From an uncultured bacterium (GTDB lineage: Bacteria > Patescibacteriota > Gracilibacteria > Absconditabacterales > Absconditicoccaceae), in NCBI GenBank assembly GCA_946408385.1, contig CAMJSB010000002.1, forward strand, positions 1 to 64,000: DNA of 64,000 nt. Reading direction: 5' to 3'. Every line of letters starts with the position of its first letter. The first letter of the stretch is position 1. Below are positions 1-64,000 of this stretch, piece after piece. Below the pieces are notes generated by a model. The model made no database searches and had not been told where the DNA came from. It worked only from the letters and a program-made list of their open reading frames with translations. The position numbers were made by a program, and so were the translations under genes.

Positions 1-51
1 GTGCAAACACGTACTCCAAACGTGCGCCTTCAACCGCTCGGCCAACCTTCC
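1..51 (-). tRNA. tRNA-Ser(GGA), 3' part outside window
   Basis: The reverse strand starting at 51 reads as the 5' half of a class II tRNA: acceptor strand GGAAGGT, a D-arm with AGCGGTTGAAGGC, and an anticodon stem CACGT/ACGTG closing the loop TTGGAGT. The anticodon is GGA (serine, UCC/UCU). The variable arm begins at the window edge and the T-arm and acceptor 3' strand are missing. Confidence 0.88.
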
Positions 52-205
52 ATATATTTATCATATACCCTTATCATAAATAACAATCAACCCACAAAAT
101 ACAACCATAAATTTACAAAATTTTCCATCAAAAAAGTGCTCTAAAATTTGCAAAATTTTAATAATTTAATTATAATATGTCATGATTTATTTTCTATAAT
201 CAAAA

Positions 206-1384
206 ATGACAGAGAATAAAAACATAATAGATATTATGGAAAAATGATTTGAAACTATAGTTGATAGTAATACATCTAAAGAACTTTTAAAATTAAAAAA
301 AAAATTAGCAAAAGACATCACAAAAAAGCTAGGCATAACCGATAAATTTACAAAAAAAATCACAATAAACTATCTTGTAAATGAAGAAAATTTCCAAGAC
401 TTAATTGGTGATAAGATTAAAGAATCTATATTTTGAAATAAATGATTATGAATAATAACATCTCAATTGGAAGAATTAAGAGAAAAATTAGATAAAGCTA
501 ATACCAAAGAAGCCCTTGAAAACTTAAGAGCTACTATTTTTAATGAAGATTGAAATAACTCTAGAGAATCCTGATCTAAAGAAGAATCAAATAACTCAAT
601 TTCTAACACCAGTACAAGAGCACAGACAAAAACTGAAGCAACAGCCTGACAAACAAATACAGGTTCATCCACTTGATCTACATCTACCGCGACTTCATCA
701 ACAACAGAAAAAGCACAAGCGTCTCCTTCAGCTAAAAGTTACGAAATAGATCATTTTAATATTACAACATCTCCAGAATCAAAAAAAATCCGGGAAAATT
801 TAAAATGAAAAGAAAAACCAGCACTAGAACCATTTTCTTGTGCTATGAAAGCATATAACGCTGAGAAATCTGCATGACATCTCAAAAACACAAAATATTT
901 AACTGTCGTAGATTTTACCAAAAATCAATTAACAGATAATCGTTTTTTTGTTATTAATATGGACACAAACACAGTAGAATATGCTGAAAAATGCTGACAT
1001 GGAGCTGGTTCTTGAGGAAAAGAACGAGCTACATCTTTTTCAAATAAATCTTGATCTAATAAATCAAGTTTATGAGCATCCATCATTCCAACAAGCTTAA
1101 GATGGAATGGTAAACACTCCTGGCAGTGAGCCTTTCCAAAATGATTGGAAACATCTAATAATGCAACACGCTGAATCGCAATACATCCAGTAAAATCACT
1201 CATTTATAAGACAGGAAGACCAACCAGTTTATGATGCTATACCCTTACATGCTGACAAGCTGGAGTAAATGAAATAATATGAAAAATATGAGACTGATTA
1301 CTTTTTTCATATGCAAAAAGTAACGATTACTTTTCACAATCTAAATATTTTCAAAAAAATTCAGATGGTAGCTATGCTGCATAG
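206..1384 (+). CDS. Murein L,D-transpeptidase-like protein (YkuD_2 family)
   Basis: A 392-residue protein. The C-terminal domain (about residues 230-385) has the YkuD_2 signature: SNKSSLGA, then NGKHSWQG, then GLE followed by N and A, then IAIHP (His327) and GRPTSLGCY with the probable catalytic Cys344. The family forms or edits meso-DAP/Lys cross-links in peptidoglycan. The N-terminal 110 residues are charged and look helical; residues about 120-170 are a Ser/Thr/Gly linker. I see no signal peptide, which is odd for an enzyme that should act outside the membrane. The usual GRSWGC is GRPTSLGC here, so activity is not certain. A TATAAT box lies only about 8 bases before the ATG, suggesting a very short leader. 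MurD follows on the same strand. Confidence 0.72.
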
Positions 1385-1468
1385 TTAAAAAATAGGATAT
1401 TCCTTGAAATAAAAAAATTTTTGTATATTTTATTATTGTAAATTTTAGTTATAATACATTATACAAAA

Positions 1469-2785
1469 ATGGATTTTTCAATTTTACTAAATAAAAAAAT
1501 CTGAATCTTATGATATGGAAAAGAGTGAAAATCAACACTAAACTTTTTACTACGCCACGATATAAAACCAGAAAATATCACAGTTTTAGACTGAAAACCT
1601 GTAGATAATTTACCAGAATGAATCAATTCTCAAACATGAGAAAATTACCTGAAAAATTTGAATGATTTTGATTTAATTTTCAAATCTGCAGGAATACCAT
1701 ATTATCCAGAGATTCAGGCTGTTCAAGACAAAACTTTCACTCAAGTTCAGTTTTTCTTTGACCATTACGAATGAAAAGTCATAGCATTGACTGCCTCAAA
1801 ATGAAAGACTACTATGACTGCATTGACTAATCATTTACTCCAAACTGCGTGATACGACACAAAACTTGTATGAAATATCGGAACTGCAGTTTTGGATGAA
1901 ATAGATTTTGAAACTAAACACGATTTTGTAGTAATCGAACTTTCTAGTTTTATGCTCGAAACTCTAAAAAAGAAAAATTTCTGTTCAATTCTATGAGCTA
2001 TTTTCCCAGTCCATCTTGATTGGCACTGAAATATGGAAAATTATACCAAAGCTAAATTTAATATTATCAACTGAAGTGAACATACAATCGTTTACGAAAA
2101 AACTCTAAACGACTATAATTTAAGAGAAAGATTTTCAAATTCTGAACTTATTCCATATTGAGCAGAATCTGAGTTTACTCGAGATTGAGTTTGTTTCTAC
2201 AGCAAATGAAGACCTGTATTTCCATTATCTGATATAAATTTAATCTGAGAACATAATTTACAAAACATCTCTGCAATCGTAGCTTTGGCTGATTTACTCC
2301 AGATTCCAGCCACTACATTACAAAAAGCTATTCAAACTTTCACAGCAGTTCGCCACAGATTACAATTGGTAGGAAATTTCAAATGAATCGATTTTTACGA
2401 TGATGCAATTGCTACTACTCCAGATTCCACAATGGCTGCCATGAATGCAATTTGAGACAAACTAGAGACAATATTCCTATGATGAATCGAATGATTCTGG
2501 TTTGATTTCCCTGCTCTAGTGGAAAGAATCAAAAAAAGTAAGATTAAGAATATCGTATTTTTCCCAGATTCATGAGAAAAAATCGCAGAAATGCTATGAG
2601 AAGAATGATATACTACACTGCATACTCGTAACATGAAAGAAGCAGTGAAATTTGCCTACGAACACACAAGCAAATGAAAAGTTTGTCTACTTTCAACAGC
2701 ATCTCCTTCATTCTCATGCTGGAAAAACTTTGAAGAAAAATGAGATCTTTTCCAACAGTATGTCCTAGAAATGTGAAAAGAATAA
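1469..2785 (+). CDS. murD: UDP-N-acetylmuramoyl-L-alanine--D-glutamate ligase MurD
   Basis: This 438-residue Mur ligase adds D-glutamate to UDP-MurNAc-L-Ala in the cytoplasm during peptidoglycan precursor synthesis. An N-terminal Rossmann motif (GILGYGKEGKST, residues about 11-22) is followed by the ATP-binding loop TASKGKTT, where Gly112 is encoded by TGA. The central region has the HLDWHGNMENYTKAK Mur ligase motif, then the TAVRHRLQ hinge and the C-terminal STASPSFSCWKNFEEKG motif typical of MurD (consensus SPACASFDMFKNFE). Length is normal for the family. A TATAAT sits about 14 bases before the ATG. With the upstream L,D-transpeptidase it makes a cell-wall pair. Confidence 0.95.
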
Positions 2786-2843
2786 TTGCATTTTATTAGA
2801 AGAACTATATTTTAATATCAGATTTATATTAAGATTTGTTAAA

Positions 2844-3200
2844 ATGGCAGAACTAAATACACCAAGCATTCCATACGATATGTACGAATCACCACAAGAG
2901 GTCGTGATAATCATACCTCTCGGTTGAGTAAAAAAAGAATCTATAGAAGTGAAAATTGAGAATTATAGAATTCAAGTTAAATGATTTAGATTAGCTCCTC
3001 AACTCAAAGAATCTTGCATTCCAATTCAAGAAGAATGTTATCGATGACCTATCGAACTAGAAATAGAAATACCTCCACAGGTTTACTTTGATAGAATTCA
3101 CAGCAAATTAACTCTCGACAATACTCTTCAAATAATTGTACCTAAAGCCCTAGTCCCAGACAAAATCCAATTAGAAGTTGAATATGAAAATAAAAAATAA
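2844..3200 (+). CDS. Hsp20/alpha-crystallin family small heat-shock protein
   Basis: A 118-residue protein dominated by an alpha-crystallin domain. The pattern VVIIIPLGGVKKESIEVKIE near residue 24 and the later IEIPPQVYFDRIHSKLTLDN then LQIIVPKA are the classical Hsp20 strands (consensus PxxVDxDKIxAxxxNGVLxIxxPK). The family holds unfolding proteins in the cytoplasm independently of ATP. The C-terminal IxI/V tail is weak. It follows murD by 58 bases and may be cotranscribed with it. Confidence 0.82.
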
Positions 3201-3276
3201 ACGTAAAATCCCTTGCATATCACTATTGAAAATATAAACAATTAAATATTATGTTTTATATTATTATACAAAAATT

Positions 3277-3939
3277 ATGAAAAATTTAAAACTACTAACT
3301 TTATTATGAACTTTTTTACTTATTTGAACATTAGCTGGATGTTGAAGTAATAATAACGAAGATTTTATTGTCGAAGATCTAACTTGAGAAATCAAAGCTA
3401 CCATAGATTATAATGATAAGTTAACAAGCATCACATATAACTGCATAACATCAGAAGAATTTATCCGAAACGCATATGATGATCGTTCTATTGAAGATGT
3501 CGAAACTGCAATAGAAAATACAATAAGTGAATGTACTAATGCAAAAAAAGAGATCAAAAAAATCTGAAACTGGAATGGGGACAGTTCTTTAAAAGATGGA
3601 GTTATTACAGTTATTGAAAAAGAAATTGAATATTGCTCTAAATTTAAAGAATTATTACCATACTTAGAGAAAGAAGATGTTACAGAAGAGGAAAATAACA
3701 AATACGAAAATCTACTTTCTGAAATCAAAATTATTGATGACGAAAGAAAAGAAGCTAATGAAAATATAATAGCTATCCAAAAAGAATTTGCAGAAAAATA
3801 TTGATTTGAATTAGAATGAGATGAAGATACTCTTGAGGAAACAGATAATGAATCTTATGGAGAAGCAGACGAAGAAACAAATGAAGAAACAGACAATGAA
3901 GTGGAAAATGAAGAAACTACAGCAGATGAAATAGAATAA
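3277..3939 (+). CDS. Putative acidic lipoprotein
   Basis: A 220-residue protein with a lipoprotein signal: MKNLK, a hydrophobic stretch and the lipobox LAGC with Cys at about residue 23, so it is probably lipidated and anchored outside the membrane. The mature part is predicted helical, with four further cysteines and many Glu/Lys. The last 40 residues are an acidic repeat built from DEETNEE-like units. I do not recognise the family. It ends at a strong bidirectional terminator. Confidence 0.7.
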
Positions 3940-3953
3940 TAAATCATCACAAA

Positions 3954-3986
3954 TAAAAAAATAGGATTAATAATCCTATTTTTTTA
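3954..3986. terminator. Bidirectional rho-independent terminator
   Basis: The inverted repeat AAAATAGGATTA / TAATCCTATTTT has an A-run on the left and a T-run on the right, so it can terminate both the lipoprotein gene (+) and the exonuclease III gene (-), which converge here. Confidence 0.85.
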
Positions 3987-4000
3987 ATTCATTTAAATAT

Positions 4001-4795
4001 TTACTTCAATTCCAATTTTATTGGACAATGATCAGATCATTGTACATTTGTTTGATGTTGCATATTTTTAACTTCACCAAAAAGTTCTGGACTTACCCAA
4101 AAATAATCCAATCTCCGGCCAACATTTCTCTCTCTTGCTCATCCACGATAGCTCCACCAAGTATATTGATCTTTCAGCTCTGGATTTAATTTACGAAAAA
4201 CATCTACAAAGCCATCATTTTCAAGTTTATCCATTTCTGCACGCTCTATTGGAAGAAATCAAATAGAATTTTCATTTTCCTTTGGTCTGGCTATATCTAT
4301 TTCCGTATGACAAATATTAAAGTCCCCACAAATTATCACCTCAGCTCATTCATCACGAATTCATTGAACATATTGCCTCATCTTTTCATAAAAATCTAAT
4401 TTATAACTCAACATTTCTGTTCAATCTGCACGGTCTCACCCATTAGGAAAATATACATTCAATAAATGAAGTACCTTGTCTCCGTATCTAAAAGCTATTT
4501 CTGTTACTCTACCTTCATCACTAAATTCATGAAAAGGAAATTCTGATTTTTTTTCTAATATTCCTATTCATTTCTTAAAAAATATTGCTGTTCACGCATA
4601 TCCTGGTCTAGTTCACTTATGCCACAAATAATTATAATCGGACATATGAAATCTAACTTCTGCTGGAATCTGAATTTCAAAAGCCTTCACTTCTTGTAGA
4701 CAAACAAAATCTGCATCATTTTCCTTTGTCCAATCAAAAAATCACTTTTGAATTACAGCACGAATTCAGTTCACATTCCATGATAATATTTTCAT
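4001..4795 (-). CDS. xth: Exodeoxyribonuclease III (AP endonuclease, Xth family)
   Basis: A 264-residue member of the exonuclease III/APE1 family, which cleaves DNA at abasic sites in base-excision repair. The family landmarks appear in order: MKILSWNVNGIRA at the start, DFVCLQEVKA with the metal-ligand Glu, the NVYFPNGG and CGDFNICH blocks, then YTWWSYRGGARERNVGRRLD and the C-terminal GSDHCPI with the catalytic His. Length matches the family. First gene of the minus-strand region downstream of the bidirectional terminator. Confidence 0.94.
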
Positions 4796-4817
4796 TAACT
4801 ATTTAATCTTTACTAAA

Positions 4818-5660
4818 TTAGATATTACTTAACTCCCATGATAAAACTTTTAAGAATGCAGGGAATAATCCATATTTTTTAGCATTAGCATATTTTTCTC
4901 CATATCCATCAAATACATATTTAGGAGCGTTTGGCTGAACCATTCATCATGTTCTAGTTCATCCATTATATAATGCAGCAAAACTAACTACTCATGTATA
5001 ATCAAATCATGTATAACTAATTTTTAATGGAGGAAATTCATCATCGGCTTTTTTATTATAATTATCTATTTTATTCTTAGCAAAATCTATAAAATCCTGA
5101 ATAGTTTGTTTAAAAAGTTCTTCAGTTATTTCTCCATTTCCATAATCTTTACTTACAATTTGGAATGGTCCATCTCCATTAGCTGGTAAATAATATCCAC
5201 AATTACTTTCTTTATACCAAACCGCTATAGTAAGAGCTGTCGGAAAATCATTTGCAAAACTAATATTATCAATCGTATTGTACCATCATACACAATTATC
5301 TATAGGAAAGTCCTCTTGTATTGTAATATTTCATCTATACTCATTCAAAAATTTTGATTTCTCACCCACATATTGTTGTTTAGCCAATTTTCTCCTAGAA
5401 TCAAAAAGCGAATATGTGTAATCTCTCAATCCACTAGAAATTGTAGACAACCTTTCATCATTTTTTAAAATACCATACCATTTAACTAACTGCTTATAAT
5501 AATTCCATAATCATTTATTTGAAGCCTGACTTATCGTTACTTTTTGAGAATTAAAATGCTGCAAATCATCTCCTGTTAATTTGTAATCTGCATTTACAAT
5601 TCAAAGAAAGCCAATAATAAAAGCCAAAGATAAAACCAAAACTTGAATTCTATTTTTCAT
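4818..5660 (-). CDS. Secreted lytic transglycosylase-like (lysozyme-fold) protein
   Basis: A 280-residue protein with an N-terminal signal peptide (MKNRIQVLVLSLAFIIGFLG). The C-terminal half resembles the SLT/lysozyme-like fold: the segment AVWYKESNCGYYLPANGDGP followed by FQI places the likely catalytic Glu at residue 151 in the E-S-x-C context, and NGDGxFQI is the usual following motif. A later ALYNGGTRTGGMVQPN block matches the YNxG region of transglycosylases. Probable role: local cutting of peptidoglycan, either its own (for secretion or pilus passage) or a host's. No LysM or other wall-binding domain is visible. Confidence 0.65.
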
Positions 5661-5727
5661 ATTTAAAAATAAATAAAAAATAAATCTACCTTAAATTGTA
5701 TGAATATACACCATGAATGCAAGTTTT

Positions 5728-6417
5728 TTACAGCACGCTACCATCAACTCGCATACCAACTGAGAAAAGATGAAGCTTATCAAAGCTTTGATTTTTACTT
5801 TTACAGTAAATTTTATCTCCACAAATCGGGTATCAAATACTTGATAAATGAATACGAATCTGATGACGAATTCACTTATGAATTTTTACTACAATTGTAG
5901 AAAGTTTATCTTTCTCGTTATATTCAATTTCACAAATTTCTGTTTCAACTTCATGAAGTTTTCACTTTCATTTCTTTTTATCATCTTCAGAACTAATTAC
6001 CACCATACGATCATCATTATATCTATGATGCATAATAGGATAATTTATTATATTTCAATTATCTTTTACCCATTCTTGAATATTTCCATAAACCTCCACC
6101 ACATAAAATTTATCAATTTTTCACTCTTTCTGTAACTCACGAAATTTATTATAGACTTTAGGATTTTTTGCAAAATAAAGCAATCCTGTTGTTGGTCAAT
6201 CCAATCTATTCAAAAGTCAGAGTTCTTTTTCTTTTCAAAAAAATTCTAATTGAGATTTTACAATATTTTTAATTGATTCATTATTTTTTTCATCACACAT
6301 CAAATCCAAAAAGCTGACAGATTTTCATCGCGAGGATGCTAAACCTGCCGGCTTCCAAAAATAATAAAAATTCTTATCCTGATAATATACAAATGAACTC
6401 AATTTAATATTTTCCAT
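5728..6417 (-). CDS. RluA-type pseudouridine synthase
   Basis: A 229-residue RNA pseudouridine synthase. The catalytic aspartate is in GLLNRLDWPTTGLLYFAKN (family RLDxxTSGLLxxAK), and the C-terminal KGIRHQIRIHLSSIGYPICG block (family KGRxHQIRxHLxxxGxPIxGDxxY) confirms the RluA family. Modified uridines would be in rRNA or tRNA; the substrate cannot be told from sequence. No S4 domain is present. The ATG at 6417 lies only 12 bases from the stop of secF upstream, suggesting one operon. Confidence 0.9.
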
Positions 6418-6429
6418 CACCAATAATGA

Positions 6430-7383
6430 TTAGAATTTTCATCTTTCTTTACCAAACTTTCACATCAAAAGATATGCAAGCGGTGCTCATAAGAAAATAG
6501 ATGACAACGTAGAAAATATAATTCACATTCATACTGTAAATGAGAACTGCTGTAATACATCACTTCTTCACAAGAAGAACATTGCTACAAGTACAATTAA
6601 CGTAGATATAGACGTTCAAATAGATCTTCTAACAGATTGCCATATACTATCTTCAAATAATCTTCAATATATTACATTTTTATCCTTATTTCTACTCATG
6701 TTTTCTCTAATTCTATCAAAGATTACGATAACATCATTAATTCCATATGCAATTACCGTCAAAACTGATATTATGAATATTGTATCCACCTGTAATGTAT
6801 CATTAAACAACATCCATACTCCATATGCTCACACCGTAGCCAAAATATCAAATAACATTACACAAATTACTACTCATGACAAGATTGCTGGAGAAATATA
6901 TCTTCTAACTTCCTTAAATGCCAAAAGCATGTATATAACCATCAAAATCAATCAAACTGCCAAAGCTTGGAATGCTGAAGACTTCATATTATTTGAAACA
7001 CTAGGCCCAATCAAACTCTGCCCCACAATATCTTCAGTTGTTTCGATATATCATTTATCCATCAAAAAATTTGATATATCTGTAGAAAGCTGAGCTACCA
7101 CATCATCATCTTTTAATGATGCATTTATTTTAATCTGTGTATCTTCCTGTGTGGTATCCACATGAACAGTTGCCTTACCATAATTTTTCTCTGACAAGAA
7201 ATTTTGAAGATTATTCTGAATCTCTTCACTATCTGTCTTTGTATTTATGGAAATATTTACTCATCATGTAAATTCTTCTGAATAATTTGCATTCATAATA
7301 AATACAAAACCACCTCATACAGCAATACATATTGATAAAATCAACCAAATGTATGCCCTTTTTACAATACCAAATCTTTTCAT
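6430..7383 (-). CDS. secF: Protein translocase subunit SecF
   Basis: A 317-residue membrane protein. After a first TM segment (residues 8-28) there is a periplasmic-type domain, then the MMD-superfamily core with five TM segments including the signature LTVIAYGINDVIVIFDRIRE (family ALLTIIGYSINDTVVxFDRIRE). SecF works with SecD to use the proton motive force to drive and complete Sec secretion, which fits the many large exported proteins nearby. SecD is not encoded next to it, unlike the common secDF arrangement. Confidence 0.92.
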
Positions 7384-7476
7384 TTTATAAAAACCAATAT
7401 AAAAAACCTGAACTTGACTATACAGAAATATAGTGATTTTTACTCCATTTGCAAATATAAGTTTATATAGAATCCT

Positions 7477-10400
7477 TTACCTAATATCTAAGAATTTCTC
7501 TAACGAAACAGCAGGTGAATACCTATAAAATACCGATTTTGTTTTATCTCACAGTCTTGCACGAATAACATCTCATTTCGTTAAATCAGTAGCAACATCG
7601 GTATAGTCACATGGACAAATATTACAATTATCAATCTCTATAGCCCATCATGAATCATAAGGAACAATAGGCATATCACAATTATTCATATCTTCTGGAC
7701 AATTTTCACAGTTCTCTCATTCATCTATTTTCCCATTTCCACATTCATTCTCTCCATCATCGATACAAATATCCCTCACATCCTTCGGACAATTTTCACA
7801 GTTCTCTCATTCATCTATTTTTCCATTTCCACATTCATTCTCTCCATCATCAATGCAAGGATCCTTTACATCCACCGAACATGTTTCACAATTCTCTCAT
7901 CTACCAAGTATTCAATCTCCACATGTAGTTCTATCTGCCACACATTCTATAGACTGACTTCCACTTATACACAACCAAGTCCATCTAAAACGAGCTGAGT
8001 TAAATATAAATTTAGAGGATACTCATTTAAAACATAGATTATCAGAATTTTGTAAATCTAACAAAATTTCTCAATCAAAATCGGGATTACAAATTACTTC
8101 ATTACTTCATATCATTTTACATAAATTAGAACATCAATATTCTCACCAATTTGTTTTATTTACATCTTTAGGATCACACTGTTCTCAATTATCTATTTTT
8201 CCATTTCCACATATTTTTGGAGGATTTTCATCTCCATCTTTCACACATTTTTCTCACAAATCTACTGGACAAGTTTCACAATTCTCTCCATCTTCTATTT
8301 CTCAGTTCCCACATTTTGGTTTATCTGGATTATATTTTGTACATTTTAATGTACATTTTTCATCCTTACCATTATTTTTTCCATCGTCACATTCTTCTCA
8401 TGATTCCTTATCTATTTTTCCATCTCCACACGTCTTTGTTTTACAAACCTTAGCATCTTCACTACAATTTTTACAATCTTCTGATTCCTGAATTTTTCCA
8501 TCTCCACATATTCATTCACATTCTTTTACATCTTCCGGACAATTCCTACAATTCTCTGCATCTTCTACCTTTCCGTTTCCACACCATGCACTACATTCTC
8601 ACACATCTTCTGGACAGTTTTTACAATTCTCTCATTCATCTATTTTTCCATTTCCACATGTTTTTGGAGGATTTTCATCTCCATCTTTCACACATTTTTC
8701 TCACAAATCTACTGGACAAGTTTCACAATTCTCTCCATCTTCTATTTCTCAGTTCCCACATTTTGGTTTATCTGGATTATATTTTGTACATTTTAATGTA
8801 CATTTTTCATCCTTACCATTATTTTTTCCATCGTCACATTCTTCTCATGATTCCTTATCTATTTTTCCATCTCCACACGTCTTTGTTTTACAAACCTTAG
8901 CATCTTCACTACAATTTTTACAATCTTCTGATTCCTGAATTTTTCCATCTCCACATATTCATTCACATTCTTTTACATCTTCCGGACAATTCCTACAATT
9001 CTCTGCATCTTCTACCTTTCCGTTTCCACACCATGCACTACATTCTCACACATCTTCTGGACAGTTTTTACAATTCTCTCATTCATCTATTTTTCCATTT
9101 CCACATGTTTTACAATTACCTGCATCTGTTGGGCACGTTTTACAACTTTCTCAATAATCCAAAACTCAATTTCAACAACAAACTCAAGCATCCTGAGGAC
9201 AATTATGACATGTTTCTCATTCATCTAATTTTCCATTTCCACAATCAGATTTTATCCAACAATTTTGTGTATAATATTCAGGACATCCATTATTAGAATT
9301 TCCTGGAATATCCAGACAAGCATCCACACTATCAGGAACACCATCTCAATCTTGATCTTTATCTAAAGATACAGTCGTACTTCAAGTAATATTAACATTC
9401 AATAATGAAGATGACAACAACTTGGATATATCATTTTCACATTGATCTCAGATTCAATTATTATTCAAATCTGATTGACTTACATTTGACACAAAAAAAC
9501 AGTTATCCAAAGAGCATACTCATTGATGTTTCTTTAATAAATCTAAATTGATATTATTTTCTCAAATAGAACAATCTTTGTTTTCATACAAAATAATTCA
9601 TATCAAATTTTTGACTCCATCTCAATCAATATCATCATCACAAATATCTGGAATCTTATCTCAATCTAAATCACATTTATAATTTGAAAGTGTTCCGTTT
9701 TTTATCGCATTTTCACACACATCTACAGAATTAATATGAACTGTTCATTGATTAACTAAAGCCACACATTTATTAACTTCTACAGAATTAGTTAACAATT
9801 TATCTCATGCATTTGGATAACTAAAATTCAGTACAGTATTTGATAAATTAGGAGCATACAAAAAGTTTTTATGACCCGCTTGATAACTCGTAAATAACGA
9901 TATAATAGGAGTCGTTGGATACATACTCAATCACAAAGCTAATTTTTCATTTTGATTATATCCTAAACGATCTCATACTATATTTGTAGCATAAGACTGC
10001 TTCAATAATGGATTTTGAACGCTAATTGTAGCTATATTATATAAAACTCTTCCATCTTTCAACACTACATCATATTGAATTGTTTTTAATCACGGCTCAT
10101 CATATTCATATTTATGAAATATATTATTCGAACTTTGGGTAAATCATCATCGATTAATATTTACATGGTCTATATCTTCATTTCTCAATCATACCAAATT
10201 AGAAGAAACCAAAGTTTCCTCCCACAAACTTTTTGGCGTTACTATCATATTTGAAAATCTTGGAGATCAATCTTGCAATATTGTAAGCATAGCTACAGCT
10301 TTTAAATCTCATCCTTTATATCATTTTGCTGTCACCACATATCTACCTTTTTCTTTTACTGTCACTTTAAATCACTCTGTTAGTTTTTGTGATTTTTCAT

Positions 10401-11880
10401 TCTGATTATTAATACTCCATAAAATTCTATCAAAATCTCAAGAATATAATGGCGTAAAAACATAATCAACACTTCAATTTTTAAACGTAAGGTTCGACTG
10501 TATATTTAACGCATAATTTTCAGATTCTGGAATTGCTATAAATAACTTATTCATAGCAAACGACTTTGATCAATTTTTTGATATAGCTTCCGCCTTTACT
10601 GTAAATGTACCAGATTTTCTATATGTATGTGTAATTTTATTTCAATTATTAACTACTTTTTTATTTCCATCTCAAAAGTCCCACTCAATCTTAACTATAT
10701 TTCAATTTGTAAGTGGTTCAAATTTGACAAGAGTTGGATATCATGCACCTATAGAATCTACATTGATAAAGAAACTAAATCACATATCGCCATTACCCAA
10801 AATTGTCTGATCTAAATCTTTCTTCCACAAAGACACAATAATATGATTATTATCGTCTACAACTCATACTAAGTTCTTTTTCCCATCTCAATCAATATCA
10901 TCATCACACACATTTCAAACTCAATCACCATCCAAATCATACTGATTTAAATTATACACATATGGACAATTATCCTTTCAATTTGTAATTCCATCACAAT
11001 CATAATCTACATTAAAACTACAATTAGCATAATTATCATAAACCGCAGAAAGGATACGAATAGCTTCATCTCACGGCATATTCGAAAATGATGCAACTTT
11101 TTGAGCATCTCCTAACGAAATAATTCACTCTTTATACAAAATATTCAATTCACTAACAGGCCAATATCATGTTCCAATCACACCAAATTGCTGAAAATTA
11201 CAATCAGACAAATTATACATACAATATTTTAACCATGTTTGAAATTCATTATTAGTTTGTGCATATGCAACTTTTGATTCAGCTTTATCTATTATATTCA
11301 GATCCGTCTGATTCAGTACTTTCATTTGCATGCTATTTTTTTTCAATCATTTTTTTCGAGATTTTACTTTTGACCAATCTATCAAATATTTACCTCTAAT
11401 CTGATCCTGAATAATATTCAAAACCGTCTGATAAAATTCTGATATCGTTATTGATTCCTGTCCACAAAAACTTCATTTACACTTAGTGGATGTAGATGGA
11501 TATCACTCCATATATCCATTATCTCCAACATAAGCTACACAATAATAATATGATTTTTTATTCCATACCCCTGCTTCATACCCTATATCATCAAAATCTT
11601 TTCAATCTATTTGTTTAAATTTATCCCAAAAATTTTGAGTGTATGTTTGTCTCATCCATATCGGAGCCTGTATACAATCCTGACAATTAGCAGCATTCAA
11701 AAGTCTAGCAACTTCATAACGAGATATAGAACTTTTATTTGAAAATGAGACCATATCCAAACCAACCTCTGATAATCTTTCTGAAAATGTTGTCGCATTT
11801 ACATATCATATACTACAAATTCAAAAAAAGAAGGACAAAAACAAACCTAAATAAAACTTTTTTTTATTTTTATTAAACAT
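7477..11880 (-). CDS. Giant secreted Cys-rich protein with TSP3, PKD and CGNGxxExGExC repeats
   Basis: A 1467-residue exported protein that starts with a signal peptide (MFNKNKKKFYLGLFLSFFF) and SLH-like helices (SISRYEVARLLNAANC). At about residues 285-325 is a thrombospondin type 3 calcium-binding unit (DNCP, NLNQYDLDGDGVGNVCDDD, DGDG). A PKD-type strand follows near residue 397 (IEWDFGDG), then more beta-sandwich sequence, more TSP3 units near 700 and 835, and then about 500 residues of tandem Cys-rich units of the form CGNGKIDEGENCKNCPEDV, resembling DUF4215/Myxococcus Cys-rich repeats. A 149-residue block is duplicated exactly in frame. The start has the only clear Shine-Dalgarno-like AAGGA I found. 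Probable surface structure for adhesion; no catalytic domain seen. Confidence 0.78.
8191..9111 (-). repeat. In-frame tandem duplication, 447-bp period
   Basis: Bases 8191-8664 match 8638-9111 over 474 positions with a shift of 447, with one visible difference (8213 a versus 8660 g). The period equals 149 codons, so the reading frame is kept. The unit contains several CGNG/CGDG Cys-rich modules. The near identity suggests a recent duplication, or homogenisation between copies. Confidence 0.95.
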
Positions 11881-11949
11881 AATTCCTTCAACTAATAAAA
11901 ACTGCATACAATCATAGAAATTATATTCTTTTTTTTCAAAAAATCAAAA

Positions 11950-13740
11950 TTATTCAGCCTTTTTTCTATTCTTTATATAGTTTTCTAAATAATTGAAAAT
12001 TTCTTTTTCGTTGTTTCTATCATTTATATCAGTAAGCACCCGATCAAAAGCCTGTTTTAGCAATTCTCAAACTAAATGAGATGGTTGAAGTTTGAAATGT
12101 TTCATCAATTTTTCTCCATCTATCACTAAATCCTTCATTTCAAATTGTCATTCAGAATTTTTGAGTTGATTTAATAATTCTTTGAGATAATAAGAATCTG
12201 TCAAATCAGAAGAATTCTGAAGCGGATTTTCTTGTCATAATCTATCAGCAATATTGATATCGAAAAGATTATTCACCATCTCATATCACTTTTCGCTATA
12301 TAATTTTCTGACTTTTTTAATCCAATTATTTGGATGAGAATTTAAAATTTCTCCAGGAGTATGATGTTCGTGAATATATCGTTCTATCGTTTCAATTTCT
12401 TTTTTGGAAAACCCAAGAGCTGAAAAATCCTCTTTCATCAAGACTGGTGAACTTTCACGATGATTTAATGGTCATGAAAAAATCATCTGTTTCTCTTCTT
12501 TAGTTTTTGCTCAGTCGTAAGCGGCATACTGTGCAACCTTTCACACATCATGATAAAGCATCGCAAGACGAACTAAATAATCAGAGTTCATTTCCTGAAT
12601 TGCTTTGAGTGAAAGCATTATATGTGTATAGACATCGAACGCATGATAACGAATTGGTTGGTCCACAAATTTAGTCTTTGCCAATGCTGGGAATAAAATT
12701 GGAAGCATTCCACTAGCATCCAGAAGTACTACAAAAGCAAACGGATTTCATTTTATAAATGGTTTACAAAGCTCTTCTTTGATACGTTCCTTAGCTACAT
12801 GAGCTAAAAGTGGAGTATTTTTTTTGATAGATTCCCAAGTCTCAGCAGAAAAATCAAAAAGCTGAACTTTATCTGGATTTCATTTCTCTGCTTTTTTGGA
12901 TTTATTTTTTTTATCTAATTGCAATAATTGATAATTACAAACATTCACAAGCCTGAGCCCACGAATCAAACGTAACGCATCTTCTCAGAAACGCTGATCA
13001 GGATTTCAAACCGTAGTCAACTTTCTATGAATCATAGATTCAATTCATCATGTAGAATCTATCACCACACGAAAAAGTTTTTCAGATTTTTTTTCTGTCT
13101 GGTTTCAAATTACATAACATTCATTTTGAGTTTCCACTAGATAACGGAAAGCATATTCATCAAAATGTGACTGAGGAAATACTTGCGAAATGAATTGTCA
13201 ATCTGTAAGAATGAGTAAATTTATATCTGAAAAATAGCAATATCACTGCGTTTTGAGAACTTTAAGTAAATCTGATTCTGACAAAATTTTCGAATTTTCT
13301 TTCACATAATCGAGTTCTTTCTTTGTCTTTTGTTCAACTGAAAAATAATACATTGCATTAATAGAAAAATCTCTCCTTTTTGCATCAAGCAAAATATCAT
13401 TACTCCAGTTAATTTCTCATGGATGACGAAAATCCTCATAATCTCATTCTGTCCTAAGTGGAGTAAGCTGATAACTACGCTCTTTCTCAGTGGAAGGAAT
13501 CAGCGTGATAGTTCAGAATTTATCAGTTTTGAAATGAGAAAGTCATTGCGTATTGATTTGAGCATCAAGCTCTTCTGGTTTTCATTCACATGTAAAATCT
13601 ATATCAAGTGGATCTTTACTAATTCAGAGTAATAAATCACGCACACATCATCATACCAAAAAAATATCAGAAATCTGAACTCTTTTCTGTAAAAACCTCT
13701 GATGATAATCCAAATGTTTTAGTAATGAAAAGTTTAGCAT
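11950..13740 (-). CDS. cca: CCA-adding enzyme / tRNA nucleotidyltransferase with HD domain
   Basis: A 596-residue protein that builds or repairs the tRNA 3' CCA end. The nucleotidyltransferase head shows IFLVGGCVRDLLLG then DPLDIDFTCEG with the metal-binding DxD. It is followed by an RNA-binding part with RFGEDALRLIRGLRL (family RxxEDxLRxLRAxRF). An HD phosphohydrolase domain is in the second half (LVRLAMLYHDVGK then LNHRESP, HEHH). A longer insert than usual separates the head from the GGIESMIHRKL-like segment. The HD domain would supply phosphatase or phosphodiesterase activity for tRNA repair. Confidence 0.92.
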
Positions 13741-13825
13741 GATGATATTTTTTCATAAACTCAACAATTAACAATAATTATTTATAAATAATTTAACTTT
13801 TTTTTCAATATAAAGGCCTCATCCC

Positions 13826-13990
13826 GTCATTCTGAGCAAAGCGAAGAATCTTGTACGCAAATCGTCATCTTGAGCGTAGCGAAAGATCCAAAACAAACAA
13901 GTAAGTTTTTCTAGATTCTTCGTCGTCATTTCATTCCTCCTCTGAATGACAATATCATACACAAAACATTTCTTTCATTCAGAATGACAA
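13826..13990. repeat. Dispersed inverted repeat (GTCATTCTGAG family), compound
   Basis: Two direct half-sites (GTCATTCTGAGC..GCGAAGAATCT and GTCATCTTGAGC..GCGAAAGATC) are followed by the inverted partner AGATTCTTCG..CTCTGAATGAC and a further TCAGAATGAC. This fills most of the 340-base gap between the cca and rpmE genes; no gene is seen in it. Confidence 0.88.
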
Positions 13991-14080
13991 ATTTATACCA
14001 TTTCTCTTGAATTATAAATGAAAATTTATATACTGAATAGTAACCACCACGAATATTTTATTCATTCAAATTATCTAGAT

Positions 14081-14317
14081 ATGAAAAAGTGAATTCACGC
14101 TCCTTACTACAATGATGTAGAGGTAAACTGTATCTGCGGAGCATCATTCAAAATAAATGCAACTGTTCCTGGACCAATCAAGGTAGAAACTTGCTATCAA
14201 TGTCATCCAGCTTTCAACGAAAACAAGGAAGTAAAGAAAGTAATTAAATGAAGAATGGAAAAATTCTTGGAAAAACAAGAAGCTATCAAAGCTGCTCAAG
14301 CAAAAAAATCTGCTTAA
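14081..14317 (+). CDS. rpmE: 50S ribosomal protein L31 (zinc-binding type)
   Basis: A 78-residue protein starting MKKGIHAPYYNDVEVNC, the standard L31 beginning. The zinc ligands CxC (NCICGASF) and CxxC (CYQCHPAF) are both present, so this is the C+ form. The third residue-block Gly is TGA. The Lys/Ala-rich C-terminal tail is somewhat longer than usual. Zinc-type L31 can serve as a zinc store in other bacteria; no regulator is visible here. Confidence 0.93.
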
Positions 14318-14361
14318 TAGTTTATGGTATTCCTTCCTTTTTTTACGAAAATTTAAGTGAA

Positions 14362-14408
14362 GGTATGCCTTGACTGTGGACAATCCACTATTTTATCAAG
14401 GCAAAATA
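14362..14408 (+). other. Nested hairpin between rpmE and the next gene
   Basis: GCCTTGA (14370-14376) can pair with TCAAGGC (14397-14403), and inside it GTGG/CCAC forms a second small stem. There is no T-run, so it is not a simple terminator; a processing or leader structure is possible. Confidence 0.4.
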
Positions 14409-14415
14409 ACTATCC

Positions 14416-15048
14416 ATGCTCAGACATTATTTACTAGGGAGATATATTGACCTAAAAGATACAGAGGACATTTTGGCTCATAGCCCTTTCATTTATGTGA
14501 GAGGAGTATTGGTCTATAGTGTCCTTATTTTTCTTGTTTACATAGGATATTCTATCGTACGAACTTATTATTCTCAAGAGATTTACATCAAACGAATCGC
14601 TGGAATTCTCTGACTTTTTATTTTTTTTAAATGGCTTCTAGGATTTTTAAATTTATATTTAGATTGTATTTTGATTAGTAAGGATGCTCTAACTGTATTT
14701 TTGCGAGATGGATTATTAGAATACAAAACTGAAGTGATTGACCGATGAAAAATTTCAGTAATATCACACAATCAAAATAGCCTACGAGATAAATTATTCG
14801 GAAAATGAGATATATTAATACAAATGTGAAATGAAATCGATTTTTCTTTCAATGATGTCAGTCATCCTAGAAAATCAGCATCAAAGCTCACATTAAACAA
14901 AAAGCAATACGAAGAAATTAAAAAGAAAAAAATTGAACAAGATCTCGAATGAGATCAGAGACAATTTGATATTTTGGTAGATGCATTATGAGAGGTAATT
15001 AGAGATTATATGGACAATAAGAATAATGAAGAAAAATATGAAGAATAA
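14416..15048 (+). CDS. Membrane protein with bacterial PH-like domain
   Basis: A 210-residue protein with two TM segments (residues about 32-53 and 67-88). The following segment, including LTVFLRDGLLEYKTEVIDRG and SLRDKLFGKGDILIQ, resembles the bPH_2 pleckstrin-like fold common in small membrane proteins. The C-terminal 60 residues are charged and helical. Function unknown. It lies between rpmE and corA on the same strand, 29 bases before corA. Confidence 0.55.
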
Positions 15049-15077
15049 CATTTATATATAACAAAACATCCAAAAAA

Positions 15078-16004
15078 ATGAAAGACGAACAAATAAAAAT
15101 CTGATGAATTACCTGGATTCATCTAGTAGATCCTGACAAAAAGCAAATCGATAAACTCGTAGATAAATACGATTTACACGAAATCATCGAACAGGATTTT
15201 TTGGATTTTACTACTCAGGACAAAATCGATACTTACGATGACTGTATCTTTATAGTTATGCGTTTCCCAAAATTTAATACGAGAACCAAAAAACATTTTG
15301 CAAATCACATGCATGCAATTTTGTGAAAAAATTTCATCATCACAGTTACTTCACACGTAACTAGTAATGTAGAAAAGATTCAGAATCAATATCGTAAAGA
15401 GGTCGCAGAAGCCGAAGATGATGAAAAATTCAAGCTATCTCCATACTATATCCTCTACATGATAATAGATGCTATGTATGACAAGGTTTTAACGTGAATG
15501 AATAAATTTTCACAAGACTTAGTAAAGATTGAAGATGCAGCTATGGATGCAAATTCTATCACACAAGAAACACTTTCAGAATTATTGATAAAAAAGAGAA
15601 GTGCTGTCTTGATGAAGCATATCATTAGCCCACATAGTGAAATTTTAACTGAATTACAAACTGCGACTATAAATTTCTATGAATGAGATTTGGATGTATA
15701 TTTCGAAGATTTGCTCTATAAAACTGATAAAATTCTATCTCTCGTATCCATTGCACATGAAAATACAGAAAGTCTATTCGATGTCTCAGATACCCTTACG
15801 ACTATTAGAACCAATAAAATAATTTCAATTCTGACTATATTCACAGTTTTACTAGGAATTTTAACCTGGATTAGCGGATTATATGGAATGAATGTAGATT
15901 TGCCTGCACAACATAGTATTTGAATTTTTTGGCGACTATTATGAGGAATGATATGCCTCACTATCGTAACCATGATTTACTTCAAATGGAAAAAGTGGTT
16001 CTAA
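15078..16004 (+). CDS. corA: CorA-family divalent metal ion transporter
   Basis: A 308-residue CorA-type magnesium/cobalt channel. The N-terminal cytoplasmic domain is followed by long stalk helices, then TM1 ending in the selectivity motif YGMN (GLYGMNVDLP), and TM2 with a short basic tail ending KWKKWF. The length, two C-terminal TM segments and GMN motif are diagnostic. Pentamers carry hydrated Mg2+ into the cell. Confidence 0.94.
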
Positions 16005-16031
16005 CAAGCCAATTTCAGGAAATATAGTTAT

Positions 16032-16124
16032 ACAAATACTACAAATTGCGATATTTATGTTATAGACAAAATTTGAAAAAACTTTTTAAAGACCAATTTA
16101 AGCTCATCAAAAAATATTAACTAA
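16032..16124 (+). pseudogene. 93-bp remnant of the C-terminus of a subtilase-like gene
   Basis: These 31 codons align without gaps to the last 31 codons of the subtilase-like gene at 26062-28344. Shared residues include DxYVIDKxGK, then T, LSxSK, and IN before TAA, about half identical, and many third-position changes are conservative. Nothing upstream (the end of corA) resembles the rest of that gene and I see no start. The relic sits just before a convergent head-repeat adhesin gene, as the intact copy does elsewhere in the window. Confidence 0.75.
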
Positions 16125-16136
16125 TTTTTAACCATA

Positions 16137-18695
16137 TTAAGAAGCCCATCAAGGATACTCTGGGTGCAAAAAACTTCGAGAGTATCGATTTTTACATCGA
16201 TTTTTAAGTTCACCATAATTAGCACACCTTGGAATTTCCAAACTACATATATTTACTTTTTGACAATTACAACAATATTTAAGATTATCAACAATATTAT
16301 TATCTACAACACAATTTCCCACACTATCTAAGACACATATCTTACTACAATCCATTCCAACATACATTCATTCTTGTGTACTTGGATGAAAATGTTCACA
16401 TCCCACATAACTCTGATTTCGATCTTGATAATAAGTATTATATTGCGTCCAACTTCAAACACACACTTTTTCACTTCATGTATATTCTCCACAAGTTAAA
16501 AATTCTCATGGCTCATAATCCCGTTGTCCGTCTGTACATTTCGAGATAATTTTTCATTGCGCACATCATTCATATTTATCGCATGAAGATGAAATATTAT
16601 ACGATACACATGTACCACCATTTTCCACCATTCCACTTGGACATCCCACACAAGATCATACACAAGTTCATATATACTCAACCCCATCTTCTGGAGCAAA
16701 AGTAGGCTCATATTGTGCATTTATTATCTCACACGATCTATTTGGCAATCATCAGGTACTAATCGATTCTCAAGTATTGATAGTATATGTTTTATTAAAC
16801 ACTTCTCAAACTCATATTCCACACCTCACTGTGATATCTAAAAGAAAAGGCAATGGCTCATTATCAGCAACTCTATATTTATTACTTCACATATAACAAA
16901 TTTTATACTTCTGTTCATTTTCACACTTACTACCATTCCATGTGTATCCATCTTTACATCTAAAACATCATTTCTTTACAGGTTCAGATATTCAATCTAT
17001 CTTACAATCCCATGTATATTTACCATTACTATATCATGTATTCGTAGCTGTAGCTGGAGATTCGCACTTATAAACTTCTGTTTCATTACAGAAAGATGTT
17101 ATTCGCTTACATCTACCAGAATCATAAAATCGATAATTAGAATCATCACATAAATATGCACATTTCTTTCAATTTGCCTCTGCAGCACTTGCATATAATT
17201 TTCTTTCTGTATTCGCTGTAAGTCAGTTATCACTTCATGCCACTAATGTTGCATTATCTGGCGCTAGTCACGTACACTGATATACTGGCTCTACACACTT
17301 ACCTCCGCTCCATATATAACCTGTATCACACTTATACAAACATGGTCATAATGTACCACCTGTATATGTCCATGATGTTGGTGTATATCCATACTGATAC
17401 GTACCTGCTCCTAATTTATATCCACTTCATATTGGCTTAGTTCATCCACAACTACTAGTTTTCGATACACAGCTAGTTCCATCCCATGTATAATTTTCTC
17501 TACATTTATATGAACATTCTTTATTAACATCATTATAATAATACGATCGAGACTTATTTGGTGGAGTCCATTCACCATTCTGCAAATTTTGTTTAAAATA
17601 TTCATTCACCGGTATTGTATTAGCTGGCAATATTCATGAACATTGCTTAATTCATCACGTTAAAGTTAATATAGGATCAGGAGACAAATCATAGCAATAT
17701 GGATAAACAACATTCATTATGCTACCTCCAGAATTATAGAATTTTCATTCTTTACATGTTACGGTCTGTGCGATATCTTCACACTTTTTTGCATAAGAAA
17801 CAGTATAAGCTGTCACTTTATCACCATTATGTAATATAGTTGTACCAAATTGACATCCTGAAAACACACCACACTTTAATTCACTACTACTACTTCTACC
17901 AAGTGTGTATACACTATCACCATCAGATGCCTTTATACATCCGTTTTCATTTACCCATACTCATCATGTTGTACTATCAAATTTTCCACTTCATAATTTT
18001 ACAGATCAATCAACCACCAAATAAACTCATGATACTGGTGTATTTGTTCCAATCAACATTCATCCACTAGCATTGATACGTGCAGAATTTTGTCAAGCAT
18101 ATCCATTCCAAGCGAAAGCTCCATCTTCTCATCTTGCCCCAGATCAAAGTGCTAAAGCATATTTTCATGCTCGATTTTTTATTCATCATAAAATTACACC
18201 ACCACTACTATTATTTCGACGTCATCATAAAATTACACCAAAAATATCAGTAATACTATTATTCCAACCTCCCGCTACAACTCAAATTTCAAGATAATTT
18301 GCAGCTCATCCACCGATTGCTCAATTCTCTGAACTTACATTATTATTCCTTCATCAAGCTATTCCTGCATTACTATTTTCAACAGAATTTCCAGATCATC
18401 CACCAATCGCTACCATTTCAACTCATTGTCTAGCTGAATTATTCTTTCAAACAATCAATCCATTAAGCAGATCTAAGCTAGATCATCAAGTATTTACTCT
18501 CATCCATGAGAATCATGTATCAAAATCCCCACTACCCAAAAACAGAGATCGCAAAGATATTGTATGGAGTTTTGAAATATCTGGCTCTGTATCTATAATA
18601 GTTTTTTCTCCAATAGTTACATTAATAATTCAAATTATCAAAAAAGTTGACAATAAAAATCATAATAGATAATTCCTTTTTGTTTTTATTTTCAT
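16137..18695 (-). CDS. Head-repeat (YadA-like) adhesin with Cys-rich C-terminal modules, copy 1
   Basis: An 852-residue exported protein with a signal peptide (MKIKTKRNYLLGFLLSTF, cleavage region near 30). Residues about 75-210 carry repeats of the form VAIGGGSGN, AGGRNNNVS, AIGGGAANY, VILGGRRNN, as in the left-handed beta-roll heads of trimeric adhesins, ending in a LALGSGA..GAFAWNG cap. The remaining 600 residues are Cys-rich modules such as CDTGYIWSGGKCVEPVYQC and CKDGYTWNGSKC. No C-terminal membrane anchor is visible, which differs from classical trimeric autotransporters. Part of the Cys-rich region is nearly identical in DNA to the paralogue at 29170-31101. Many glycines of the head repeats are TGA. 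Confidence 0.75.
16962..17336 (-). repeat. 375-bp block shared with 29269-29643
   Basis: The block matches 29269-29643 with one visible mismatch (16979-16981 region, ACAGG versus ACGGG). It is in the same reading frame in both adhesin genes and encodes the same Cys-rich modules, while the flanking sequence is unrelated or much more diverged. Confidence 0.93.
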
Positions 18696-18734
18696 AAGAC
18701 GAAACTTTAAAGAGTAAAATATTCCTCATTACTG

Positions 18735-18762
18735 ATTATATCCAAAAAAAAAATCCTGTCAA
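18735..18762 (-). promoter_or_regulatory. Sigma-70-type promoter of adhesin copy 1
   Basis: On the minus strand TTGACA (18757-18762) and TATAAT (18735-18740) are both perfect consensus, separated by 16 bases containing a T10 run. The start codon is about 40 bases downstream. The same arrangement precedes the paralogue at 29170-31101. Confidence 0.82.
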
Positions 18763-18790
18763 ATTTTGAAGGACTTTTTTTGATTTCTTA

Positions 18791-19183
18791 CGGTCATCCT
18801 AAGTGCAACGAAGTTTACACAGCTTGGCTGAGAATCTTAGGCACCTTACCGTCATCTTGAACTGTCATCCTGTGAATTTTTTGTCATCCTGAAGCGAAGT
18901 TTACTCAGCTTAGCTGAGGATCTTATGTATAAAACAAACACACAAGATTCTTTTCACCACGCTAGTTTACACCGTTAAACGGTGCGTGGCAAGTTTCGTT
19001 ATCACTCCATTCAGAATGACAATAGTGTGTCATCCTGTGAATTTTTTGTCATCCTGAGGCCCTCAGCCGAAGGATCTTAGGTGTAAAACGAACAAAAACA
19101 CACAAGATTCTTCATTCCGTTAACACTCCATTCAGAATGACAATAGTATGTCATGCTGAGTGCAACGAAGGATGTTAGGTGTC
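18791..19183. repeat. Cluster of GTCATCCTGAG-family inverted repeats
   Basis: Multiple copies and fragments are joined here: GTCATCCTAAG..GAATCTTAG, two TGTCATCCTGTGAATTTTT units, GTCATCCTGA..GAGGATCTTA, and ACACAAGATTCTT..TCAGAATGACAATA. At 18958-18996 is the sub-element CACGCTAGTTTACACCG/TTAAACGGTGCGTGGCAAG, which contains the palindrome CACCGTTAAACGGTG. Together with 19501-19620 it brackets a GIY-YIG nuclease gene. Confidence 0.88.
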
Positions 19184-19474
19184 TTACTTTCGTTCACTAC
19201 TCAAATCTATCCAATCTCTATTCTCTTCTTCTATTAGTTGTATTTTCCTTTCTCTCTTTCGTCATTTTATAATCTTTTCATATTCTATTGCCTCAGAAAT
19301 TGATGAAATTTCATAAAACCATACCAGTCTATGTATACAATACTTTTTTGTAAATCAATCAAATATTCATTGTTTATGTTGTAAAATTCTTTGTTCAAGA
19401 TTACTTGTTACTCAAGTATATAAAGCTCATCATTTTCTTGATGCTAATATATAAACATATCACTTTTTATTCAT
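19184..19474 (-). CDS. GIY-YIG nuclease superfamily protein (UPF0213/YhbQ-like)
   Basis: A 96-residue single-domain GIY-YIG protein. The start MNKKGYVYILASRKGGALYT contains the G-Y-V-Y-I-L form of the motif and the following TGVTSNLEQRILQHKQG supplies the Y-x-G-x-T and conserved Arg/His; the Glu of the third motif lies in SEAIEYEKIIKG. Length fits the stand-alone YhbQ/UPF0213 group, with possible roles in DNA repair or mobile-element biology. Several of the motif glycines are TGA. The gene lies between two arrays of dispersed inverted repeats. Confidence 0.83.
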
Positions 19475-19500
19475 ATTTCTATTTTTTATCATATAAAAAC

Positions 19501-19620
19501 ACAAAATTCTTCATTTCGTTATCACTCCATTCAGAATGACAGCAATATGTCATTCTGAGCGGGGCAAAGTTTACTCAGCTCTGCTGAAAATCTTAGGTGT
19601 AAAATCAACAAACACACAAA
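19501..19620. repeat. GTCATTCTGAG-family inverted repeat
   Basis: ACAAAATTCTTCATTTCG..TCAGAATGACA is followed by TGTCATTCTGAGC..GAAAATCTTAGGTGT, giving head-to-head copies of the family found throughout the window. Confidence 0.85.
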
Positions 19621-19650
19621 AATTTTCATTTCATTCACAGTAACAAAAAT

Positions 19651-21204
19651 CTACTCGCTATCCACAAACATACTTCTACTACGATACTGAACAGCCTCAG
19701 CCAAATTTTGCACAGAAATTTCAGGTTTATCTTGCATATCTGCAATAGTTCTAGCTAACTTGATTGTCCTATGAACTACTCTTCAGGAGAGATTTAATTT
19801 ATCAGCAGCACTTGAAAGGAAATCTCTACATTCACTACTGAGTGAAATCAGATTTTGAATATCTTTGGCTCACATATGTGCATTAGCAGAAAGTCATGTT
19901 CACTTGAAACGCTCCTGCTGAATTTCTCGTGCATGGATTACTTTCTGACGAATAGTGGCAGAATTTTCTGCCAAATTATTATCCAGTATTGTATCAATGT
20001 TTTCCCTAGGTACTTCCAAAATCACATCTATACGATCTAGTAGTGGTCATGAAATTTTGGACTGATAACGTTTAATATCCATGGGGGAACATGTACAAGC
20101 TTTATGTTTGTCTTTGTAATATCAGCATTTGCATGGATTCATTGAAGCGATAAACATAAAATTTGCAGGATATTCTACGCTTCATGCTACCCTCGAAATA
20201 TTTACCGAGCGATCTTCGAGTGGTTGACGCAAAACTTCCAAAGTTTCACGTGGAAATTCAGTCAATTCATCGAAGAATAAGATTCCCTTGTGTGCAAGTG
20301 AAACTTCTCACGGAGTGAGATGAGTTCATCATCAGACTATACTAAATCTCGAAGCCGTATGATGCACCTGACGAAACGGCCTCTGGGTGATTAGTGGTAA
20401 TTCTTTATTGAGTTTTCATACAACTGAATAAATCTGACTCACTTCTAATATCTCATCAAAAATGAGAGGTGGAAAAATACTTTTCATCGCCTTGGACATC
20501 ATAGTCTTTCCACTTCATGGAGCTCATACCATTAGCACATTGTGAAATCATGCCATAGCAATGGATAAAGCTCTCTTGGCAACGAGTTGTCATTTGATAT
20601 GCTCAAAATCTACCTCAAAAGTCTGATTTTCACTTAATGTAGATATATCTTTTCATCACTGAATACATTCTAGTTCCTTTCATTCACAGAAATAATTGAT
20701 TAGCTGTCCAAAATGCTGTAATGGATAAATCGTAATTCAAGGTACATATTCCAGTTCATATAAATTTTCCGCAGGAATAAAAAACTCCTTTCGTCATTTC
20801 TTTTTGGCAGAAAGGACCGAAGGGAGCAAACCATTTATTCTCTTGATACTACCATCTAATCAAAGCTCTCAGAAAAATAATGAATTTTGAACTTTTTCCT
20901 GATGATAAAGTTTTTCGGACCATACATGCAAAAGTAAAGCAAATGCCATAGGCACATCAAATCACGTTCAGATTTTTTTGGTATCTGATGGTGCTAAATT
21001 TAGTACGAATTTTCTCTTGGGCAAATCAATTCAACTATTACGAAATGTACCTCTAATACGTTCTTTGGACTCCTTGACTGTCATATCAGGAAGCCCAATT
21101 ATTTCAATAGTGGGGAGTGCCCTCACACTATCAGCCTCAATATATATTTCGTGTCATACCAATCCAATATTCGCGAATGTTTTTACAATTTCTACCATTA
21201 GCAT
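19651..21204 (-). CDS. comM: YifB/ComM family Mg-chelatase-like AAA+ ATPase
   Basis: A 517-residue protein with the normal YifB/ComM architecture: N-terminal domain ([20 protein letters not shown], then [13 protein letters not shown] and [11 protein letters not shown]), a Mg-chelatase AAA+ core with Walker [16 protein letters not shown], the [17 protein letters not shown] segment, Walker [14 protein letters not shown] and the zinc-type MNPCKCGYYKD motif, and a C-terminal lid ([17 protein letters not shown]). ComM is a helicase aiding branch migration of incoming DNA during natural transformation, so this supports DNA uptake in this organism. In-frame ATGs occur at 21204 and 21198; I chose the first. 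Confidence 0.92.
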
Positions 21205-21255
21205 ATTTCATAATAAAATAAATCCAAATTGTAATTCTGAGGTTTTACAGAAGGA

Positions 21256-21436
21256 TCCTATATGTCTCTTTGTCATCCTGAGTGAAACGAAGGATCCTAT
21301 GTGTCTCTCTGTCATCCTGAGTGAAACGAAGGATCCTATGTGTCTCTTTGTCATCCTGAGTGAAACTAAGGATCCAGGACAAACAATTTAGCTTCTCTGG
21401 ATTCTTCGGCTCATAAATGAGCCTCTGAATGACAGC
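21256..21436. repeat. Three tandem 39-bp direct repeats within the dispersed repeat family
   Basis: GTCATCCTGAGTGAAACGAAG followed by GATCC occurs at 21272, 21311 and 21350 with a 39-base period, then an inverted closing half (GGATTCTTCGG..CTCTGAATGAC) ends near 21435. A frame without stops runs through it only because the period is a multiple of three. The rest of the gap to 21647 is AT-rich with no gene seen. Confidence 0.9.
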
Positions 21437-21647
21437 CTTCACCCAAATCATTTACAGACGCACATTTAATTATAATCAGAATTATTCAAAAATCAAGTCA
21501 AAATTTGATATTATTCTTTTGTCAAAAATCAACTATACTTTGTCAAAAAATATTTATCCTAAAAATAATGTTGTCACTTGCATTTATAAATAAAAATCGT
21601 ATCCTGATTATTAATCTTTGAAAGATTTTTATATTTTTTGTAAAATC

Positions 21648-22160
21648 ATGGAAACTGGACAATTAGCACAAACAGCCATAGATATTTTAGAATGAAGCTG
21701 AGATATCACAGATGTAATCTGAAATCCATTCACATCCGCTGAATGATTTTTTAATACAATCCGAGATAGCTCTTTTCGATTTTGGACAGCACTAATAATA
21801 TTTTTATTATGGTTGGCCATATTAATCTGGACTATAAAAGATGCTAGCGCTCGTAGTTCATCATTCCGATTTCGATTGTTATCAGCTTTTTTGATTATAT
21901 GATTTACACCTGTAATCTGACTTTTACTATATATAGCTATCCGCCCACAGTGACGAAAATGGGACAAAACTCCATGGAGAGATACATTATATCAAACTAC
22001 ACAAGTCTGTGAAAATTGTGGAGAATTTAATCATATCGATAATCTATACTGTACAAAATGTGGAGAAGCTCTACACTCTACTTGTCATGAATGTCAAAAT
22101 AAATTTTCAAATTCATATTCATACTGTCCAAATTGTGGAGCTCCTCGCATAGAGGAATAA
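21648..22160 (+). CDS. Membrane protein with C-terminal double zinc ribbon
   Basis: A 170-residue protein. Two TM segments lie at about residues 43-63 and 72-97. The C-terminal 60 residues hold four CxxC pairs (CENCG, CTKCG, CHECQ, CPNCG), forming a double zinc ribbon of the kind common in small prokaryotic membrane proteins. No enzymatic motif is visible. It begins a run with the PilX-like gene 41 bases downstream. Confidence 0.68.
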
Positions 22161-22201
22161 TTAATAAAAATAAATTTTAACCTTATTGATCATATCAAAA
22201 T

Positions 22202-23302
22202 ATGCTGGCAATACTTATTATCATACTTGTACTCCTATGAGCAGCTGTAGTTTGATCAATATATTCAAATTTTATGGTTTTTTACTCAAATTTTTCAGAA
22301 ACTGAAAATTATCACAAAGCATATTACGCATCGATTTCTGCATTAGAAAGATGAGAATTGGTAACTAAGCAACGTCAACCATGATATATATGAAGCTGAG
22401 GATTTATATTATGAACTTGACAAGGAAGCTTTAATGGTTGATGATCTGATGGAAGTTTATCGGGTTTTTCTTATTTCTGAGAAAATAAAGAACAAACATC
22501 AGTTTTTCGAGATATAAATTCTAGAACCACAAGAATACCTAAAGAATGAAAATGAGACGTAGAACGAATGCTTTCGACCGGAGATTCAAATAACTACAAC
22601 ATGATGAACTATGAAAATGCTGAAATATTTTTATTATACTACGACCAATCCAGCGGTAATCCTTATAAAACATCCGATGTATATATTTCAAAATCAAATC
22701 CAAATCAAATAACATGAGAAATCAGACTACCATGACTTTTACAAGATAAATTTTGAAATTTAAAAGATAATGATAATCTAATCAGTAGCAGTCATACTAA
22801 AAATGACTCAATAGTTGACCGGCAAATCAGATGATTTACAAATAGTAATACACCTTTTACAATTTATTCTACTGAATCATTATCAAATTGAAATATTAAT
22901 AAAAATACAGACAGCGTCTTCAGAGAGAGTGACATAAACACACCTTTACAGTTCAATTTTTGAAACAACAAAGGTCCAATTTCCAGCCCAGGACAAAGAA
23001 GCACCAGTGCACAACTTACAGTAATCAGCCAAGCAGAAGACAGCATAAAAAACCAAAATTTTAGAGATATATTTCAACAAAGCTGAGTTCAACTAAGATT
23101 TGCATTACTAAACCTCCTAGAATGATCATGAAAAAATAATTATCCATTCCTCGAATACTATGCAGATTTTTGAAAAGATGTAGCTGATAAATATTACACC
23201 ATCAATGCTGAATGAAATTTTAAAGATTTCCAAGTAAACACTATAATACAAAAGCCTACCATAAAAGAAACTATTTTATGAAGCTTTACATCGATATTCT
23301 AA
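22202..23302 (+). CDS. PilX-like / minor pilin-type exported protein
   Basis: A 366-residue protein with one N-terminal hydrophobic helix (MLAILIIILVLLGAAVVGSI) directly followed by YYASISALERGE, the pattern seen in PilX-type pilus-assembly proteins, where a hydrophobic helix precedes an Ala/Gly/Glu segment. A classical prepilin cleavage site (G-FxxxE) is not present. The rest is Ser/Asn/Gly-rich with no recognised domain. The next gene starts 2 bases after the stop, so the two are translationally linked. Confidence 0.5.
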
Positions 23303-23304
23303 CT

Positions 23305-24600
23305 ATGAAAAGAAGCAGTTTCTTCATATTAATAATAATGATAGCATGAATCGGAATGTGTCTACGAGCTTTTTTTGGTTGAAATCCAAATCCATCAAAT
23401 GATCCAGAAATCCCTCAATACGAAACTAGCTGATTTGTAGAAGAATTAATTGACGTATGAAACAAACCAGACACATGAAACACACAAATAGACACTATAG
23501 ACATAGACACAAAAGATTATACAGAAATCAGAGTAATGATGCCCAAATATTTTTATAATTCTGGATGGAAAAAATTTGCACAAGAATTATTCAACGACAA
23601 GAAAGTATATATGAAATTTATCTTTATCGATGACTTAAATTGATACCAAAATCAGCTATTTAACAAGGATTTTTCTGGAGCAGACTTATTTCTGTTTCCT
23701 TATGATTGGCATGAAAAAATATCTACTAGAAGTTTTTCTGCACAGCAAGATATTCAATCCTATTTTGACCAAATATTATCCATCTTGTTTGATGGAAATC
23801 AAACCTCTTTCCTTCCTTTCGCAGCAGATCCAATGGTTATGTACACTCTCCCAGATTATTCATGACCAAACAATTTTTACCAAATATCTGAATATGCATT
23901 AAACCGAGAACCTATTAAAGTTTTAGCTTTTCCATTATTCTTTGGACTAACAAGTGAAGACTTTGAAGATAGATGATACAAATGGGAATATCAAGATATA
24001 GTTTGGTATGCTCTAATGCATTATTTTCAAACAAACAATGATAGCCATGACTTACAGATTCGAATCGATAGCAACGTTTTAGAAAAATACAACATATCAA
24101 ATATAAAAATCATTTCAAATGCATTCACAGTTCCTGAATGTAAGTATTTTCCATCCATATGTCTCCAAACTTTCAATTTCGTATGAATAAGATTTGGATT
24201 TTTGTCTGATACCGACATAATTAATCTATATTTACATGACAAAAAATCTGATTTCTCCAAAATTAAAAAAATGAGCATGCCTTTTTCACAATTAGAATCC
24301 CCTATCAGAATCCGATGACGATGAATGCCCGATTCACTACAAAATCCTGAGACAATCAACTGAGTTTATGCATTTTTTATTCACTATATGAATAATTACA
24401 ACCAATACAATTTACGAAATTCGACATTACCCGTATTCAAAACCAATGATAATTGAAATTGACTATTAGACAACGAATATATATGACTTAGATGATATAT
24501 ACTTACATCATGATGAGATTATATAAACACTACCAAACAAATAAGTAAGTTTCAAGATTTGATAGAATACAAAATAGACTCTGAAGAATACCTTAGATAA
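23305..24600 (+). CDS. Exported protein resembling an extracellular solute-binding protein
   Basis: A 431-residue protein with an N-terminal signal (SSFFILIIMIAGIGMC; Cys could be a weak lipobox). The alternation of short beta strands and helices and a segment GADLFLFPYDWHEKI, followed later by LPFAADPMVMYTL, resemble sugar-binding lipoproteins of ABC transporters (the D-x-x-x-x-P-x-D and P-x-x-x-D-P blocks). No permease or ATPase is next to it, so transport is unproven. It is coupled to the PilX-like gene, so a surface or pilus role is also possible. Confidence 0.42.
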
Positions 24601-24651
24601 GTAAACAACCGACATATCACAACACTCTAACCAGATACCAATATTTTTGGT

Positions 24652-24679
24652 TTGATTTTTTGGAGAAAATTATTATATT
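24652..24679 (+). promoter_or_regulatory. Promoter of the tRNA cluster
   Basis: TTGATT (24652-24657), a 16-base spacer and TATATT (24674-24679) lie 22 bases before the first tRNA. Confidence 0.6.
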
Positions 24680-24700
24680 ACGCTACACAGCATTAAATAT

Positions 24701-24782
24701 GCTGAGGTGATGGAACTGGTATACATGTACGCTTGAGGTGCGTATGCCTTATGGCTTGAGGGTTCGAGTCCCTTCCTCAGCA
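24701..24782 (+). tRNA. tRNA-Leu(GAG)
   Basis: Acceptor GCTGAGG pairs with CCTCAGC; the anticodon stem TACGC/GCGTA closes the loop TTGAGGT with anticodon GAG. The long variable arm (CCTTATGGCTTGAGG) and GTTCGAGTC T-loop fit class II leucine tRNA. Confidence 0.93.
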
Positions 24783-24802
24783 GTTACAAATTACCAATAC
24801 AT

Positions 24803-24873
24803 TGGGGAATCGTCTAATGGTAGGACACCGGACTTTGACTCCGTTTGTCCAGGTTCGAATCCTGGTTCCCCAG
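24803..24873 (+). tRNA. tRNA-Gln(TTG)
   Basis: Acceptor TGGGGAA pairs with TTCCCCA; the loop CTTTGAC carries anticodon TTG. T-arm CAGGTTCGAATCCTG is canonical. Confidence 0.94.
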
Positions 24874-24882
24874 AATTGATAT

Positions 24883-24957
24883 TGCGGAGTGGAGAAACGG
24901 TATCTCGTCGGGCTCATAACCCGAAGGTAGGTGGTTCAATTCCATCCTCCGCAACCA
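24883..24957 (+). tRNA. Initiator tRNA-fMet(CAT), CCA encoded
   Basis: Acceptor TGCGGAG/CTCCGCA, anticodon loop CTCATAA closed by GGG/CCC pairs, which is the initiator signature. The first base pair is T1-A72 rather than the C1xA72 mismatch of many bacteria. CCA is encoded at 24955-24957. Confidence 0.9.
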
Positions 24958-24972
24958 AAAAAGATTTAACAG

Positions 24973-25045
24973 TCGGGACTAGCTTAATTGGTAGAGCATC
25001 AGACTCTGAATCTGGGGGTTCTAGGTTCGAATCCTAGGTCCCGAA
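24973..25045 (+). tRNA. tRNA-Gln(CTG)
   Basis: Acceptor TCGGGAC pairs with GTCCCGA; anticodon loop CTCTGAA gives CTG; T-arm CTAGGTTCGAATCCTAG. Two glutamine isoacceptors therefore occur in one cluster. Confidence 0.93.
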
Positions 25046-25065
25046 AATGAAAAAAATAGTAAGGT

Positions 25066-25147
25066 GCCGGGATGGTGGAATTGGTAGACACGCTTGGCTT
25101 AGAACCAAGTGCCTTACGGTGTGCAGGTTCGAGTCCTGTTCCCGGTA
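25066..25147 (+). tRNA. tRNA-Leu(TAG)
   Basis: Acceptor GCCGGGA pairs with TCCCGGT; anticodon stem TTGG/CCAA with loop CTTAGAA gives TAG; class II variable arm present. Confidence 0.93.
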
Positions 25148-25157
25148 ATTAGCAAAA

Positions 25158-25192
25158 AGCACTCTTCAGGGGTGATTTTTTGTTTTTTATAA
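25158..25192 (+). terminator. Terminator of the tRNA cluster
   Basis: CACTC and GGGTG pair around TTCAG and are followed by ATTTTTTGTTTTTT. Confidence 0.72.
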
Positions 25193-25197
25193 AAATT

Positions 25198-25281
25198 TGT
25201 CATTCTGAGCTTTAGCGAAGAATCCATGGAAACGTGATTTTATATGGATTCTTCGGTCGTTTCTCTCCCTCTGAATGACAA
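25198..25281. repeat. GTCATTCTGAG-family inverted repeat
   Basis: TGTCATTCTGAGC..GCGAAGAATCCAT pairs with ATGGATTCTTCGG..CTCTGAATGACA, a complete stem with a central TGGAAACGTGATTTTATA loop. Confidence 0.9.
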
Positions 25282-25294
25282 TGCTAGAACAGAA

Positions 25295-25319
25295 CAAAAA
25301 AAAGCCCAATCAAGGGCTT
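25295..25319 (-). terminator. Rho-independent terminator of efp
   Basis: On the minus strand AAGCCC-TTGATT-GGGCTT is followed by a run of T, 23 bases after the efp stop codon. Confidence 0.82.
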
Positions 25320-25341
25320 CTTAATCAAATTTAAAATTTTA

Positions 25342-25896
25342 CTAATTAACAGTTCCTGTCAAAGTATTTACTACTACTTCATCTCACTCTTCTTTGTACA
25401 ATGGTACTTGGATTTCCATTCATGTTTCGATAGTAGCAGGTTTAGTTCATGCTTGAGCTCTATCTCATTTTACACCCGGTACTGTAGACACAATCTTGTA
25501 CGTAATAGTAGAAGGCAGAATTACATTTATTACATTTCATTGATACATCTGTAGATAAACATCTAAGTTATCCTTGAGATATCCAACTATATCATCTATT
25601 TTTTCTTTTTCGATATCATAAATCTCTCCTGTATCATTTTCCATAAAAGAATATGTATCTCCAGAATTGTATAGATAAACTGCATTCTGAGTAGCAATTT
25701 CAGCTTGCTCTAAAATCGCTCCAGAATTGTAAGTAAAAACGTTAGATTTTCATGTAACGATATCTTTTACCTTGTATGTATCGTTTGCTCCTCATCTTCA
25801 CATGTGAGTATGTGCAGTTTCTGTCACTTTAAAAAGCTTTCAGTCAATCAAAAGAATTGATCCTTTTTTTACATCAGAAGTAGTAATCTTTACCAT
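25342..25896 (-). CDS. efp: Elongation factor P
   Basis: A 184-residue EF-P. The three OB-like domains are recognisable: MVKITTSDVKKGSILLIDGK with the tip loop in domain I, then EIYDIEKEKIDDIVGYL, and the C-terminal VPGVKGDRAQAGTKPATIET then GMEIQVPLYKEEGDEV, the EF-P signature. EF-P relieves ribosome stalling at polyproline. The tip loop reads HMGRGAND where E. coli has KPGKGQAF, so an Arg replaces the modified Lys. Length is normal. It has its own terminator and a short AT-rich leader. Confidence 0.94.
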
Positions 25897-26061
25897 GAGT
25901 TATATTTACAACATATAAAAAACTGATTTTACTTATAGAAAAAATCTATAAAATAGCAAGCTAAAAATCCACAAATTTGAAAGAATTTATTTCTTGACTT
26001 TTTATATAAAAAACATAACAATCTATACAAGAACAATTTTTATTATATTTACACATTTCTC

Positions 26062-28344
26062 ATGACTGATAAATTAAACTCTATCAACTCTAGTGAAACA
26101 ACCAACACAAACAAATATAATAAATTCGTAAAGAATACAAAAGAAGCCGTTAGAAAAGTTTTAATGGGTACATGAATTGTAATAAGCACTTTACTACCTA
26201 TCACATCAGCTGAATTACTAACTGCATGTAGTGATGGATGAGATACGACAGAAGTAGTCAAAGATACTACTCCTCCTACAATAAACCTATTATCTTTATC
26301 TACAGATATCACATGAGGTAAAGAAGTTCGCATAAGCGGAAATCAGCTTTATATTTGAAGCACACTAATCGCTTCATGGTCAGACGAAACTACCAAAAAC
26401 TGTAAAGTAGAACTGTCAATCAACTGAAAACCTATCACTTCATGAACTACCATCAGTGAAGAATGAACTTTAACTATAAAGGTAACTGATACTGCTGGGA
26501 ATACCAAAAATGCTAGCCTAACATTGAACATAAACAATGCCCCAGAAATCACAGTAGACAAATATGAAATAAATATTTTTTGATGAGCAAAAATTAATAT
26601 AAGCGATAATAAACTAATAATATGAGATGAAACAGTCGCTTCACGAAAAGATGAAAGCTGAAAAAAATTGACTGTCAGCCTAAGCTTCAACTGACAACCA
26701 GTTAAATCATGAGATACAATCGATTGAGCATGAAAATTATCAGTTACCATAACTAACGAAAAATGAAAAAGTAGTAGTACAGAGATAACAGTTACCAATG
26801 ATGCAATTTACTGACTAGAAACACTAAAAAATGCTTCAATGAAAGTAGATCAAGAAATAAATTTATTAAACTGAATAACATTTGCTAATTGAGTAGAACT
26901 AGTAAAAACTGAAATAGAAATAGATGGAAAACGCAGCACTATAACAGATCCATCACACTATACTCCAAGCTACCCATGAGTATGTAGTATAATATTTTCT
27001 CTTCAATGAAAAAACGGAGAAACCACTGAAATAAAAGTAGACAATTTAACTATCAAACCACTAGACTACAAAGAAGCCACGATCAATAATGCCAACATGA
27101 TACAGGAAAAATATCCACGATATAATAATCTACAGCAATCAACCAAAGATTTTATATATCCACACTTGATAGCATCATATGCTGCATGTAATCGGTCTAA
27201 GCAAGACAATAGAGTACATATCATCATGTGAGAGACTACAAATGCAAGTGATGTAGAAAACATATGACAATTTACTACTCCATCCAATCATGCATATGAA
27301 TGATATTATCGTATCAGAGCTTTATCTCCAGATGTATCTATTAAGTGATGCGATGACTATTGGTTTAATCTAGAAAATTATATAAATCAGCATCCAAATG
27401 ATTTTTTCTTAGTTAGCTGTGCAGCTGATTCATGATGATGAAATAGCCGAGAACAAATGAATAACAATAAAGAGACTAATCCTCTTAGAAGAATATCGCA
27501 AAAAGAAAATGTTATACTTATATGTTCAGATGGTAATTCAAACCAAAAATATTGGAAAGTTTACAATGAAAGCATTAAAAATTGAAATCGATATAAGTCA
27601 TGTTCTATCAATAGTAATCTAAATAATAAAATCACCGTTACGTGATATAACTCTTGATGATCTGATAATTATTTCTCACCAGACCATAGTACATATTGAT
27701 GACTCGGAAGCGCTATGCTTGTATGATTCGATAAAAATAAATGAAATATTGTAATGCCAATGATTCCACTAATTTCATCAAACAACCAAGAAGCCTATAT
27801 TACAGACTCTTCTTATCCAACAGCTGCAACTAGCGGAGTAATCTGAAATGCTATATCAGTCATTATGTCCAACCATCCATGAATCACAGCAGAAGACGCA
27901 ATGACCATCATAGTAAATAATTATCTCACACAGGAGAAATTTCAATACAAAGACGAGACTACCAATCGAGAATTGGTAGATGGAGACTACCGATACTTCA
28001 TAGATATGCAAAAACTCCTAAAATCTGAACTTTTACAATCAGACAAAATCGAAAAAATTCAATTTAATTCAGATTTAGTTAGTTTGCCTAGTGGTCCATG
28101 AATATGCTATACTGGTAAATGAATCCAATTTGAATATGAATGAAAAAAATATAATGTTACCAGTGAAAACCAATCTATACTAAATCAAGCTCTCAAATCA
28201 TGAAATGTAAAATGGTACTGGAATAAAGATATGTTTAAAAAATTTGGATGAACAAATGCTGCAAGTTTTGATGTTTATGTAATAGACAAAAATTGAAAGA
28301 AAATCCCAGACACTCATTTAAGCATATCAAAAGCCATAAACTAA
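26062..28344 (+). CDS. Subtilase-like exported protein with Ig-like repeats
   Basis: A 760-residue protein. After a charged start there is a hydrophobic segment (KVLMGTGIVISTLLPITSAE, residues about 34-53) and a lipobox-like TAC. Residues about 70-300 form three similar beta-rich repeats (TLTIKVTDTAGNTKNASLT, LSVTITNEKGKSSSTEIT). The C-terminal half resembles the S8 fold: RVHIIMGETTN where the Asp strand would be, NHAYEGYYRIRALSPDVSI where HGTxxAG..APxxxI would be, and SSYPTAATSGVIGNAISVIM followed by SNHPGIT where GTSxAxPxxxGxxALL would be. The Asp position is Glu or absent, so it may be inactive. It converges on a collar-domain gene and an adhesin gene. Confidence 0.55.
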
Positions 28345-28385
28345 ATTCCACATCACTATTCTTAAATTTTCTATATTCCAACAAA

Positions 28386-28413
28386 AAAACAGCCCAATAG
28401 AGCTGTTTTTTGG
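28386..28413. terminator. Rho-independent terminator
   Basis: AACAGC-CCAATAGA-GCTGTT is followed by a T-run, and preceded by an A-run, between the convergent subtilase-like and collar-domain genes. Confidence 0.85.
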
Positions 28414-28432
28414 ATTATAATATAGCAATAAA

Positions 28433-29143
28433 CTAGTTTTTCTTACAGAATAGGACTTTTACATATGCATTAGTAATATCAATATTCTCTTGATATTGAG
28501 GATTACAATTTTCATATCTATCCTTTCCATTTGCAACGTTTATAAGATAATCGCTATTTTTGAGTCCTTTACAAATCACACTCTCAGTTGCCCTAATTCA
28601 ATAAACCGGATAATTATCACCGTCCGATTGATTACTTCATATAAAACCACCAATCTCGTTAGTATTATTGATACGCACATATGAGTGAGCACTTTCATTA
28701 TCCCAATTTCCACTTCTTCCATAAGATGCCAGACTCTCAGAATATAGTGTATCTTTATAAATATGTGAATGAGGTGGTAGCTGATCAACGGTAAGTGTTA
28801 TACTGTTAGCTCATCACTTGCTTCCATATGATCATGTTCCTCCCATCAGAAATCTACCATCTGCCTCAGCATATCTAGTCCATCAACTTGGACATGTTGG
28901 TCCAGTAAATGCCATAATAGCTCATGCAGGTATAGCATTATTAGCTTGATTTTGAAGTTTGTTCATCAACATATTCCATTCATCTTCATCTAATATCTTA
29001 TCCGTAGATGAAGTCTTCCAGGCTGTATATGGACTAGATGTAGTCAGATTTGTAGCCGCATATACTACTAAAGAAAAAGTCATCATAAAAATAAAGGCTG
29101 ACAATACTGTCCATAATTTTCATGATTCTAGAATTTTTTTCAT
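28433..29143 (-). CDS. Secreted phage tail-collar-domain protein
   Basis: A 236-residue protein with an N-terminal hydrophobic signal (LSAFIFMMTFSLVVYA). Residues about 60-140 match the phage tail collar fold: IPAGAIMAFTGPTCPSGW, then ADGRFLMGGTGSYGSKGG, ITLTVDQLPPHSH, the last being the conserved PxHxH ending. Such domains trimerise at the tips of tail fibres. The rest is a Cys-containing C-terminal part. A signal peptide on a collar domain points to use as a cell-surface fibre part rather than in a virion. It follows the head-repeat adhesin gene by 26 bases in the same direction. Confidence 0.72.
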
Positions 29144-29169
29144 TTTATATTTTAATTAAATAATAAAAA

Positions 29170-31101
29170 CTAATTTAAATAATTTCCCTCATTACAAGTA
29201 GGATCAAAGTTTATAGGAAAACAATAAGGGAATCCATTACTCGAACAATGATGACACTGCAATGTTAAAAAACATCATTTCTTTACGGGTTCAGATATTC
29301 AATCTATCTTACAATCCCATGTATATTTACCATTACTATATCATGTATTCGTAGCTGTAGCTGGAGATTCGCACTTATAAACTTCTGTTTCATTACAGAA
29401 AGATGTTATTCGCTTACATCTACCAGAATCATAAAATCGATAATTAGAATCATCACATAAATATGCACATTTCTTTCAATTTGCCTCTGCAGCACTTGCA
29501 TATAATTTTCTTTCTGTATTCGCTGTAAGTCAGTTATCACTTCATGCCACTAATGTTGCATTATCTGGCGCTAGTCACGTACACTGATATACTGGCTCTA
29601 CACACTTACCTCCGCTCCATATATAACCTGTATCACACTTATATCCACACACTGATGCATCATACGACCACGACTTACTTGTTGGTGTCCATGTGCTTCC
29701 ATTCCATGTCTGTGTATATGTTCAATGTCATGGTTTTGCCTCTGCTAATGATGGTATATCTCATTCACAATTTGCTGTTCTTGTTTTAGCCTTGCAACGA
29801 CCTCAGTTCTGATGATCAATTTCGTATCCTGTTGTACATGTCCATTGACATGGTAACAAGTTATTTTCATCCAAATTATCATTTCCTTCCCAAACTTTAT
29901 TACCATTTCATACATAAGTACTACTTCATGTTACCACTCATACTCACCTAGGCTCCCTTCATCCGCAAGTTTTAACCGTTACATATCATCATTCAACACT
30001 ACCAGAACATCAGACAACCAATCCATCTTCAGTCTGACATGACCAATGTACTTTATTATCTTTAGTTACCAAATATGCTCATGTTCATTCTACTATTTCT
30101 CATTTTTTACATGATCATGAATATACTGCATATTGTCTACCACCAATATTTTTACCAACTTTTGTTACAGTATCTCCACACTCAGGTTCTAGACTCACAT
30201 CACATACACTCATACATCTACCCCTTCCAAACATAGAACTCCATCCAGTACCATCACAGCTACACATACACATTTGATTATTTTCAGATTCTACTACCTT
30301 CAATATTCATCATCATACTCCCCATCCGCATGCTACATTTTCTCCAGTTCTACCAACAAAAAGAATCATCGGTCATCATAATGTCAATTTAGCAAAACTA
30401 TGTGCCTTATCTACATTAATTACTACTCCACTCTGTGCCATTACAGCAAAAACATTATCTGAATCTAAATTAGCAGATTCTCTACCATCTGTCCAAAGGA
30501 ATGAACCATTAGCATCAACTTTAACTCATGATCACAATGCTACAGAATAATTTCCTTCTACCGAACTATTACTTCACATCACTACAGATCACGTACCTTC
30601 AATCACATTCTTAATTCATCAAATAATTACCGAATATAATGAACTCTTTCCATTAATATAATTTTCTATTCATCAGATAATCGTATTATAAGATCATCAC
30701 GTTATACTATTTCATTCTCATCATAAAATCGAATTATACATTCATCGTACACTATTGCCAGATCATCCCAGAATCACATCATATGATCATCCTTTTCTAT
30801 TTTTATATCATCATAAAACACTACTATAATCTCCACTCATATTTGGAGAATCTTGATTACCTTCTAATAATAAAAATCAACTATCAGCTTCTATTTTTAC
30901 TAGATTCCCATCCAAAAATTTTAATGTAGCTTCTGCTCAATTATTTCCTGTAAAGACAAATTTTACTTCATTTATATGCTGAATTGCATTATCCAAATCT
31001 GGAGATAAAATCTTTTCAGCAGCAGACACAAACATCAATCACAAACTAGATATACTAAATATTCATCACATAATAAGCAGTGTCTTTTTTGAAATTTTCA
31101 T
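29170..31101 (-). CDS. Head-repeat (YadA-like) adhesin with Cys-rich modules, copy 2
   Basis: A 643-residue exported protein with signal peptide (LLIMGGIFSISSLGLMF). Residues about 80-190 show regular head repeats: SSVLGGYKNRKGGSYD, VILGGSGNSVRGMYNS, ILGGEGNSITGGSYNT, IIGGIENYI, ending with SVALGSGVKVDANGSFLWTD, close to the beta-roll heads of trimeric adhesins. After that come Cys-rich modules, including the 375-bp block shared with 16137-18695. There is no membrane-anchor domain at the C-terminus. About half the glycines in the head are TGA, often as TGATGA pairs. Transcribed with the collar-domain gene from a consensus promoter. Confidence 0.78.
29269..29643 (-). repeat. 375-bp block shared with 16962-17336
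   Basis: Partner of the block in adhesin copy 1, with one visible mismatch and the same reading frame. Confidence 0.93.
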
Positions 31102-31141
31102 ATCTTTTTGTTTTAGGTTATAAAAAGTATTCCTCAGCTCA

Positions 31142-31169
31142 ATTATATCCAAAAAAAAAATCCTGTCAA
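31142..31169 (-). promoter_or_regulatory. Sigma-70-type promoter of adhesin copy 2
   Basis: Minus-strand TTGACA (31164-31169), 16-base spacer with a T10 run and TATAAT (31142-31147), about 40 bases before the ATG; nearly identical to the promoter at 18735-18762. Confidence 0.82.
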
Positions 31170-31298
31170 ATTTTGGGGGACTTTTTTATTTAATTTATTA
31201 CAATTTGAATTATCAGATATAATATGATTTTTCTTGCAATTTTTTATTCCTTCACTATATAATATTATAATATTTACAGCAAATATTTTCTCAAAAAA

Positions 31299-32027
31299 AT
31301 GTATCTCTTCTCTTTCAAACAGTTTGCATGACACGATAGAGTTTTTTCATCCAATCTTTCCATCTGAAAACCATGAGATTTAATTCAATGTGGATGAGAT
31401 TTTTTATTAAATCTTTGAGATGAAACTGCCTTTCCAGAACTAATAAGAACACAATTTGTCCCAAATTCACCCTACGAAGTAGTTTATCCAAAATTCTTTA
31501 ATCAAAATTTTCTTTCTCTACTTCACTGGATGGTGTATCATCGATATTCTACTTATAATAATGTTTTGAAATATTTCGTTTCATTTGAGATTCCTCAATT
31601 ATTAGCTCGTGAAGATAAGATAAAATGAAAAAATAAAAAACTGAATCTTTCCAATATTTCTATTCCATTCAACGAATCGAAGCAGAATTTAGTAATCATT
31701 CCAGATAATCGATCTCGTGAAAATCAACTTTCAGATTTTTTTTCGCAAGATTTTATTACTCACCTATATTCTACAGATACACAAAATCGTAAAGACAAAA
31801 ACCGATGGGAGATTAAAAAATCAAAAGTTTGAATCATTGTAGCCACTCAATCCGAAATTTTTCAACCATTTAATAATTTGTGAACAATTACATTTATTGA
31901 TTGATATAAACGATATTATCACAATCAGCAGGACCCTCGTTATGATATAGCAGAAGTTGTAAAAAAAATGAAAGGATTACGAGAATGTGACATTATAAAT
32001 TTGGAAAACAAAGGATTAATTTGTTAA
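31299..32027 (+). CDS. Truncated PriA-like (primosomal protein N') protein
   Basis: A 242-residue protein that follows the PriA layout only through its first helicase half. Residues about 45-85 resemble the PriA N-terminal DNA-binding domain (PELIRTQFVPNSPYEVVYP, then LLHWMVYHRYSTYNNVLKYF). Residues about 130-225 match PriA motifs Ia to II: LVIIPDNRSRENQLSDFF, HLYSTDTQNRKDKNRWE, KVGIIVATQSEIFQPFNNLG, then QQDPRYDIAEVVKKMKG. The Walker A loop GVTGSGKTEVY is missing (ISIPFNESKQN instead) and DEEH is replaced by FIDGYK, so it cannot be an active ATPase. The second helicase domain and zinc modules are absent; PriA is normally about 730 residues. The frame is intact. Confidence 0.66.
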
Positions 32028-32196
32028 AAATACATATAAATTACAATATAATCAAATTTGTCAATTATTTTTTTATAAAAAACAAATTATTTCATAATTA
32101 AATATGAAAAAATCTATCCACTTTTTTGCATAAAAAATATTTTCGAATATAATTATCTTGTAGAAACTATTTATAAACAAAACTACGAAAAACTAA

Positions 32197-34512
32197 ATGT
32201 CAGCACAAACATTGAATATTATCTATGATACAAATTATACAAACATCATTCATGATGGATGATTTGTCAATCATCAATTTACCAAAAAACTTTGATTTTG
32301 GGATTTATTATTTTGAAGTTTAGATTCTTGAAAAAAAGACACTACCAAATCTAAGGACACTAACAAGTGAGAACAATTACCTGATACAAAATCTCAATCT
32401 ATCCAACCAAATAGTAACGATTCTGCATCTACTCAAACAAACATTAATGAAATCACACAAAATCATGAAATTAGCAATTCATCAAACAATCCCATAGACA
32501 ATCCAGAAGATAAAAACCAAAAAAAGAAAAAAAACTGGATTGATTCTATGCTGGACAAAATTTTCTGAATAGATGAATGAAACAAAAAAAACAATAAAAA
32601 TGGGAAAAAATCTGACTCTAAATCCAATAACACAAAAGAGAATAAAGATGAAAATCCACAGACTGAACAAGAAAAAAAAGCTAATGAATTACGCGAACAA
32701 ATCAAAAAATTGTTAGAAATTCCTGATTCTGAGTATAAAGACAGTATGATTACATCAGATATGAGGAGATTTATCAAACAAGTCGATGAAGAATATACAG
32801 CAAATATTTCTGATTTTAAGTCACATATTGCTCCATCTTACCGAGAATACAAAAGTGACAGTACAAATATCAGTGGAATACTATGAAGAACATACTATAC
32901 ACAGAGATATCCTACATACATTGATGCACTATGGACTAGAGATTTGATGAATATGCACACAAAACGGGATATGTCATTTTTCATATATCCAGAAGATGAT
33001 TCAGCAATGCAAGCTATGCTCAAAAGAAAATCTACTCAACTAAGAGCGGAACTAAATGAAGCTATATGAAAATGAATTACCACAGACAAAGAAGTAGAAC
33101 AACAATATAGAGATGTAGAACTAATCAGAGAAAAATTAAGTACCAGAGAGGAGAGATACTTCGAGCTTTCCAATTATTTCACAATTTATAATACAGATGA
33201 AACAGCACTAAAAGAAGATGGAAAAAAATTTGAACAAAAAGTAAGTTGATATTGAGTATCTGTAAAAACAGCAAGTCATAGAATGGACGAATGAATGACT
33301 TCTACTTTACCTCTATGTATAGATGATTTGTGAATTAGTAGAAGTGCAGTAACATCATCTCTTGCATGAAGTTTTCCATTTATTTCCAACGATTTGGTGC
33401 AGAATACATGAATATTTTATGGATTAAATCTTCATACTTGATGATTAATTATCATGGATAGATTTAGCGACAAATTACCAAATATGAATAGTGTAATTTT
33501 AGCCACATCTTGAGCCTGAAAATCATTTACAGTTAAACTTGAAATTTTAAGATATTTATTAAACTGAATTGATATTATAGTTATTGATCCAGAAAATGAA
33601 TATAAAGATCTATGTGAAGCTGTATGAGGAACTTATATCAACATCGCTACAAATGCTCAACAATATATTAATCCTTTTGATCTTCCTCCAAAAATTGAAG
33701 ATGTAGAGTATGGAAAATGAGACCTTCTTCGTTCTCAGATTATGACATTAATCTGACTTATTCAAATTTTAATATGAAAATTAACCCCAGAAGAAGAAGC
33801 CATACTTGACAAAGCACTGCAAAATACATATGCTTTGCGTGGTTTTTCACTACAAGACGATAATTATGAATGAAAACAACCACCACTCATGGAAGATCTA
33901 ATGAATATATTAAACGGAATGGAATGATGAGAACAAATCTGATTACGTTTGAGTAAATATGTAACGTGAACTTTTGGAAAGTTATTTAATAATTATACAA
34001 ATGTAGATATCAATAATCGTATTACTGTATTTAGTATCCGTGATTTGGAGGATGCACTAAAAACTCCTGCAATGTATAATGTTTTAAATTTTATTTGGAC
34101 AAAAGTTAGATCAGCAAAACGTCAAAGACTTTTAGTTTGTGATGAAGCTTGGATTATGCTTCAGAATGATGTTTCTGCTAATTTTATGTTTAGTATGACA
34201 AAAAGAGCCAGAAAATACTGATTATGAATTACAACTATTTCGCAGGATATTGAAGACTTTGTAAGAAGTCCATACTGAAAGCCAATTGTATCAAACTCTT
34301 CAATCCAAATTCTTCTTAAACAATCTACTACTTCTATAAAATCATTAAATCAGCTTTTGTGACTTTCTGAAGCAGAACAACAAAAATTGATTTCATGTGG
34401 AGTATGAGAATGATTAATATTTGCATGAAATCAGCATATTGCCATCAAAATTGTAGCATCTCCTACAGAAAAAGATCTAATTACAACTGACGTTAAAAAG
34501 AAAAATTTATAA
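32197..34512 (+). CDS. VirB4/TraC-family conjugation-type ATPase
   Basis: A 771-residue ATPase. The first 170 residues are a low-complexity Asn/Lys/Ser region. A VirB4-like N-terminal domain follows, then the ATPase core: Walker A ATSGAGKSFTVKLEILRYLL (residues 436-455, with both loop glycines coded by TGA), DIIVIDPENEYKDL, the Walker B LLVCDEAWIMLQ, and TTISQDIEDFVRSPYGKPIV then NSSIQILLKQS, typical of VirB4/TraC. These hexameric ATPases drive type IV secretion pilus assembly and substrate transfer. It is followed by a membrane protein gene and a VirB2-like gene. Confidence 0.88.
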
Positions 34513-34533
34513 AATTTACATTAAACTTTTAGA

Positions 34534-35469
34534 ATGGAAACCGAAAAAAATATCATTTCATCAGAAGCTAAGCTATCAGCAATTGCTGGAGTGATGTTTT
34601 TTGCTCCATTTATAAAAAATAAACTAAAATCAGATTCTTCTTTTAGTCAAGAAGAAAAAGATTTTATTGAATGATATATCAAAGTATGATATACAAATAT
34701 ATTCCTACTTGTAATAGTTTTAGCATCAGCTATGACCGACATTTTCATAATCAATTGATTTTTACCATGGATTACAGTGATTGGCGGAATAATCATTTTT
34801 ATGATTTCATTATTTTCAATACTTGTTTGCACATATGATATAAGTATTTTTTTACCCGATGAACATTTAAAACAAAATATTCAGCATAAAAGTCAGATTT
34901 TGAAAGCATATACACCAATCCTAAATTTCTTTTCTTGGTTTCATCAAAATAATTACGATATGCCATATCGATGGTTAAAAGAATCCATCCTATTGTGGAC
35001 AATTTTTATTTTTTGAACTCTCTTATTCAAGACTCCTTTTTGAATTGGAGTACTAATTTTTATAGCTCTCAGAATCCTTCTTCTTTTAATAAATATAGAT
35101 ATAATCCCTATCAATATCAAAAAAGCCATAAATTCAATATTTTCATGCAATCCATGAGAAATTACAGCTTATATTTTTGCTCCCATAACATCAAAGATTA
35201 AAAAATCTGATTACAAAACAGTTTTACAAGACAAAAAACTATGATATATGCAATGACAAAAACTCTGAATCTGAATTATTCTCCAGTATATTATGTTTAT
35301 TGGTATTTTATTTTTATTACATCGTTGAATAACTTTTTCATTAAGTAATATCATAATATTCATTGCAATCATCTTACGAATTATCAGAATTATAATATTC
35401 TATATATACAAAAAATCCTTACCTAGAATTCCAATCTTATCTGAGATAATATCTTTTATATTCCACTAA
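34534..35469 (+). CDS. Polytopic membrane protein of the VirB4 cluster
   Basis: A 311-residue protein with about six TM segments in two groups (residues 50-110 and 155-300) separated by a cytoplasmic-looking loop rich in His/Gln/Asn. It lies 21 bases after virB4 and 44 before the VirB2-like gene. Its position suggests an inner-membrane component such as a PrgI/VirB3- or VirB6-like subunit, but no family motif is seen. Confidence 0.5.
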
Positions 35470-35513
35470 AATAACCATTTATCATTTATATACTTTATCA
35501 TAATATTACTAAA

Positions 35514-36530
35514 ATGAAGACTATCAAAAAAATCTTATTAACTTCTATATTATCCCTATTTGCATTAGCAAATCTATCTTTATTTAGTATCACATCTGCA
35601 CAAAATGCATATGATGAAATTCTTAACAGGACTACAGATTCAACATCATTAAAAAGTGCTATAGACTGAGGAGATGTTGTTAAAGATTCAAAATGAGCAG
35701 ATTTATTTAACAAACAGGTTGATGAAATTATCGGTTATGTAATCAATTTTTTTATTGTAATATGAATTGCTGTAGCATTCATATGATGATATAAAATTAT
35801 GACATCAGACAAAGAAGAGGCTACAAAAGAATGAATTAGCCTGATAATTTTCGGTATATTATGAATAATTATCATGATATCAGCCAAATTTCTTGCAACA
35901 TCACTCGTGGGTGATAATGGAATAATAACAGATGAATTCGCCACTGTTGAAAACAATCACACACCGAACTGAATAGAATTCGCAAGCAACTTATACAACA
36001 AAATAATGTATCCTTTTATAAAACTTATACTATATTTCGTAGTTGGTATATTATTCTTTATTATGGCTGGTAAAGTTATATGATTTGTTACCGCAACCGA
36101 TGATTCTACCAAGAAAAAAGCAGCATGAATCATTATTCGATGTGTAGTTTGAATTTTGATAGTTATGTGATCCAAACAAATTGTAGAAGCTGTAATTTGA
36201 AATCAAAACGAGGTTTTAAATAGAAATGCAACTCGAATAAGATGATGATCTGAAACATGATGAATGTGAGAAGAAATGCTAGAATTCGAATCCGTACCTA
36301 TCATCGCTCAGATTATTAATTGGGTAATGTGATTGACTATGTTTATAGTCCTTGTATTAATAATTATACAATGATACAAAATTCTTACTAAACCAGATGA
36401 TCCTAAAACAAGAGAAGGCATGAAAAAAAGTATAATATACATACTTATCTGAATTTTAGTAATATGAGCAGCCTATGTGATTTCAAATACTCTTGTTTTA
36501 AACAACATCGAAATCGAAGCGACGCAATAA
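35514..36530 (+). CDS. VirB2/TrbC-like pilin-type membrane protein with two repeats
   Basis: A 338-residue protein with a signal peptide (LLTSILSLFALANLSLF, SAQNA). It contains two or three TM pairs of the TrbC/VirB2 pattern, with short loops TSDKEEATKEGISL, TATDDSTKKKAAG and TKPDDPKTREGMKKS, each between two hydrophobic helices. The recurring loop (KxxDxxxxKxG) is what VirB2-type pilins show between their two helices. A VirB2 is usually one such unit of about 100 residues; here three are fused. Probable pilus or channel part of the VirB4 system. Confidence 0.62.
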
Positions 36531-36537
36531 CACATAA

Positions 36538-36572
36538 GAAAAAAGTCTGGATTCTAAACCAGACTTTTTATA
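36538..36572. terminator. Bidirectional terminator
   Basis: AAAAGTCTGG and CCAGACTTTT pair around ATTCTAAA, with A/T runs on both sides, between the VirB2-like gene (+) and the nuclease gene (-). Confidence 0.87.
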
Positions 36573-36590
36573 TTAAAAAGATTTTGAAGA

Positions 36591-37598
36591 TTAATCCAAT
36601 TTCTGACAAACATCTCTAAATGTACAATGCTCACATTTCTTTTCGCTAGTTGTCTTACGAAACATCATCAAATCAACTGGCTGATTTTTGTATGGATTCT
36701 GATCTACTAATAGTTGCTTTTGCTCCTCCACATCATGCCTAATTTTTTCTATGATTCAGTCTATATCCTCCTGTTTCAAAATTCCACCATATGAATTCAT
36801 ACTATCCAAATAAACTTCATAAGCTTCGATTTTGATTCCATCAAGAGATGTTAATCATTTTTTAAGAAGCATTTTCAACGCATAAACTTTCAATTGATCG
36901 CTTATAGAATTATCCAATACTTCTTCTTTTCCTGATTTCCAATCAAGAATTAAGAAATCAGTATCAGAAAAAGTTACTCAAAAGTCGGGTCAAGCCATTA
37001 CAGATACGTCTTTGAGTCAGATTTTTGAAACATCTACTTTCATGGATTCAAAATCGGGAGTTCTAGGGTGTTCTACATAAACAAATTTTGCTGTACTGAA
37101 ATAATCTTGTACTTTTTCATTCCAAGGACTTGCAATAAAACGATCTAAGTTTCCGCAAACTTTTTCTATTGCTGGTTCGAGTAGACTATCGGCATCTTCT
37201 CAGTAAAAATGCTCTGAAAGTCCAAATTTTCCAAAGAAATCTTCACGATCTGTATAATCTCTTTCCTTAGAATAATCGAAATCTGCTCTCATTTCATTTT
37301 TCATGTTGTTCTTTAATTCTTCGATTTTTTCTTCAGAAATTTCTCACTTTTTCAATGAATGTAAGTAATCTGAAAGTAGAAAATGTGATTTTTCACCCAC
37401 TCGCATTTCAATACTCTTCAATCATTTCAATAGTAATGTCTCAGCTCGAATATCTGGATTGTCTTGTTTTAATGCAAAAGTGTAATAATTCAAAAAATAC
37501 TTTCTTTCACAGTATTCCAAAAGTGTAATCCTTGTGTTTGACCAAGAAAGAGTTTTCTTTGGCTTCCTATTAATGGGACGAGATGATGAATAGTTCAT
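36591..37598 (-). CDS. PD-(D/E)XK nuclease superfamily protein (RecB/AddB/Cas4-like)
   Basis: A 335-residue nuclease of the PDDEXK_1 group. The active-site motif is in GPDFGVTFSDTDFLILDWKS, giving D-x(n)-L-D-W-K. A single Cys in the N-terminal LEYCERKYFLNY and three in the C-terminal CEHCTFRDVC make up the iron-sulfur cluster of AddB/Cas4-like nucleases. Such proteins act on DNA ends in recombination and repair. No CRISPR array or cas genes are nearby, so there is no reason to call it Cas4, and no helicase partner is adjacent. Confidence 0.82.
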
Positions 37599-37691
37599 TT
37601 TTATATGAAAACGATATAAATCCTTATAAAGGTATATTAGTTTAAAGTAATATTTTTTTGTATAATTACAAGTGAAAAGAAATTTTAATAC

Positions 37692-37718
37692 AAAAAAAAG
37701 GATAACAAAAAGTTATCC
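37692..37718 (-). terminator. Terminator of the small membrane protein gene
   Basis: On the minus strand GGATAAC-TTTTT-GTTATCC is followed by eight T, 29 bases after the stop codon at 37747. Confidence 0.85.
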
Positions 37719-37746
37719 TATAGAAAAGTAATTATAATATTGAAAT

Positions 37747-37956
37747 TTAATTTGGATTATGAATAGTAGTTCCACAGCTATTGATATATTCTGTTTGAGC
37801 ATCAGCTAAATCAATATTAGCTTTTACCAGTAAATATCATAAAACAGCAGCATAAATTACAAGACCATAAAAAACAACATCTCTAATGATTTTTTCAGTC
37901 TTAGTTCTTTCTGACTCTTTTTTATGAATAAGTCTCTGTTTTGTTTCCTTTTTCAT
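37747..37956 (-). CDS. Small single-pass membrane protein
   Basis: A 69-residue protein with a very basic N-terminus (MKKETKQRLIHKKESERTK) and one TM helix (VVFYGLVIYAAVLGYLLV), then a short tail with one Cys. The gene has its own consensus promoter and terminator, which supports it being real. No family recognised. Confidence 0.62.
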
Positions 37957-37990
37957 TTTTGTTTTATTTTTAAAATATAAATATAGATAT

Positions 37991-38018
37991 ATTATAGTGC
38001 AAAAAAATATTTTGTCAA
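37991..38018 (-). promoter_or_regulatory. Promoter of the small membrane protein gene
   Basis: Minus-strand TTGACA (38013-38018) and TATAAT (37991-37996) separated by 16 bases, about 35 bases upstream of the start at 37956. Confidence 0.8.
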
Positions 38019-38078
38019 ATTTTTATGGACTTTTTTGTTTTGTTCGATACCAACTTGACTTTCTGTTGTGTGCTTTAA

Positions 38079-38163
38079 CTGTCATTCTGAGGCGATAGCT
38101 GAAGAATCTTTTGTATTATACGCTTATCACCTAAGATCCTTCACTTTCGTTCAGGATGACAAA
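38079..38163. repeat. GTCATTCTGAG-family inverted repeat
   Basis: TGTCATTCTGAGG..GAAGAATCTTTTG pairs imperfectly with CCTAAGATCCTTC..CAGGATGACA. It occupies the centre of the 362-base gap before hflX; nothing else is seen in that gap apart from the promoter listed. Confidence 0.88.
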
Positions 38164-38318
38164 AAGTTGACTTTCTAAGTAAAAAAAATATCTATAAATC
38201 AGAATTTTTATTCTTTTTTTAATCTAATAATGCGAATTTTTGCTTAATAACAAGCTTTTCCGAAAGTTTTGAAACTGATTTCAAAAAATGTTAATTTTAT
38301 ATATTAAGCAAAATCGAC

Positions 38319-39491
38319 ATGTTAGACAAAAAAGAATTACAACAATCTGAACCACTTCGTGTATTTCTAGTAGATTTAGTGGACAAAAATACAAATAAGG
38401 AAGAACTTCATGACAGAATGAGAGAACTTGAAAATTTAGTAGAAACTTACTGATGAATAGTAGTTCTCCAAAAATATCAGAAAAAAGATATTCCAGATCC
38501 AAAAACATATGTCTGAAAATGAAAATTAGATGAAATTATTCATGATATGCTATTATTGAAAGCTAATCTTTTGATAGTAGGAAATGCTTTGAAACCTGCT
38601 CAGATTTGGCAGATAAATGAAAAATTACGTGTAGTTTCAGAAGAACATAAACTAGATCCAAAAATGGAAGCTCGAGATCGTATAGATCTGATTTTGAAAA
38701 TATTTGAAAAACATGCAACGAGTGGAGAATCACGTTTACAAATCCAGCTCGCAGCGATTAAGCATATGTGACCTAGAATTTATAGAATGTGAATGGATTT
38801 ATCCAAACAGTGATGAGCCGCTTCGTGAGGTGGAGCTGGAGCTACACGTTGACTTGGAGAAACCAATACAGAAAGGATGAAAAGACACCTCAAAGAGCAG
38901 ACTATGAAAATTGAGAAAAAACTCGTTGAATATGCTAAAATGCGTAAACTTCATCGTGATGCACGTATCAAAAAATGAATGCCGACTGTAGGAATAGTTG
39001 GTTATACGAATGCAGGAAAATCCTCGCTTTTGAACGGTTTGACCAAAAAATGAGTATTAGCTGAAAATAAACTTTTCGCTACTTTGTGAACGAATGTTGG
39101 GAATCTGTATGTGATTACAGATCCTGTAACTGGAAGATGAAAAGAAATTCTTCTGAACGATACAATTGGATTTATTCGTGATTTACCTCCAAAACTGATT
39201 AAATCTTTCTCTTCTACTCTGGAAGATAGCATTGAGTCAGATTTACTTTTGCATGTAATAGATTCTAGTGATCCATTCGTTGGAGAAAGGATCTCTGTGG
39301 TTCATGATGTATTGAGTGATATTTGAGCGAATCAAAAAAGAATCTTAGTTTTCAATAAAATTGATTTAATCGATGAAGAAAAGCTGAATGAATTGAAAGA
39401 ATTATTTCCTAATGAGGATAAAGTTTTCATTTCAGTGAAATGAAATATCTGATTGGATGAATTGAAAAATCTGATAGCCAAGAATGTGTAG
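38319..39491 (+). CDS. hflX: GTPase HflX
   Basis: A 390-residue HflX, a ribosome-associated GTPase that splits stalled or hibernating ribosomes. The N-terminal domain has the YVGKGKLDEI motif and DRIDLILKIFEKHATSGESR, then LQIQLAAIKH and the Gly-rich GGGAGATRGLGETNTE loop, a HflX hallmark. The G domain follows: G1 GYTNAGKSSLLN, G3 DTIGFIRDLP, G4 NKID. Length is normal. Several glycines of the Gly-rich loop are TGA. An inverted repeat follows directly. Confidence 0.95.
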
Positions 39492-39496
39492 TTTTT

Positions 39497-39587
39497 GTCA
39501 TTCTGAGGAGGAATACGATGACGACGAAGAATCTTGTGTGTTTATATATTTTATACCTAAGATTCTTCGCTTTAGCTCAGAATGACA
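39497..39587. repeat. GTCATTCTGAG-family inverted repeat
   Basis: TTGTCATTCTGAGGAGG..GACGAAGAATCTTG pairs with CTAAGATTCTTCGCTTTAGCTCAGAATGACAAG. The following 240 bases up to rpsL hold only AT-rich leader and the promoter listed. Confidence 0.9.
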
Positions 39588-39736
39588 AGAATAGACAAAA
39601 TTGTCAATTTTAACCGAACATCCATTTACAATAGTGCGTTATAAGACAGCTTTTTATCTTTTTTTTCAAGATTTTTAATATTAAGTTTTGGCATACAAAC
39701 TACTCAAATTCGAAATTGATATAAATTATCAAAATT

Positions 39737-39769
39737 TTGACTTGATTTTGTTAAGGAATTTCTTATATA
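39737..39769 (+). promoter_or_regulatory. Probable promoter of the S12-S7 operon
   Basis: TTGACTTGATT (39737-39747) and TATATA (39764-39769) give a -35/-10 pair with 16 bases between TTGATT and TATATA, about 60 bases before rpsL. Confidence 0.5.
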
Positions 39770-39827
39770 CATTTTCACTGTGATATTTTTTCAGAGAAAA
39801 ATTTACTTATTTCCATTAAATTACGGA

Positions 39828-40244
39828 ATGCCAACTATTAATCAATTAATTAAACAAGGTAGAAGCAAGAAAAAGAGCAAATCAAAGGCTCCAGTGCTTC
39901 AGTATGGATTAAACAAATTAAAGGGAGACAAAAAGGTTGAAAGACCAGCTCCATTCAAAAGATGAGTATGTTTAAAAGTTTCCGTAATGGGACCTAAAAA
40001 ACCTAATTCTGCTCAGAGAAAATTTGCTAAAGTTAGATTATCTAACTGATCAGAAGTTTTAGCTTATATTCCTGGAGAATCTCACTCATTACAAGAGCAC
40101 TCAGTAGTGCTAGTTCGTGGATGACGTGTTAAGGATCTTCCATGAGTAAAATATCATATCGTTAGATGAAAATATGATGCTAATCCTGTAGCAGATCGTA
40201 AAAAGTCTCGTTCTCTTTACGGAGCAAAGAGACCTAAGAAGTAG
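39828..40244 (+). CDS. rpsL: 30S ribosomal protein S12
   Basis: A 138-residue S12, starting MPTINQLIKQGR as in the family. KRGVCLKVSVMGPKKPNSAQ is the decoding-centre loop; the Gly is TGA and the Lys of PKKPNSA (E. coli Lys43, streptomycin site) is present, while the usual ALRK is AQRK. The C-terminal GVKYHIVRGKYDANPVADRK is conserved, with the tail KKSRSLYGAKRPKK. S7 follows, the normal str-operon order, but EF-G and EF-Tu do not come next. Confidence 0.97.
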
Positions 40245-40300
40245 GATTAAATTTGTGAAACTATAAGAATATATTTATTTAGTGTTATTGTGTTGTACAC

Positions 40301-40753
40301 ATGAGTAAACCAACAAGTGCTGTTATTCAGAAATCAAATGAAGAAAAATTTATTAATCATTTGATGAAAAATGGAAAGAAAAGCGTTGCTAGAAGAATTT
40401 ATGCAGATGCTCTCAAAGAAATCAAAAAAGCTGGACATATGAATCCTGCTGTAGTAGTTCAGGCTGCTATCGAGAACGCTTCTCCAAATATCATGATTAA
40501 GTCAAAGAGAATTGGTTGAGCTGTATACCAAGTTCCTGTAGAAGTAAAACCTGCAAAAAGATTTTTCTTTGCTACTAAATGGATTCTTGATGCTGCTAGA
40601 TCAAAGGCTGGTAAACCAATGTCTCAGAAATTAGCTGAAGAATTGATTGCTGCTTATGGAAATCAATGAGCTGCTGTAAAGAAGAAGGAAGAAGCTCATA
40701 GAATGGCCGAAGCTAATAAAGCTTTTGCTTATATGGCAAAATACGTTAACTAA
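40301..40753 (+). CDS. rpsG: 30S ribosomal protein S7
   Basis: A 150-residue S7, which organises the 3' major domain of 16S rRNA and contacts tRNA at the E site. KFINHLMKNGKKSVARRIYA and the block PNIMIKSKRIGGAVYQVPVE (family PxxEVKSRRVGGATYQVPVEV) are diagnostic; the second Gly of IGG is TGA. The C-terminal EEAHRMAEANKAFAYMAKY matches the family ending. Confidence 0.97.
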
Positions 40754-40795
40754 TTAAGATAATAATATTAAACTTTATCTCTTATCTGTGTTATA

Positions 40796-41065
40796 ATGTG
40801 AGATACAAATGGAAGAAAAATTAAACATTTCCTTAAAAGACTAACTTGGCATAGAAAAAAGTCTTGTACTAGAAATGATAAAGCAATTGATCGATATATT
40901 TTAATCCTAAAGAAAGAGCAGAAATTCTGAGCTGATGACAAATGGGTTAAAAGAACTAAAGAAAAAGCTGAGCTTAGATTAAAGAAGCTTGGAATATCTC
41001 ATGCAAAGATCAAAGAAGTTCTCGAATCTAGAGGACATAAAGATTTATCATCTAAAGTTGCCTAA
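40796..41065 (+). CDS. Unknown small basic protein in the ribosomal block
   Basis: An 89-residue, strongly basic protein lying 42 bases after rpsG. It begins MGDTNGRKIKHFLKRLTWHR with TGA as residue 2, and ends in a predicted helical hairpin (KEKAELRLKKLGISHAKIKE). It matches no ribosomal protein family I can recall. The composition and location between S7 and L19 suggest an RNA-binding or ribosome-associated role. A TATAAT-like string overlaps the ATG and is probably chance. Confidence 0.6.
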
Positions 41066-41069
41066 CACT

Positions 41070-41213
41070 ATGAGACTTAGAACTAATGCAAAAAGAAAGC
41101 TAAACAAAGCTTTGGTTAGAGTTGAAAAAACTGTGATTATGGATGTTCGTAAGAACCTCGATCAGCAGAAAAAATGGAAAGCCAAGGTCGTAAACAGCAA
41201 ATCTGCTAAATAA
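41070..41213 (+). CDS. Unknown 47-residue basic protein in the ribosomal block
   Basis: Starts MRLRTNAKRKLNKALVRVEK four bases after the previous stop and ends KVVNSKSAK. It is about 30 percent Lys/Arg and likely helical. The spacing and composition suggest a ribosomal or RNA-binding peptide. It is not L34, L36, S20 or S21 by motif. An open frame extends further 5' but overlaps the previous gene, so the ATG at 41070 is preferred. Confidence 0.58.
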   Translation: MRLRTNAKRKLNKALVRVEKTVIMDVRKNLDQQKKWKAKVVNSKSAK

Positions 41214-41241
41214 ATTTTAAATTATTGATGCTTTTGTTCCC

Positions 41242-41826
41242 ATGAACTACGAAAGATTACAAAGCGTATATAGCAAGAATGGATACCCAATTCTTCCTGT
41301 TAGAACTGGTATGCTTATTGAAGTACACGAAAAAGTTTGAGAAGGTTCTACTGAGAGAATTTGGAAATTTAAAGGATTGGTAATCAAAACTAAAAAAGAG
41401 AACCATCCTGATGGAACATTCACTATGAGATGAACTTGTTCAGGTGTGACTGTAGAAAAGATTTATCCTTTCTCTTTCAATAAATTCGAAAAAGTTCTCC
41501 TATTGGATGAATACAAAGTTAGAAAATCTAAACTCTATTATATGAGAGATAAAATCTGAAAGGATGCTAGACTCAAGAGTATCATTACTGCTGAAAATAG
41601 AGATACAGATTTACTTAAGAATGTTAAAACTTTTGAAGCTCCGAAAGCTGAAGTAAAAGAAGAAGTTAAGGAAGAGGTTGTAGAAGAAAAAGTTGAAGCA
41701 CCTGTTGTTGAAACTCCAGTAGTTGAAGAAGCTCCAGTAGTTGAAGAAACTAAAGTTGAAGAAACACCAGCTGCTGAAGAAGCACCAAAAGCTGATGAAG
41801 CTCCTGCAACTGAAGCTGCAGAATAA
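41242..41826 (+). CDS. rplS: 50S ribosomal protein L19 with acidic C-terminal extension
   Basis: A 194-residue protein. The first 115 residues are L19: RTGMLIEVHEKVGEGSTERI, then FKGLVIKTKKE, the TMRGTCSGVTVEKIYPF block (family TxRKISxGVGVERxFPLxSP) and VRKSKLYYMRDKIGKDARLK (family RRAKLYYLRxLxGKAARI). The remaining 75 residues are an acidic Glu/Val/Pro/Ala tail (EEAPVVEETKVEE), absent in ordinary L19. L19 sits at the subunit interface. Confidence 0.93.
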
Positions 41827-41865
41827 TAATTAAATATCATTTTATCTATTGAATAGATTGTATAA

Positions 41866-42483
41866 ATGAAACTTTCAGTTAAAAAGCGTGAAATCCATGG
41901 GAAGAAAGTTAAAAATCTAAGAGCTCAAGGATTAGTGCCAGCTGTTATATATGGAAAACATGTGAAAGCTGAATCTATATCTTGTGTAAAAAATGATCTT
42001 CTCAAGGTTTATAGAACTGCATGATATTCTACACCTGTTGAACTTACAGGAGATGTAGATCACTTAGTTCTTATCAATTCATTACAACTAGATCCAGTAT
42101 CTGATGAAATAATTTCTGCAGATTTCTTAGCGGTAAGTAGAACAGAAAAGGTCGCTGCAAAGATTCCTGTAGTTACATTCTGAGAGTCTCAACTTGAGAA
42201 ACTTAATGAAGGTAAGATTATGCAGGTTAGAGATGAAATCGAAGTTGAAGCATTACCTCAAGATTTACCAAGCAAATTCGAAATCGATATTTCAGTATTG
42301 GAGACTGTGAATGATGTATTCTTCATTAAAGATTTAAAAGTTTCAGATAAAGTTACAATACTTGATGATCCTGAGTTACCTATCTTAACTGTTGCTGTAA
42401 TCGAAGATGAATCAGCAGAAGAAGGTGAAGAAACTACAGCTCCAGCTGCTGCTACAACTGAGGAAGCACCAAAAGCTGAATAG
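41866..42483 (+). CDS. rplY: 50S ribosomal protein L25/general stress protein Ctc
   Basis: A 205-residue long-form L25 (CTC type): N-terminal 5S-rRNA-binding domain ([20 protein letters not shown] then [10 protein letters not shown]) and C-terminal TL5-like domain ([20 protein letters not shown] then [15 protein letters not shown]). It ends in an acidic Ala/Glu/Pro tail much like that of L19 just upstream. Confidence 0.93.
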
Positions 42484-42521
42484 TAATCAGAATTTATTTT
42501 AGCTATCTTTTAAGAAATATA

Positions 42522-42710
42522 ATGGCGAGAGTGTGTTATTTTACCGGGAAAAAGACTAAATCCGGAAATTCTAGATCTCATTCAATGAGAGCTACAAAAA
42601 GATCTTTCAAACCAAACTTAATCAATAAATGGGTTAGATTGGAAGATGGTTCTTCTGTAAAGGTAAAAATCAATTCAAAATTATACAAGAAATTTAAGTG
42701 ATTTCTCTAG
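42522..42710 (+). CDS. rpmB: 50S ribosomal protein L28
   Basis: A 62-residue L28: [20 protein letters not shown] then [13 protein letters not shown], and [18 protein letters not shown] (family VxxxGGxxKRxKVSTKCL). The penultimate glycine is TGA. It closes the ribosomal block before tRNA-Lys. Confidence 0.94.
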
Positions 42711-42761
42711 AATTTTGATAAGAAATATATATAATTAATTCATACGATAAAAGTTTGATAA

Positions 42762-42869
42762 AATAAGAGCGATATGGGGTAGTAGCTCAGTCGGTAGAGC
42801 AACAGCCTTTTAAGCTGGTGGTCCTGGGTTCGATCCCCAGCTACCCCACCATTAAGCTCTTATTTTTTT
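42762..42869 (+). other. Flanking stem around tRNA-Lys, 3' arm with T-run
   Basis: AATAAGAGC (42762-42770) is complementary to GCTCTTATT (42856-42864), so the bases around the tRNA can pair; the 3' arm runs into TTTTTTATT and may act as terminator. Confidence 0.55.
42776..42851 (+). tRNA. tRNA-Lys(TTT), CCA encoded
   Basis: Acceptor GGGGTAG pairs with CTACCCC; anticodon stem CAGC/GCTG with loop CTTTTAA gives TTT; T-arm CTGGGTTCGATCCCCAG; CCA at 42849-42851. Confidence 0.95.
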
Positions 42870-42949
42870 ATTAAAAAAGATTTCTTGTTTTTTTTATTTC
42901 AATAAATACAAAATAAATATATTCAGATTTTTTATTTTTATAAATAATA

Positions 42950-44062
42950 ATGAATATCCGAACTTGATTGTGTATTTTTGCATTAGTAGTATTCCTCTCA
43001 CGATGTGGAATCAAACTTTTCAAAAAATTAAATATTCTAGATAAACCATGAAAAGATTTAAAATGAACTAGGAAACCCGTGCCTACAATGCAATGAATCG
43101 TTGTTTATTTGATTTTTCTAATTATAATTGCCTTATTTTTCCCAGAGATGTGGACAGATAAATTATTATTATGATTCTTAGCATGAGGAACTTTAATAGT
43201 AATTGTAGAAATAATTACAGAATTGGAATATATAGGAAAAATAAAATTCAAAATTCCCGCTTGGGCTAGATTTTTGGTGCACTTAATTGCTGCTTGTTTA
43301 GCTCTTCGAATAAGCGGAATAGAAAATTTTGAATTCATGTTATGAGATAATGCAATAGTTTTACCTCAATGGGTTTTATATATAGCCTTTGCACTTTGGT
43401 CAACATTTGTAACTAACGCTGTAAATTGGATTGACTGAATCAATGCTCAATGAAACTGAATTTTAACAATCTGATTTTTTACCATTTTTGGTTTAATTCA
43501 ATGGGTTGTCATTCCATGATATACAGAATATACAAATTATGATACTTTAATCTTTGTAAAATCTTTATCTCTCATTTTAGCAATAATTTCACTAGTTTAT
43601 ACCGTTATAGAATTTAAACCTAGCGCATTAATCAGAGACATCTGAACAATGTTCCTTGCATTTGGTTTGGCATATCTCTCAGTTCTATGAGGTACGAAGA
43701 TATGAACACTTATCGTTGCTCTATCGTTAGTAATTTTTGATGCAATATGGATTATCTTTTATAGGATATTTATATTGAAAAGATCACCAATGCAGTGAGA
43801 TTACAAACACATGCATCATCGTTTATTGCGTCTGTGATGGACTAGATGAGAAGTACGTGCGTTTGTATGGATTTGGTCCATTGTGATGATGATACTCATG
43901 CTTATGCAATGAACAAATAGATTACACAAAATAATCATATTCATAATTATGGCATTACTTTTCTTTGGTGTAAACGTATATCTTTTCTTAATAAAAAAAC
44001 TTCCTTGCTGACAGGATGATAAAAAAGAAGATCATTTCGAATGAGAAAACAAATCTGACTAA
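42950..44062 (+). CDS. WecA/TagO/MraY-family polyprenyl-phosphate GlcNAc-1-P transferase
   Basis: A 370-residue integral membrane protein with about 11 TM segments. Motifs of the family appear in order: DKPGKDLKGTRKPVPTMQG (family DxPxxRKxHxxPxPxxGG), NAVNWIDGINAQGNG (the catalytic DxxN region) and HMHHRLLRLG (family HxHHR). These enzymes put sugar-1-phosphate on undecaprenyl phosphate to begin surface polysaccharide or teichoic-acid-like polymers. The HxHHR motif and NxxNxxDG favour WecA/TagO over MraY. Its stop overlaps that of the convergent gene. Confidence 0.9.
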
Positions 44063-44709
44063 AAAGTCATATAATTATAATCATCCTGACGTAAAAATGC
44101 TATAACCCTTCAATTATTAATATCCAAATGAACTGGATGCTCTTTTCACTTATAGTGTATTATCATCAGAGAATTTAATGTTCGCTCACCTATTGCAAAA
44201 TAGTGATATGGAAAAAATGCAGTAATACTCATTTCTTGCATTTCTGCCATTGTAACATCCAAAAATTTTACCAGACACTCTTTAGCACACCGTTGAAGAT
44301 AAAAATTTTCTCGTTGAGAATACGAAGAATCAGGAATATTTGAAAATTCTAATAATCATTCATATCTAGGATGAATGTATTCTATATCCACTGCCACTTT
44401 TTTTGAATCGATTGCAATTACTATCATATCTCTACTATGAGAAGTAGAGAAAAACATTCATTCATAAGAAAATATTCATTCAGCGAAAGTAAATCATATC
44501 TTTCAGAGTTTATACATTTCCTGTGTAACTAAATAAGCACCAACCAAAGAGCTTGGGTTTCTTGCCAACAAATCACTTCTTCACTGTTTAATAAAAAAAT
44601 CCATAGCTTCCTGATATAATGAATCTGTACTTAATACTATCGAAAAATACATACTCAAAAGAAAATCTAGTAAATATTTTGTAATATCACATCATCTAAA
44701 CAAAATCAT
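44059..44709 (-). CDS. 4'-phosphopantetheinyl transferase superfamily protein
   Basis: A 216-residue Sfp-type protein: MFFSTSHSRDMIVIAIDSKK followed by VAVDIEYI (family NLSHSxxxxxxAVxxxxxxGVDIE, with magnesium-binding Asp and Glu) and later YLQRCAKECLVKFL (family WxxKEAxxK). These enzymes move phosphopantetheine from CoA to carrier proteins. Most of the N-terminal helices are hydrophobic and atypical, so the start could be wrong; GTG codons occur upstream. No carrier protein gene is in the window. Its TAG stop overlaps the TAA of the convergent WecA-like gene. Confidence 0.7.
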
Positions 44710-44811
44710 AATAAAATACAACACAAACACAATGTAAAATAGTCTTTCAGTTATCGCCATTCCTATCATTCTAAATAAACCATGAACATGGCGAATACAC
44801 ATACTGTTATT

Positions 44812-45087
44812 CTGAACGAGTGTAGCTTGCCACGCACCGTTTAACGGTGTAAACTAGCGTGGTGAAAAGAATCTTGTGTATTTGTTTGTTACCTAAGATC
44901 CTCAGCTAAGCTGAGTAAACTTCGCTTCAGAATGACAAAAAATTCACAGGATAACAAATTGTCAGTCATTCTGAACGAGTATCAACGAAGTGAAGAATCT
45001 TGTGTATTTGTTTGTTACCTAAGATCCTCAGCTAAGCTGAGTAAACTTCGCTTCAGGATGACAAAAAATTCACAGGATGACAAATCA
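44812..45087. repeat. Compound dispersed repeat with 126-bp internal duplication
   Basis: Two direct copies (about 44869-44966 and 44995-45087) of GAATCTTGTGTATTTGTTTG..CCTAAGATCCTCAGC..AAACTTCGCTTCAG..TTCACAGGAT occur in tandem. Upstream, 44827-44864 carries the CACCGTTTAACGGTG palindromic sub-element, in inverted orientation to that at 18958. Nothing gene-like is seen in the 424-base gap. Confidence 0.9.
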
Positions 45088-45133
45088 AAAAAAGCCAACC
45101 CCTTTCGAGATCAGCTTTCCTATTTTTATCATT

Positions 45134-48100
45134 TTAGTTCTTATAGATACTTAATGCTGTTGTAAAGTCTTCTGCACCTGGAGGCATAGTAGACTTAGTA
45201 AAGATTGATGGTGAATATTCGATAACTACACTCGCTCAGTTCATTATTACTCTTCTTCTGTCTGCATCTGTTCCATTTTTTCTAACATTAAACCAATTGT
45301 TAATATTAGATCTACTATTTTTCATTAAAGTATCGAAACCATCTCAAATAAGTACTCACTTAACATAAAGTCATCACTTCGTACACCAGTAACTATGATC
45401 TATATCGTCATTTTTATTAACTCATGATCTACTTAAACTACCTCCAGCATAAAATATTCATTTCACATTCTGAATACTTTCACAATTTCATTTAAATGTT
45501 ATATTTCAATCCGTTAGAAGCATCATATTATGACCAACATTTCAGTTAATTGTTGTATTTCACCTTGTTTGAACCAAAGTAAATGGAGTATCTATATTCT
45601 TGTTTCCTCAATTAATTGTAATATTTCATTCTACGAAATAGATACTCTTACCTGGAACTTTTTTGATAGTTGTTTCTGATGGAATTGTAAATTTTCACAC
45701 TTTCTTTACATCAACATTAACTGCTAATTTTGAATATTTACTAATAAATACATTCATAGCATCTTCAACCTTTTTATTCTCTTTATAGTCTGTAGTCTGA
45801 ATAGCTTTAAGATATCATACAAAAGGCTGGTTTCCACTAATATCATAATATTTAGACAATTCTTTGATTGACGCTGTCAAGTTTCCAGATGGAGTCTTCT
45901 GGACAGTATATGAGTTCGTAAGCATAAATTCACCTTGACAAGGTTCCATATCTTCATTATCTTTCTGAACCCAATTTGAGCCATCACATATTAAATACTT
46001 AACATTACTTAATTCTATCTTATACTCTCAATATACTTCTTTTTTTCGATCTCACTTATTAAGCATTGACCATTCTCCATCTACACTAAGACCTACATGA
46101 GCTTGTGATCAAACTTTCTGTATATAATAAACAGCCGTAGGTATCTCCTTGTCACTATAAATTTCACAAGAAGAGTTTTTATCACAATAGATACTCCACA
46201 TCTTACTATATCGAGCTTTTATCAAATTATTACTTTCCATGACATTCTTTTTAGAAAGACATGGTCATTCTATTGTATATAGTGGTTCTTCATCATAATT
46301 CTTTCCATGCATGTTTCCACTTCCATTGTATATATTAAATGTACATACCATAGAATCTTTTGCAATCATTCAGTCTTCGCTACATCATCCTAAATTTTGA
46401 TAGTTATCATAATTTTTAACTGCATTTTCGTAACTATCTGATGTGTCTTTTATTGTCGTGTAGTGAGAATTATCCGTATATTTCACCACTTTATCCATAT
46501 TTGCTAGATTCCAGTAAAATGGGAAAATCTCTCATTCTTCGACAGAAAAATCTCCAGCATTCACATTGATACATTCTTGAGGTTCTAAATCTTTATGTGA
46601 TTCATTTTTTCGTTCACATTTACTTCAATTTTTTCAATTTGTCTTTGTATCACTTACATAACATTCTACTTTTTTACAATTTTTATAATCTGAATATTTT
46701 AACATTGCAGAATTTCCTTTTTCATCTTGACCATCTACATTATTAATAAGCTTATCGTCACATGCAAATCTAAAATAAGCAGATCCATTTTTTGAAACGC
46801 ACTTTAAATTTCATTTTCCATCCTCTTTTAAAGAGTCACACGATGGACCTGAACCCTTATTATGAACTAAATAATTGTTTGCATAATACGTATGATCTCC
46901 ATCCAATTTAAAGTTATAAATAGGTGTATAATAATCCATAGACTTTGAAGCCACTTTCTCGATTCTTTCTAAGCCATGATTTGTAACCAAAACATCTCAT
47001 ATTTTCAATTCAGGGATATTCCATCATATTTCTTCCTCTGTTTTCTCTGGAACAAATGACTTCCATCATTCTGTAGTTTTAAATGGATGCTCATCTGATA
47101 CAAAATATTCTCATCCATTAATGCTCCATATATGTCTATTTCACAATATATGCCTATCATATCATAATACTGTATTCACAGTTCCATTTGATCACAAGAG
47201 TTTTTCTCAGATTTTTACATCTTCAATATTTTTCTCCGATCCATCTGCCATTGTTACTTTAGTTCATGCCACAAAACATGATGTCGGAGTAGGTCATTTA
47301 TTATGTACTAGATATCACTTATCTACGAAGTAGTCATGATTACCATCTACTTCTAGATTATAAACTGTTTCTACATTAGGATAATGATTAATCTCTTCAA
47401 TTTTAACTAATTTCCCATCACTCATCAATAAAACATTTCACACTTTTAGATTCTTAGCCTCAATCCAATCATAATCTTTAGAAGATTCTGATTTTCTTAC
47501 ATAGAACGGATGTACATCAGTTACTTTCAATATATTTCCATTTATTGTCAACTCATACATCTCATGAGCAAGCTCATCATGTACTAATAATTTCTTTACT
47601 ACATTTCACTCATTATTATTTGTTTCTGTATTATATGACAATACTATATCTCATTCTCTTATTTCTTCTATATTCTTCTTCGTTCCGTCTGCCATAGTTA
47701 CCTTAGTTCATACAGGAAAACATCCTCCTCCGTCAACCGTTACTGTTCATTTACATGTATTTGAAGAATATTCCTTTCATTCTACTTTAACTTTACATGC
47801 TAAATTATATGTTTTACTTCCTGATGGATAAGAACAAGTTCATGTTAAAGATTTAATATTAGATCATGTAATATATCTATTTCCAGATGCTCCATCTCCA
47901 CAATCTATTTCGATATATTCCGCTACTGCTCCAGATGTAGTAGTACAAGTTACGTCCTTACTTCCTCATCCGCTTGGAAGATTTCATGCTGGAATTTCCA
48001 ATTTTTCACACATATCTTTATCTGGATCATGTCTTGCATCATCACAATCTATTAAATCTTCATCGTCATAGATACATGCAAAATTAGTTCTTTGATTTGG

Positions 48101-50164
48101 AAAATCACTCAAAATTTTTCCTGTTAAAAGGATATATCATCTCTGTCCAGGTTGAAGAGTAATTCCTCCAAAGATATCAATATACACACCATCTAATACT
48201 TGATAATTTCAAATTATACCTGTTCATACCTGTACTCATGATGAATTTGTCCCCGTAATAATGAAAATTTCACTACTAATATACTCTACATTCTTAGGTA
48301 AGAAATCTTTAATTGAAACTATAGTTCCTACCGCATCACCAGAATTTCCAAAATCAATTCTGTATGTTATTTTATCTCAAGTTTTTACATTTTTTTGTTC
48401 AACTAGCACACCACTACCATCCAAGATATGCTTTTTAATTCGAAGTTTTGGATTTCATTCTTCTGGCTGATCTTCATCACAATCTACATAACCTTCCTTC
48501 ACTACACAAGCTACATTCAAAAGATCTTCATTAGCCTTTGGCATCTCCATCACTTGTGTTGTTACCAACATTGTAATTGTTTTTCATGCTCTTAATGTTC
48601 ATTCTGTATCCCAATAATACACCGTATGATAAGCTCATGATGCAGTTGTTTTATCTAACTTCTTTATCGATACTCCTCGAGTCTCACCAACCAATTTAGC
48701 TGATTCAAGTTTTAACTTATTTGGCATTACATCCCATATTTGGAAACCTGAAATATCTCATCATGAAGCTGTCACTTTTACCTCCCATGTTAAATACTCT
48801 CATGTATTCTCCACCATCTTCTTTCATGTCAACGTCTTTTCAATCACTGGCATTCATTCAATTGGTTTTTTATCACATTCCTCATCTTCTGGATTATCTT
48901 CAGGCGATGCACATGCTACATTATCATAATTATCTGTAGCTTTTGGCATTGCATTTGCCTTTGTAACTACTACCAACACTATAGAATCTCCATTCTTAAG
49001 GATTCATTTAGTTTGCCAATATATTGTTTTATTATCATTTGAAAATGTTGGCTGTTTTTCATCTATCGTTACTCAAGATGGTAACTGTGAAGAATATCTA
49101 ACATAATCTAAAACAGAAGGCAATTCATCCTTTATTCTCATATCCTTTACATTTCATCCACTTGCTGTAACTTTAATCTCCCAAACTAATTCCTGTCAAA
49201 CTCATGTAATATATTTAGTTTCTGAAATTAGAGTTTTCTTTATAATAAAATCTCCATTATTAGGTTTTTTAGCATAACATGTACTATCAGTACCTGCTTC
49301 ATTACTACATGACCATCTCCATCCTTCAGCATCTTCTTGAAGATTTGTCACAACTCACACTTCACACAACTTATCTTTACTTGGTAATTCATTAAGAGTT
49401 TGTCAGTTATATTGTGAATTACATTTAGGACTTTTTTTACATGTATCTGGATCACAAGTTCCATCAGATTTCCATGGTTCAACTTCTGGATCACATTCTT
49501 CATATTCTTCATCTAAGATTCCATCTCCACACCATCTGATTACATTTTCCTGGCATTCTACAATCACTCTATTATCTTTCGTTGTGGAAAGATTATCGTC
49601 AGTATCGTACAATGTTATCGTTCTAAATTCTGCATCCCAATTTGGTGATTTTGTAGGAGTGGCAGGATGAGTCCCATTTGATCTATAATTTGGCACAGTA
49701 AAGACTTTTCAATCAAATGCAGTAAAAGGATTGTCCATTTTCCAATTAAAAGAAAATGTCGCTCAAGTTACTTCTTCTGCCGTGGTCATATGCCTAATTT
49801 TCTCTCATGGATCAACTTTCCATCATTTTGATTCAAGCAAACCACGATTAAAAATAGTCATTCCATTACCTTTTGGATGTTGTGATGTATTATACAAAAG
49901 ATAGCTTCACCTTGTAAGTACCTTATTGTTATGAATATAAAATGACACATTATTTCAAGTTGGATTTATGAAATTATCCAAATATACTCAATAATATCCA
50001 CTATATACCTCATTTTTCAACGTTTCATCACAGTCTTGAGTAAACCAAAAGTTATCATCGTAACTATTCCATTGTGATTCACTAATTCAGTGCATAGTTG
50101 CCATTGTTGTACCAGATAATACAACCCCAACCATAAATAGCAACAATCCTAGTTTTTTAATCAT
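45134..50164 (-). CDS. Giant secreted protein with two tandem Hint (intein-like) domains
   Basis: A 1676-residue exported protein with a signal peptide (MIKKLGLLLFMVGVVLSG). Residues about 208-245 hold a DUF4215-like unit (CGDGILDEEYEECDPE). Three DUF11-like beta repeats follow (about 305-400, 438-520, 575-690; for example LVWEIKVTASGG then IKDELPSVLDYV). After a Cys-rich stretch and GGG come Hint domain 1 (815-955) and Hint domain 2 (963-1102). The C-terminal 570 residues are Cys-containing and end in a beta-helix-like region (IYFVEGNITINGG, LLTDGNITFKG). It lies 41 bases after another giant gene in the same direction, so they probably form an operon. Confidence 0.8.
46859..47278 (-). other. 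Hint domain 2 (residues 963-1102)
   Basis: Begins CFVAGTKVTMADGSEKNIED, has block B VSDEHPF and ends with DGDHTYYANNYLVHN followed by KG. Starts only seven residues after the first Hint domain. Confidence 0.85.
47300..47722 (-). other. Hint domain 1 (residues 815-955)
   Basis: Begins CFPVGTKVTMADGTKKNIEE with Cys815 as the putative nucleophile, has block B VTDVHPFYV, and ends with VYNLEVDGNHDYFV then LVHN followed by KG. The catalytic Cys, TxxH and terminal HN are all present; the +1 residue is Lys, not Cys/Ser/Thr. Confidence 0.88.
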
Positions 50165-50205
50165 TTTACAAATATTATCTAAATTAAAATGAATGTTTTA
50201 TTTTT

Positions 50206-53200
50206 TTATCTTCAACCTCACCCACTTCAACTATCACTTCATCAAACTCAAGATCACTTTCAAGTACTTCATCCTTGATCTGTTCATCCTGTTCAATCTC
50301 CAGTAGACATTCATCATTCTTGCTCTGTGATGGCATCCTGTGTCTGTTGTCATTCTCATAGCGTTACAGCTCCACCAAGTTCAACTTCCGTAGTAGAAAC
50401 AATAGAAGTTTTGTTTCACTCTATATAATTTCCATTCTCCCATACTCCAGAGTTAAATTGAACACTAGTTCCATCACTTGACTCTGCTGATATATTATCC
50501 AAAATTATCGTATGGTTTACACATTGAGTAAAGTATCCAAACTTCATATCTGCCTTTAATGTAATTTGTTTTTTACTATTTTCCTTTGAAATGTCAAGAG
50601 TAAGTTGTCCATTTTCAAAATTTCCAGGAGTTACCGTAGCTCATTCTAATCATAATGCTTTCAAAATAGGAGTAATCAAAGCTGAATTACTTACAAAATT
50701 CCTCATTGCACGTTCATGTAATACTTTTCTATCTGCTTCTGAGAAAATACTCTTATCTAAATCATTTAAGTCAACTGTTTTTTCATATATTTCTGGATTA
50801 AACAATGGATTTTCTGGATTGAATTTATCTCATAGATTAAATCAAACTGCATTATTTAAATGCGCTGCTTTTGATGATAATACATCAAAATATTGGCGAT
50901 GTGTTTCTCTGTGTCTTTTTGTAGCACTCATGAGATGACTATATGCTTTCTTTACTTCTGGATTATTAGCATTAATTCTTTCTTCTAACGTTCATCAAAT
51001 TTGTCCTTCTCTTTCCTCAATTATTTTTCCCATTTTCATAGTAAAATTATATTTATTATGTTCTACACCACCTATTCTTTCAGTTCCTGCTCCACGAACT
51101 TTTCCTGACCTAGCAAATAAATTATTAATTGACATCAAAGCCTGCTCTAGTGCCTTAGGATCAGTTGGCCAATCTTGAGGAGCGATAGATAATTTATTAT
51201 TCCTATAACTTTGATTTACTGTTCCTAAAATCTTCTGAAGCGCTTGCTTTGCTGCTTCAAGATTTTTTGTTGTACCATTTAATCACATTAAATTATTGAC
51301 AAAATTTTCATAATCAGGATGCTTTGCTCCCAATGGATGTTTAACTCTATTCAATCATGTTGGATCTGTTAGAGATGCGGCTCGTTTATATACTCTATCA
51401 GCGAGTAATTTAGCTTTAGCATCAAACATTTCAAATTTAGCTTTATACTCCATTTCTAATCCTCTTCACTCTTGATTACTTTCCACAAGTGAAATTCCTA
51501 AGTTTCATCACTCACCTTCATCAATAACAAGTTTAACTTTATGTGGTTTTTCTCCACTGTTAATTTTATTTGCTTCGTCTACTAAATTTTTCATTTTAGC
51601 TTCATCTATCACAAAACTGTTGATTTTATCTCACGCTGGAAACCTTGTCTTTAATTCTGCTAAAGCTTTATTTATTATTTCTGCACTATATGTCCTAATT
51701 CATTCTCATAAATTCAAAATTTCAGTCTGATCTAATTCCCCTGTAGTGAACCAATCATCTCATACTTTATCCAAGAATGAGAAGTTTTCTCATTTTCTTC
51801 ATCATATGATAATTTCACTTCACTGCGTAGCTGCTCATCTATGTATTTTAGCTGCCATTGGAGTTTGTACATGAAGTAGAATATTTCAGTTTGCATCTTT
51901 TTTCATATTTCATTTTAATTTTTCATTTACACGAACTCTAAACGCAAGATCTTTTGGAACCATGATATATTTTTTACCTTCAACTTCAGAAATTTTTAAT
52001 ACATCATTTCCTCTAAATCCAGCCTCTTGATTAAATTTACTAATCAAATCTTGATTTCGTCATCCTTCATATTGATGATCTAAACCATAAGCACGTCACC
52101 ATCTATCTGCATATCCATCTAAATTATGATCAGTCACTCTAAGTCCTGCATAAATTCACACAAGTGGAGAACCTACTACCCAGAAAGCTCATAGATTTGC
52201 TCCAGATAAATATGCACTATCAGAAATATGAGCTTTTCTGTCTTCAGCCCATGCCATTGCATACTGATCAGCTACTCACGCAGCAATCATATCTTTCATT
52301 TGTGGATCAATAAGTTCTGCTCATTGATATGGTAATAATAATCTCATTGTAGCATTTACTACAGTTTCAATTTCATTTGGTTTTGCATCGTTTGCTAATT
52401 TTTCAGCATTAGCTTTTATAATATCTCTCATGATTTTTCTTCTAGCTGGATTCTCTAAATCTAAACTAGGAGATTTCATACCTACCGATTGAAATACTTT
52501 TTGGGAATATTCATCCAACATAGATCTTACTAATTCAGCCATTTCTCATCTCTTCTCTTGTTCTCTGCTTTCTATTCATGCAAGTTTATCACGGTACCAG
52601 CTCATTCATGCTGAAAGAATTACAACACCAGTATTCATTACCGTTACACCTGTGTCAAATCCAATTTTTTGTGCAACTCACTTTTCTGTAATCCGTCTTT
52701 TAGCTATTTCAACATTAAATCAAGCACTTCCACCTAATTCTGGTCTTCCATATCATAATGGGATAAATCCTCATGCTGAAGCCATTGGAGTCATAGACCA
52801 TCATTTTCATAGATTAATATCTTTCTTGTAACTTAATCAGATTCATAGCACTACTCCTCCATCATCTCTAACCTGAAATCATGTATTCATTGCCAATCAT
52901 TTAACCCATTCATCAAAAGAAATTTTACTTCATAGTCAAATTCATTTAGTATATTCTGTATATAATGACGCCGCCAATCCTGATTGTAATTCTTCTGGAC
53001 TTGGCAGTCCATCTAGTCATAATTGTTTTAATCATTCTAAATTTACCTTTCACGCCATTTCTTTAGCGACCACTTCTGATTTTTGTTTTGCCTCTTCAAG
53101 AAGTTGTTTATCAAATTCAATTCTTGTCTTATCTCACAATAATGTTAGCAAATCTTCTCCTGGATTATTAATAATATTTTGTAATAAAAGAATTAATCAA

Positions 53201-54738
53201 GTATGGCCTCACTTAATATATGCTTCGATCGTTGTTTTATTAAATAATGGTTCTGGTAAACCAATTCATAATGTTTTATTTAATAATTTTGCACGTTCTG
53301 CCAATTTAGTTAATGCTTGATTTTTTCATACTTGATTAAAAACTTCTATAAATTGTTGTCATGTTTTAGATCACCCTATAATAGTATCTCTTGCATCAAG
53401 AACTCTATCATTATTTATATTTGCTAAAATATTTTCTACTGGTGTGTTTTTAAAATAATCTTCACCTTTCTCAGCTAATCTAGTTGCGCTTGTAAAATCT
53501 GTAATTCAAAGTCCTTTTGCTATTTCATAAAGTTCTGAATTTTCAGATCAAAGTTTTTCACCATTTTCATATCATCAGTTTCTTTTTTCTTCTTTTTTAT
53601 CTTTTTTCGCTTCATCTACTAATTTCTTCCATTTTTTCACAGCATTATCTACTCATCATTCTGTTTCAATGATTTCTAATACACTAAGATAAATTGCATG
53701 CTGACTTTTTGTATCTAGATTTTCAGATTGTGTATTAAAATAGAAATTTCATACCTTTACGATATCATCCCAATATTTTTCCTTCTTAGCACTAATTCCG
53801 CTTTCTCCTAAAACTTTTTTATAAGCATCTACTCATGAATTCGCACTTAACCTATTGGTTTTAAATGCTTTCAATAAAGCAAGTGCTGCATCTTGACCTG
53901 CTGGTACATTAAGTCTAGATGACACTTTCAAAAAACTACTAATAGCCTTCGTATCTTCATTAGATGGCTTATTAACTTTTATTTTAAAAATAAGCAAATT
54001 CATACTTTGAGGTGTCTTTTTGAGATCCCATAAATATCTTGGCAAATCCTTCGACAAAAAATTTCTATCTTTCCTTGCACTCATATCTTCTGGATCTTCT
54101 CCTTCTACATCATCTAAGATTTCAGCACCATATCAATGCATATATGTTCTATCTGCCGTAAAAATAGAAGCAGCTCCAGTTAATTTACAATAAATCTTAT
54201 TTGCAGGATAATCCTGAGATTCTCTTCAGAAAATTGTATCTTTTGCGGCATTAAATTTACTATCTTTAGCATCCAATATTTTTTCTTTATATTGCTTTTT
54301 TACTTCAGCTCTATACTGTTCTTTAACAGCATTTTCCTTTGCTTCTCTTTCTTCTTCGGTTTTACAATCATCAAAATAGTTATTCTCTTTTAATGCTGTT
54401 AATAGATGTCCGTATCATTCATTGATTTTTCTTTCCCATACAGTAGAATATTCTACTCCACTTGGAACTTTTTCTTTACATCTTTTATCAAATCTTGCCT
54501 TATCATCCTCTTTAAGACCATGCATCATCTTCACTTCATCTTCAATTTTTGAAAAACCTTGAACTTGTTCCACTTCAGCTCTAACATCCTCTTGACCTTG
54601 TTTAGAAGTATCCACAGCTTCAACCTTTTCTTGTTGTTCTTGTCTTTCTCCTGGATAGTGTAACATTTTATCTTCTGAAAAACTATCAGAACCATCTCCA
54701 AAGAAAGCTGGATGTAAATTCACTCTAAATCTATTCAT
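50206..54738 (-). CDS. Giant 1510-residue protein, unknown function
   Basis: The largest unknown in the window. It has no signal peptide (MNRFRVNLHPAFFGDGSDSF). The first 600 residues are charged and helical (EDEVKMMHGLKEDDKARFDK). A central segment (about 630-730) looks membrane- or barrel-like, with alternating Gly-rich strands (SMTPMASAGGFIPLGYG, IGFDTGVTVMNTGVVILSAG). Further helical and mixed regions follow, and the C-terminus is a Gly/Ser-rich tail with 15 TGA codons in the last 55. I recognise no family. It precedes the Hint-domain protein gene by 41 bases. Possible roles include a scaffold or translocator for that protein, which is only inference. Confidence 0.7.
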
Positions 54739-54877
54739 TTTATTGCAAATAAGATATAAAAATCTTTAGTTAGATTATAACCCCAAATCAAAAAAAACGC
54801 AAATATTTTAATAATTTTATAAAATAATATACTTGCGTTTTATGTATTTTATGATATAATATGTTTACAAAAATTTT

Positions 54878-56080
54878 CTATATTATGAATTTTCCGTTTT
54901 CATATATGAGAATTTCATCTCAATTTACCATAGTTCAGATTACCTTCCTCGGAGCAGTAGAAATTACATCTACATGTTCAGGCGACATATTGAGTCAGAT
55001 TGATTTTTTGAATTCTGGATTATCCAACTGTGACTTATCTCCTGCATAGCATTCATCGAATCCTCTTCACAACGCCACATGAGTATTTCCATATTCTCAC
55101 CCCACATTTTCATCAAAAAGCGTTTCTGCCATGAAATGAGTAATCCTTGATACTCTAGCATCAGTCAAACTAAATTCTCATAAATAATCCATTCACTCAA
55201 TCTTTACCATCTCTTGCAAAATATCATCATTTTTATCTGCATAAGCGGAAACCAATTTTCAATCCTTAAATTCCAATCTGATTCACTCTATCAGATTTCC
55301 ATATCTATACAAAGGTTGATTACATTTCATTCGTCCATTTACATCCCTACAGTCTGGAGAAGTAAACACTTCAAATGATGGGATATTACATCCTCATCCA
55401 GCTTCCCACAAACGGTCAGCTCAAATTTTTAGTTTCAAATCTTCATCTGGACCTATTACATGAACATATTCTAGTTTCAATTCATTAAGTTTATCTCTCA
55501 CACGACAAATTTCTCAGTTTATTTCTTTCCATTTTTGAACAGGATCCGATTCATCTAGAAAACATGCAGAAATTATTTGATTCCAATATTCTTCCAATGA
55601 AAGTCCGGCTTCTTTCGCCATAGCTTCAGTCCCATACATACATATAGTTCGTGAAAATTTTCATTCTCTTTCTTTTTTGTCCCTCAAATCACGAAATTTC
55701 CTATTTGATTGGATTCTTTTCATCATTTTGGATGGATCTATTCCATCCAGTTCATGCAAATCTGAATCTGCAATCACCAGTATATTATGAGTCATAGATT
55801 CAATTTTTCATTTTTGATAAGCTTCTGGAACAAAACTAAGCTGTTCGTCTGATGCATTTTCATAAAAATTTCTAGCTACTCCATCTGGAAGATACTGCAT
55901 AATTGGGTGTCATCATGCTTTAAGTATCGCAGTCTGAAGTGGAATATAGAACGGTTTTGCACTTTCTGGAATCTGAACAAAAACCACATCTCATTTTTTG
56001 ACTCATTTTCATCATCGAAGTGCAAAGTTTACCATCACATTCGCATATTTTTCCAATATTTCCTGACTAGGTATATACAT
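54878..56080 (-). CDS. Aminopeptidase, M29 family
   Basis: A 400-residue protein matching the thermophilic M29 (AmpS/PepS/AmpT) metalloaminopeptidases: EILEKYANVMVNFALRG at the start, SFEVFTSPDCRDVNGRMKCN (family E-V-x-T-x-P), RLEFKDGKLVSAYADKNDDI, LGEFSLTDARVSRITHFMAE then TLFDENVGGEYG (family LGExALV..xxI...F..TLxDENAxxHxAxG), and a C-terminal strand. The usual HIALG is THVALG here. It removes N-terminal residues from peptides in the cytoplasm, useful for an organism that takes up host peptides. Confidence 0.85.
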
Positions 56081-56175
56081 CTATATAATATTATAAGGAA
56101 ATTAAAAAATTTTCAAAAACAATATATTATTATATATGTTATCATTCCAAAAGCAAACAAAATTTATAAATCATT

Positions 56176-56336
56176 CTTAACATAGCGAAGAATCTTATGC
56201 ATTAGTATGTCACTTCGAAACCAATGAACCGGCTTGAAAAATCCAGGACACTCAAATAAGCTTTTCTGAATTCTTTTCATCACGCTAGTTTACACCGTTA
56301 AACGGTGCATGACAAGCTACACTCTCTCTGAATAAC
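56176..56336. repeat. Dispersed repeat with CACCGTTAAACGGTG sub-element
   Basis: Half-sites CGAAGAATCTTATGC and TTTCTGAATTCTTTTCATC flank, and the CACGCTAGTTTACACCG/TTAAACGGTGCATGACAAGC sub-element lies at 56282-56316. It fills most of the 270-base gap between the M29 and sufB genes. Confidence 0.83.
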
Positions 56337-56350
56337 ATACCCCACATTCA

Positions 56351-57739
56351 CTATCCTACACTACCTTCCATCTCCATCTGAATCAGATGATTAAGTTCTC
56401 ATGCATATTCTAGAGGAAGCTCTTTGGTAACCGATGAAATGAATCCATTCACTATCATAGCCATAGCTTTTTCTTCAGTGAGTCATCTACTCATCAAATA
56501 AAAAAGCTGATTTTCATCAATTTTTCCAGCAGTAGCTTCATGAGAAACTGTCGCATCATCGGTCTTAATTTGAATAGTAGGAATCGTATCTGAAACAGAA
56601 ATTTCATCGAGAAGTAAGGCATCACAGCGTGTTAAAGCTACAGCATTTTCTGCTCATGGCTGAATCTGCACCAATCCACGATATGTATTCACACCTCACG
56701 ATTTAGAAATAGATTTGGAAATTGTATTTGATGATGTATTTTTTCATATATGAATGACCTTTGTACCCACATCCTGATGCTGATCTTTGGATGCGACAAC
56801 TAGAGAAAGGTTATCAGATGTAGAATTATCTCATTTCAAAATCGAACATGGATAGAGCATCGTAGCTCATGAACCTAAATTTCATCCAATCCATTCCATA
56901 TGAGAGTTTTCTTCGACCAAAGCACGTTTTGTATTGAGATTAAATGTATTGAGCGACCAGTTTTCTACTGATGTATAACGCATCGATGAATTTTTTCCAA
57001 CGAAAATCTCTACACAACCAGCATGCAGTGAACGTTTATCATATTTTGGAGCTGAACATCATTCGATATAGCTGCAACTTGTTGAATCTCCCAAAACTAT
57101 TAATGTATGTTCAAATTGTCATCCCTCATATGTATTCATACGAAAATAAGCCTGTAAAGGATCAGAAATCTGAATTCATTCAGGGATATATACAAAAGTT
57201 CCACCACTCCAAACCGCTCCATGAAGTGCAGCGAACTCATGATCAGTAGATGGCACAAGTTTCATGAAATATTTACGAACTAAATCTGGATATTCACGTA
57301 TAGCTACAGAAATATCATCAAAAATGATTCAGCTTTTTTGTCGTTTCTCTTTGAGTTTATGATAAACTACCGATGAATCAAATTGTCCTCCTACTCATGC
57401 CAAGAATTGCTGCTCAGCTTCAGGAATATTTAAACGCTGAAAAATATTTTTAATATTTTGAGGAACCTTATCCCACGAATCTGCGGCTCATACGAATCAT
57501 TTTTTTGGTTTGGCATAATAAACAAGATTATCAAAATCTACCGAAGAAATATCTGGACCAAAATCTGGCTTTTTAATTTTTTGAAAAATCTTGAATGATT
57601 CGAGTCTAGACTGGAGCATCCACTCAGGTTCATTCAAATCAAATGAAATCTTTTTAATTGTTTCTTCATTTAATCATTTCAAAAAAACATCATACAATAC
57701 ATTATCTGGAGTTTCTATAAATATCTGACTATCTCCCAC
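56351..57739 (-). CDS. sufB: Fe-S cluster assembly scaffold protein SufB
   Basis: A 462-residue SufB: PKKGFVGAADSWDKVPQNIK, the GVGGQFDSSVVYHKLKEK block (family GVxAQYDSExVYH), HGAVWSGGTFVYIPEGI, SCSYIEGCSAPKYDKRSLHA (family YVEGCTAPxYxxxSLHAAVVE) and the C-terminal beta-helix with ALTRCDALLLDEISVSDTIP (family RSQCDSLLIGxxCGAxTxP), HEATAGKIDENQLFYLMSRG. SufB, usually with SufC and SufD, assembles iron-sulfur clusters. No sufC, sufD or sufS lies next to it. I chose the GTG at 57739; a TTG lies two codons upstream. Confidence 0.93.
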
Positions 57740-57808
57740 TTTCAAACAAAAAAAATTAAAACACAAAAAATATAACAAATAAATCTGAAAAATCAATCTA
57801 ACAACAAA

Positions 57809-58987
57809 TTATTTATTCTCAGGTTTTCTAAACCATCAATATGTATTATTCTTTCATTCCTCCATATTATCTTGCAGATTTCACCATAAAGAACCCCAAG
57901 AATTTCACGATCATTGATTCATAGCATATCTTCCTAAATCACCTCAATAATCACCAAATCGACTAAAATATTTTCGGAATTCATTATAATTACGCAAATT
58001 TTTACTAAAAGTAGCCGGAAACATTTTAGCTAAAAATTTAATAATTTTCCCATCAATATCATACATTATTGTATTATTTGCCCATCATATATTACTCTCA
58101 GATATTTGAGACTTCAAATAATATACCAGATCTTTTTTGTATAAGTCTTGAACTCAAATAAGCCAAAATTTTTCATCTTGTGCCAAAATTTCCTCATATC
58201 ATACGGCTTCAATATTGGATTTAAAAATTCATGACAAAAATCAGATTTTTCAATTTAATTTTTCTACTTTTTTTAAATCTCATCACTCAAATTTTATCTG
58301 AATCTCCGACTGTGGAAAAATCCAAACTAAATCTCAATGTGGAGTAATGATTACAACATTTTCATCTCTTTGCGTTTTTAATGATGGATATGATACTACA
58401 GAATTTTCCGACAAAACCTTGCTAAAATTTGGATACATTTCAAAATCTTCATTACCTTTTGAAGTAATTATCTTGATATAAGCTTCACTTTTGTCTATAG
58501 GATTATTGATTCATAAAATTTTGATTTCATTATTCCTACTTTTTATAAATCCATCTATATCCGGCGAATCTGGATAGAAATAAAATACTCCAGAAATTAG
58601 AATAAAAAAACTGAATATTCATCAAAGAACCTGTAATAAATATCTCCATCTGGATTTTAATATGGTTGTCCAGTATATTCATAAGATTATCAATCATAAC
58701 AGTACAAATAATTGGTGAGAAATATTTAATAACGGACGAAAAAATATGTGAAGAAATAGATATAAATTTCCATAAATTATCACTTTTCTAATAAACTGAT
58801 ATTTTTTATCTAGCTCGTATTCAATGGAATAATAATAAAAATACGATACACTCACGATTAAAAGATATAATCGATATTTTAGTATAAAATCGATAAACGA
58901 TGATTCCATTACAAAAACCACGAAAAATCAGAGCAGCACCCATGCTAATATAAATTGTAGTAATTGTATCAGCTGACCTTTTCTCAT
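57809..58987 (-). CDS. Membrane protein of unknown function
   Basis: A 392-residue protein with about five TM segments in the first 160 residues (LLQFILAWVLLGFFVVFVM, LYLLIVSVSYFYYYS, YLFLHIFFRPLL, LFVLLGLIILGIYW, LLQVLGGIFSFFILISGVFYF) and a soluble C-terminal domain. The tail is Gly/Asn/Trp-rich (NQGSGNSWGSLWGNLQ). No family motif. It starts 18 bases after the CutA-like gene's stop. Confidence 0.55.
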
Positions 58988-59005
58988 ATTTTTTGAAAAT
59001 TTAAA

Positions 59006-59257
59006 CTAATTTATATCGATTTTTTCTATTTGTGGAAAATTTTTAGAAAGGAAAACCAATAAATCATCCACATTTTCAGTATGAATCAAAACCATTTTTT
59101 CCTCCTCCTTTTTTATTCATTTTTCCTGTAATGAATAGTTCTGAACATAATTTAGTCTTTTTATATTATCAGCCATTCATGACTTCAATATTGCCAATAT
59201 TATTTTTCTAAGTTCCCTTGAATTTCACTTATATACAAATGTCATATATTTCATCAT
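59006..59257 (-). CDS. CutA-like divalent-ion tolerance protein
   Basis: An 83-residue protein that follows the CutA1 pattern: an alpha helix ending in SGMADNIKRLNYVQNY (family LAACVNxxxxxxSxY), then KEEEKMVLIHTENVDDLLVF (family ExxLxIKTxxxxxxxL) and FLSKNFPQIEKIDI (family xxxHPYxxPEI). It is shorter than usual CutA (about 100-110) and lacks the W-x-G signature, so the link is structural rather than certain. CutA trimers are widespread but their role is unclear. Confidence 0.5.
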
Positions 59258-59330
59258 AAACCAAAAAATTATTATCTAAAATTCTGATTTTAATGTAGTA
59301 TTTCTTATCTAAAATTCAAGACAACACTTT

Positions 59331-60590
59331 CTATATCAATCAGCTTTCTGCCAATTCCCTTTTCAATGTAGCACGATCATTAGCATTAAACATTGCCATT
59401 TCTGGTGTAATCTTTTTCTCTTTTACCAAACGAACCAAATCATCTTCCAACAAACACATTCCTGTATTTCTATACGTATAGATTACATTTCTTAGCTGAT
59501 TCATCTTATTTTCACGAATAGTATTTTCTACAGCTTTATTATTTAATAATATTTCATGTGCTGGAACCTGTCATTTTCATTCAGCACGTGTCATTAATTT
59601 CTGAACTATTACTGCTGTTAAATTTTCAGAAATCTGATTTTTAATAATTGGCTGTTCATCTTCTGGCACCATTGAAATAATTTTATTTATTGTCTGTTCT
59701 GCAGATCTAGAGTGAATTGTCGTTAAAACTAAATGTCATGTTTCGGCTAATGCAATCGCATTTCTCAATGATTCTGAATCTCTGGTTTCTCAAAATAAAA
59801 TAACATCAGGTCTCTGTCTCATCGCATATTTCATCGCTGAGGCAAAAGAAACCACATCTTTACCCAACTGTTTCTGTTCAAAAATAGATTTTTTTGGCTC
59901 AAATATATATTCGATAGGATCTTCAATAGTAATCACATGGCTCGCTCTCGTTGTATTAATTTCCTCAATCATTGCAGCAAGAGTTGTAGACTTTCATGAT
60001 CATGTAGGTCATGCTACAAAAATTATTCAACTGGTTTTTCTAGTTAATGTTCTCAAAATTTCTGGCAATCATAATTCTTGAATTGTTAAAATTTTCTCTT
60101 CAAGTAATCTGGCCACTATCATCTTATGTCACCTTTGACGAGAAATATTAATTCTATATCTACGTCCATGTACAGAATATCATAAATCACAACTTAAATT
60201 TTCATTAAATATTTCAGCATCCTCCTCCGTCATCAAAATACTACATACAGCTTCCAAAGTAGGATCTTCTAGTTTTGGTGCAGACGTTACTCTATGTACT
60301 TCTCCATAAATTCTAAGTGCTGGCTCTTCTCCATAAGTAAAATATATATCGGAACTTTTGTTACGAATCATCAACTGAGAAAGATACAACAAATAGCTTC
60401 CTGGATCCAAAACTGTTCAATCCTCCAAAACAACAGATCCATCCTCCAAAGTTCACTTTTTCAAATTAGTCTTTTTTTCATCTTTTAGAGATAAATCATT
60501 CGTTCATGAAAAATTTCCATCCAAAATTTGATTTTTATCTGTGTTATCATTCATAACATTATCACCAGATTGAGCTGTAAAATCCGCCAT
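59331..60590 (-). CDS. pilT: Type IV pilus twitching ATPase PilT
   Basis: A 419-residue PilT/PilU-type retraction ATPase with an extra 80-residue N-terminal acidic region. Walker A is GPTGSGKSTT at residues about 194-203, with all three glycines coded by TGA; the Asp box THVITIEDPIEYIFEPKKS, Walker B RQRPDVILFGETRDSES and the His box LAETGHLVLTTIHSRSAEQT follow, and the C-terminal AIRENK-like helix (ENTIRENKMNQL). Retraction of type IV pili pulls the cell toward its host and takes up DNA. No pilB or major pilin gene is in the window. Confidence 0.95.
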
Positions 60591-60733
60591 TTTTTATTTT
60601 TGTATATAAAAGGAAAATACAATTTTCACATTAATTATAATCAAAAATAAAATCTATGCAAAAAATTTAAGACTTTTTTATTTACACAATATAACACAGC
60701 CAATAAACACACAAAAATAGCCAGATTTTCAGC

Positions 60734-60762
60734 TTGCATTTTTAGTCTAAATTTCCTATAAT
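60734..60762 (+). promoter_or_regulatory. Sigma-70-type promoter of rny
   Basis: TTGCAT (60734-60739), a 17-base spacer and TATAAT (60757-60762), about 55 bases before the ATG. Confidence 0.8.
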
Positions 60763-60816
60763 TACATAGAATACATTAATCTGTATTATTTTAATAATTA
60801 CATATAAACATATAAA

Positions 60817-62322
60817 ATGTCTACACTTATTATCGCCCTCCTCGTAGCGTGAGGAGTTATTATTTGATGAATAATCTGATTTTTCGGTTACAAAAAAACC
60901 ATGACAGAAAAAGCCATTAAATTCAAAGAAAGAATGGCTAGAGCCAAAGAAATTGAAGAAGAGCTTCTAGAAGAAGCAAAGAAAAAATGAGAACAACGCA
61001 TAGCAGAAGCAGAAAAAAAAGCTGAAAAAATTGAAGAACAAAGATTAGCAAAAATGGAAGAAATTCAAAACCGTCTTTTGGATAGAGAAGAGAAGATGGA
61101 ACAAAGATTAGAAAAACTTGAAGAGGAAAAGAAAAAAGTTCTAGATTTACGCCAACAGGCTGAAGACGTAGTAAAACAGCAGATGGATAAGCTAGCTGAA
61201 ATCTGAAAATTATCTCCAAAGGAAGCCAAAGAACAGATTTTTGCTATGATTGAAAAAGAACAAGCTTCTGAAATTGAACGTTTTGTAGAAAAATACAAAA
61301 CAATCAAAACCGAAGAAGCTGAAAATGAAGCTGCCAAAATTATCGTTCAGTCTTTACCAAAATTAGCCACTCAGAATATCGATGAATTTACTACAAAAAC
61401 TGTAGACTTACCAAATGAAGAATTTAAAGGTAAACTTATTTGAAGAGAGTGAAGAAATATCTCATTTTTTGAAAAAACTACATGAGTAGAACTGATTATC
61501 GATGATACTCCATGATGTGTTAAACTGTCATCATTTGATCATGAAAAAAGATTCATTGCTGCACAAACTTTGGAAAAGTTAGTAAAGGACTGAAGAATTA
61601 ATCCTATGTATATTGAAAAGATTTACAACCAAGTAGTAGCAGATTTGGAGCAAACTTTTATAGAAAAATGAAAGGAAGCTCTGAGTATATTGAATCTTCC
61701 TATGATGAGCCCTGAAATCGTAAAAACAATATGACAATTCTTCTTACGTTTCAGTTATGGACAAAGCCTTTGGCAGCATTCAGTAGAAGTAGCCAGAATT
61801 GCTGAAGCTATCGCAATTGAAGTATGATTAGACCCTGTAATGGCCAAAAAAGCATGATTACTTCATGATGTGTGAAAAATTCTTTCAACTACATGAGAAT
61901 CTCATACTAAATTATGAGCTGACTTACTCAGAAAATGGTGAATGGATCCAATAATTATTAACGCTGCGGAATCTCATCACTATGATGTAGCAATGACTCA
62001 TCCAATTTCATGGGTAGTTGCTGCAGCCGATGCAATGTCAGCATCTCGTCCATGAGCTAGATTTGATACAAAAGAATTATTCATTGAAAAAATGTGAGAA
62101 CTTGAAAAACTCATCACTGAAGTAAACGGAGTAGACAAAGTTCATATTATGCAAGCGTGAAGAGAAATTATGGTATACGTTGATCCAAAAGAAGTACCAG
62201 ATCAAGATGTAGAAAAAGTTTTGGAAGAAATTTGAGTAAAAATAGAAGACCAACTAGATTACCCTGGAATTATCAGAATTTCATGAATCAGAGAAACAAA
62301 AATTATACAATATCTTAGATAA
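60817..62322 (+). CDS. rny: Ribonuclease Y
   Basis: A 501-residue membrane-bound endoribonuclease central to mRNA decay. An N-terminal TM helix ([18 protein letters not shown]) is followed by a long coiled coil (residues about 30-180), a KH domain near 210-270 ([20 protein letters not shown], then [29 protein letters not shown]) and the HD domain ([42 protein letters not shown]). Length and order are typical. The gene has a good promoter and is followed 30 bases later by the Lgt-like gene. Confidence 0.95.
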
Positions 62323-62352
62323 TAAGAATTTTTTTAATCATTGTGTTAACTT

Positions 62353-63135
62353 ATGTATCCTTATATTGAATTGTTTTGAGTACAAATTTCTATGATGATG
62401 GTCGGTATAATCATCGCATTTATAATTTTTTTAGCAACTGCACGAATTTTAACAAAAAGAAATCATCAGGATTTTTTGAAATTATTCTATCGATTGCCTT
62501 GATGGTTAATTTTTTCATACATATTATGACGTTATGTATCATTTGTACTAGAAAGTGGAACTTATTTTCCATCATCATTTTCAAACTTTTTAACAATATT
62601 AAGTCCACAAAATTTTAATTTCCATTTTGTTGGTTTGTTAATAGCATCATGGATATCTATTTCTCTATTCTTTTCTAGCATAAAAAGAACTGAAAATAAA
62701 AAAATACGAGCTGATATCATATTTCTCTCTCTTGCCAATACTCTCATAATATTCTGAATTTTTATTACATTATGAGATACTATCATCTGAAAACCAACAG
62801 ATAGTATGTTTGCTATACGCGCACTGACAGATAACAGCGATTTGACAAAATTTGATTGAGTTTATCCGGTATGATTGTTTATATCTTTCGGTATACTTAT
62901 AATTCACATAATTATTTCTATTCTTAGTATTATTTTCAAAAAAAACTGACTAGGAATGTGGTGATTAATTTGAATTTTAATCGTATTAAATATCGTATTT
63001 CTATTCCAATCTTATCCAAGATATTGATTAATATCAGTCTTATGAACTTCATTTGATATAAAACAATACATTTCATTCATAGTAATCATTATATGAATAA
63101 TTACAGCCATCAGTCGAGAAAAGAAAAGATTTTAG
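62353..63135 (+). CDS. Polytopic membrane protein, possibly Lgt-like
   Basis: A 260-residue protein with about seven TM segments. The start MYPYIELFGVQISMMMVGII resembles Lgt (prolipoprotein diacylglyceryl transferase), and GRYVSFVLESGTYF, FVGLLIASWISISL and GDTIIGKPTDSMFA fall where Lgt has GaRxxyVxFN, GGLxfhGGllGa and GnFxnGE. The catalytic His-Gly region is not clear. Lgt would act on the lipoproteins encoded in the window. Confidence is limited because key residues are diverged. Confidence 0.42.
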
Positions 63136-63158
63136 AAATTCACACTTAAGATTCTATT

Positions 63159-64000
63159 ATGAAATTCTTCTTTGCAAAAACAGATAGTTTATACAAAATA
63201 TTTAAGGCTTTAGAAAAAATTCCATCTCATAGAGAGGTCGAAATTTTTATTGATCCTGAGCATTCTCTTTTTGATAATGAATGGCGATGACAGCAGATAA
63301 AAGATATTCTCGATAAGAATAAAGTAGATGCAACATTTGTTACAAAAAACAAAAAGAATAGAGATTACTTAAATTCAGTCTGACTAAAAACAAATTTAAT
63401 TAAAGAAAAGCATATACAGAAAACTATAAATATTTTCTACCTATTTTTTTTCAATATAAAAAAGTTTCACCTACAAACATATGAAAGTAAAAAATATTTA
63501 TTTATTCTGATTTTTTTCTTTGAAATATTGCTTATATTATGAATTTTATGGTTTATTATTTCACTAATTGTACCTAGTGCAACCATCACATTACAACCAT
63601 CTGAAACAACAGAAACTATAATATACAATGTACGTTACTATCCAAACGGTGATTCTTCTGCTGCAAATGAAACTAGATTTTTATATGTACCTTTTTACAC
63701 TGGATCACTAAACTATAAACATGAATTAACCATTTCCACTGCAAATAGTAAATATATTTCCAACCCATCCCAGTGAGAAATAAAAATCTATAATAAAAGA
63801 AACAAAGAATACAATGTCATGAAAAACACCCAATTTAATACATCAGACGGTCTAATTTTCCGTGCTGTTGATGATTTTATTTTACCAGCATGATCCGAAA
63901 AAAAGCCATCAGAAACTATAATAACCGTAAAAGCTGATGAATATGATGACAACTGAGATTTGATTGGTATTCGCTGAAATATACCATTTAAAACACAAAT
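63159..64000 (+). CDS. Partial membrane protein with Baseplate-J-like region
   Basis: The 281 visible residues run off the window. The N-terminal 110 residues are cytoplasmic (HREVEIFIDPEHSLFDNEWR resembles a Rossmann-like strand pattern). A TM helix (IFFFEILLILGILWFIISLI) follows, then beta-rich extracytoplasmic sequence: ATITLQPSETTETI, GEIKIYNKRNKEYNVMKNT, TSDGLIFRAVDDFILPAG and KADEYDDNGDLIGIRGNIPF. This order (ITIYN, LxxxTRF, DGxxFRxxxxVxVPAG, AxxxGxxxNI) matches the Baseplate-J-like proteins of other candidate-phylum bacteria. Function unknown, possibly envelope-spanning. Confidence 0.52.

Follow-up and report, generated by a model that had tools for sequence, protein, structure and literature searches.

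A stretch of 93 bp at positions 16032..16124 (plus strand) is a decayed relic of a gene for a subtilase-like lipoprotein, and the intact gene (26062..28344, plus strand) lies in the same window, i.e., the whole 64,000-nt stretch of DNA that was analyzed and to which all coordinates refer. The relic retains the last 31 codons together with the stop. It is likely that a second copy of the lipoprotein gene, or a copied 3′ fragment of it, left this decayed 3′ end, and that it would have arrived after the split of the species by recombination at adhesin loci. Throughout, translations follow NCBI code 25 (TGA = Gly): In-frame TGA codons occur in all of the genes discussed, and this genome reads TGA as glycine.

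As originally predicted, the relic aligns without gaps to the 3′ end of the subtilase-like gene (28252..28344, plus strand). The two translations, TNTTNCDIYVIDKIGKNFLKTNLSSSKNIN and TNAASFDVYVIDKNGKKIPDTHLSISKAIN, each followed by a stop, agree at 17 of 30 residues and in the stop codon, and the DNA is identical at 69 of 93 bases. When all 127,816 positions of the two strands were scanned without gaps, this placement was by far the best both in BLOSUM62 score (79, next best 20) and in base identity (69/93, next best 47/93). A profile search of the complete 1.09-Mb genome, with all 760 residues of the lipoprotein as the query, matched the gene itself and C2:15993-16121 (E 0.003) and returned no further copies of the lipoprotein C-terminus. 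The scan and the genome search thus single out the relic and place the alignment above chance. An apparent third copy at C1:62109 (81% over 45 bp) is located inside an unrelated ORF of 2713 aa and was missed by the protein search, and we attribute it to chance. At the DNA level, similarity is strong between 16032 and about 16127 and is lost within a few bases of either limit, and a weak protein similarity (NFRKY/MFKKF) extends back toward the stop of the preceding gene, corA (16002-16004).

That the match might instead reflect a shared C-terminal domain, or a short ORF that still functions, is suggested by a reading frame that stays open from the corA stop to the stop of the relic itself. However, this frame lacks an ATG, GTG or TTG start downstream of the corA stop, the C-terminus occurs nowhere else in the genome, the sequence is absent in relatives, and substitutions are spread evenly over the three codon positions (identity at 22, 25 and 22 of 31), the pattern of decayed DNA that is no longer translated. 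We therefore view a functional ORF as most improbable. The similarity to a functional gene of the same genome is significant, and the coding constraint has been lost (there is no start, most of the gene is missing, and divergence is even across codon positions), which together identify the sequence as a pseudogene. Neither the genome protein search nor the local comparison found any remnant of the rest of a second protease gene beyond the relic.

The relic sits 27 bp after the stop of corA (15078..16004, plus strand), an intact gene for a CorA-type Mg2+ transporter (PF01544, E 1e-47), and on its other side it faces a convergent gene, adhesin 1 (16137..18695, minus strand). The original prediction had a convergent adhesin gene directly 3′ of both the relic and the intact protease gene; this holds for the relic, but in the second copy a collar-like gene of 236 aa with a weak Gp10_C match (28433..29143, minus strand) intervenes between the protease gene and adhesin 2. 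Nor does a comparison of the two loci extend homology from the relic into the flanking adhesin DNA, the similarity stopping at about 16127. We considered a junction inside corA, where a change of KRF to KWF at the end of the protein resembles the protease KWYW, but judged the resemblance too weak, at two bases, to argue for it. The terminator-like hairpins found 3′ of corA in two relatives of the same genus, G084 and G177, were not seen after corA in the window.

The product of the surviving gene is a lipoprotein of 760 aa, in which a lipobox (LLTAC) is followed by Ig-like repeats and by a domain with a predicted subtilisin-like fold. A full-length AlphaFold model (pLDDT 55) retrieved Ig-like and cadherin-type repeats in Foldseek and was set aside in favor of a model of the domain built from seven homologues (pTM 0.78, mean pLDDT 68, with patches of low confidence), whose top Foldseek matches are almost all subtilisin-family proteases, mostly at a probability of 1.00. 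Searches of Pfam and NCBIfam with the lipoprotein matched no peptidase or other family model, and a sequence search of the PDB gave weak matches only (E 0.1-0.4), one of them to a subtilase. Relative to S8 proteases such as subtilisin BPN′, PCSK9 and site-1 protease, the lipoprotein is alike in its predicted fold and in conserving the His, the oxyanion Asn and the Thr that precedes the Ser, but it is unlike them in being only about 10% identical, in having no Pfam or NCBIfam match, and in carrying long Ig-like N-terminal repeats with a lipobox. Invariant among the seven homologues are a Glu at the position of the catalytic Asp, the His, the oxyanion Asn and the Thr preceding the nucleophile, and the nucleophile itself is Ser in five of the seven and Ala in the other two, which include the gene in the window. 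The Asp-His-Ser triad of the window protein is thus incomplete, with Glu for Asp and Ala for Ser and only His kept. Because of the Ser-to-Ala change, as read from the predicted fold and the alignment, the window lipoprotein is probably a non-catalytic member of its family, and it probably binds rather than cuts. As a surface lipoprotein, it would consist of a membrane anchor, Ig-like spacer repeats and then the subtilisin-like domain.

The two adhesin genes are diverged and have nonetheless exchanged DNA. Adhesin 1 (852 aa) comprises a head-repeat domain (aa 1-352), a Cys-rich stalk and a long tail, and adhesin 2 (29170..31104, minus strand; the listed ORF opens at 31152, with a probable ATG at 31104) has putative YadA-like head repeats; their head regions are only 23% identical. 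Yet a 375-bp block of the stalk (16962..17336 in adhesin 1 and 29269..29643 in adhesin 2, both minus strand) differs between them at a single position (99.7% identity) and is bordered on both sides by unlike DNA, showing a recent exchange between genes that are otherwise diverged. The match of adhesin 2, and of adhesin 2 only, to the PF05658 head repeat (E 6e-5, 23.8 bits) falls just below the curated gathering cut-off of 25; these proteins may resemble YadA-type adhesins in the beta-roll-like head repeats of adhesin 2, but have no recognized trimeric-autotransporter anchor domain and bear instead a Cys-rich modular stalk. The adhesin next to the lipoprotein gene has a putative YadA-like head carried by a Cys-rich stalk, and modules of this stalk are swapped between genes. 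Swapping of stalks or tails between adhesin paralogues is a known pattern for modular surface-protein genes, with which the present genes share a near-identical block within diverged adhesins and variable C-termini at one locus, and from which they differ in that the tip of a convergent neighbor stayed behind as a scar of the exchange or of a separate duplication.

Comparison with G084 and G177 bears on the timing of these events. The gene order in G084, inverted relative to the window, is adhesin A, protease, EF-P, further genes, adhesin B and corA; in G177, adhesins A and B form a tandem pair ahead of corA, and the search detected no protease gene in this genome. In the adhesin tree, adhesin 1 groups with adhesin B of both relatives (support 100/98), and adhesin 2 groups with adhesin A of both (support for the A clade 97/97). 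Because both adhesins have orthologues in G084 and G177, they were separate genes before the species split. The spacers between corA and adhesin B in G084 and G177 contain no relic and no protease or collar gene. As a neutral yardstick, third positions of corA are 54-60% identical between the three species, versus 74% for the unconstrained relic, whose length of only 93 bp makes its age approximate (the 95% confidence range of its identity is about 64-83%). The relic thus probably postdates the species split, in which case it would not stem from the duplication that produced the two adhesins. Adhesin 1 is also about 450-480 aa longer than its orthologues, which lack its long tail, and all of the extra length is at the 3′ side beside the relic. 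C-termini of the B clade vary by species, with a long stalk and tail (about 500 additional residues) in the window, a short end in G177 and, in G084 (L024 14923-16137), a type I dockerin domain (PF00404, E 6e-7).

The promoters of the two adhesin genes had been put forward as a sign of common duplication. They are indeed alike: The promoter regions of adhesin 1 (18716..18791, minus strand; AAAAGTCCTTCAAAATTTGACA-16-TATAAT) and adhesin 2 (31124..31201, minus strand) are 83.5% identical over 79 bp. However, they belong to a class, AAAAGTC-N4-AAANTTTGACA-16-TATAAT, that is common to nearly all adhesin genes of the compared genomes and is also present at many other sites (15 in this genome, versus 0 for a reversed control pattern), and this genus-wide distribution rules them out as evidence of a duplicated locus. 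Both promoters (18735-18778 and 31142-31185) contain a T10 run within the 16-bp spacer and a partial inverted repeat across the -35 box (for example, TCCTGT..ACAGGA in G084), features that could relate to slippage or regulation. Among other repeats of the window are a dispersed intergenic element of the type TGTCATCCTGAGCGAAG...GATCTTA (18857-19160, 19487-19639, 39485-39591, 44797-45088 and 56270-56337) and, within a large ORF (7477-11907), a 482-bp overlapping tandem duplication (8183-8664 and 8630-9111; 99.4% identical).

How did the relic come to lie beside adhesin 1? The original prediction invoked duplication of the whole locus (protease, collar gene, adhesin and promoter) followed by loss of the protease and collar genes from copy 1, and the common order and orientation of relic and adhesin, the similar promoters and the linkage of protease and adhesin genes in other genomes (see below) all speak in its favor. 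Such a history expects the adhesins to be sisters of each other and younger than the species split, and the tree shows neither; they are old paralogues in separate clades, with orthologues in two relatives and heads that retain little identity. Given, in addition, that the orthologous corA-adhesin sites are empty, that the relic is probably younger than the split, that the promoter is of a genus-wide class and that the collar gene is unlinked elsewhere, we consider this scenario improbable. It may also be that an older protease gene stood at the corA site and was lost in both G084 and G177.

The explanation that we favor, arrival by recombination after the species split, when adhesins 1 and 2 had long existed as separate genes, could have followed either of two routes. 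A recombination within the adhesin stalk may have brought into adhesin 1 a copy of the 3′ terminus of an adhesin linked to a protease gene, along with about 95-120 bp at the tip of that convergent protease gene, so that there was never a full second gene. This route, which we hold tentatively as a reasonable possibility, would agree with the extra length of adhesin 1 lying wholly on the side next to the relic, with the demonstrated exchange of a stalk block and with the lack of any remnant from the rest of the protease gene; but no sampled protease-linked adhesin has a tail that clearly corresponds to that of adhesin 1 (the similarity to one such tail is weak, E 5e-4), and the different ages of relic (74%) and block (99.7%) mean that at least two events are needed. 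Alternatively, an independent copy of the protease gene could have been placed beside adhesin 1 and then almost completely deleted. For this there is a precedent in G084, where a second protease gene is convergent with another adhesin, yet neither the 5′ end nor the promoter of a second gene has left a trace, and the long 3′ addition to adhesin 1 goes unexplained. We hold this route, likewise tentatively, as a possibility only slightly less likely than the first. By either route, all but the last 31-39 or so codons would be missing and the remainder would drift as non-coding DNA.

Although the whole-locus duplication does not hold, the genetic link between protease and adhesin is real, and the search of related genomes that had been proposed for it bears it out: All four intact protease copies of the genus, i.e., that of the window, two in G084 and one in G244, neighbor a head-repeat adhesin gene. 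The arrangement is convergent for both G084 copies and divergent in G244, and in the window the two genes are one gene apart with the collar gene between them. The two protease genes of G084 share 81% identity, which is confined to the gene and part of the DNA upstream, the copied stretch ending at the protease stop, and each is convergent with a different adhesin; the protease gene was thus copied there without the adhesin. Relatives of the collar gene in this genome (C5) and in G251 are not neighbors of any adhesin or protease gene; accordingly, of the proposed module of three proteins only the protease-adhesin linkage is retained. The EF-P gene (Elongation factor P; 25342..25896, minus strand), which by synteny marks the protease locus in G084, adjoins a cluster of five tRNA genes (24700-25148) at the edge of the locus.

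In the LapG/LapA system, a protease is genetically linked to a large adhesin. One account (PMC13090378) describes such Lap-type systems, including Dvh in Desulfovibrio, and the window genes may be likened to them in the linkage of a protease-type protein to a large adhesin, but are unlike them in belonging to other protein families and in that the protease-like protein is without its Ser. The literature found by our search does not describe the present gene pair.

Relatives of the lipoprotein also occur outside the genus. Among 288 genomes of the class, matches beyond the Ig-like part are confined to this genus, with another genus weakly matching that part; and a scan of public genomes found homologues on a contig binned as rumen Bacteroidales. 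Homologues in G288 and G414 are TGA-rich, and those on G288 contigs have GC-rich neighbor genes in which TGA is scarce or absent, for which chimeric assembly and recent transfer are both possible. TGA-rich homologues are present on Bacteroidales-binned contigs in L155 (JAGABI010000024.1; 1-1473 and 2409-4877), L163 (3-1577) and L167 (1065-3536), and in L163 and the 822-aa gene of L155 the first part is GC-rich and TGA-poor and the rest TGA-rich, a pattern that either chimeric assembly or transfer across a code boundary could produce. Within the genus itself, TGA is a common Gly codon in some genomes and nearly absent from the corA and EF-P genes of others (G140, G251 and G090 vs. G000, G084 and G177). 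The homologue in G322 (L172 7543-9489) is a standard-code lipoprotein that has the same subtilase-like domain and no TGA; it lies between ordinary Bacteroidales genes, deep inside a normal segment of Bacteroidales chromosome, and shares 55% identity with the G084 domains and 43-60% with the TGA = Gly versions of its type. There are two deeply different allelic types, each with a 55-65% identical relative on Bacteroidales-binned contigs. From the position and codon usage of the G322 gene, the family has been shared between Bacteroidales and the TGA = Gly genus, in one direction or the other. It is possible, though we would stop a little short of calling it probable, that adhesin-paired lipoproteins are exchanged with rumen Bacteroidales, possibly the hosts of these bacteria, across the genetic-code boundary.

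The 93-bp scar records a recent change in the neighborhood of adhesin 1, and, considered alongside the 375-bp exchange and the variable C-termini, suggests that these small bacteria rearrange as modules their surface adhesins and the linked lipoprotein with its predicted subtilisin fold. Most likely, the adhesin and lipoprotein act as a pair in attaching to another cell's surface or in handling that surface. With no Pfam or NCBIfam model of its own, linkage to an adhesin in four of four copies and a presence in rumen Bacteroidales, this lipoprotein family is a candidate for a role in contact with another cell.

What the first reader, a model, noticed from the sequence alone, without database searches (positions are those of the whole stretch)
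31299..32027. A decayed PriA-like protein without ATPase motifs keeps an open frame
The 242-residue product keeps PriA sequence order (DNA-binding start, motif Ia, GTRSAxFxPFxNLG-like block, PRYxxxxxV) but lacks Walker A, has FIDGYK for DEEH and ends before the second helicase domain. The frame has no TAA or TAG, which suggests selection for a non-catalytic role such as fork or DNA-structure binding. Several candidate-phylum bacteria have reduced replication-restart sets.
Basis: partly seen in the sequence, partly recalled or inferred. Interest (0 to 1): 0.66.

Follow-up and report, generated by a model that had tools for sequence, protein, structure and literature searches.

The report
Half of a split, ATPase-dead PriA
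The short gene is the front half of PriA, the protein that restarts stalled DNA replication; in this whole bacterial family PriA has been cut into two genes at distant chromosomal sites, and both halves have lost the motor residues yet are still kept by selection, so PriA here is probably a motorless two-part scaffold.

Summary
Window 31299-32027 (242 codons, TGA=Gly, CGA/CGG=Trp) encodes a PriA homologue with the 3'-end-binding domain and a remnant of helicase domain 1, without Walker A, DExH or motif III. "Decayed" is wrong: it is under purifying selection (pairwise dN/dS 0.05-0.12), and the missing rear half exists. A separate gene on another contig (C9:5905-6951, 348 aa) encodes the zinc-cysteine region, helicase domain 2 and C-terminal domain. 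AlphaFold models of the two halves align to solved PriA residues 4-358 and 386-731. Nearly every genome examined in the family (Absconditabacteria/SR1) has both halves as unlinked genes, including the closed RAAC1_SR1_1. In an rpoB tree the split genomes form one clade. One family (f14) and one deeper genome (f3) carry split PriA with catalytic motifs intact, divided between the two proteins. The window's family (f1) and another group (f21+f23) lost motifs in both halves together. Best reading: PriA was split once, the halves assemble in trans, and the motor was lost twice, leaving an ATP-independent fork-recognition and primosome scaffold. PriA pseudohelicases are known (Deinococcus). I found no report of a PriA split between its two motor domains. 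Assembly in trans and function are inferred.

The parts
31299..32027 (+). CDS of the N-terminal half of split PriA (242 aa; code TGA=Gly, CGA/CGG=Trp)
   Evidence: Open frame; PriA HMM matches; conserved short frame in nearly all family genomes; pairwise dN/dS 0.05-0.12
31299..31613 (+). Region of the 3'-DNA-binding domain (residues 1-105, conserved WMVYxxYSxYxxV segment); boundary approximate
   Evidence: AlphaFold model with high pLDDT; VIA alignment of residues 1-239 to PriA from residue 4; alignment A3
31614..31682 (+). Short low-confidence linker (residues 106-128) where full-length PriA has the winged-helix domain and the Walker A P-loop; both missing
   Evidence: pLDDT drops to 62 in this block; alignment A1 against split PriA with intact motifs shows the gap at GVTGSGKT
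31683..32015 (+). Remnant of helicase domain 1 (RecA1), residues 129-239, from motif Ia to the PRY segment
   Evidence: TIGR00595 positions 22-132; VIA alignment to PriA up to residue 358; match to solved PriA sequences E 3e-8
31896..31910 (+). Degenerate Walker B / DEEH position: I-D-G-Y-K
   Evidence: Column alignment with DEEH of f14 and f3 N-halves; DExH in 0 of 30 f1 N-halves against 16 of 16 in f14

Best explanation
The gene is priA-N, the front half of a PriA that was split once, in the common ancestor of a clade in the Absconditabacteria/Gracilibacteria lineage, into two genes that now lie at unrelated places. priA-N (window 31299-32027) carries the 3'-DNA-binding domain and the front RecA fold. 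priA-C (same genome, C9:5905-6951) carries the zinc-cysteine region, the rear RecA fold and the C-terminal domain. SHOWN here: both halves are homologous to complementary parts of PriA, co-occur in nearly all family genomes, are under purifying selection, and lack the ATPase motifs in this family while keeping all eight zinc cysteines. INFERRED: the two proteins bind each other across the old domain 1 / domain 2 interface and rebuild a PriA-shaped complex. It recognises abandoned forks (3' leading-strand end by priA-N, lagging-strand ssDNA by the cysteine region, domain 2 and C-terminal domain of priA-C) and helps reload DnaB without ATP hydrolysis or unwinding.
For: Own genome: TIGR00595 finds no full-length priA, only the two halves plus RecG and a UvrB-like fragment. 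priA-C matches TIGR00595 166-501 at 2e-54 and PriA_C. Models: N pLDDT 88, C pLDDT 89; VIA Z 18.4 to PriA 4-358 and Z 26.2 to PriA 386-731. Distribution: N in all but 2 and C in all but 1 of 25 f1 genomes in the first protein searches; G018's N was recovered by profile, leaving only G023 (65% complete, both halves missing). Closed genomes have them far apart, e.g. G055, whose coordinates equal CP006913.1 RAAC1_SR1_1: N at 729 kb, C at 274 kb. dN/dS N 0.05-0.12, C 0.02-0.035 among G000/G003/G004/G006. Motifs: f1 N 0/30 Walker A, DExH or III; f1 C 0/31 motif VI, 31/31 eight Cys; f14 N 16/16 all motifs, C 17/17 motif V and 16/17 motif VI; f3 intact; f21 0/10 and 0/9; 8 further f21/f23 N-halves also dead. 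Active N goes with active C and dead N with dead C, as expected for one composite ATP site shared by two chains. rpoB tree: split genomes are one clade, 100/96, with f14 nested beside dead f21+f23, so loss of catalysis happened at least twice. Precedent: D. radiodurans PriA hydrolyses no ATP yet binds forks (PMC4504706); ATP-site K230A PriA is used in E. coli DnaB-loading assays, and the ssDNA pore is framed by the cysteine region, HD2 and C-terminal domain (PMC10175261). DnaB is present in all 16 f1 genomes searched.
Against: The winged helix is absent and about 25 residues around motif III belong to neither half, so the complex cannot be a complete PriA. The partner that PriA hands to (PriB, DnaT, DnaD or other) was not searched for. 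N and C distances correlate (rho 0.82), but shared ancestry alone would produce that. dS is about 0.7-1.4, so the absolute ratios are rough.
Confidence: 0.72

Rival explanations
1. The halves no longer work together: priA-N has become an independent small DNA-end-binding protein and priA-C an independent zinc/ssDNA-binding protein, each with its own role.
For: They are unlinked, evolve at different rates (N mean distance 0.60-0.80, C 0.43-0.74), and neither keeps catalysis that would force assembly in f1.
Against: Neither half was found without the other in any near-complete f1 genome. Sister family f14 conserves catalytic residues that only work when both RecA domains meet, and the active/dead state matches in both halves.
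Confidence: 0.2
2. priA-N is a decaying pseudogene that happens to stay open.
For: It has lost Walker A, DExH and motif III and is about 100 residues shorter than the front part of full-length PriA.
Against: dN/dS 0.05-0.12; 80-87% identity within close congeners and a recognisable frame in about 30 f1 genomes; 12 invariant columns over 19 diverse sequences; confident PriA fold.
Confidence: 0.02
3. The genome also has an ordinary full-length priA that is missing from the incomplete assembly (88.6% complete), and the halves are duplicates.
For: The assembly is incomplete.
Against: Of 37 f1 genomes in the TIGR00595 search none has a match above the family cut-off, and the C-half search shows only 340-380 aa frames, including in single-contig genomes G011, G015 and G055.
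Confidence: 0.02

Closest known systems
Canonical PriA helicase (E. coli / Klebsiella; TIGR00595, PDB 6DGD, 4NL4, 8FAK)
   Same: Same domain order when the two halves are put end to end; 3'BD, RecA folds, eight zinc cysteines and C-terminal domain are all recognisable; models align to complementary residue ranges.
   Different: Two unlinked genes; no winged helix; no Walker A, DExH, motif III, V or VI in this family; both halves score below the curated PriA cut-off.
Deinococcus radiodurans PriA pseudohelicase (PMC4504706)
   Same: PriA that has lost ATPase residues; Deinococcus PriA still binds ssDNA and forks with normal affinity.
   Different: Deinococcus PriA is one polypeptide with point changes in Walker A/B; here the gene is split and the P-loop segment is deleted outright.
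Split PriA with intact motifs in family f14 (code-25 relatives) and genome G026 of f3 (found here)
   Same: Cut in the same interdomain region, unlinked genes, homologous halves, one clade with the window's family.
   Different: Catalytic motifs intact and divided between the two proteins, so probably a working helicase assembled in trans; f3 still has a winged-helix segment and uses the standard code.

Membership tests
PriA helicase (TIGR00595 / PRK05580 equivalogs) | Whole-protein score above the curated cut-off (230 bits for TIGR00595) | tested here: not met
   N-half 26-30 bits, C-half 185 bits; each is about half a protein
PriA helicase (TIGR00595 / PRK05580 equivalogs) | Walker A, DExH, motif III, V and VI for ATP-driven unwinding | tested here: not met
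   0/30 f1 N-halves have Walker A, DExH or III; 0/31 f1 C-halves have motif VI; the single motif V regex hit (G014 ATSLVSSG) is not convincing
PriA homologues (common descent and fold, activity not implied) | PriA-specific fold: 3'BD joined to RecA1, and RecA2 with cysteine region and C-terminal domain | tested here: met
   VIA Z 18.4 (N, 224 residues) and 26.2 (C, 318 residues), clearly above Mfd, UvrB and DEAD-box rows at about 10 and 13
PriA homologues (common descent and fold, activity not implied) | Eight zinc-binding cysteines | tested here: met
   All eight invariant in alignment A2 and present in 31/31 f1 C-halves
PriA pseudohelicase (Deinococcus type) | No ATP hydrolysis or unwinding, but ssDNA and fork binding | not testable with these tools
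   Loss of motifs predicts no ATPase; binding needs a bench assay
Two-subunit (trans-assembled) PriA | N and C products form one complex | not testable with these tools
   Only single-chain prediction was available; support is indirect (co-occurrence, matched motif state)

The most novel reading that the evidence does not exclude
PriA was divided between its two RecA motor domains into two unlinked genes that assemble in trans. In f14 this is a working two-chain SF2 helicase with a composite ATP site. In f1 and, separately, in f21+f23 the same two-chain body lost its motor and survives as an obligate ATP-independent replication-restart scaffold.
Probability: 0.6. Interest if true: 0.78.

Novelty: new variant of a known kind. 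Interest (0 to 1): 0.66.

Why it matters
Whether PriA's helicase motor is needed for replication restart is an old question: motor-dead mutants still support primosome assembly in E. coli, and Deinococcus PriA has no ATPase. Here a clade offers a natural series: fused and active, split and active, then split and dead at least twice. It lets one separate PriA's scaffold role from its motor role with native proteins. A motor helicase divided between its two RecA domains onto separately encoded chains would also be an unusual architecture, and the small halves are easy to miss or misname in annotation, especially under this unusual genetic code.

Tried and rejected
Pfam gave no match for the N-half. 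Gene neighbourhood: beyond close congeners no gene is conserved next to priA-N, so context says nothing about function; the type IV secretion-like genes just downstream in the window are not a conserved partner. The first rpoB tree took a wrong frame for two rows and was rebuilt. Correlation of N and C distances was computed but not used as evidence of contact, because shared ancestry produces it. The apparent split in G032 (family f9) was set aside: one fragmented MAG, with stop codons within the N-half profile match. DciA was searched as a possible helicase-loading partner: no f1 genome exceeded the cut-off, but the profile is short, so absence is uninformative. Considered and rejected: pseudogene, missing full-length copy (see rivals). 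Literature searches for PriA in Gracilibacteria, Absconditabacteria or candidate-phyla bacteria found nothing on a split; the library holds only part of the literature.

Full report
What is there. Window 31299-32027 on the + strand is open for 242 codons only if TGA is read as glycine (9 TGA). The genome is a 1.09 Mb, 22-contig assembly; the window is the start of contig C2. The product matches PriA profiles (NF004066 E 8e-10; TIGR00595 E 2.7e-6, positions 22-132 of 509).

Code. In this family CGA and CGG also sit at tryptophan columns: in the N-halves 38 of 85 CGA codons and 9 of 17 CGG codons fall in columns where Trp is the commonest residue from other codons, most of the rest at Tyr or Phe, while CGT/CGC and AGA/AGG fall mostly at Arg, Lys and other polar columns. 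In rpoB three of three CGG codons at conserved columns are Trp. This is the published reassignment in Absconditabacteria (PMC8629427). With CGA/CGG=Trp the PriA scores rise by about 4 bits.

The missing half. A TIGR00595 search of the same genome gives no full-length priA. The best hit is a separate 348-residue frame on contig C9 (5905-6951) covering profile positions 166-501 at 2e-54 with a PriA_C domain. The other two hits are RecG and a UvrB-like fragment (identified from the sequence). AlphaFold models of the two halves are confident (pLDDT 88 and 89) and align to solved PriA at residues 4-358 (Z 18.4, 224 residues) and 386-731 (Z 26.2, 318 residues), far above other helicases. The two genes together therefore span PriA, less the winged helix, the P-loop segment and about 25 residues after domain 1.

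Conservation. The first protein searches found the N-half in 23 and the C-half in 24 of 25 genomes of the family f1. G018's N-half was recovered with a profile; G023 (65% complete) lacks both; the N hit in G008 is a fragment at a contig end. The halves are on different contigs or far apart: in closed genomes G015 397 and 591 kb, G055 729 and 274 kb; in G011 about 6 kb apart on opposite strands. G055's C-half coordinates equal those of CP006913.1, candidate division SR1 bacterium RAAC1_SR1_1, which names the family as Absconditabacteria/SR1. Among close congeners dN/dS is 0.05-0.12 for N and 0.02-0.035 for C (simple counting method, dS 0.7-1.4, so approximate).

Motifs. Across the split clade: f1 N-halves 0/30 with Walker A, DExH or motif III; f1 C-halves 0/31 with motif VI and one doubtful motif V match, but 31/31 with the eight-cysteine pattern. 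f14: 16/16 N-halves with all three motifs, 17/17 C-halves with motif V and 16/17 with motif VI. f3 (G026): all intact. f21: 0/10 and 0/9. Eight further N-halves from f21 and f23 found with an f21 profile are also motif-free, and both f23 C-halves lack V and VI. So the active or dead state agrees between the two genes in every family.

History. An rpoB tree (30 genomes, 1155 columns) puts all split genomes in one clade (100/96): f3 first, then f1 beside f14 plus f21/f23. f12, with fused PriA and TGA=Gly, falls just outside with weak support (81/63). The simplest reading is one split, before the stop-codon reassignment if f3 is placed correctly, then loss of the winged helix, then loss of catalysis separately in f1 and in f21+f23. 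f3 rests on a single genome. Elsewhere in the class PriA is usually one 640-870 residue frame.

Mechanism. Shown: homology, co-occurrence, selection, motif loss. Inferred: in f14 conserved catalytic residues sit on two separately encoded chains and can only work if the chains meet, so the halves very probably assemble there; f1 inherited the same two-part body. In E. coli the zinc/cysteine region, domain 2 and C-terminal domain frame the ssDNA pore, the cysteine region docks PriB, and K230A PriA was the form used in the DnaB-loading assay (PMC10175261). In f1 all three pore-forming parts lie in the C-half and the 3'-end-binding part in the N-half. The likely function is ATP-independent fork recognition and recruitment of the DnaB-loading machinery; DnaB is present in all 16 f1 genomes searched. 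The direct partner is unknown.

Known precedent. Deinococcus PriA is an experimentally shown pseudohelicase that binds forks normally (PMC4504706). From memory, actinobacterial PriA is also annotated as lacking helicase motifs. I found no paper on a PriA split between its motor domains, within a partial library.

Limits. Most genomes are metagenome assemblies with coded names; motif counts use simple patterns checked by alignment; assembly in trans was not tested.

Noticed in passing
window and all f1 loci (e.g. window 31299-32027, five CGA codons): CGA and CGG codons lie at tryptophan/aromatic columns in this family, in line with the published CGA/CGG to Trp reassignment; annotation with table 25 alone misreads them as Arg.
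   Followed up: yes
L061 (G035, family f12): TGA is read as Gly (49 of 53 conserved rpoB columns) in a genome that branches outside f3, which shows no in-frame TGA; either the code changed twice, f3 reverted, or f12 is misplaced (support 81/63).
   Followed up: partly
L066 (G027, family f4): A fused PriA of about 626 residues without Walker A, DEEH or motif V/VI: apparently an independent pseudohelicase that was never split.
   Followed up: no
family f5 genomes such as G050, G080, G119, G132, G170: Only weak TIGR00595 hits (E about 1e-13 to 1e-16, likely other helicases) although genomes are 93-99% complete: possible complete loss of PriA in part of f5.
   Followed up: no
L057 and L058 (G032, family f9): PriA with intact motifs appears in two frames on two contigs, outside the split clade; could be an independent split or an assembly break.
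   Followed up: partly
G064 (family f14): 99% complete genome with a C-half whose motif VI is altered (GRGRN) and no N-half found by the A1 or A5 profile: candidate early step towards loss.
   Followed up: no
window 32197-36530: Type IV secretion-like genes (VirB4/TraG-type ATPase, T4SS pilin) directly downstream of priA-N; recurs only in close congeners.
   Followed up: partly
window 28433-31152 (- strand): Two TGA-rich surface-protein-like frames (236 and 660 aa) upstream, the larger with weak YadA-head and beta-roll repeat matches.
   Followed up: no

What the first reader, a model, noticed from the sequence alone, without database searches (positions are those of the whole stretch)
46859..47722. 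Two consecutive Hint (intein-like) domains inside one 1676-residue secreted protein
Residues 815-955 and 963-1102 each begin with Cys-Phe-x-x-GTKVTMADG, contain a TxxH- or SxxH-type block B, and end in LVHN followed by KG. They are separated by seven residues. Bacterial intein-like domains with a terminal HN but without a Cys/Ser/Thr at +1 can cleave but are not expected to splice. Two in series could release the N-terminal 814 residues, the C-terminal 574, or attach the N-part to another molecule as Hedgehog does. The domains are diverged from each other (about 40 percent by eye), so this is not a fresh duplication.
Basis: partly seen in the sequence, partly recalled or inferred. Interest (0 to 1): 0.88.

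Follow-up and report, generated by a model that had tools for sequence, protein, structure and literature searches.

The report
Twin self-cutting domains, secreted bacterial protein
A large, secreted-looking protein of an uncultured bacterium carries two complete, intact-looking self-cutting (Hint) domains almost back to back, the small end of a range of such arrays, up to nine in a row, that also turned up in archaea, other bacteria and virus-labelled contigs.

Summary
In a 1676-residue protein (45134-50164, minus, TGA = Gly), residues 815-955 and 963-1102 are two complete Hint domains joined by KGPTPTS. Family profiles and predicted structures agree; the nearest solved folds are bacterial intein-like (BIL) domains (Tetrahymena BUBL1, Clostridium thermocellum). 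Each keeps Cys1, the block-B T/SxxH and the terminal His-Asn, with Lys at +1. The two are 35% identical and fall in different parts of a 188-domain tree, so they were probably brought together from two lineages, though the test is marginal (p-AU 0.045). A close relative has the same gene at the same locus with neither Hint; another has a Hint 1 orthologue under stronger purifying selection (dN/dS 0.10) than its surroundings (0.42-0.57). Best reading: type-A-BIL-like autoprocessing domains that mainly cleave the protein. This is inferred; no activity was measured. Tandem Hints are not unique: in loci L001-L239, 31 neighbouring pairs were counted, 22 with linkers of 10 residues or fewer, including nine Hints in a row in a Thermoplasmata archaeon. 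The paper listings I saw held no report of such arrays. New variant of a known kind.

The parts
45134..50164 (-). host gene, 1676 residues, 75 in-frame TGA codons read as Gly
   Evidence: relatives in the same genus; orthologue with conserved neighbouring genes in G384
50093..50164 (-). hydrophobic N-terminus, signal-peptide-like (residues 1-24)
   Evidence: sequence by eye only; no signal-peptide predictor was run
48026..49246 (-). DUF11-type repeats (about residues 307-713)
   Evidence: PF01345 66.6 bits, three stretches; TIGR01451 47.3 bits
47723..48025 (-). Cys-rich stretch before Hint 1 (residues 714-814), ends VDGGG; similar-looking Cys-rich stretches follow Hint 2 here and the Hint of G381
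   Evidence: sequence by eye; no counterpart at the empty site of G384
47300..47722 (-). Hint 1 (C815-N955): C815, T882, H885, H943, H954, N955
   Evidence: dN/dS 0.10 against G381
47279..47299 (-). linker KGPTPTS (residues 956-962)
46859..47278 (-). Hint 2 (C963-N1102): C963, S1023, H1026, H1091, H1101, N1102
45137..46858 (-). C-terminal part, starts KGSGPSC (residues 1103-1676)
   Evidence: from residue 1107 it aligns with the Hint-less orthologue of G384, 526.6 bits
45137..46048 (-). C-terminal domain found in 12 ORFs of relatives, no Pfam name
   Evidence: profile built from the window and 11 ORFs, which match by construction; one further ORF matches; no Pfam match here

Best explanation
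Two independent, intact Hint domains of the type A bacterial intein-like (BIL) sort sit in series in a variable stretch of a secreted-looking repeat protein. Each can make a thioester at its Cys1 (G814|C815, S962|C963) and cut behind its last Asn by cyclisation (N955|K956, N1102|K1103). Because +1 is Lys, the usual side-chain transesterification of normal splicing is not available, so the main products should be a free N-terminal part (1-814), a free C-terminal part (1103-1676) and released Hints, with some religation when a new alpha-amine attacks a remaining thioester. Shown here: predicted fold, catalytic residues, +1 Lys, constraint on Hint 1, an empty allele. Likely but marginal: separate ancestry. 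Inferred: the chemistry, the products and the purpose (splitting or releasing parts of a surface protein).
For: Both models match solved BILs first. By sequence Hint 1 matches 8w20 (an 'intein C-terminal splicing domain-containing protein', 2e-14), 2lwy (2.6e-13) and 6y75 (2.9e-11); alignment A2 (ten rows, Hint 2 first, Hint 1 one of them) matches 6y75 first (7.3e-20). Catalytic columns in 34 Patescibacteria domains (window excluded): C1 33 of 34; block-B Thr and His, penultimate His and terminal Asn 34 of 34. dN/dS of Hint 1 against G381 is 0.10, versus 0.42 (DUF11) and 0.57 (Cys-rich stretch). Empty allele in G384 with the same upstream genes. Type A BIL chemistry as in passages of PMC4031507.
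Against: No activity data. Full domains were chosen by profile coverage to the last columns and by score, which favours HN ends. The block-F His is not conserved in relatives (20 of 34 Patescibacteria, 22 of 66 viral). dS of 0.85-1.15 is near saturation. No selection test was run for Hint 2; its nearest relative in the tree set is 56% identical. pTM of the tandem model is 0.53, so the mutual placement of the domains is unknown. Hints are absent from most relatives, and what the protein does is unknown.
Confidence: 0.68

Rival explanations
1. The pair works as one unit that ligates the outer parts: both Hints leave and residues 1-814 are joined to KGPTPTS and/or 1103-1676 through an alpha-amine or a lysine, an alternative splicing.
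For: Type A BILs can splice without a +1 nucleophile (passages of PMC4031507). BUBL1 BIL2, the nearest fold, is reported to form an isopeptide with a Lys (passages of PMC8616854). Lys or Arg stands at +1 in 63 of 66 unique full Hints from viral contigs.
Against: Arg at +1 in 9 of those 66 argues against the lysine side chain as a general nucleophile. Clustering at 60% identity leaves 14 viral representatives, Lys in 10. Asp and Glu are also common at +1 in Patescibacteria (14 of 36). Cleavage dominates in type A BILs.
Confidence: 0.15
2. Hedgehog-like transfer: the thioester of Hint 1 and/or Hint 2 hands the N-terminal part to an outside nucleophile such as a cell-wall amine or a lipid.
For: Secreted-looking protein; Gly-rich G814|C815 junction; the Hedgehog autoprocessing domain 1at0 matches Hint 1 at Z 19.1.
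Against: Both domains keep the terminal HN, which points to C-terminal cleavage as well; no sterol-binding region was looked for.
Confidence: 0.07
3. The Hints are structural spacers or dead remnants without chemistry.
For: Patchy: 36 of 353 genomes of the class, own included, hold a match; an allele without Hints exists.
Against: The catalytic residues are present in both; strong constraint on Hint 1 relative to its neighbours.
Confidence: 0.1

Closest known systems
Type A bacterial intein-like domains, e.g. C. thermocellum BIL (2lwy)
   Same: fold (Z 20.6, rmsd 1.5, 37% identity to Hint 1), Cys1, TxxH, HN end, no Cys/Ser/Thr at +1, variable host protein
   Different: two in series seven residues apart, probably from two lineages; activity untested
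Tetrahymena BUBL1 BIL2 (6y75, 6tmm)
   Same: nearest fold for both Hints; a BIL between independent domains of one chain; reported isopeptide product with Lys (passages)
   Different: eukaryotic, ubiquitin-like flanks; here a bacterial repeat protein
PT-HINT of polymorphic toxins
   Same: Pfam PF07591 matches Hint 1 above cut-off
   Different: what follows aligns with a relative that lacks Hints, not a swapped toxin module; Hint 2 alone is below the PT-HINT cut-off
Class 1 inteins
   Same: fold, Cys1, HN end
   Different: Lys at +1; 140-141 residues with no room for a homing endonuclease; variable host protein
Other tandem Hint arrays found here (L091, L097, L100, L105, L082, L174, L209, L215; also L081, SR1 bacterium RAAC1)
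   Same: Hints end to end, linkers of 1-8 residues (31 in L081)
   Different: other host proteins; Thermoplasmata L091 has Thr or Ser at +1 in eight of nine

Membership tests
Hint fold superfamily | horseshoe Hint fold | tested here: met
   Hint 1; Hint 2 (both AlphaFold2 models)
Type A BIL | Cys/Ser1, block B TxxH or SxxH, C-terminal His-Asn | tested here: met
Type A BIL | no conserved Cys/Ser/Thr at +1 | tested here: met
   Lys in both; mixed in relatives
Type A BIL | lies in a variable, non-conserved protein | tested here: met
   flanks about 50% identical to G381 while Hint 1 is 80%; Hints absent from G384
Type A BIL | self-cleavage at both ends, weak splicing | not testable with these tools
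   needs protein
Class 1 intein | Cys/Ser/Thr at +1 | tested here: not met
   K956 and K1103
PT-HINT polymorphic toxin | variable toxin module right behind the Hint | tested here: not met
   residues 1107-1676 align with the Hint-less orthologue (526.6 bits); C-terminal domain in 12 ORFs of relatives; no Pfam toxin matched, which alone would prove little
Hedgehog Hog | sterol-recognition region behind the Hint | not tested
   no search for it was run
BUBL polyprotein | ubiquitin-like domains flanking each BIL | tested here: not met
   only seven residues lie between the two Hints; no ubiquitin-like family among the Pfam matches

The most novel reading that the evidence does not exclude
Tandem Hint arrays are a distinct, undescribed processing device: several intein-like domains in series edit one chain in steps, freeing or stitching together the short linkers between them. 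The window is its smallest form; the nine-Hint Thermoplasmata protein, with Thr or Ser at +1 in eight of nine, would splice its linkers into one short peptide behind a subtilase-like domain.
Probability: 0.12. Interest if true: 0.88.

Novelty: new variant of a known kind. Interest (0 to 1): 0.58.

Why it matters
A natural pair of BIL-type domains with four potential cut sites, an empty allele at the same locus and a close relative with one matching Hint allows a direct test of what such domains do for their host protein. The wider arrays, with linkers of one to eight residues, raise the question whether protein splicing can be chained to make short peptides, which would also interest protein engineers.

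Tried and rejected
A global alignment of the window with G384 misplaced the Hint region; the borders used come from local matches. 'HINT repeats' in PMC3482391 is two neighbouring table entries run together ('Proteases: HINT Repeats: FilH'), not Hint arrays. Searches of annotated phage records with Hint 2 (4 records, 28-38% identity) and with the double Hint of L209 (9 records, none covering 80%) gave only distant matches, several under helicase or P-loop genes, so the viral-contig relatives have no close named isolate here. At gathering thresholds no Rfam family other than tRNA matched the window; none of the window's six tRNAs is a tRNA-Gly(UCA), and the rest of the genome was not searched for one. 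Foldseek and VIA rows for the tandem model cover Hint 1, so Hint 2 was modelled apart.

Papers: read as passages only were PMC7664689, PMC4031507, PMC7765530, PMC7738311, PMC8616854, PMC9200820, PMC3482391, PMC5874633, PMC5259590 and PMC3556154; all others as search listings. That I saw no report of tandem Hint arrays rests on ten searches of one library, whose listings were cut at 10-20 papers; subscription journals are mostly missing from it. The early BIL papers (Amitai 2003, Dassa 2004) were not read. Consecutive inteins in Trichodesmium DnaE are recalled and come from no call.

Full hits (233) gave 188 unique; partial hits were dropped. The 36 'patesci' domains include the two window domains, the 34 do not. 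Pairs were counted in loci L001-L239 and the window only. Part of the listing was cut. Tree: quick method, 76 of 185 inner branches open; holding the two window Hints together costs 74.6 log units, but p-AU is only 0.045.

Full report
What is there. The window lies in a genome of 1,085,831 bases in 22 contigs that appears to read TGA as Gly. The gene 45134-50164 (minus) encodes 1676 residues with 75 in-frame TGA codons. At the four TGA codons of Hint 1 that fall in profile columns, 84% of the letters in 179 domains read with the standard code are Gly and none is Trp; at eight of Hint 2, 52% and none. The protein has a hydrophobic, signal-like start (by eye), DUF11 repeats, a Cys-rich stretch, Hint 1 (815-955), KGPTPTS, Hint 2 (963-1102), and a C-terminal part whose last 300 residues or so match 12 ORFs of relatives, 11 of which built the profile.

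Two real Hint domains. Hint 1 matches PT-HINT with 66.8 bits (cut-off 27.7) and TIGR01445 with 33.8 bits; Hint 2 matches Hom_end_hint with 47.7 bits, over the first 42 of 228 positions only, and its PT-HINT score of 20.8 is below cut-off. They are 35% identical. In the tandem model (mean pLDDT 78.4, pTM 0.53) the Hint 1 part aligns best to BUBL1 BIL2 6y75 (Z 21.7, rmsd 1.5, 140 residues) and third-best to the C. thermocellum BIL 2lwy (Z 20.6, rmsd 1.5, 37% identity). Hint 2 modelled alone has mean pLDDT 95.4 and matches 6y75 first and 2lwy fifth. Both have Cys1, block-B T/S and His, block-F His, penultimate His, terminal Asn, and Lys at +1.

Conservation. Among 188 unique full Hint domains, Cys1 is present in 33 of 34 Patescibacteria, 65 of 66 viral and 78 of 86 genome domains, and the terminal Asn in 34 of 34, 66 of 66 and 77 of 86 (full domains were chosen by coverage and score, which favours this). 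The block-F His is not conserved (20 of 34, 22 of 66, 57 of 86). +1 is Lys in 54 and Arg in 9 of 66 viral domains, Lys in 13 of 36 Patescibacteria (the two window domains included) and in 18 of 86 genome domains. After clustering at 60% identity Lys is still the commonest +1 in each group (viral 10 of 14), but in Patescibacteria hardly ahead of Asp (9 against 8).

History of the locus. Of 79 genomes searched, own included, 42 hold a match to some part of the protein. In G384 (same genus) the orthologue has no Hint: its residue 723 corresponds to window 713 and its 739 to 1107, so 393 window residues (a Cys-rich stretch and both Hints) stand against 15; the 1510-residue and 400-residue upstream genes are beside it too. 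In G381 a Hint 80% identical to Hint 1 is followed by another Cys-rich stretch and the first 12 residues of a further Hint-like start (CFPAGTKVTMAD), where the contig ends. No Hint was found in the related ORFs read from G379, G380, G382, G383 and G385, some of which run off their contigs; in the later genome search G379, G380, G382, G384 and G385 gave no match at 1e-8, and G383 has one Hint in another ORF. Between window and G381, dN/dS is 0.10 for Hint 1 (141 codons), 0.42 for the DUF11 region (351) and 0.57 for the Cys-rich stretch (94), with dS 1.15, 1.15 and 0.85, near saturation. So Hint 1 is kept while its host changes.

Two ancestries. In the tree the smallest well-supported set around Hint 1 is itself and G381; Hint 2 lies in a clade of 64 rows (support 95): 50 from viral contigs, 10 Patescibacteria, 3 other genomes and itself. 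Holding the two together costs 74.6 log units, p-AU 0.045, a marginal rejection. The viral rows were picked for likeness to Hint 2, so their share says nothing about the direction of transfer.

Not alone. In loci L001-L239, 31 distinct neighbouring pairs of full Hints were counted, 22 with linkers of 10 residues or fewer; the window pair is one of them. In the class, 36 of 353 genomes, own included, hold a Hint match; by coordinates, Hints are neighbours in one frame in three of them, G000, G410 and G435. The tandem of 31-residue linker is also visible in the named record L081 (SR1 bacterium RAAC1). Thermoplasmata L091 has nine in a row with linkers of 1-5 residues and a Peptidase_S8 match at its start. 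In viral contigs L174 and L209 the Hints stand just before a DPLAQ(S/T)F motif in proteins that match phrog_358 and phrog_877, with DUF4815 in L174 (L209 was not scanned with Pfam).

How it probably works. Type A BILs are described as forming the N-terminal thioester, cleaving by Asn cyclisation and religating at times through the freed amine, with cleavage dominant (passages of PMC4031507), and as sitting in variable regions of non-conserved proteins (passages of PMC7765530 and PMC5874633). What could be tested here fits. I therefore expect cuts at up to four bonds, freeing 1-814 and 1103-1676. Whether any ligation occurs, and what the host gains, is open. The isopeptide reported for BUBL1 BIL2 (passages of PMC8616854) keeps a lysine-linked product possible, but Arg at +1 in 9 viral domains speaks against the Lys side chain as a general nucleophile.

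Novelty. Domains and chemistry are known kinds; the tight tandem, probably of two lineages, and the wider arrays I did not see described (searches and their limits under Tried and rejected). Hence 'new variant of a known kind'.

Noticed in passing
L240, L242, L243, L244, L245 (Patescibacteria): In five of five large proteins scanned (six loci fetched because they looked alike, L241 not scanned), one Hint lies between the alpha-2-macroglobulin bait-region domain PF07703 and the A2M domain PF00207, about where protease traps are normally cut. A loose pattern for the A2M motif behind the Hint rang in 35 of 54 loci, four genomes counted twice. None of the 10 papers listed of 134 reports it by title or abstract.
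   Followed up: partly
L091:2-4753: Thermoplasmata archaeon protein with nine consecutive Hints, linkers 1-5 residues, Thr or Ser at +1 in eight of nine, subtilase match at the start.
   Followed up: partly
L174, L209 (viral contigs): Hints in series with linkers of one or two residues, placed before a DPLAQ(S/T)F motif in proteins matching phrog_358 and phrog_877.
   Followed up: partly
window:46841-47290 and alignment A2: The AXH (Ataxin-1) profile just reaches its cut-off on the Hint 2 segment (33.5 against 33 bits), and A2 matches Ataxin-1 chains at 3.6e-5 to 9.7e-5: a possible Hint-AXH kinship.
   Followed up: no
L073:3535-4008, L074:434-886 (G435): Two ORFs whose Hint ends HN followed by Cys, a splicing-type +1, only 3 to 12 residues before the end of the ORF.
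   Followed up: no
L162, L163, L165, L166, L167, L173, L175, L178 (viral contigs): A full Hint followed after K or KG (KGGPSG in L167) by a second one that matches only the N-terminal part of the profile and so lacks the HN end.
   Followed up: no
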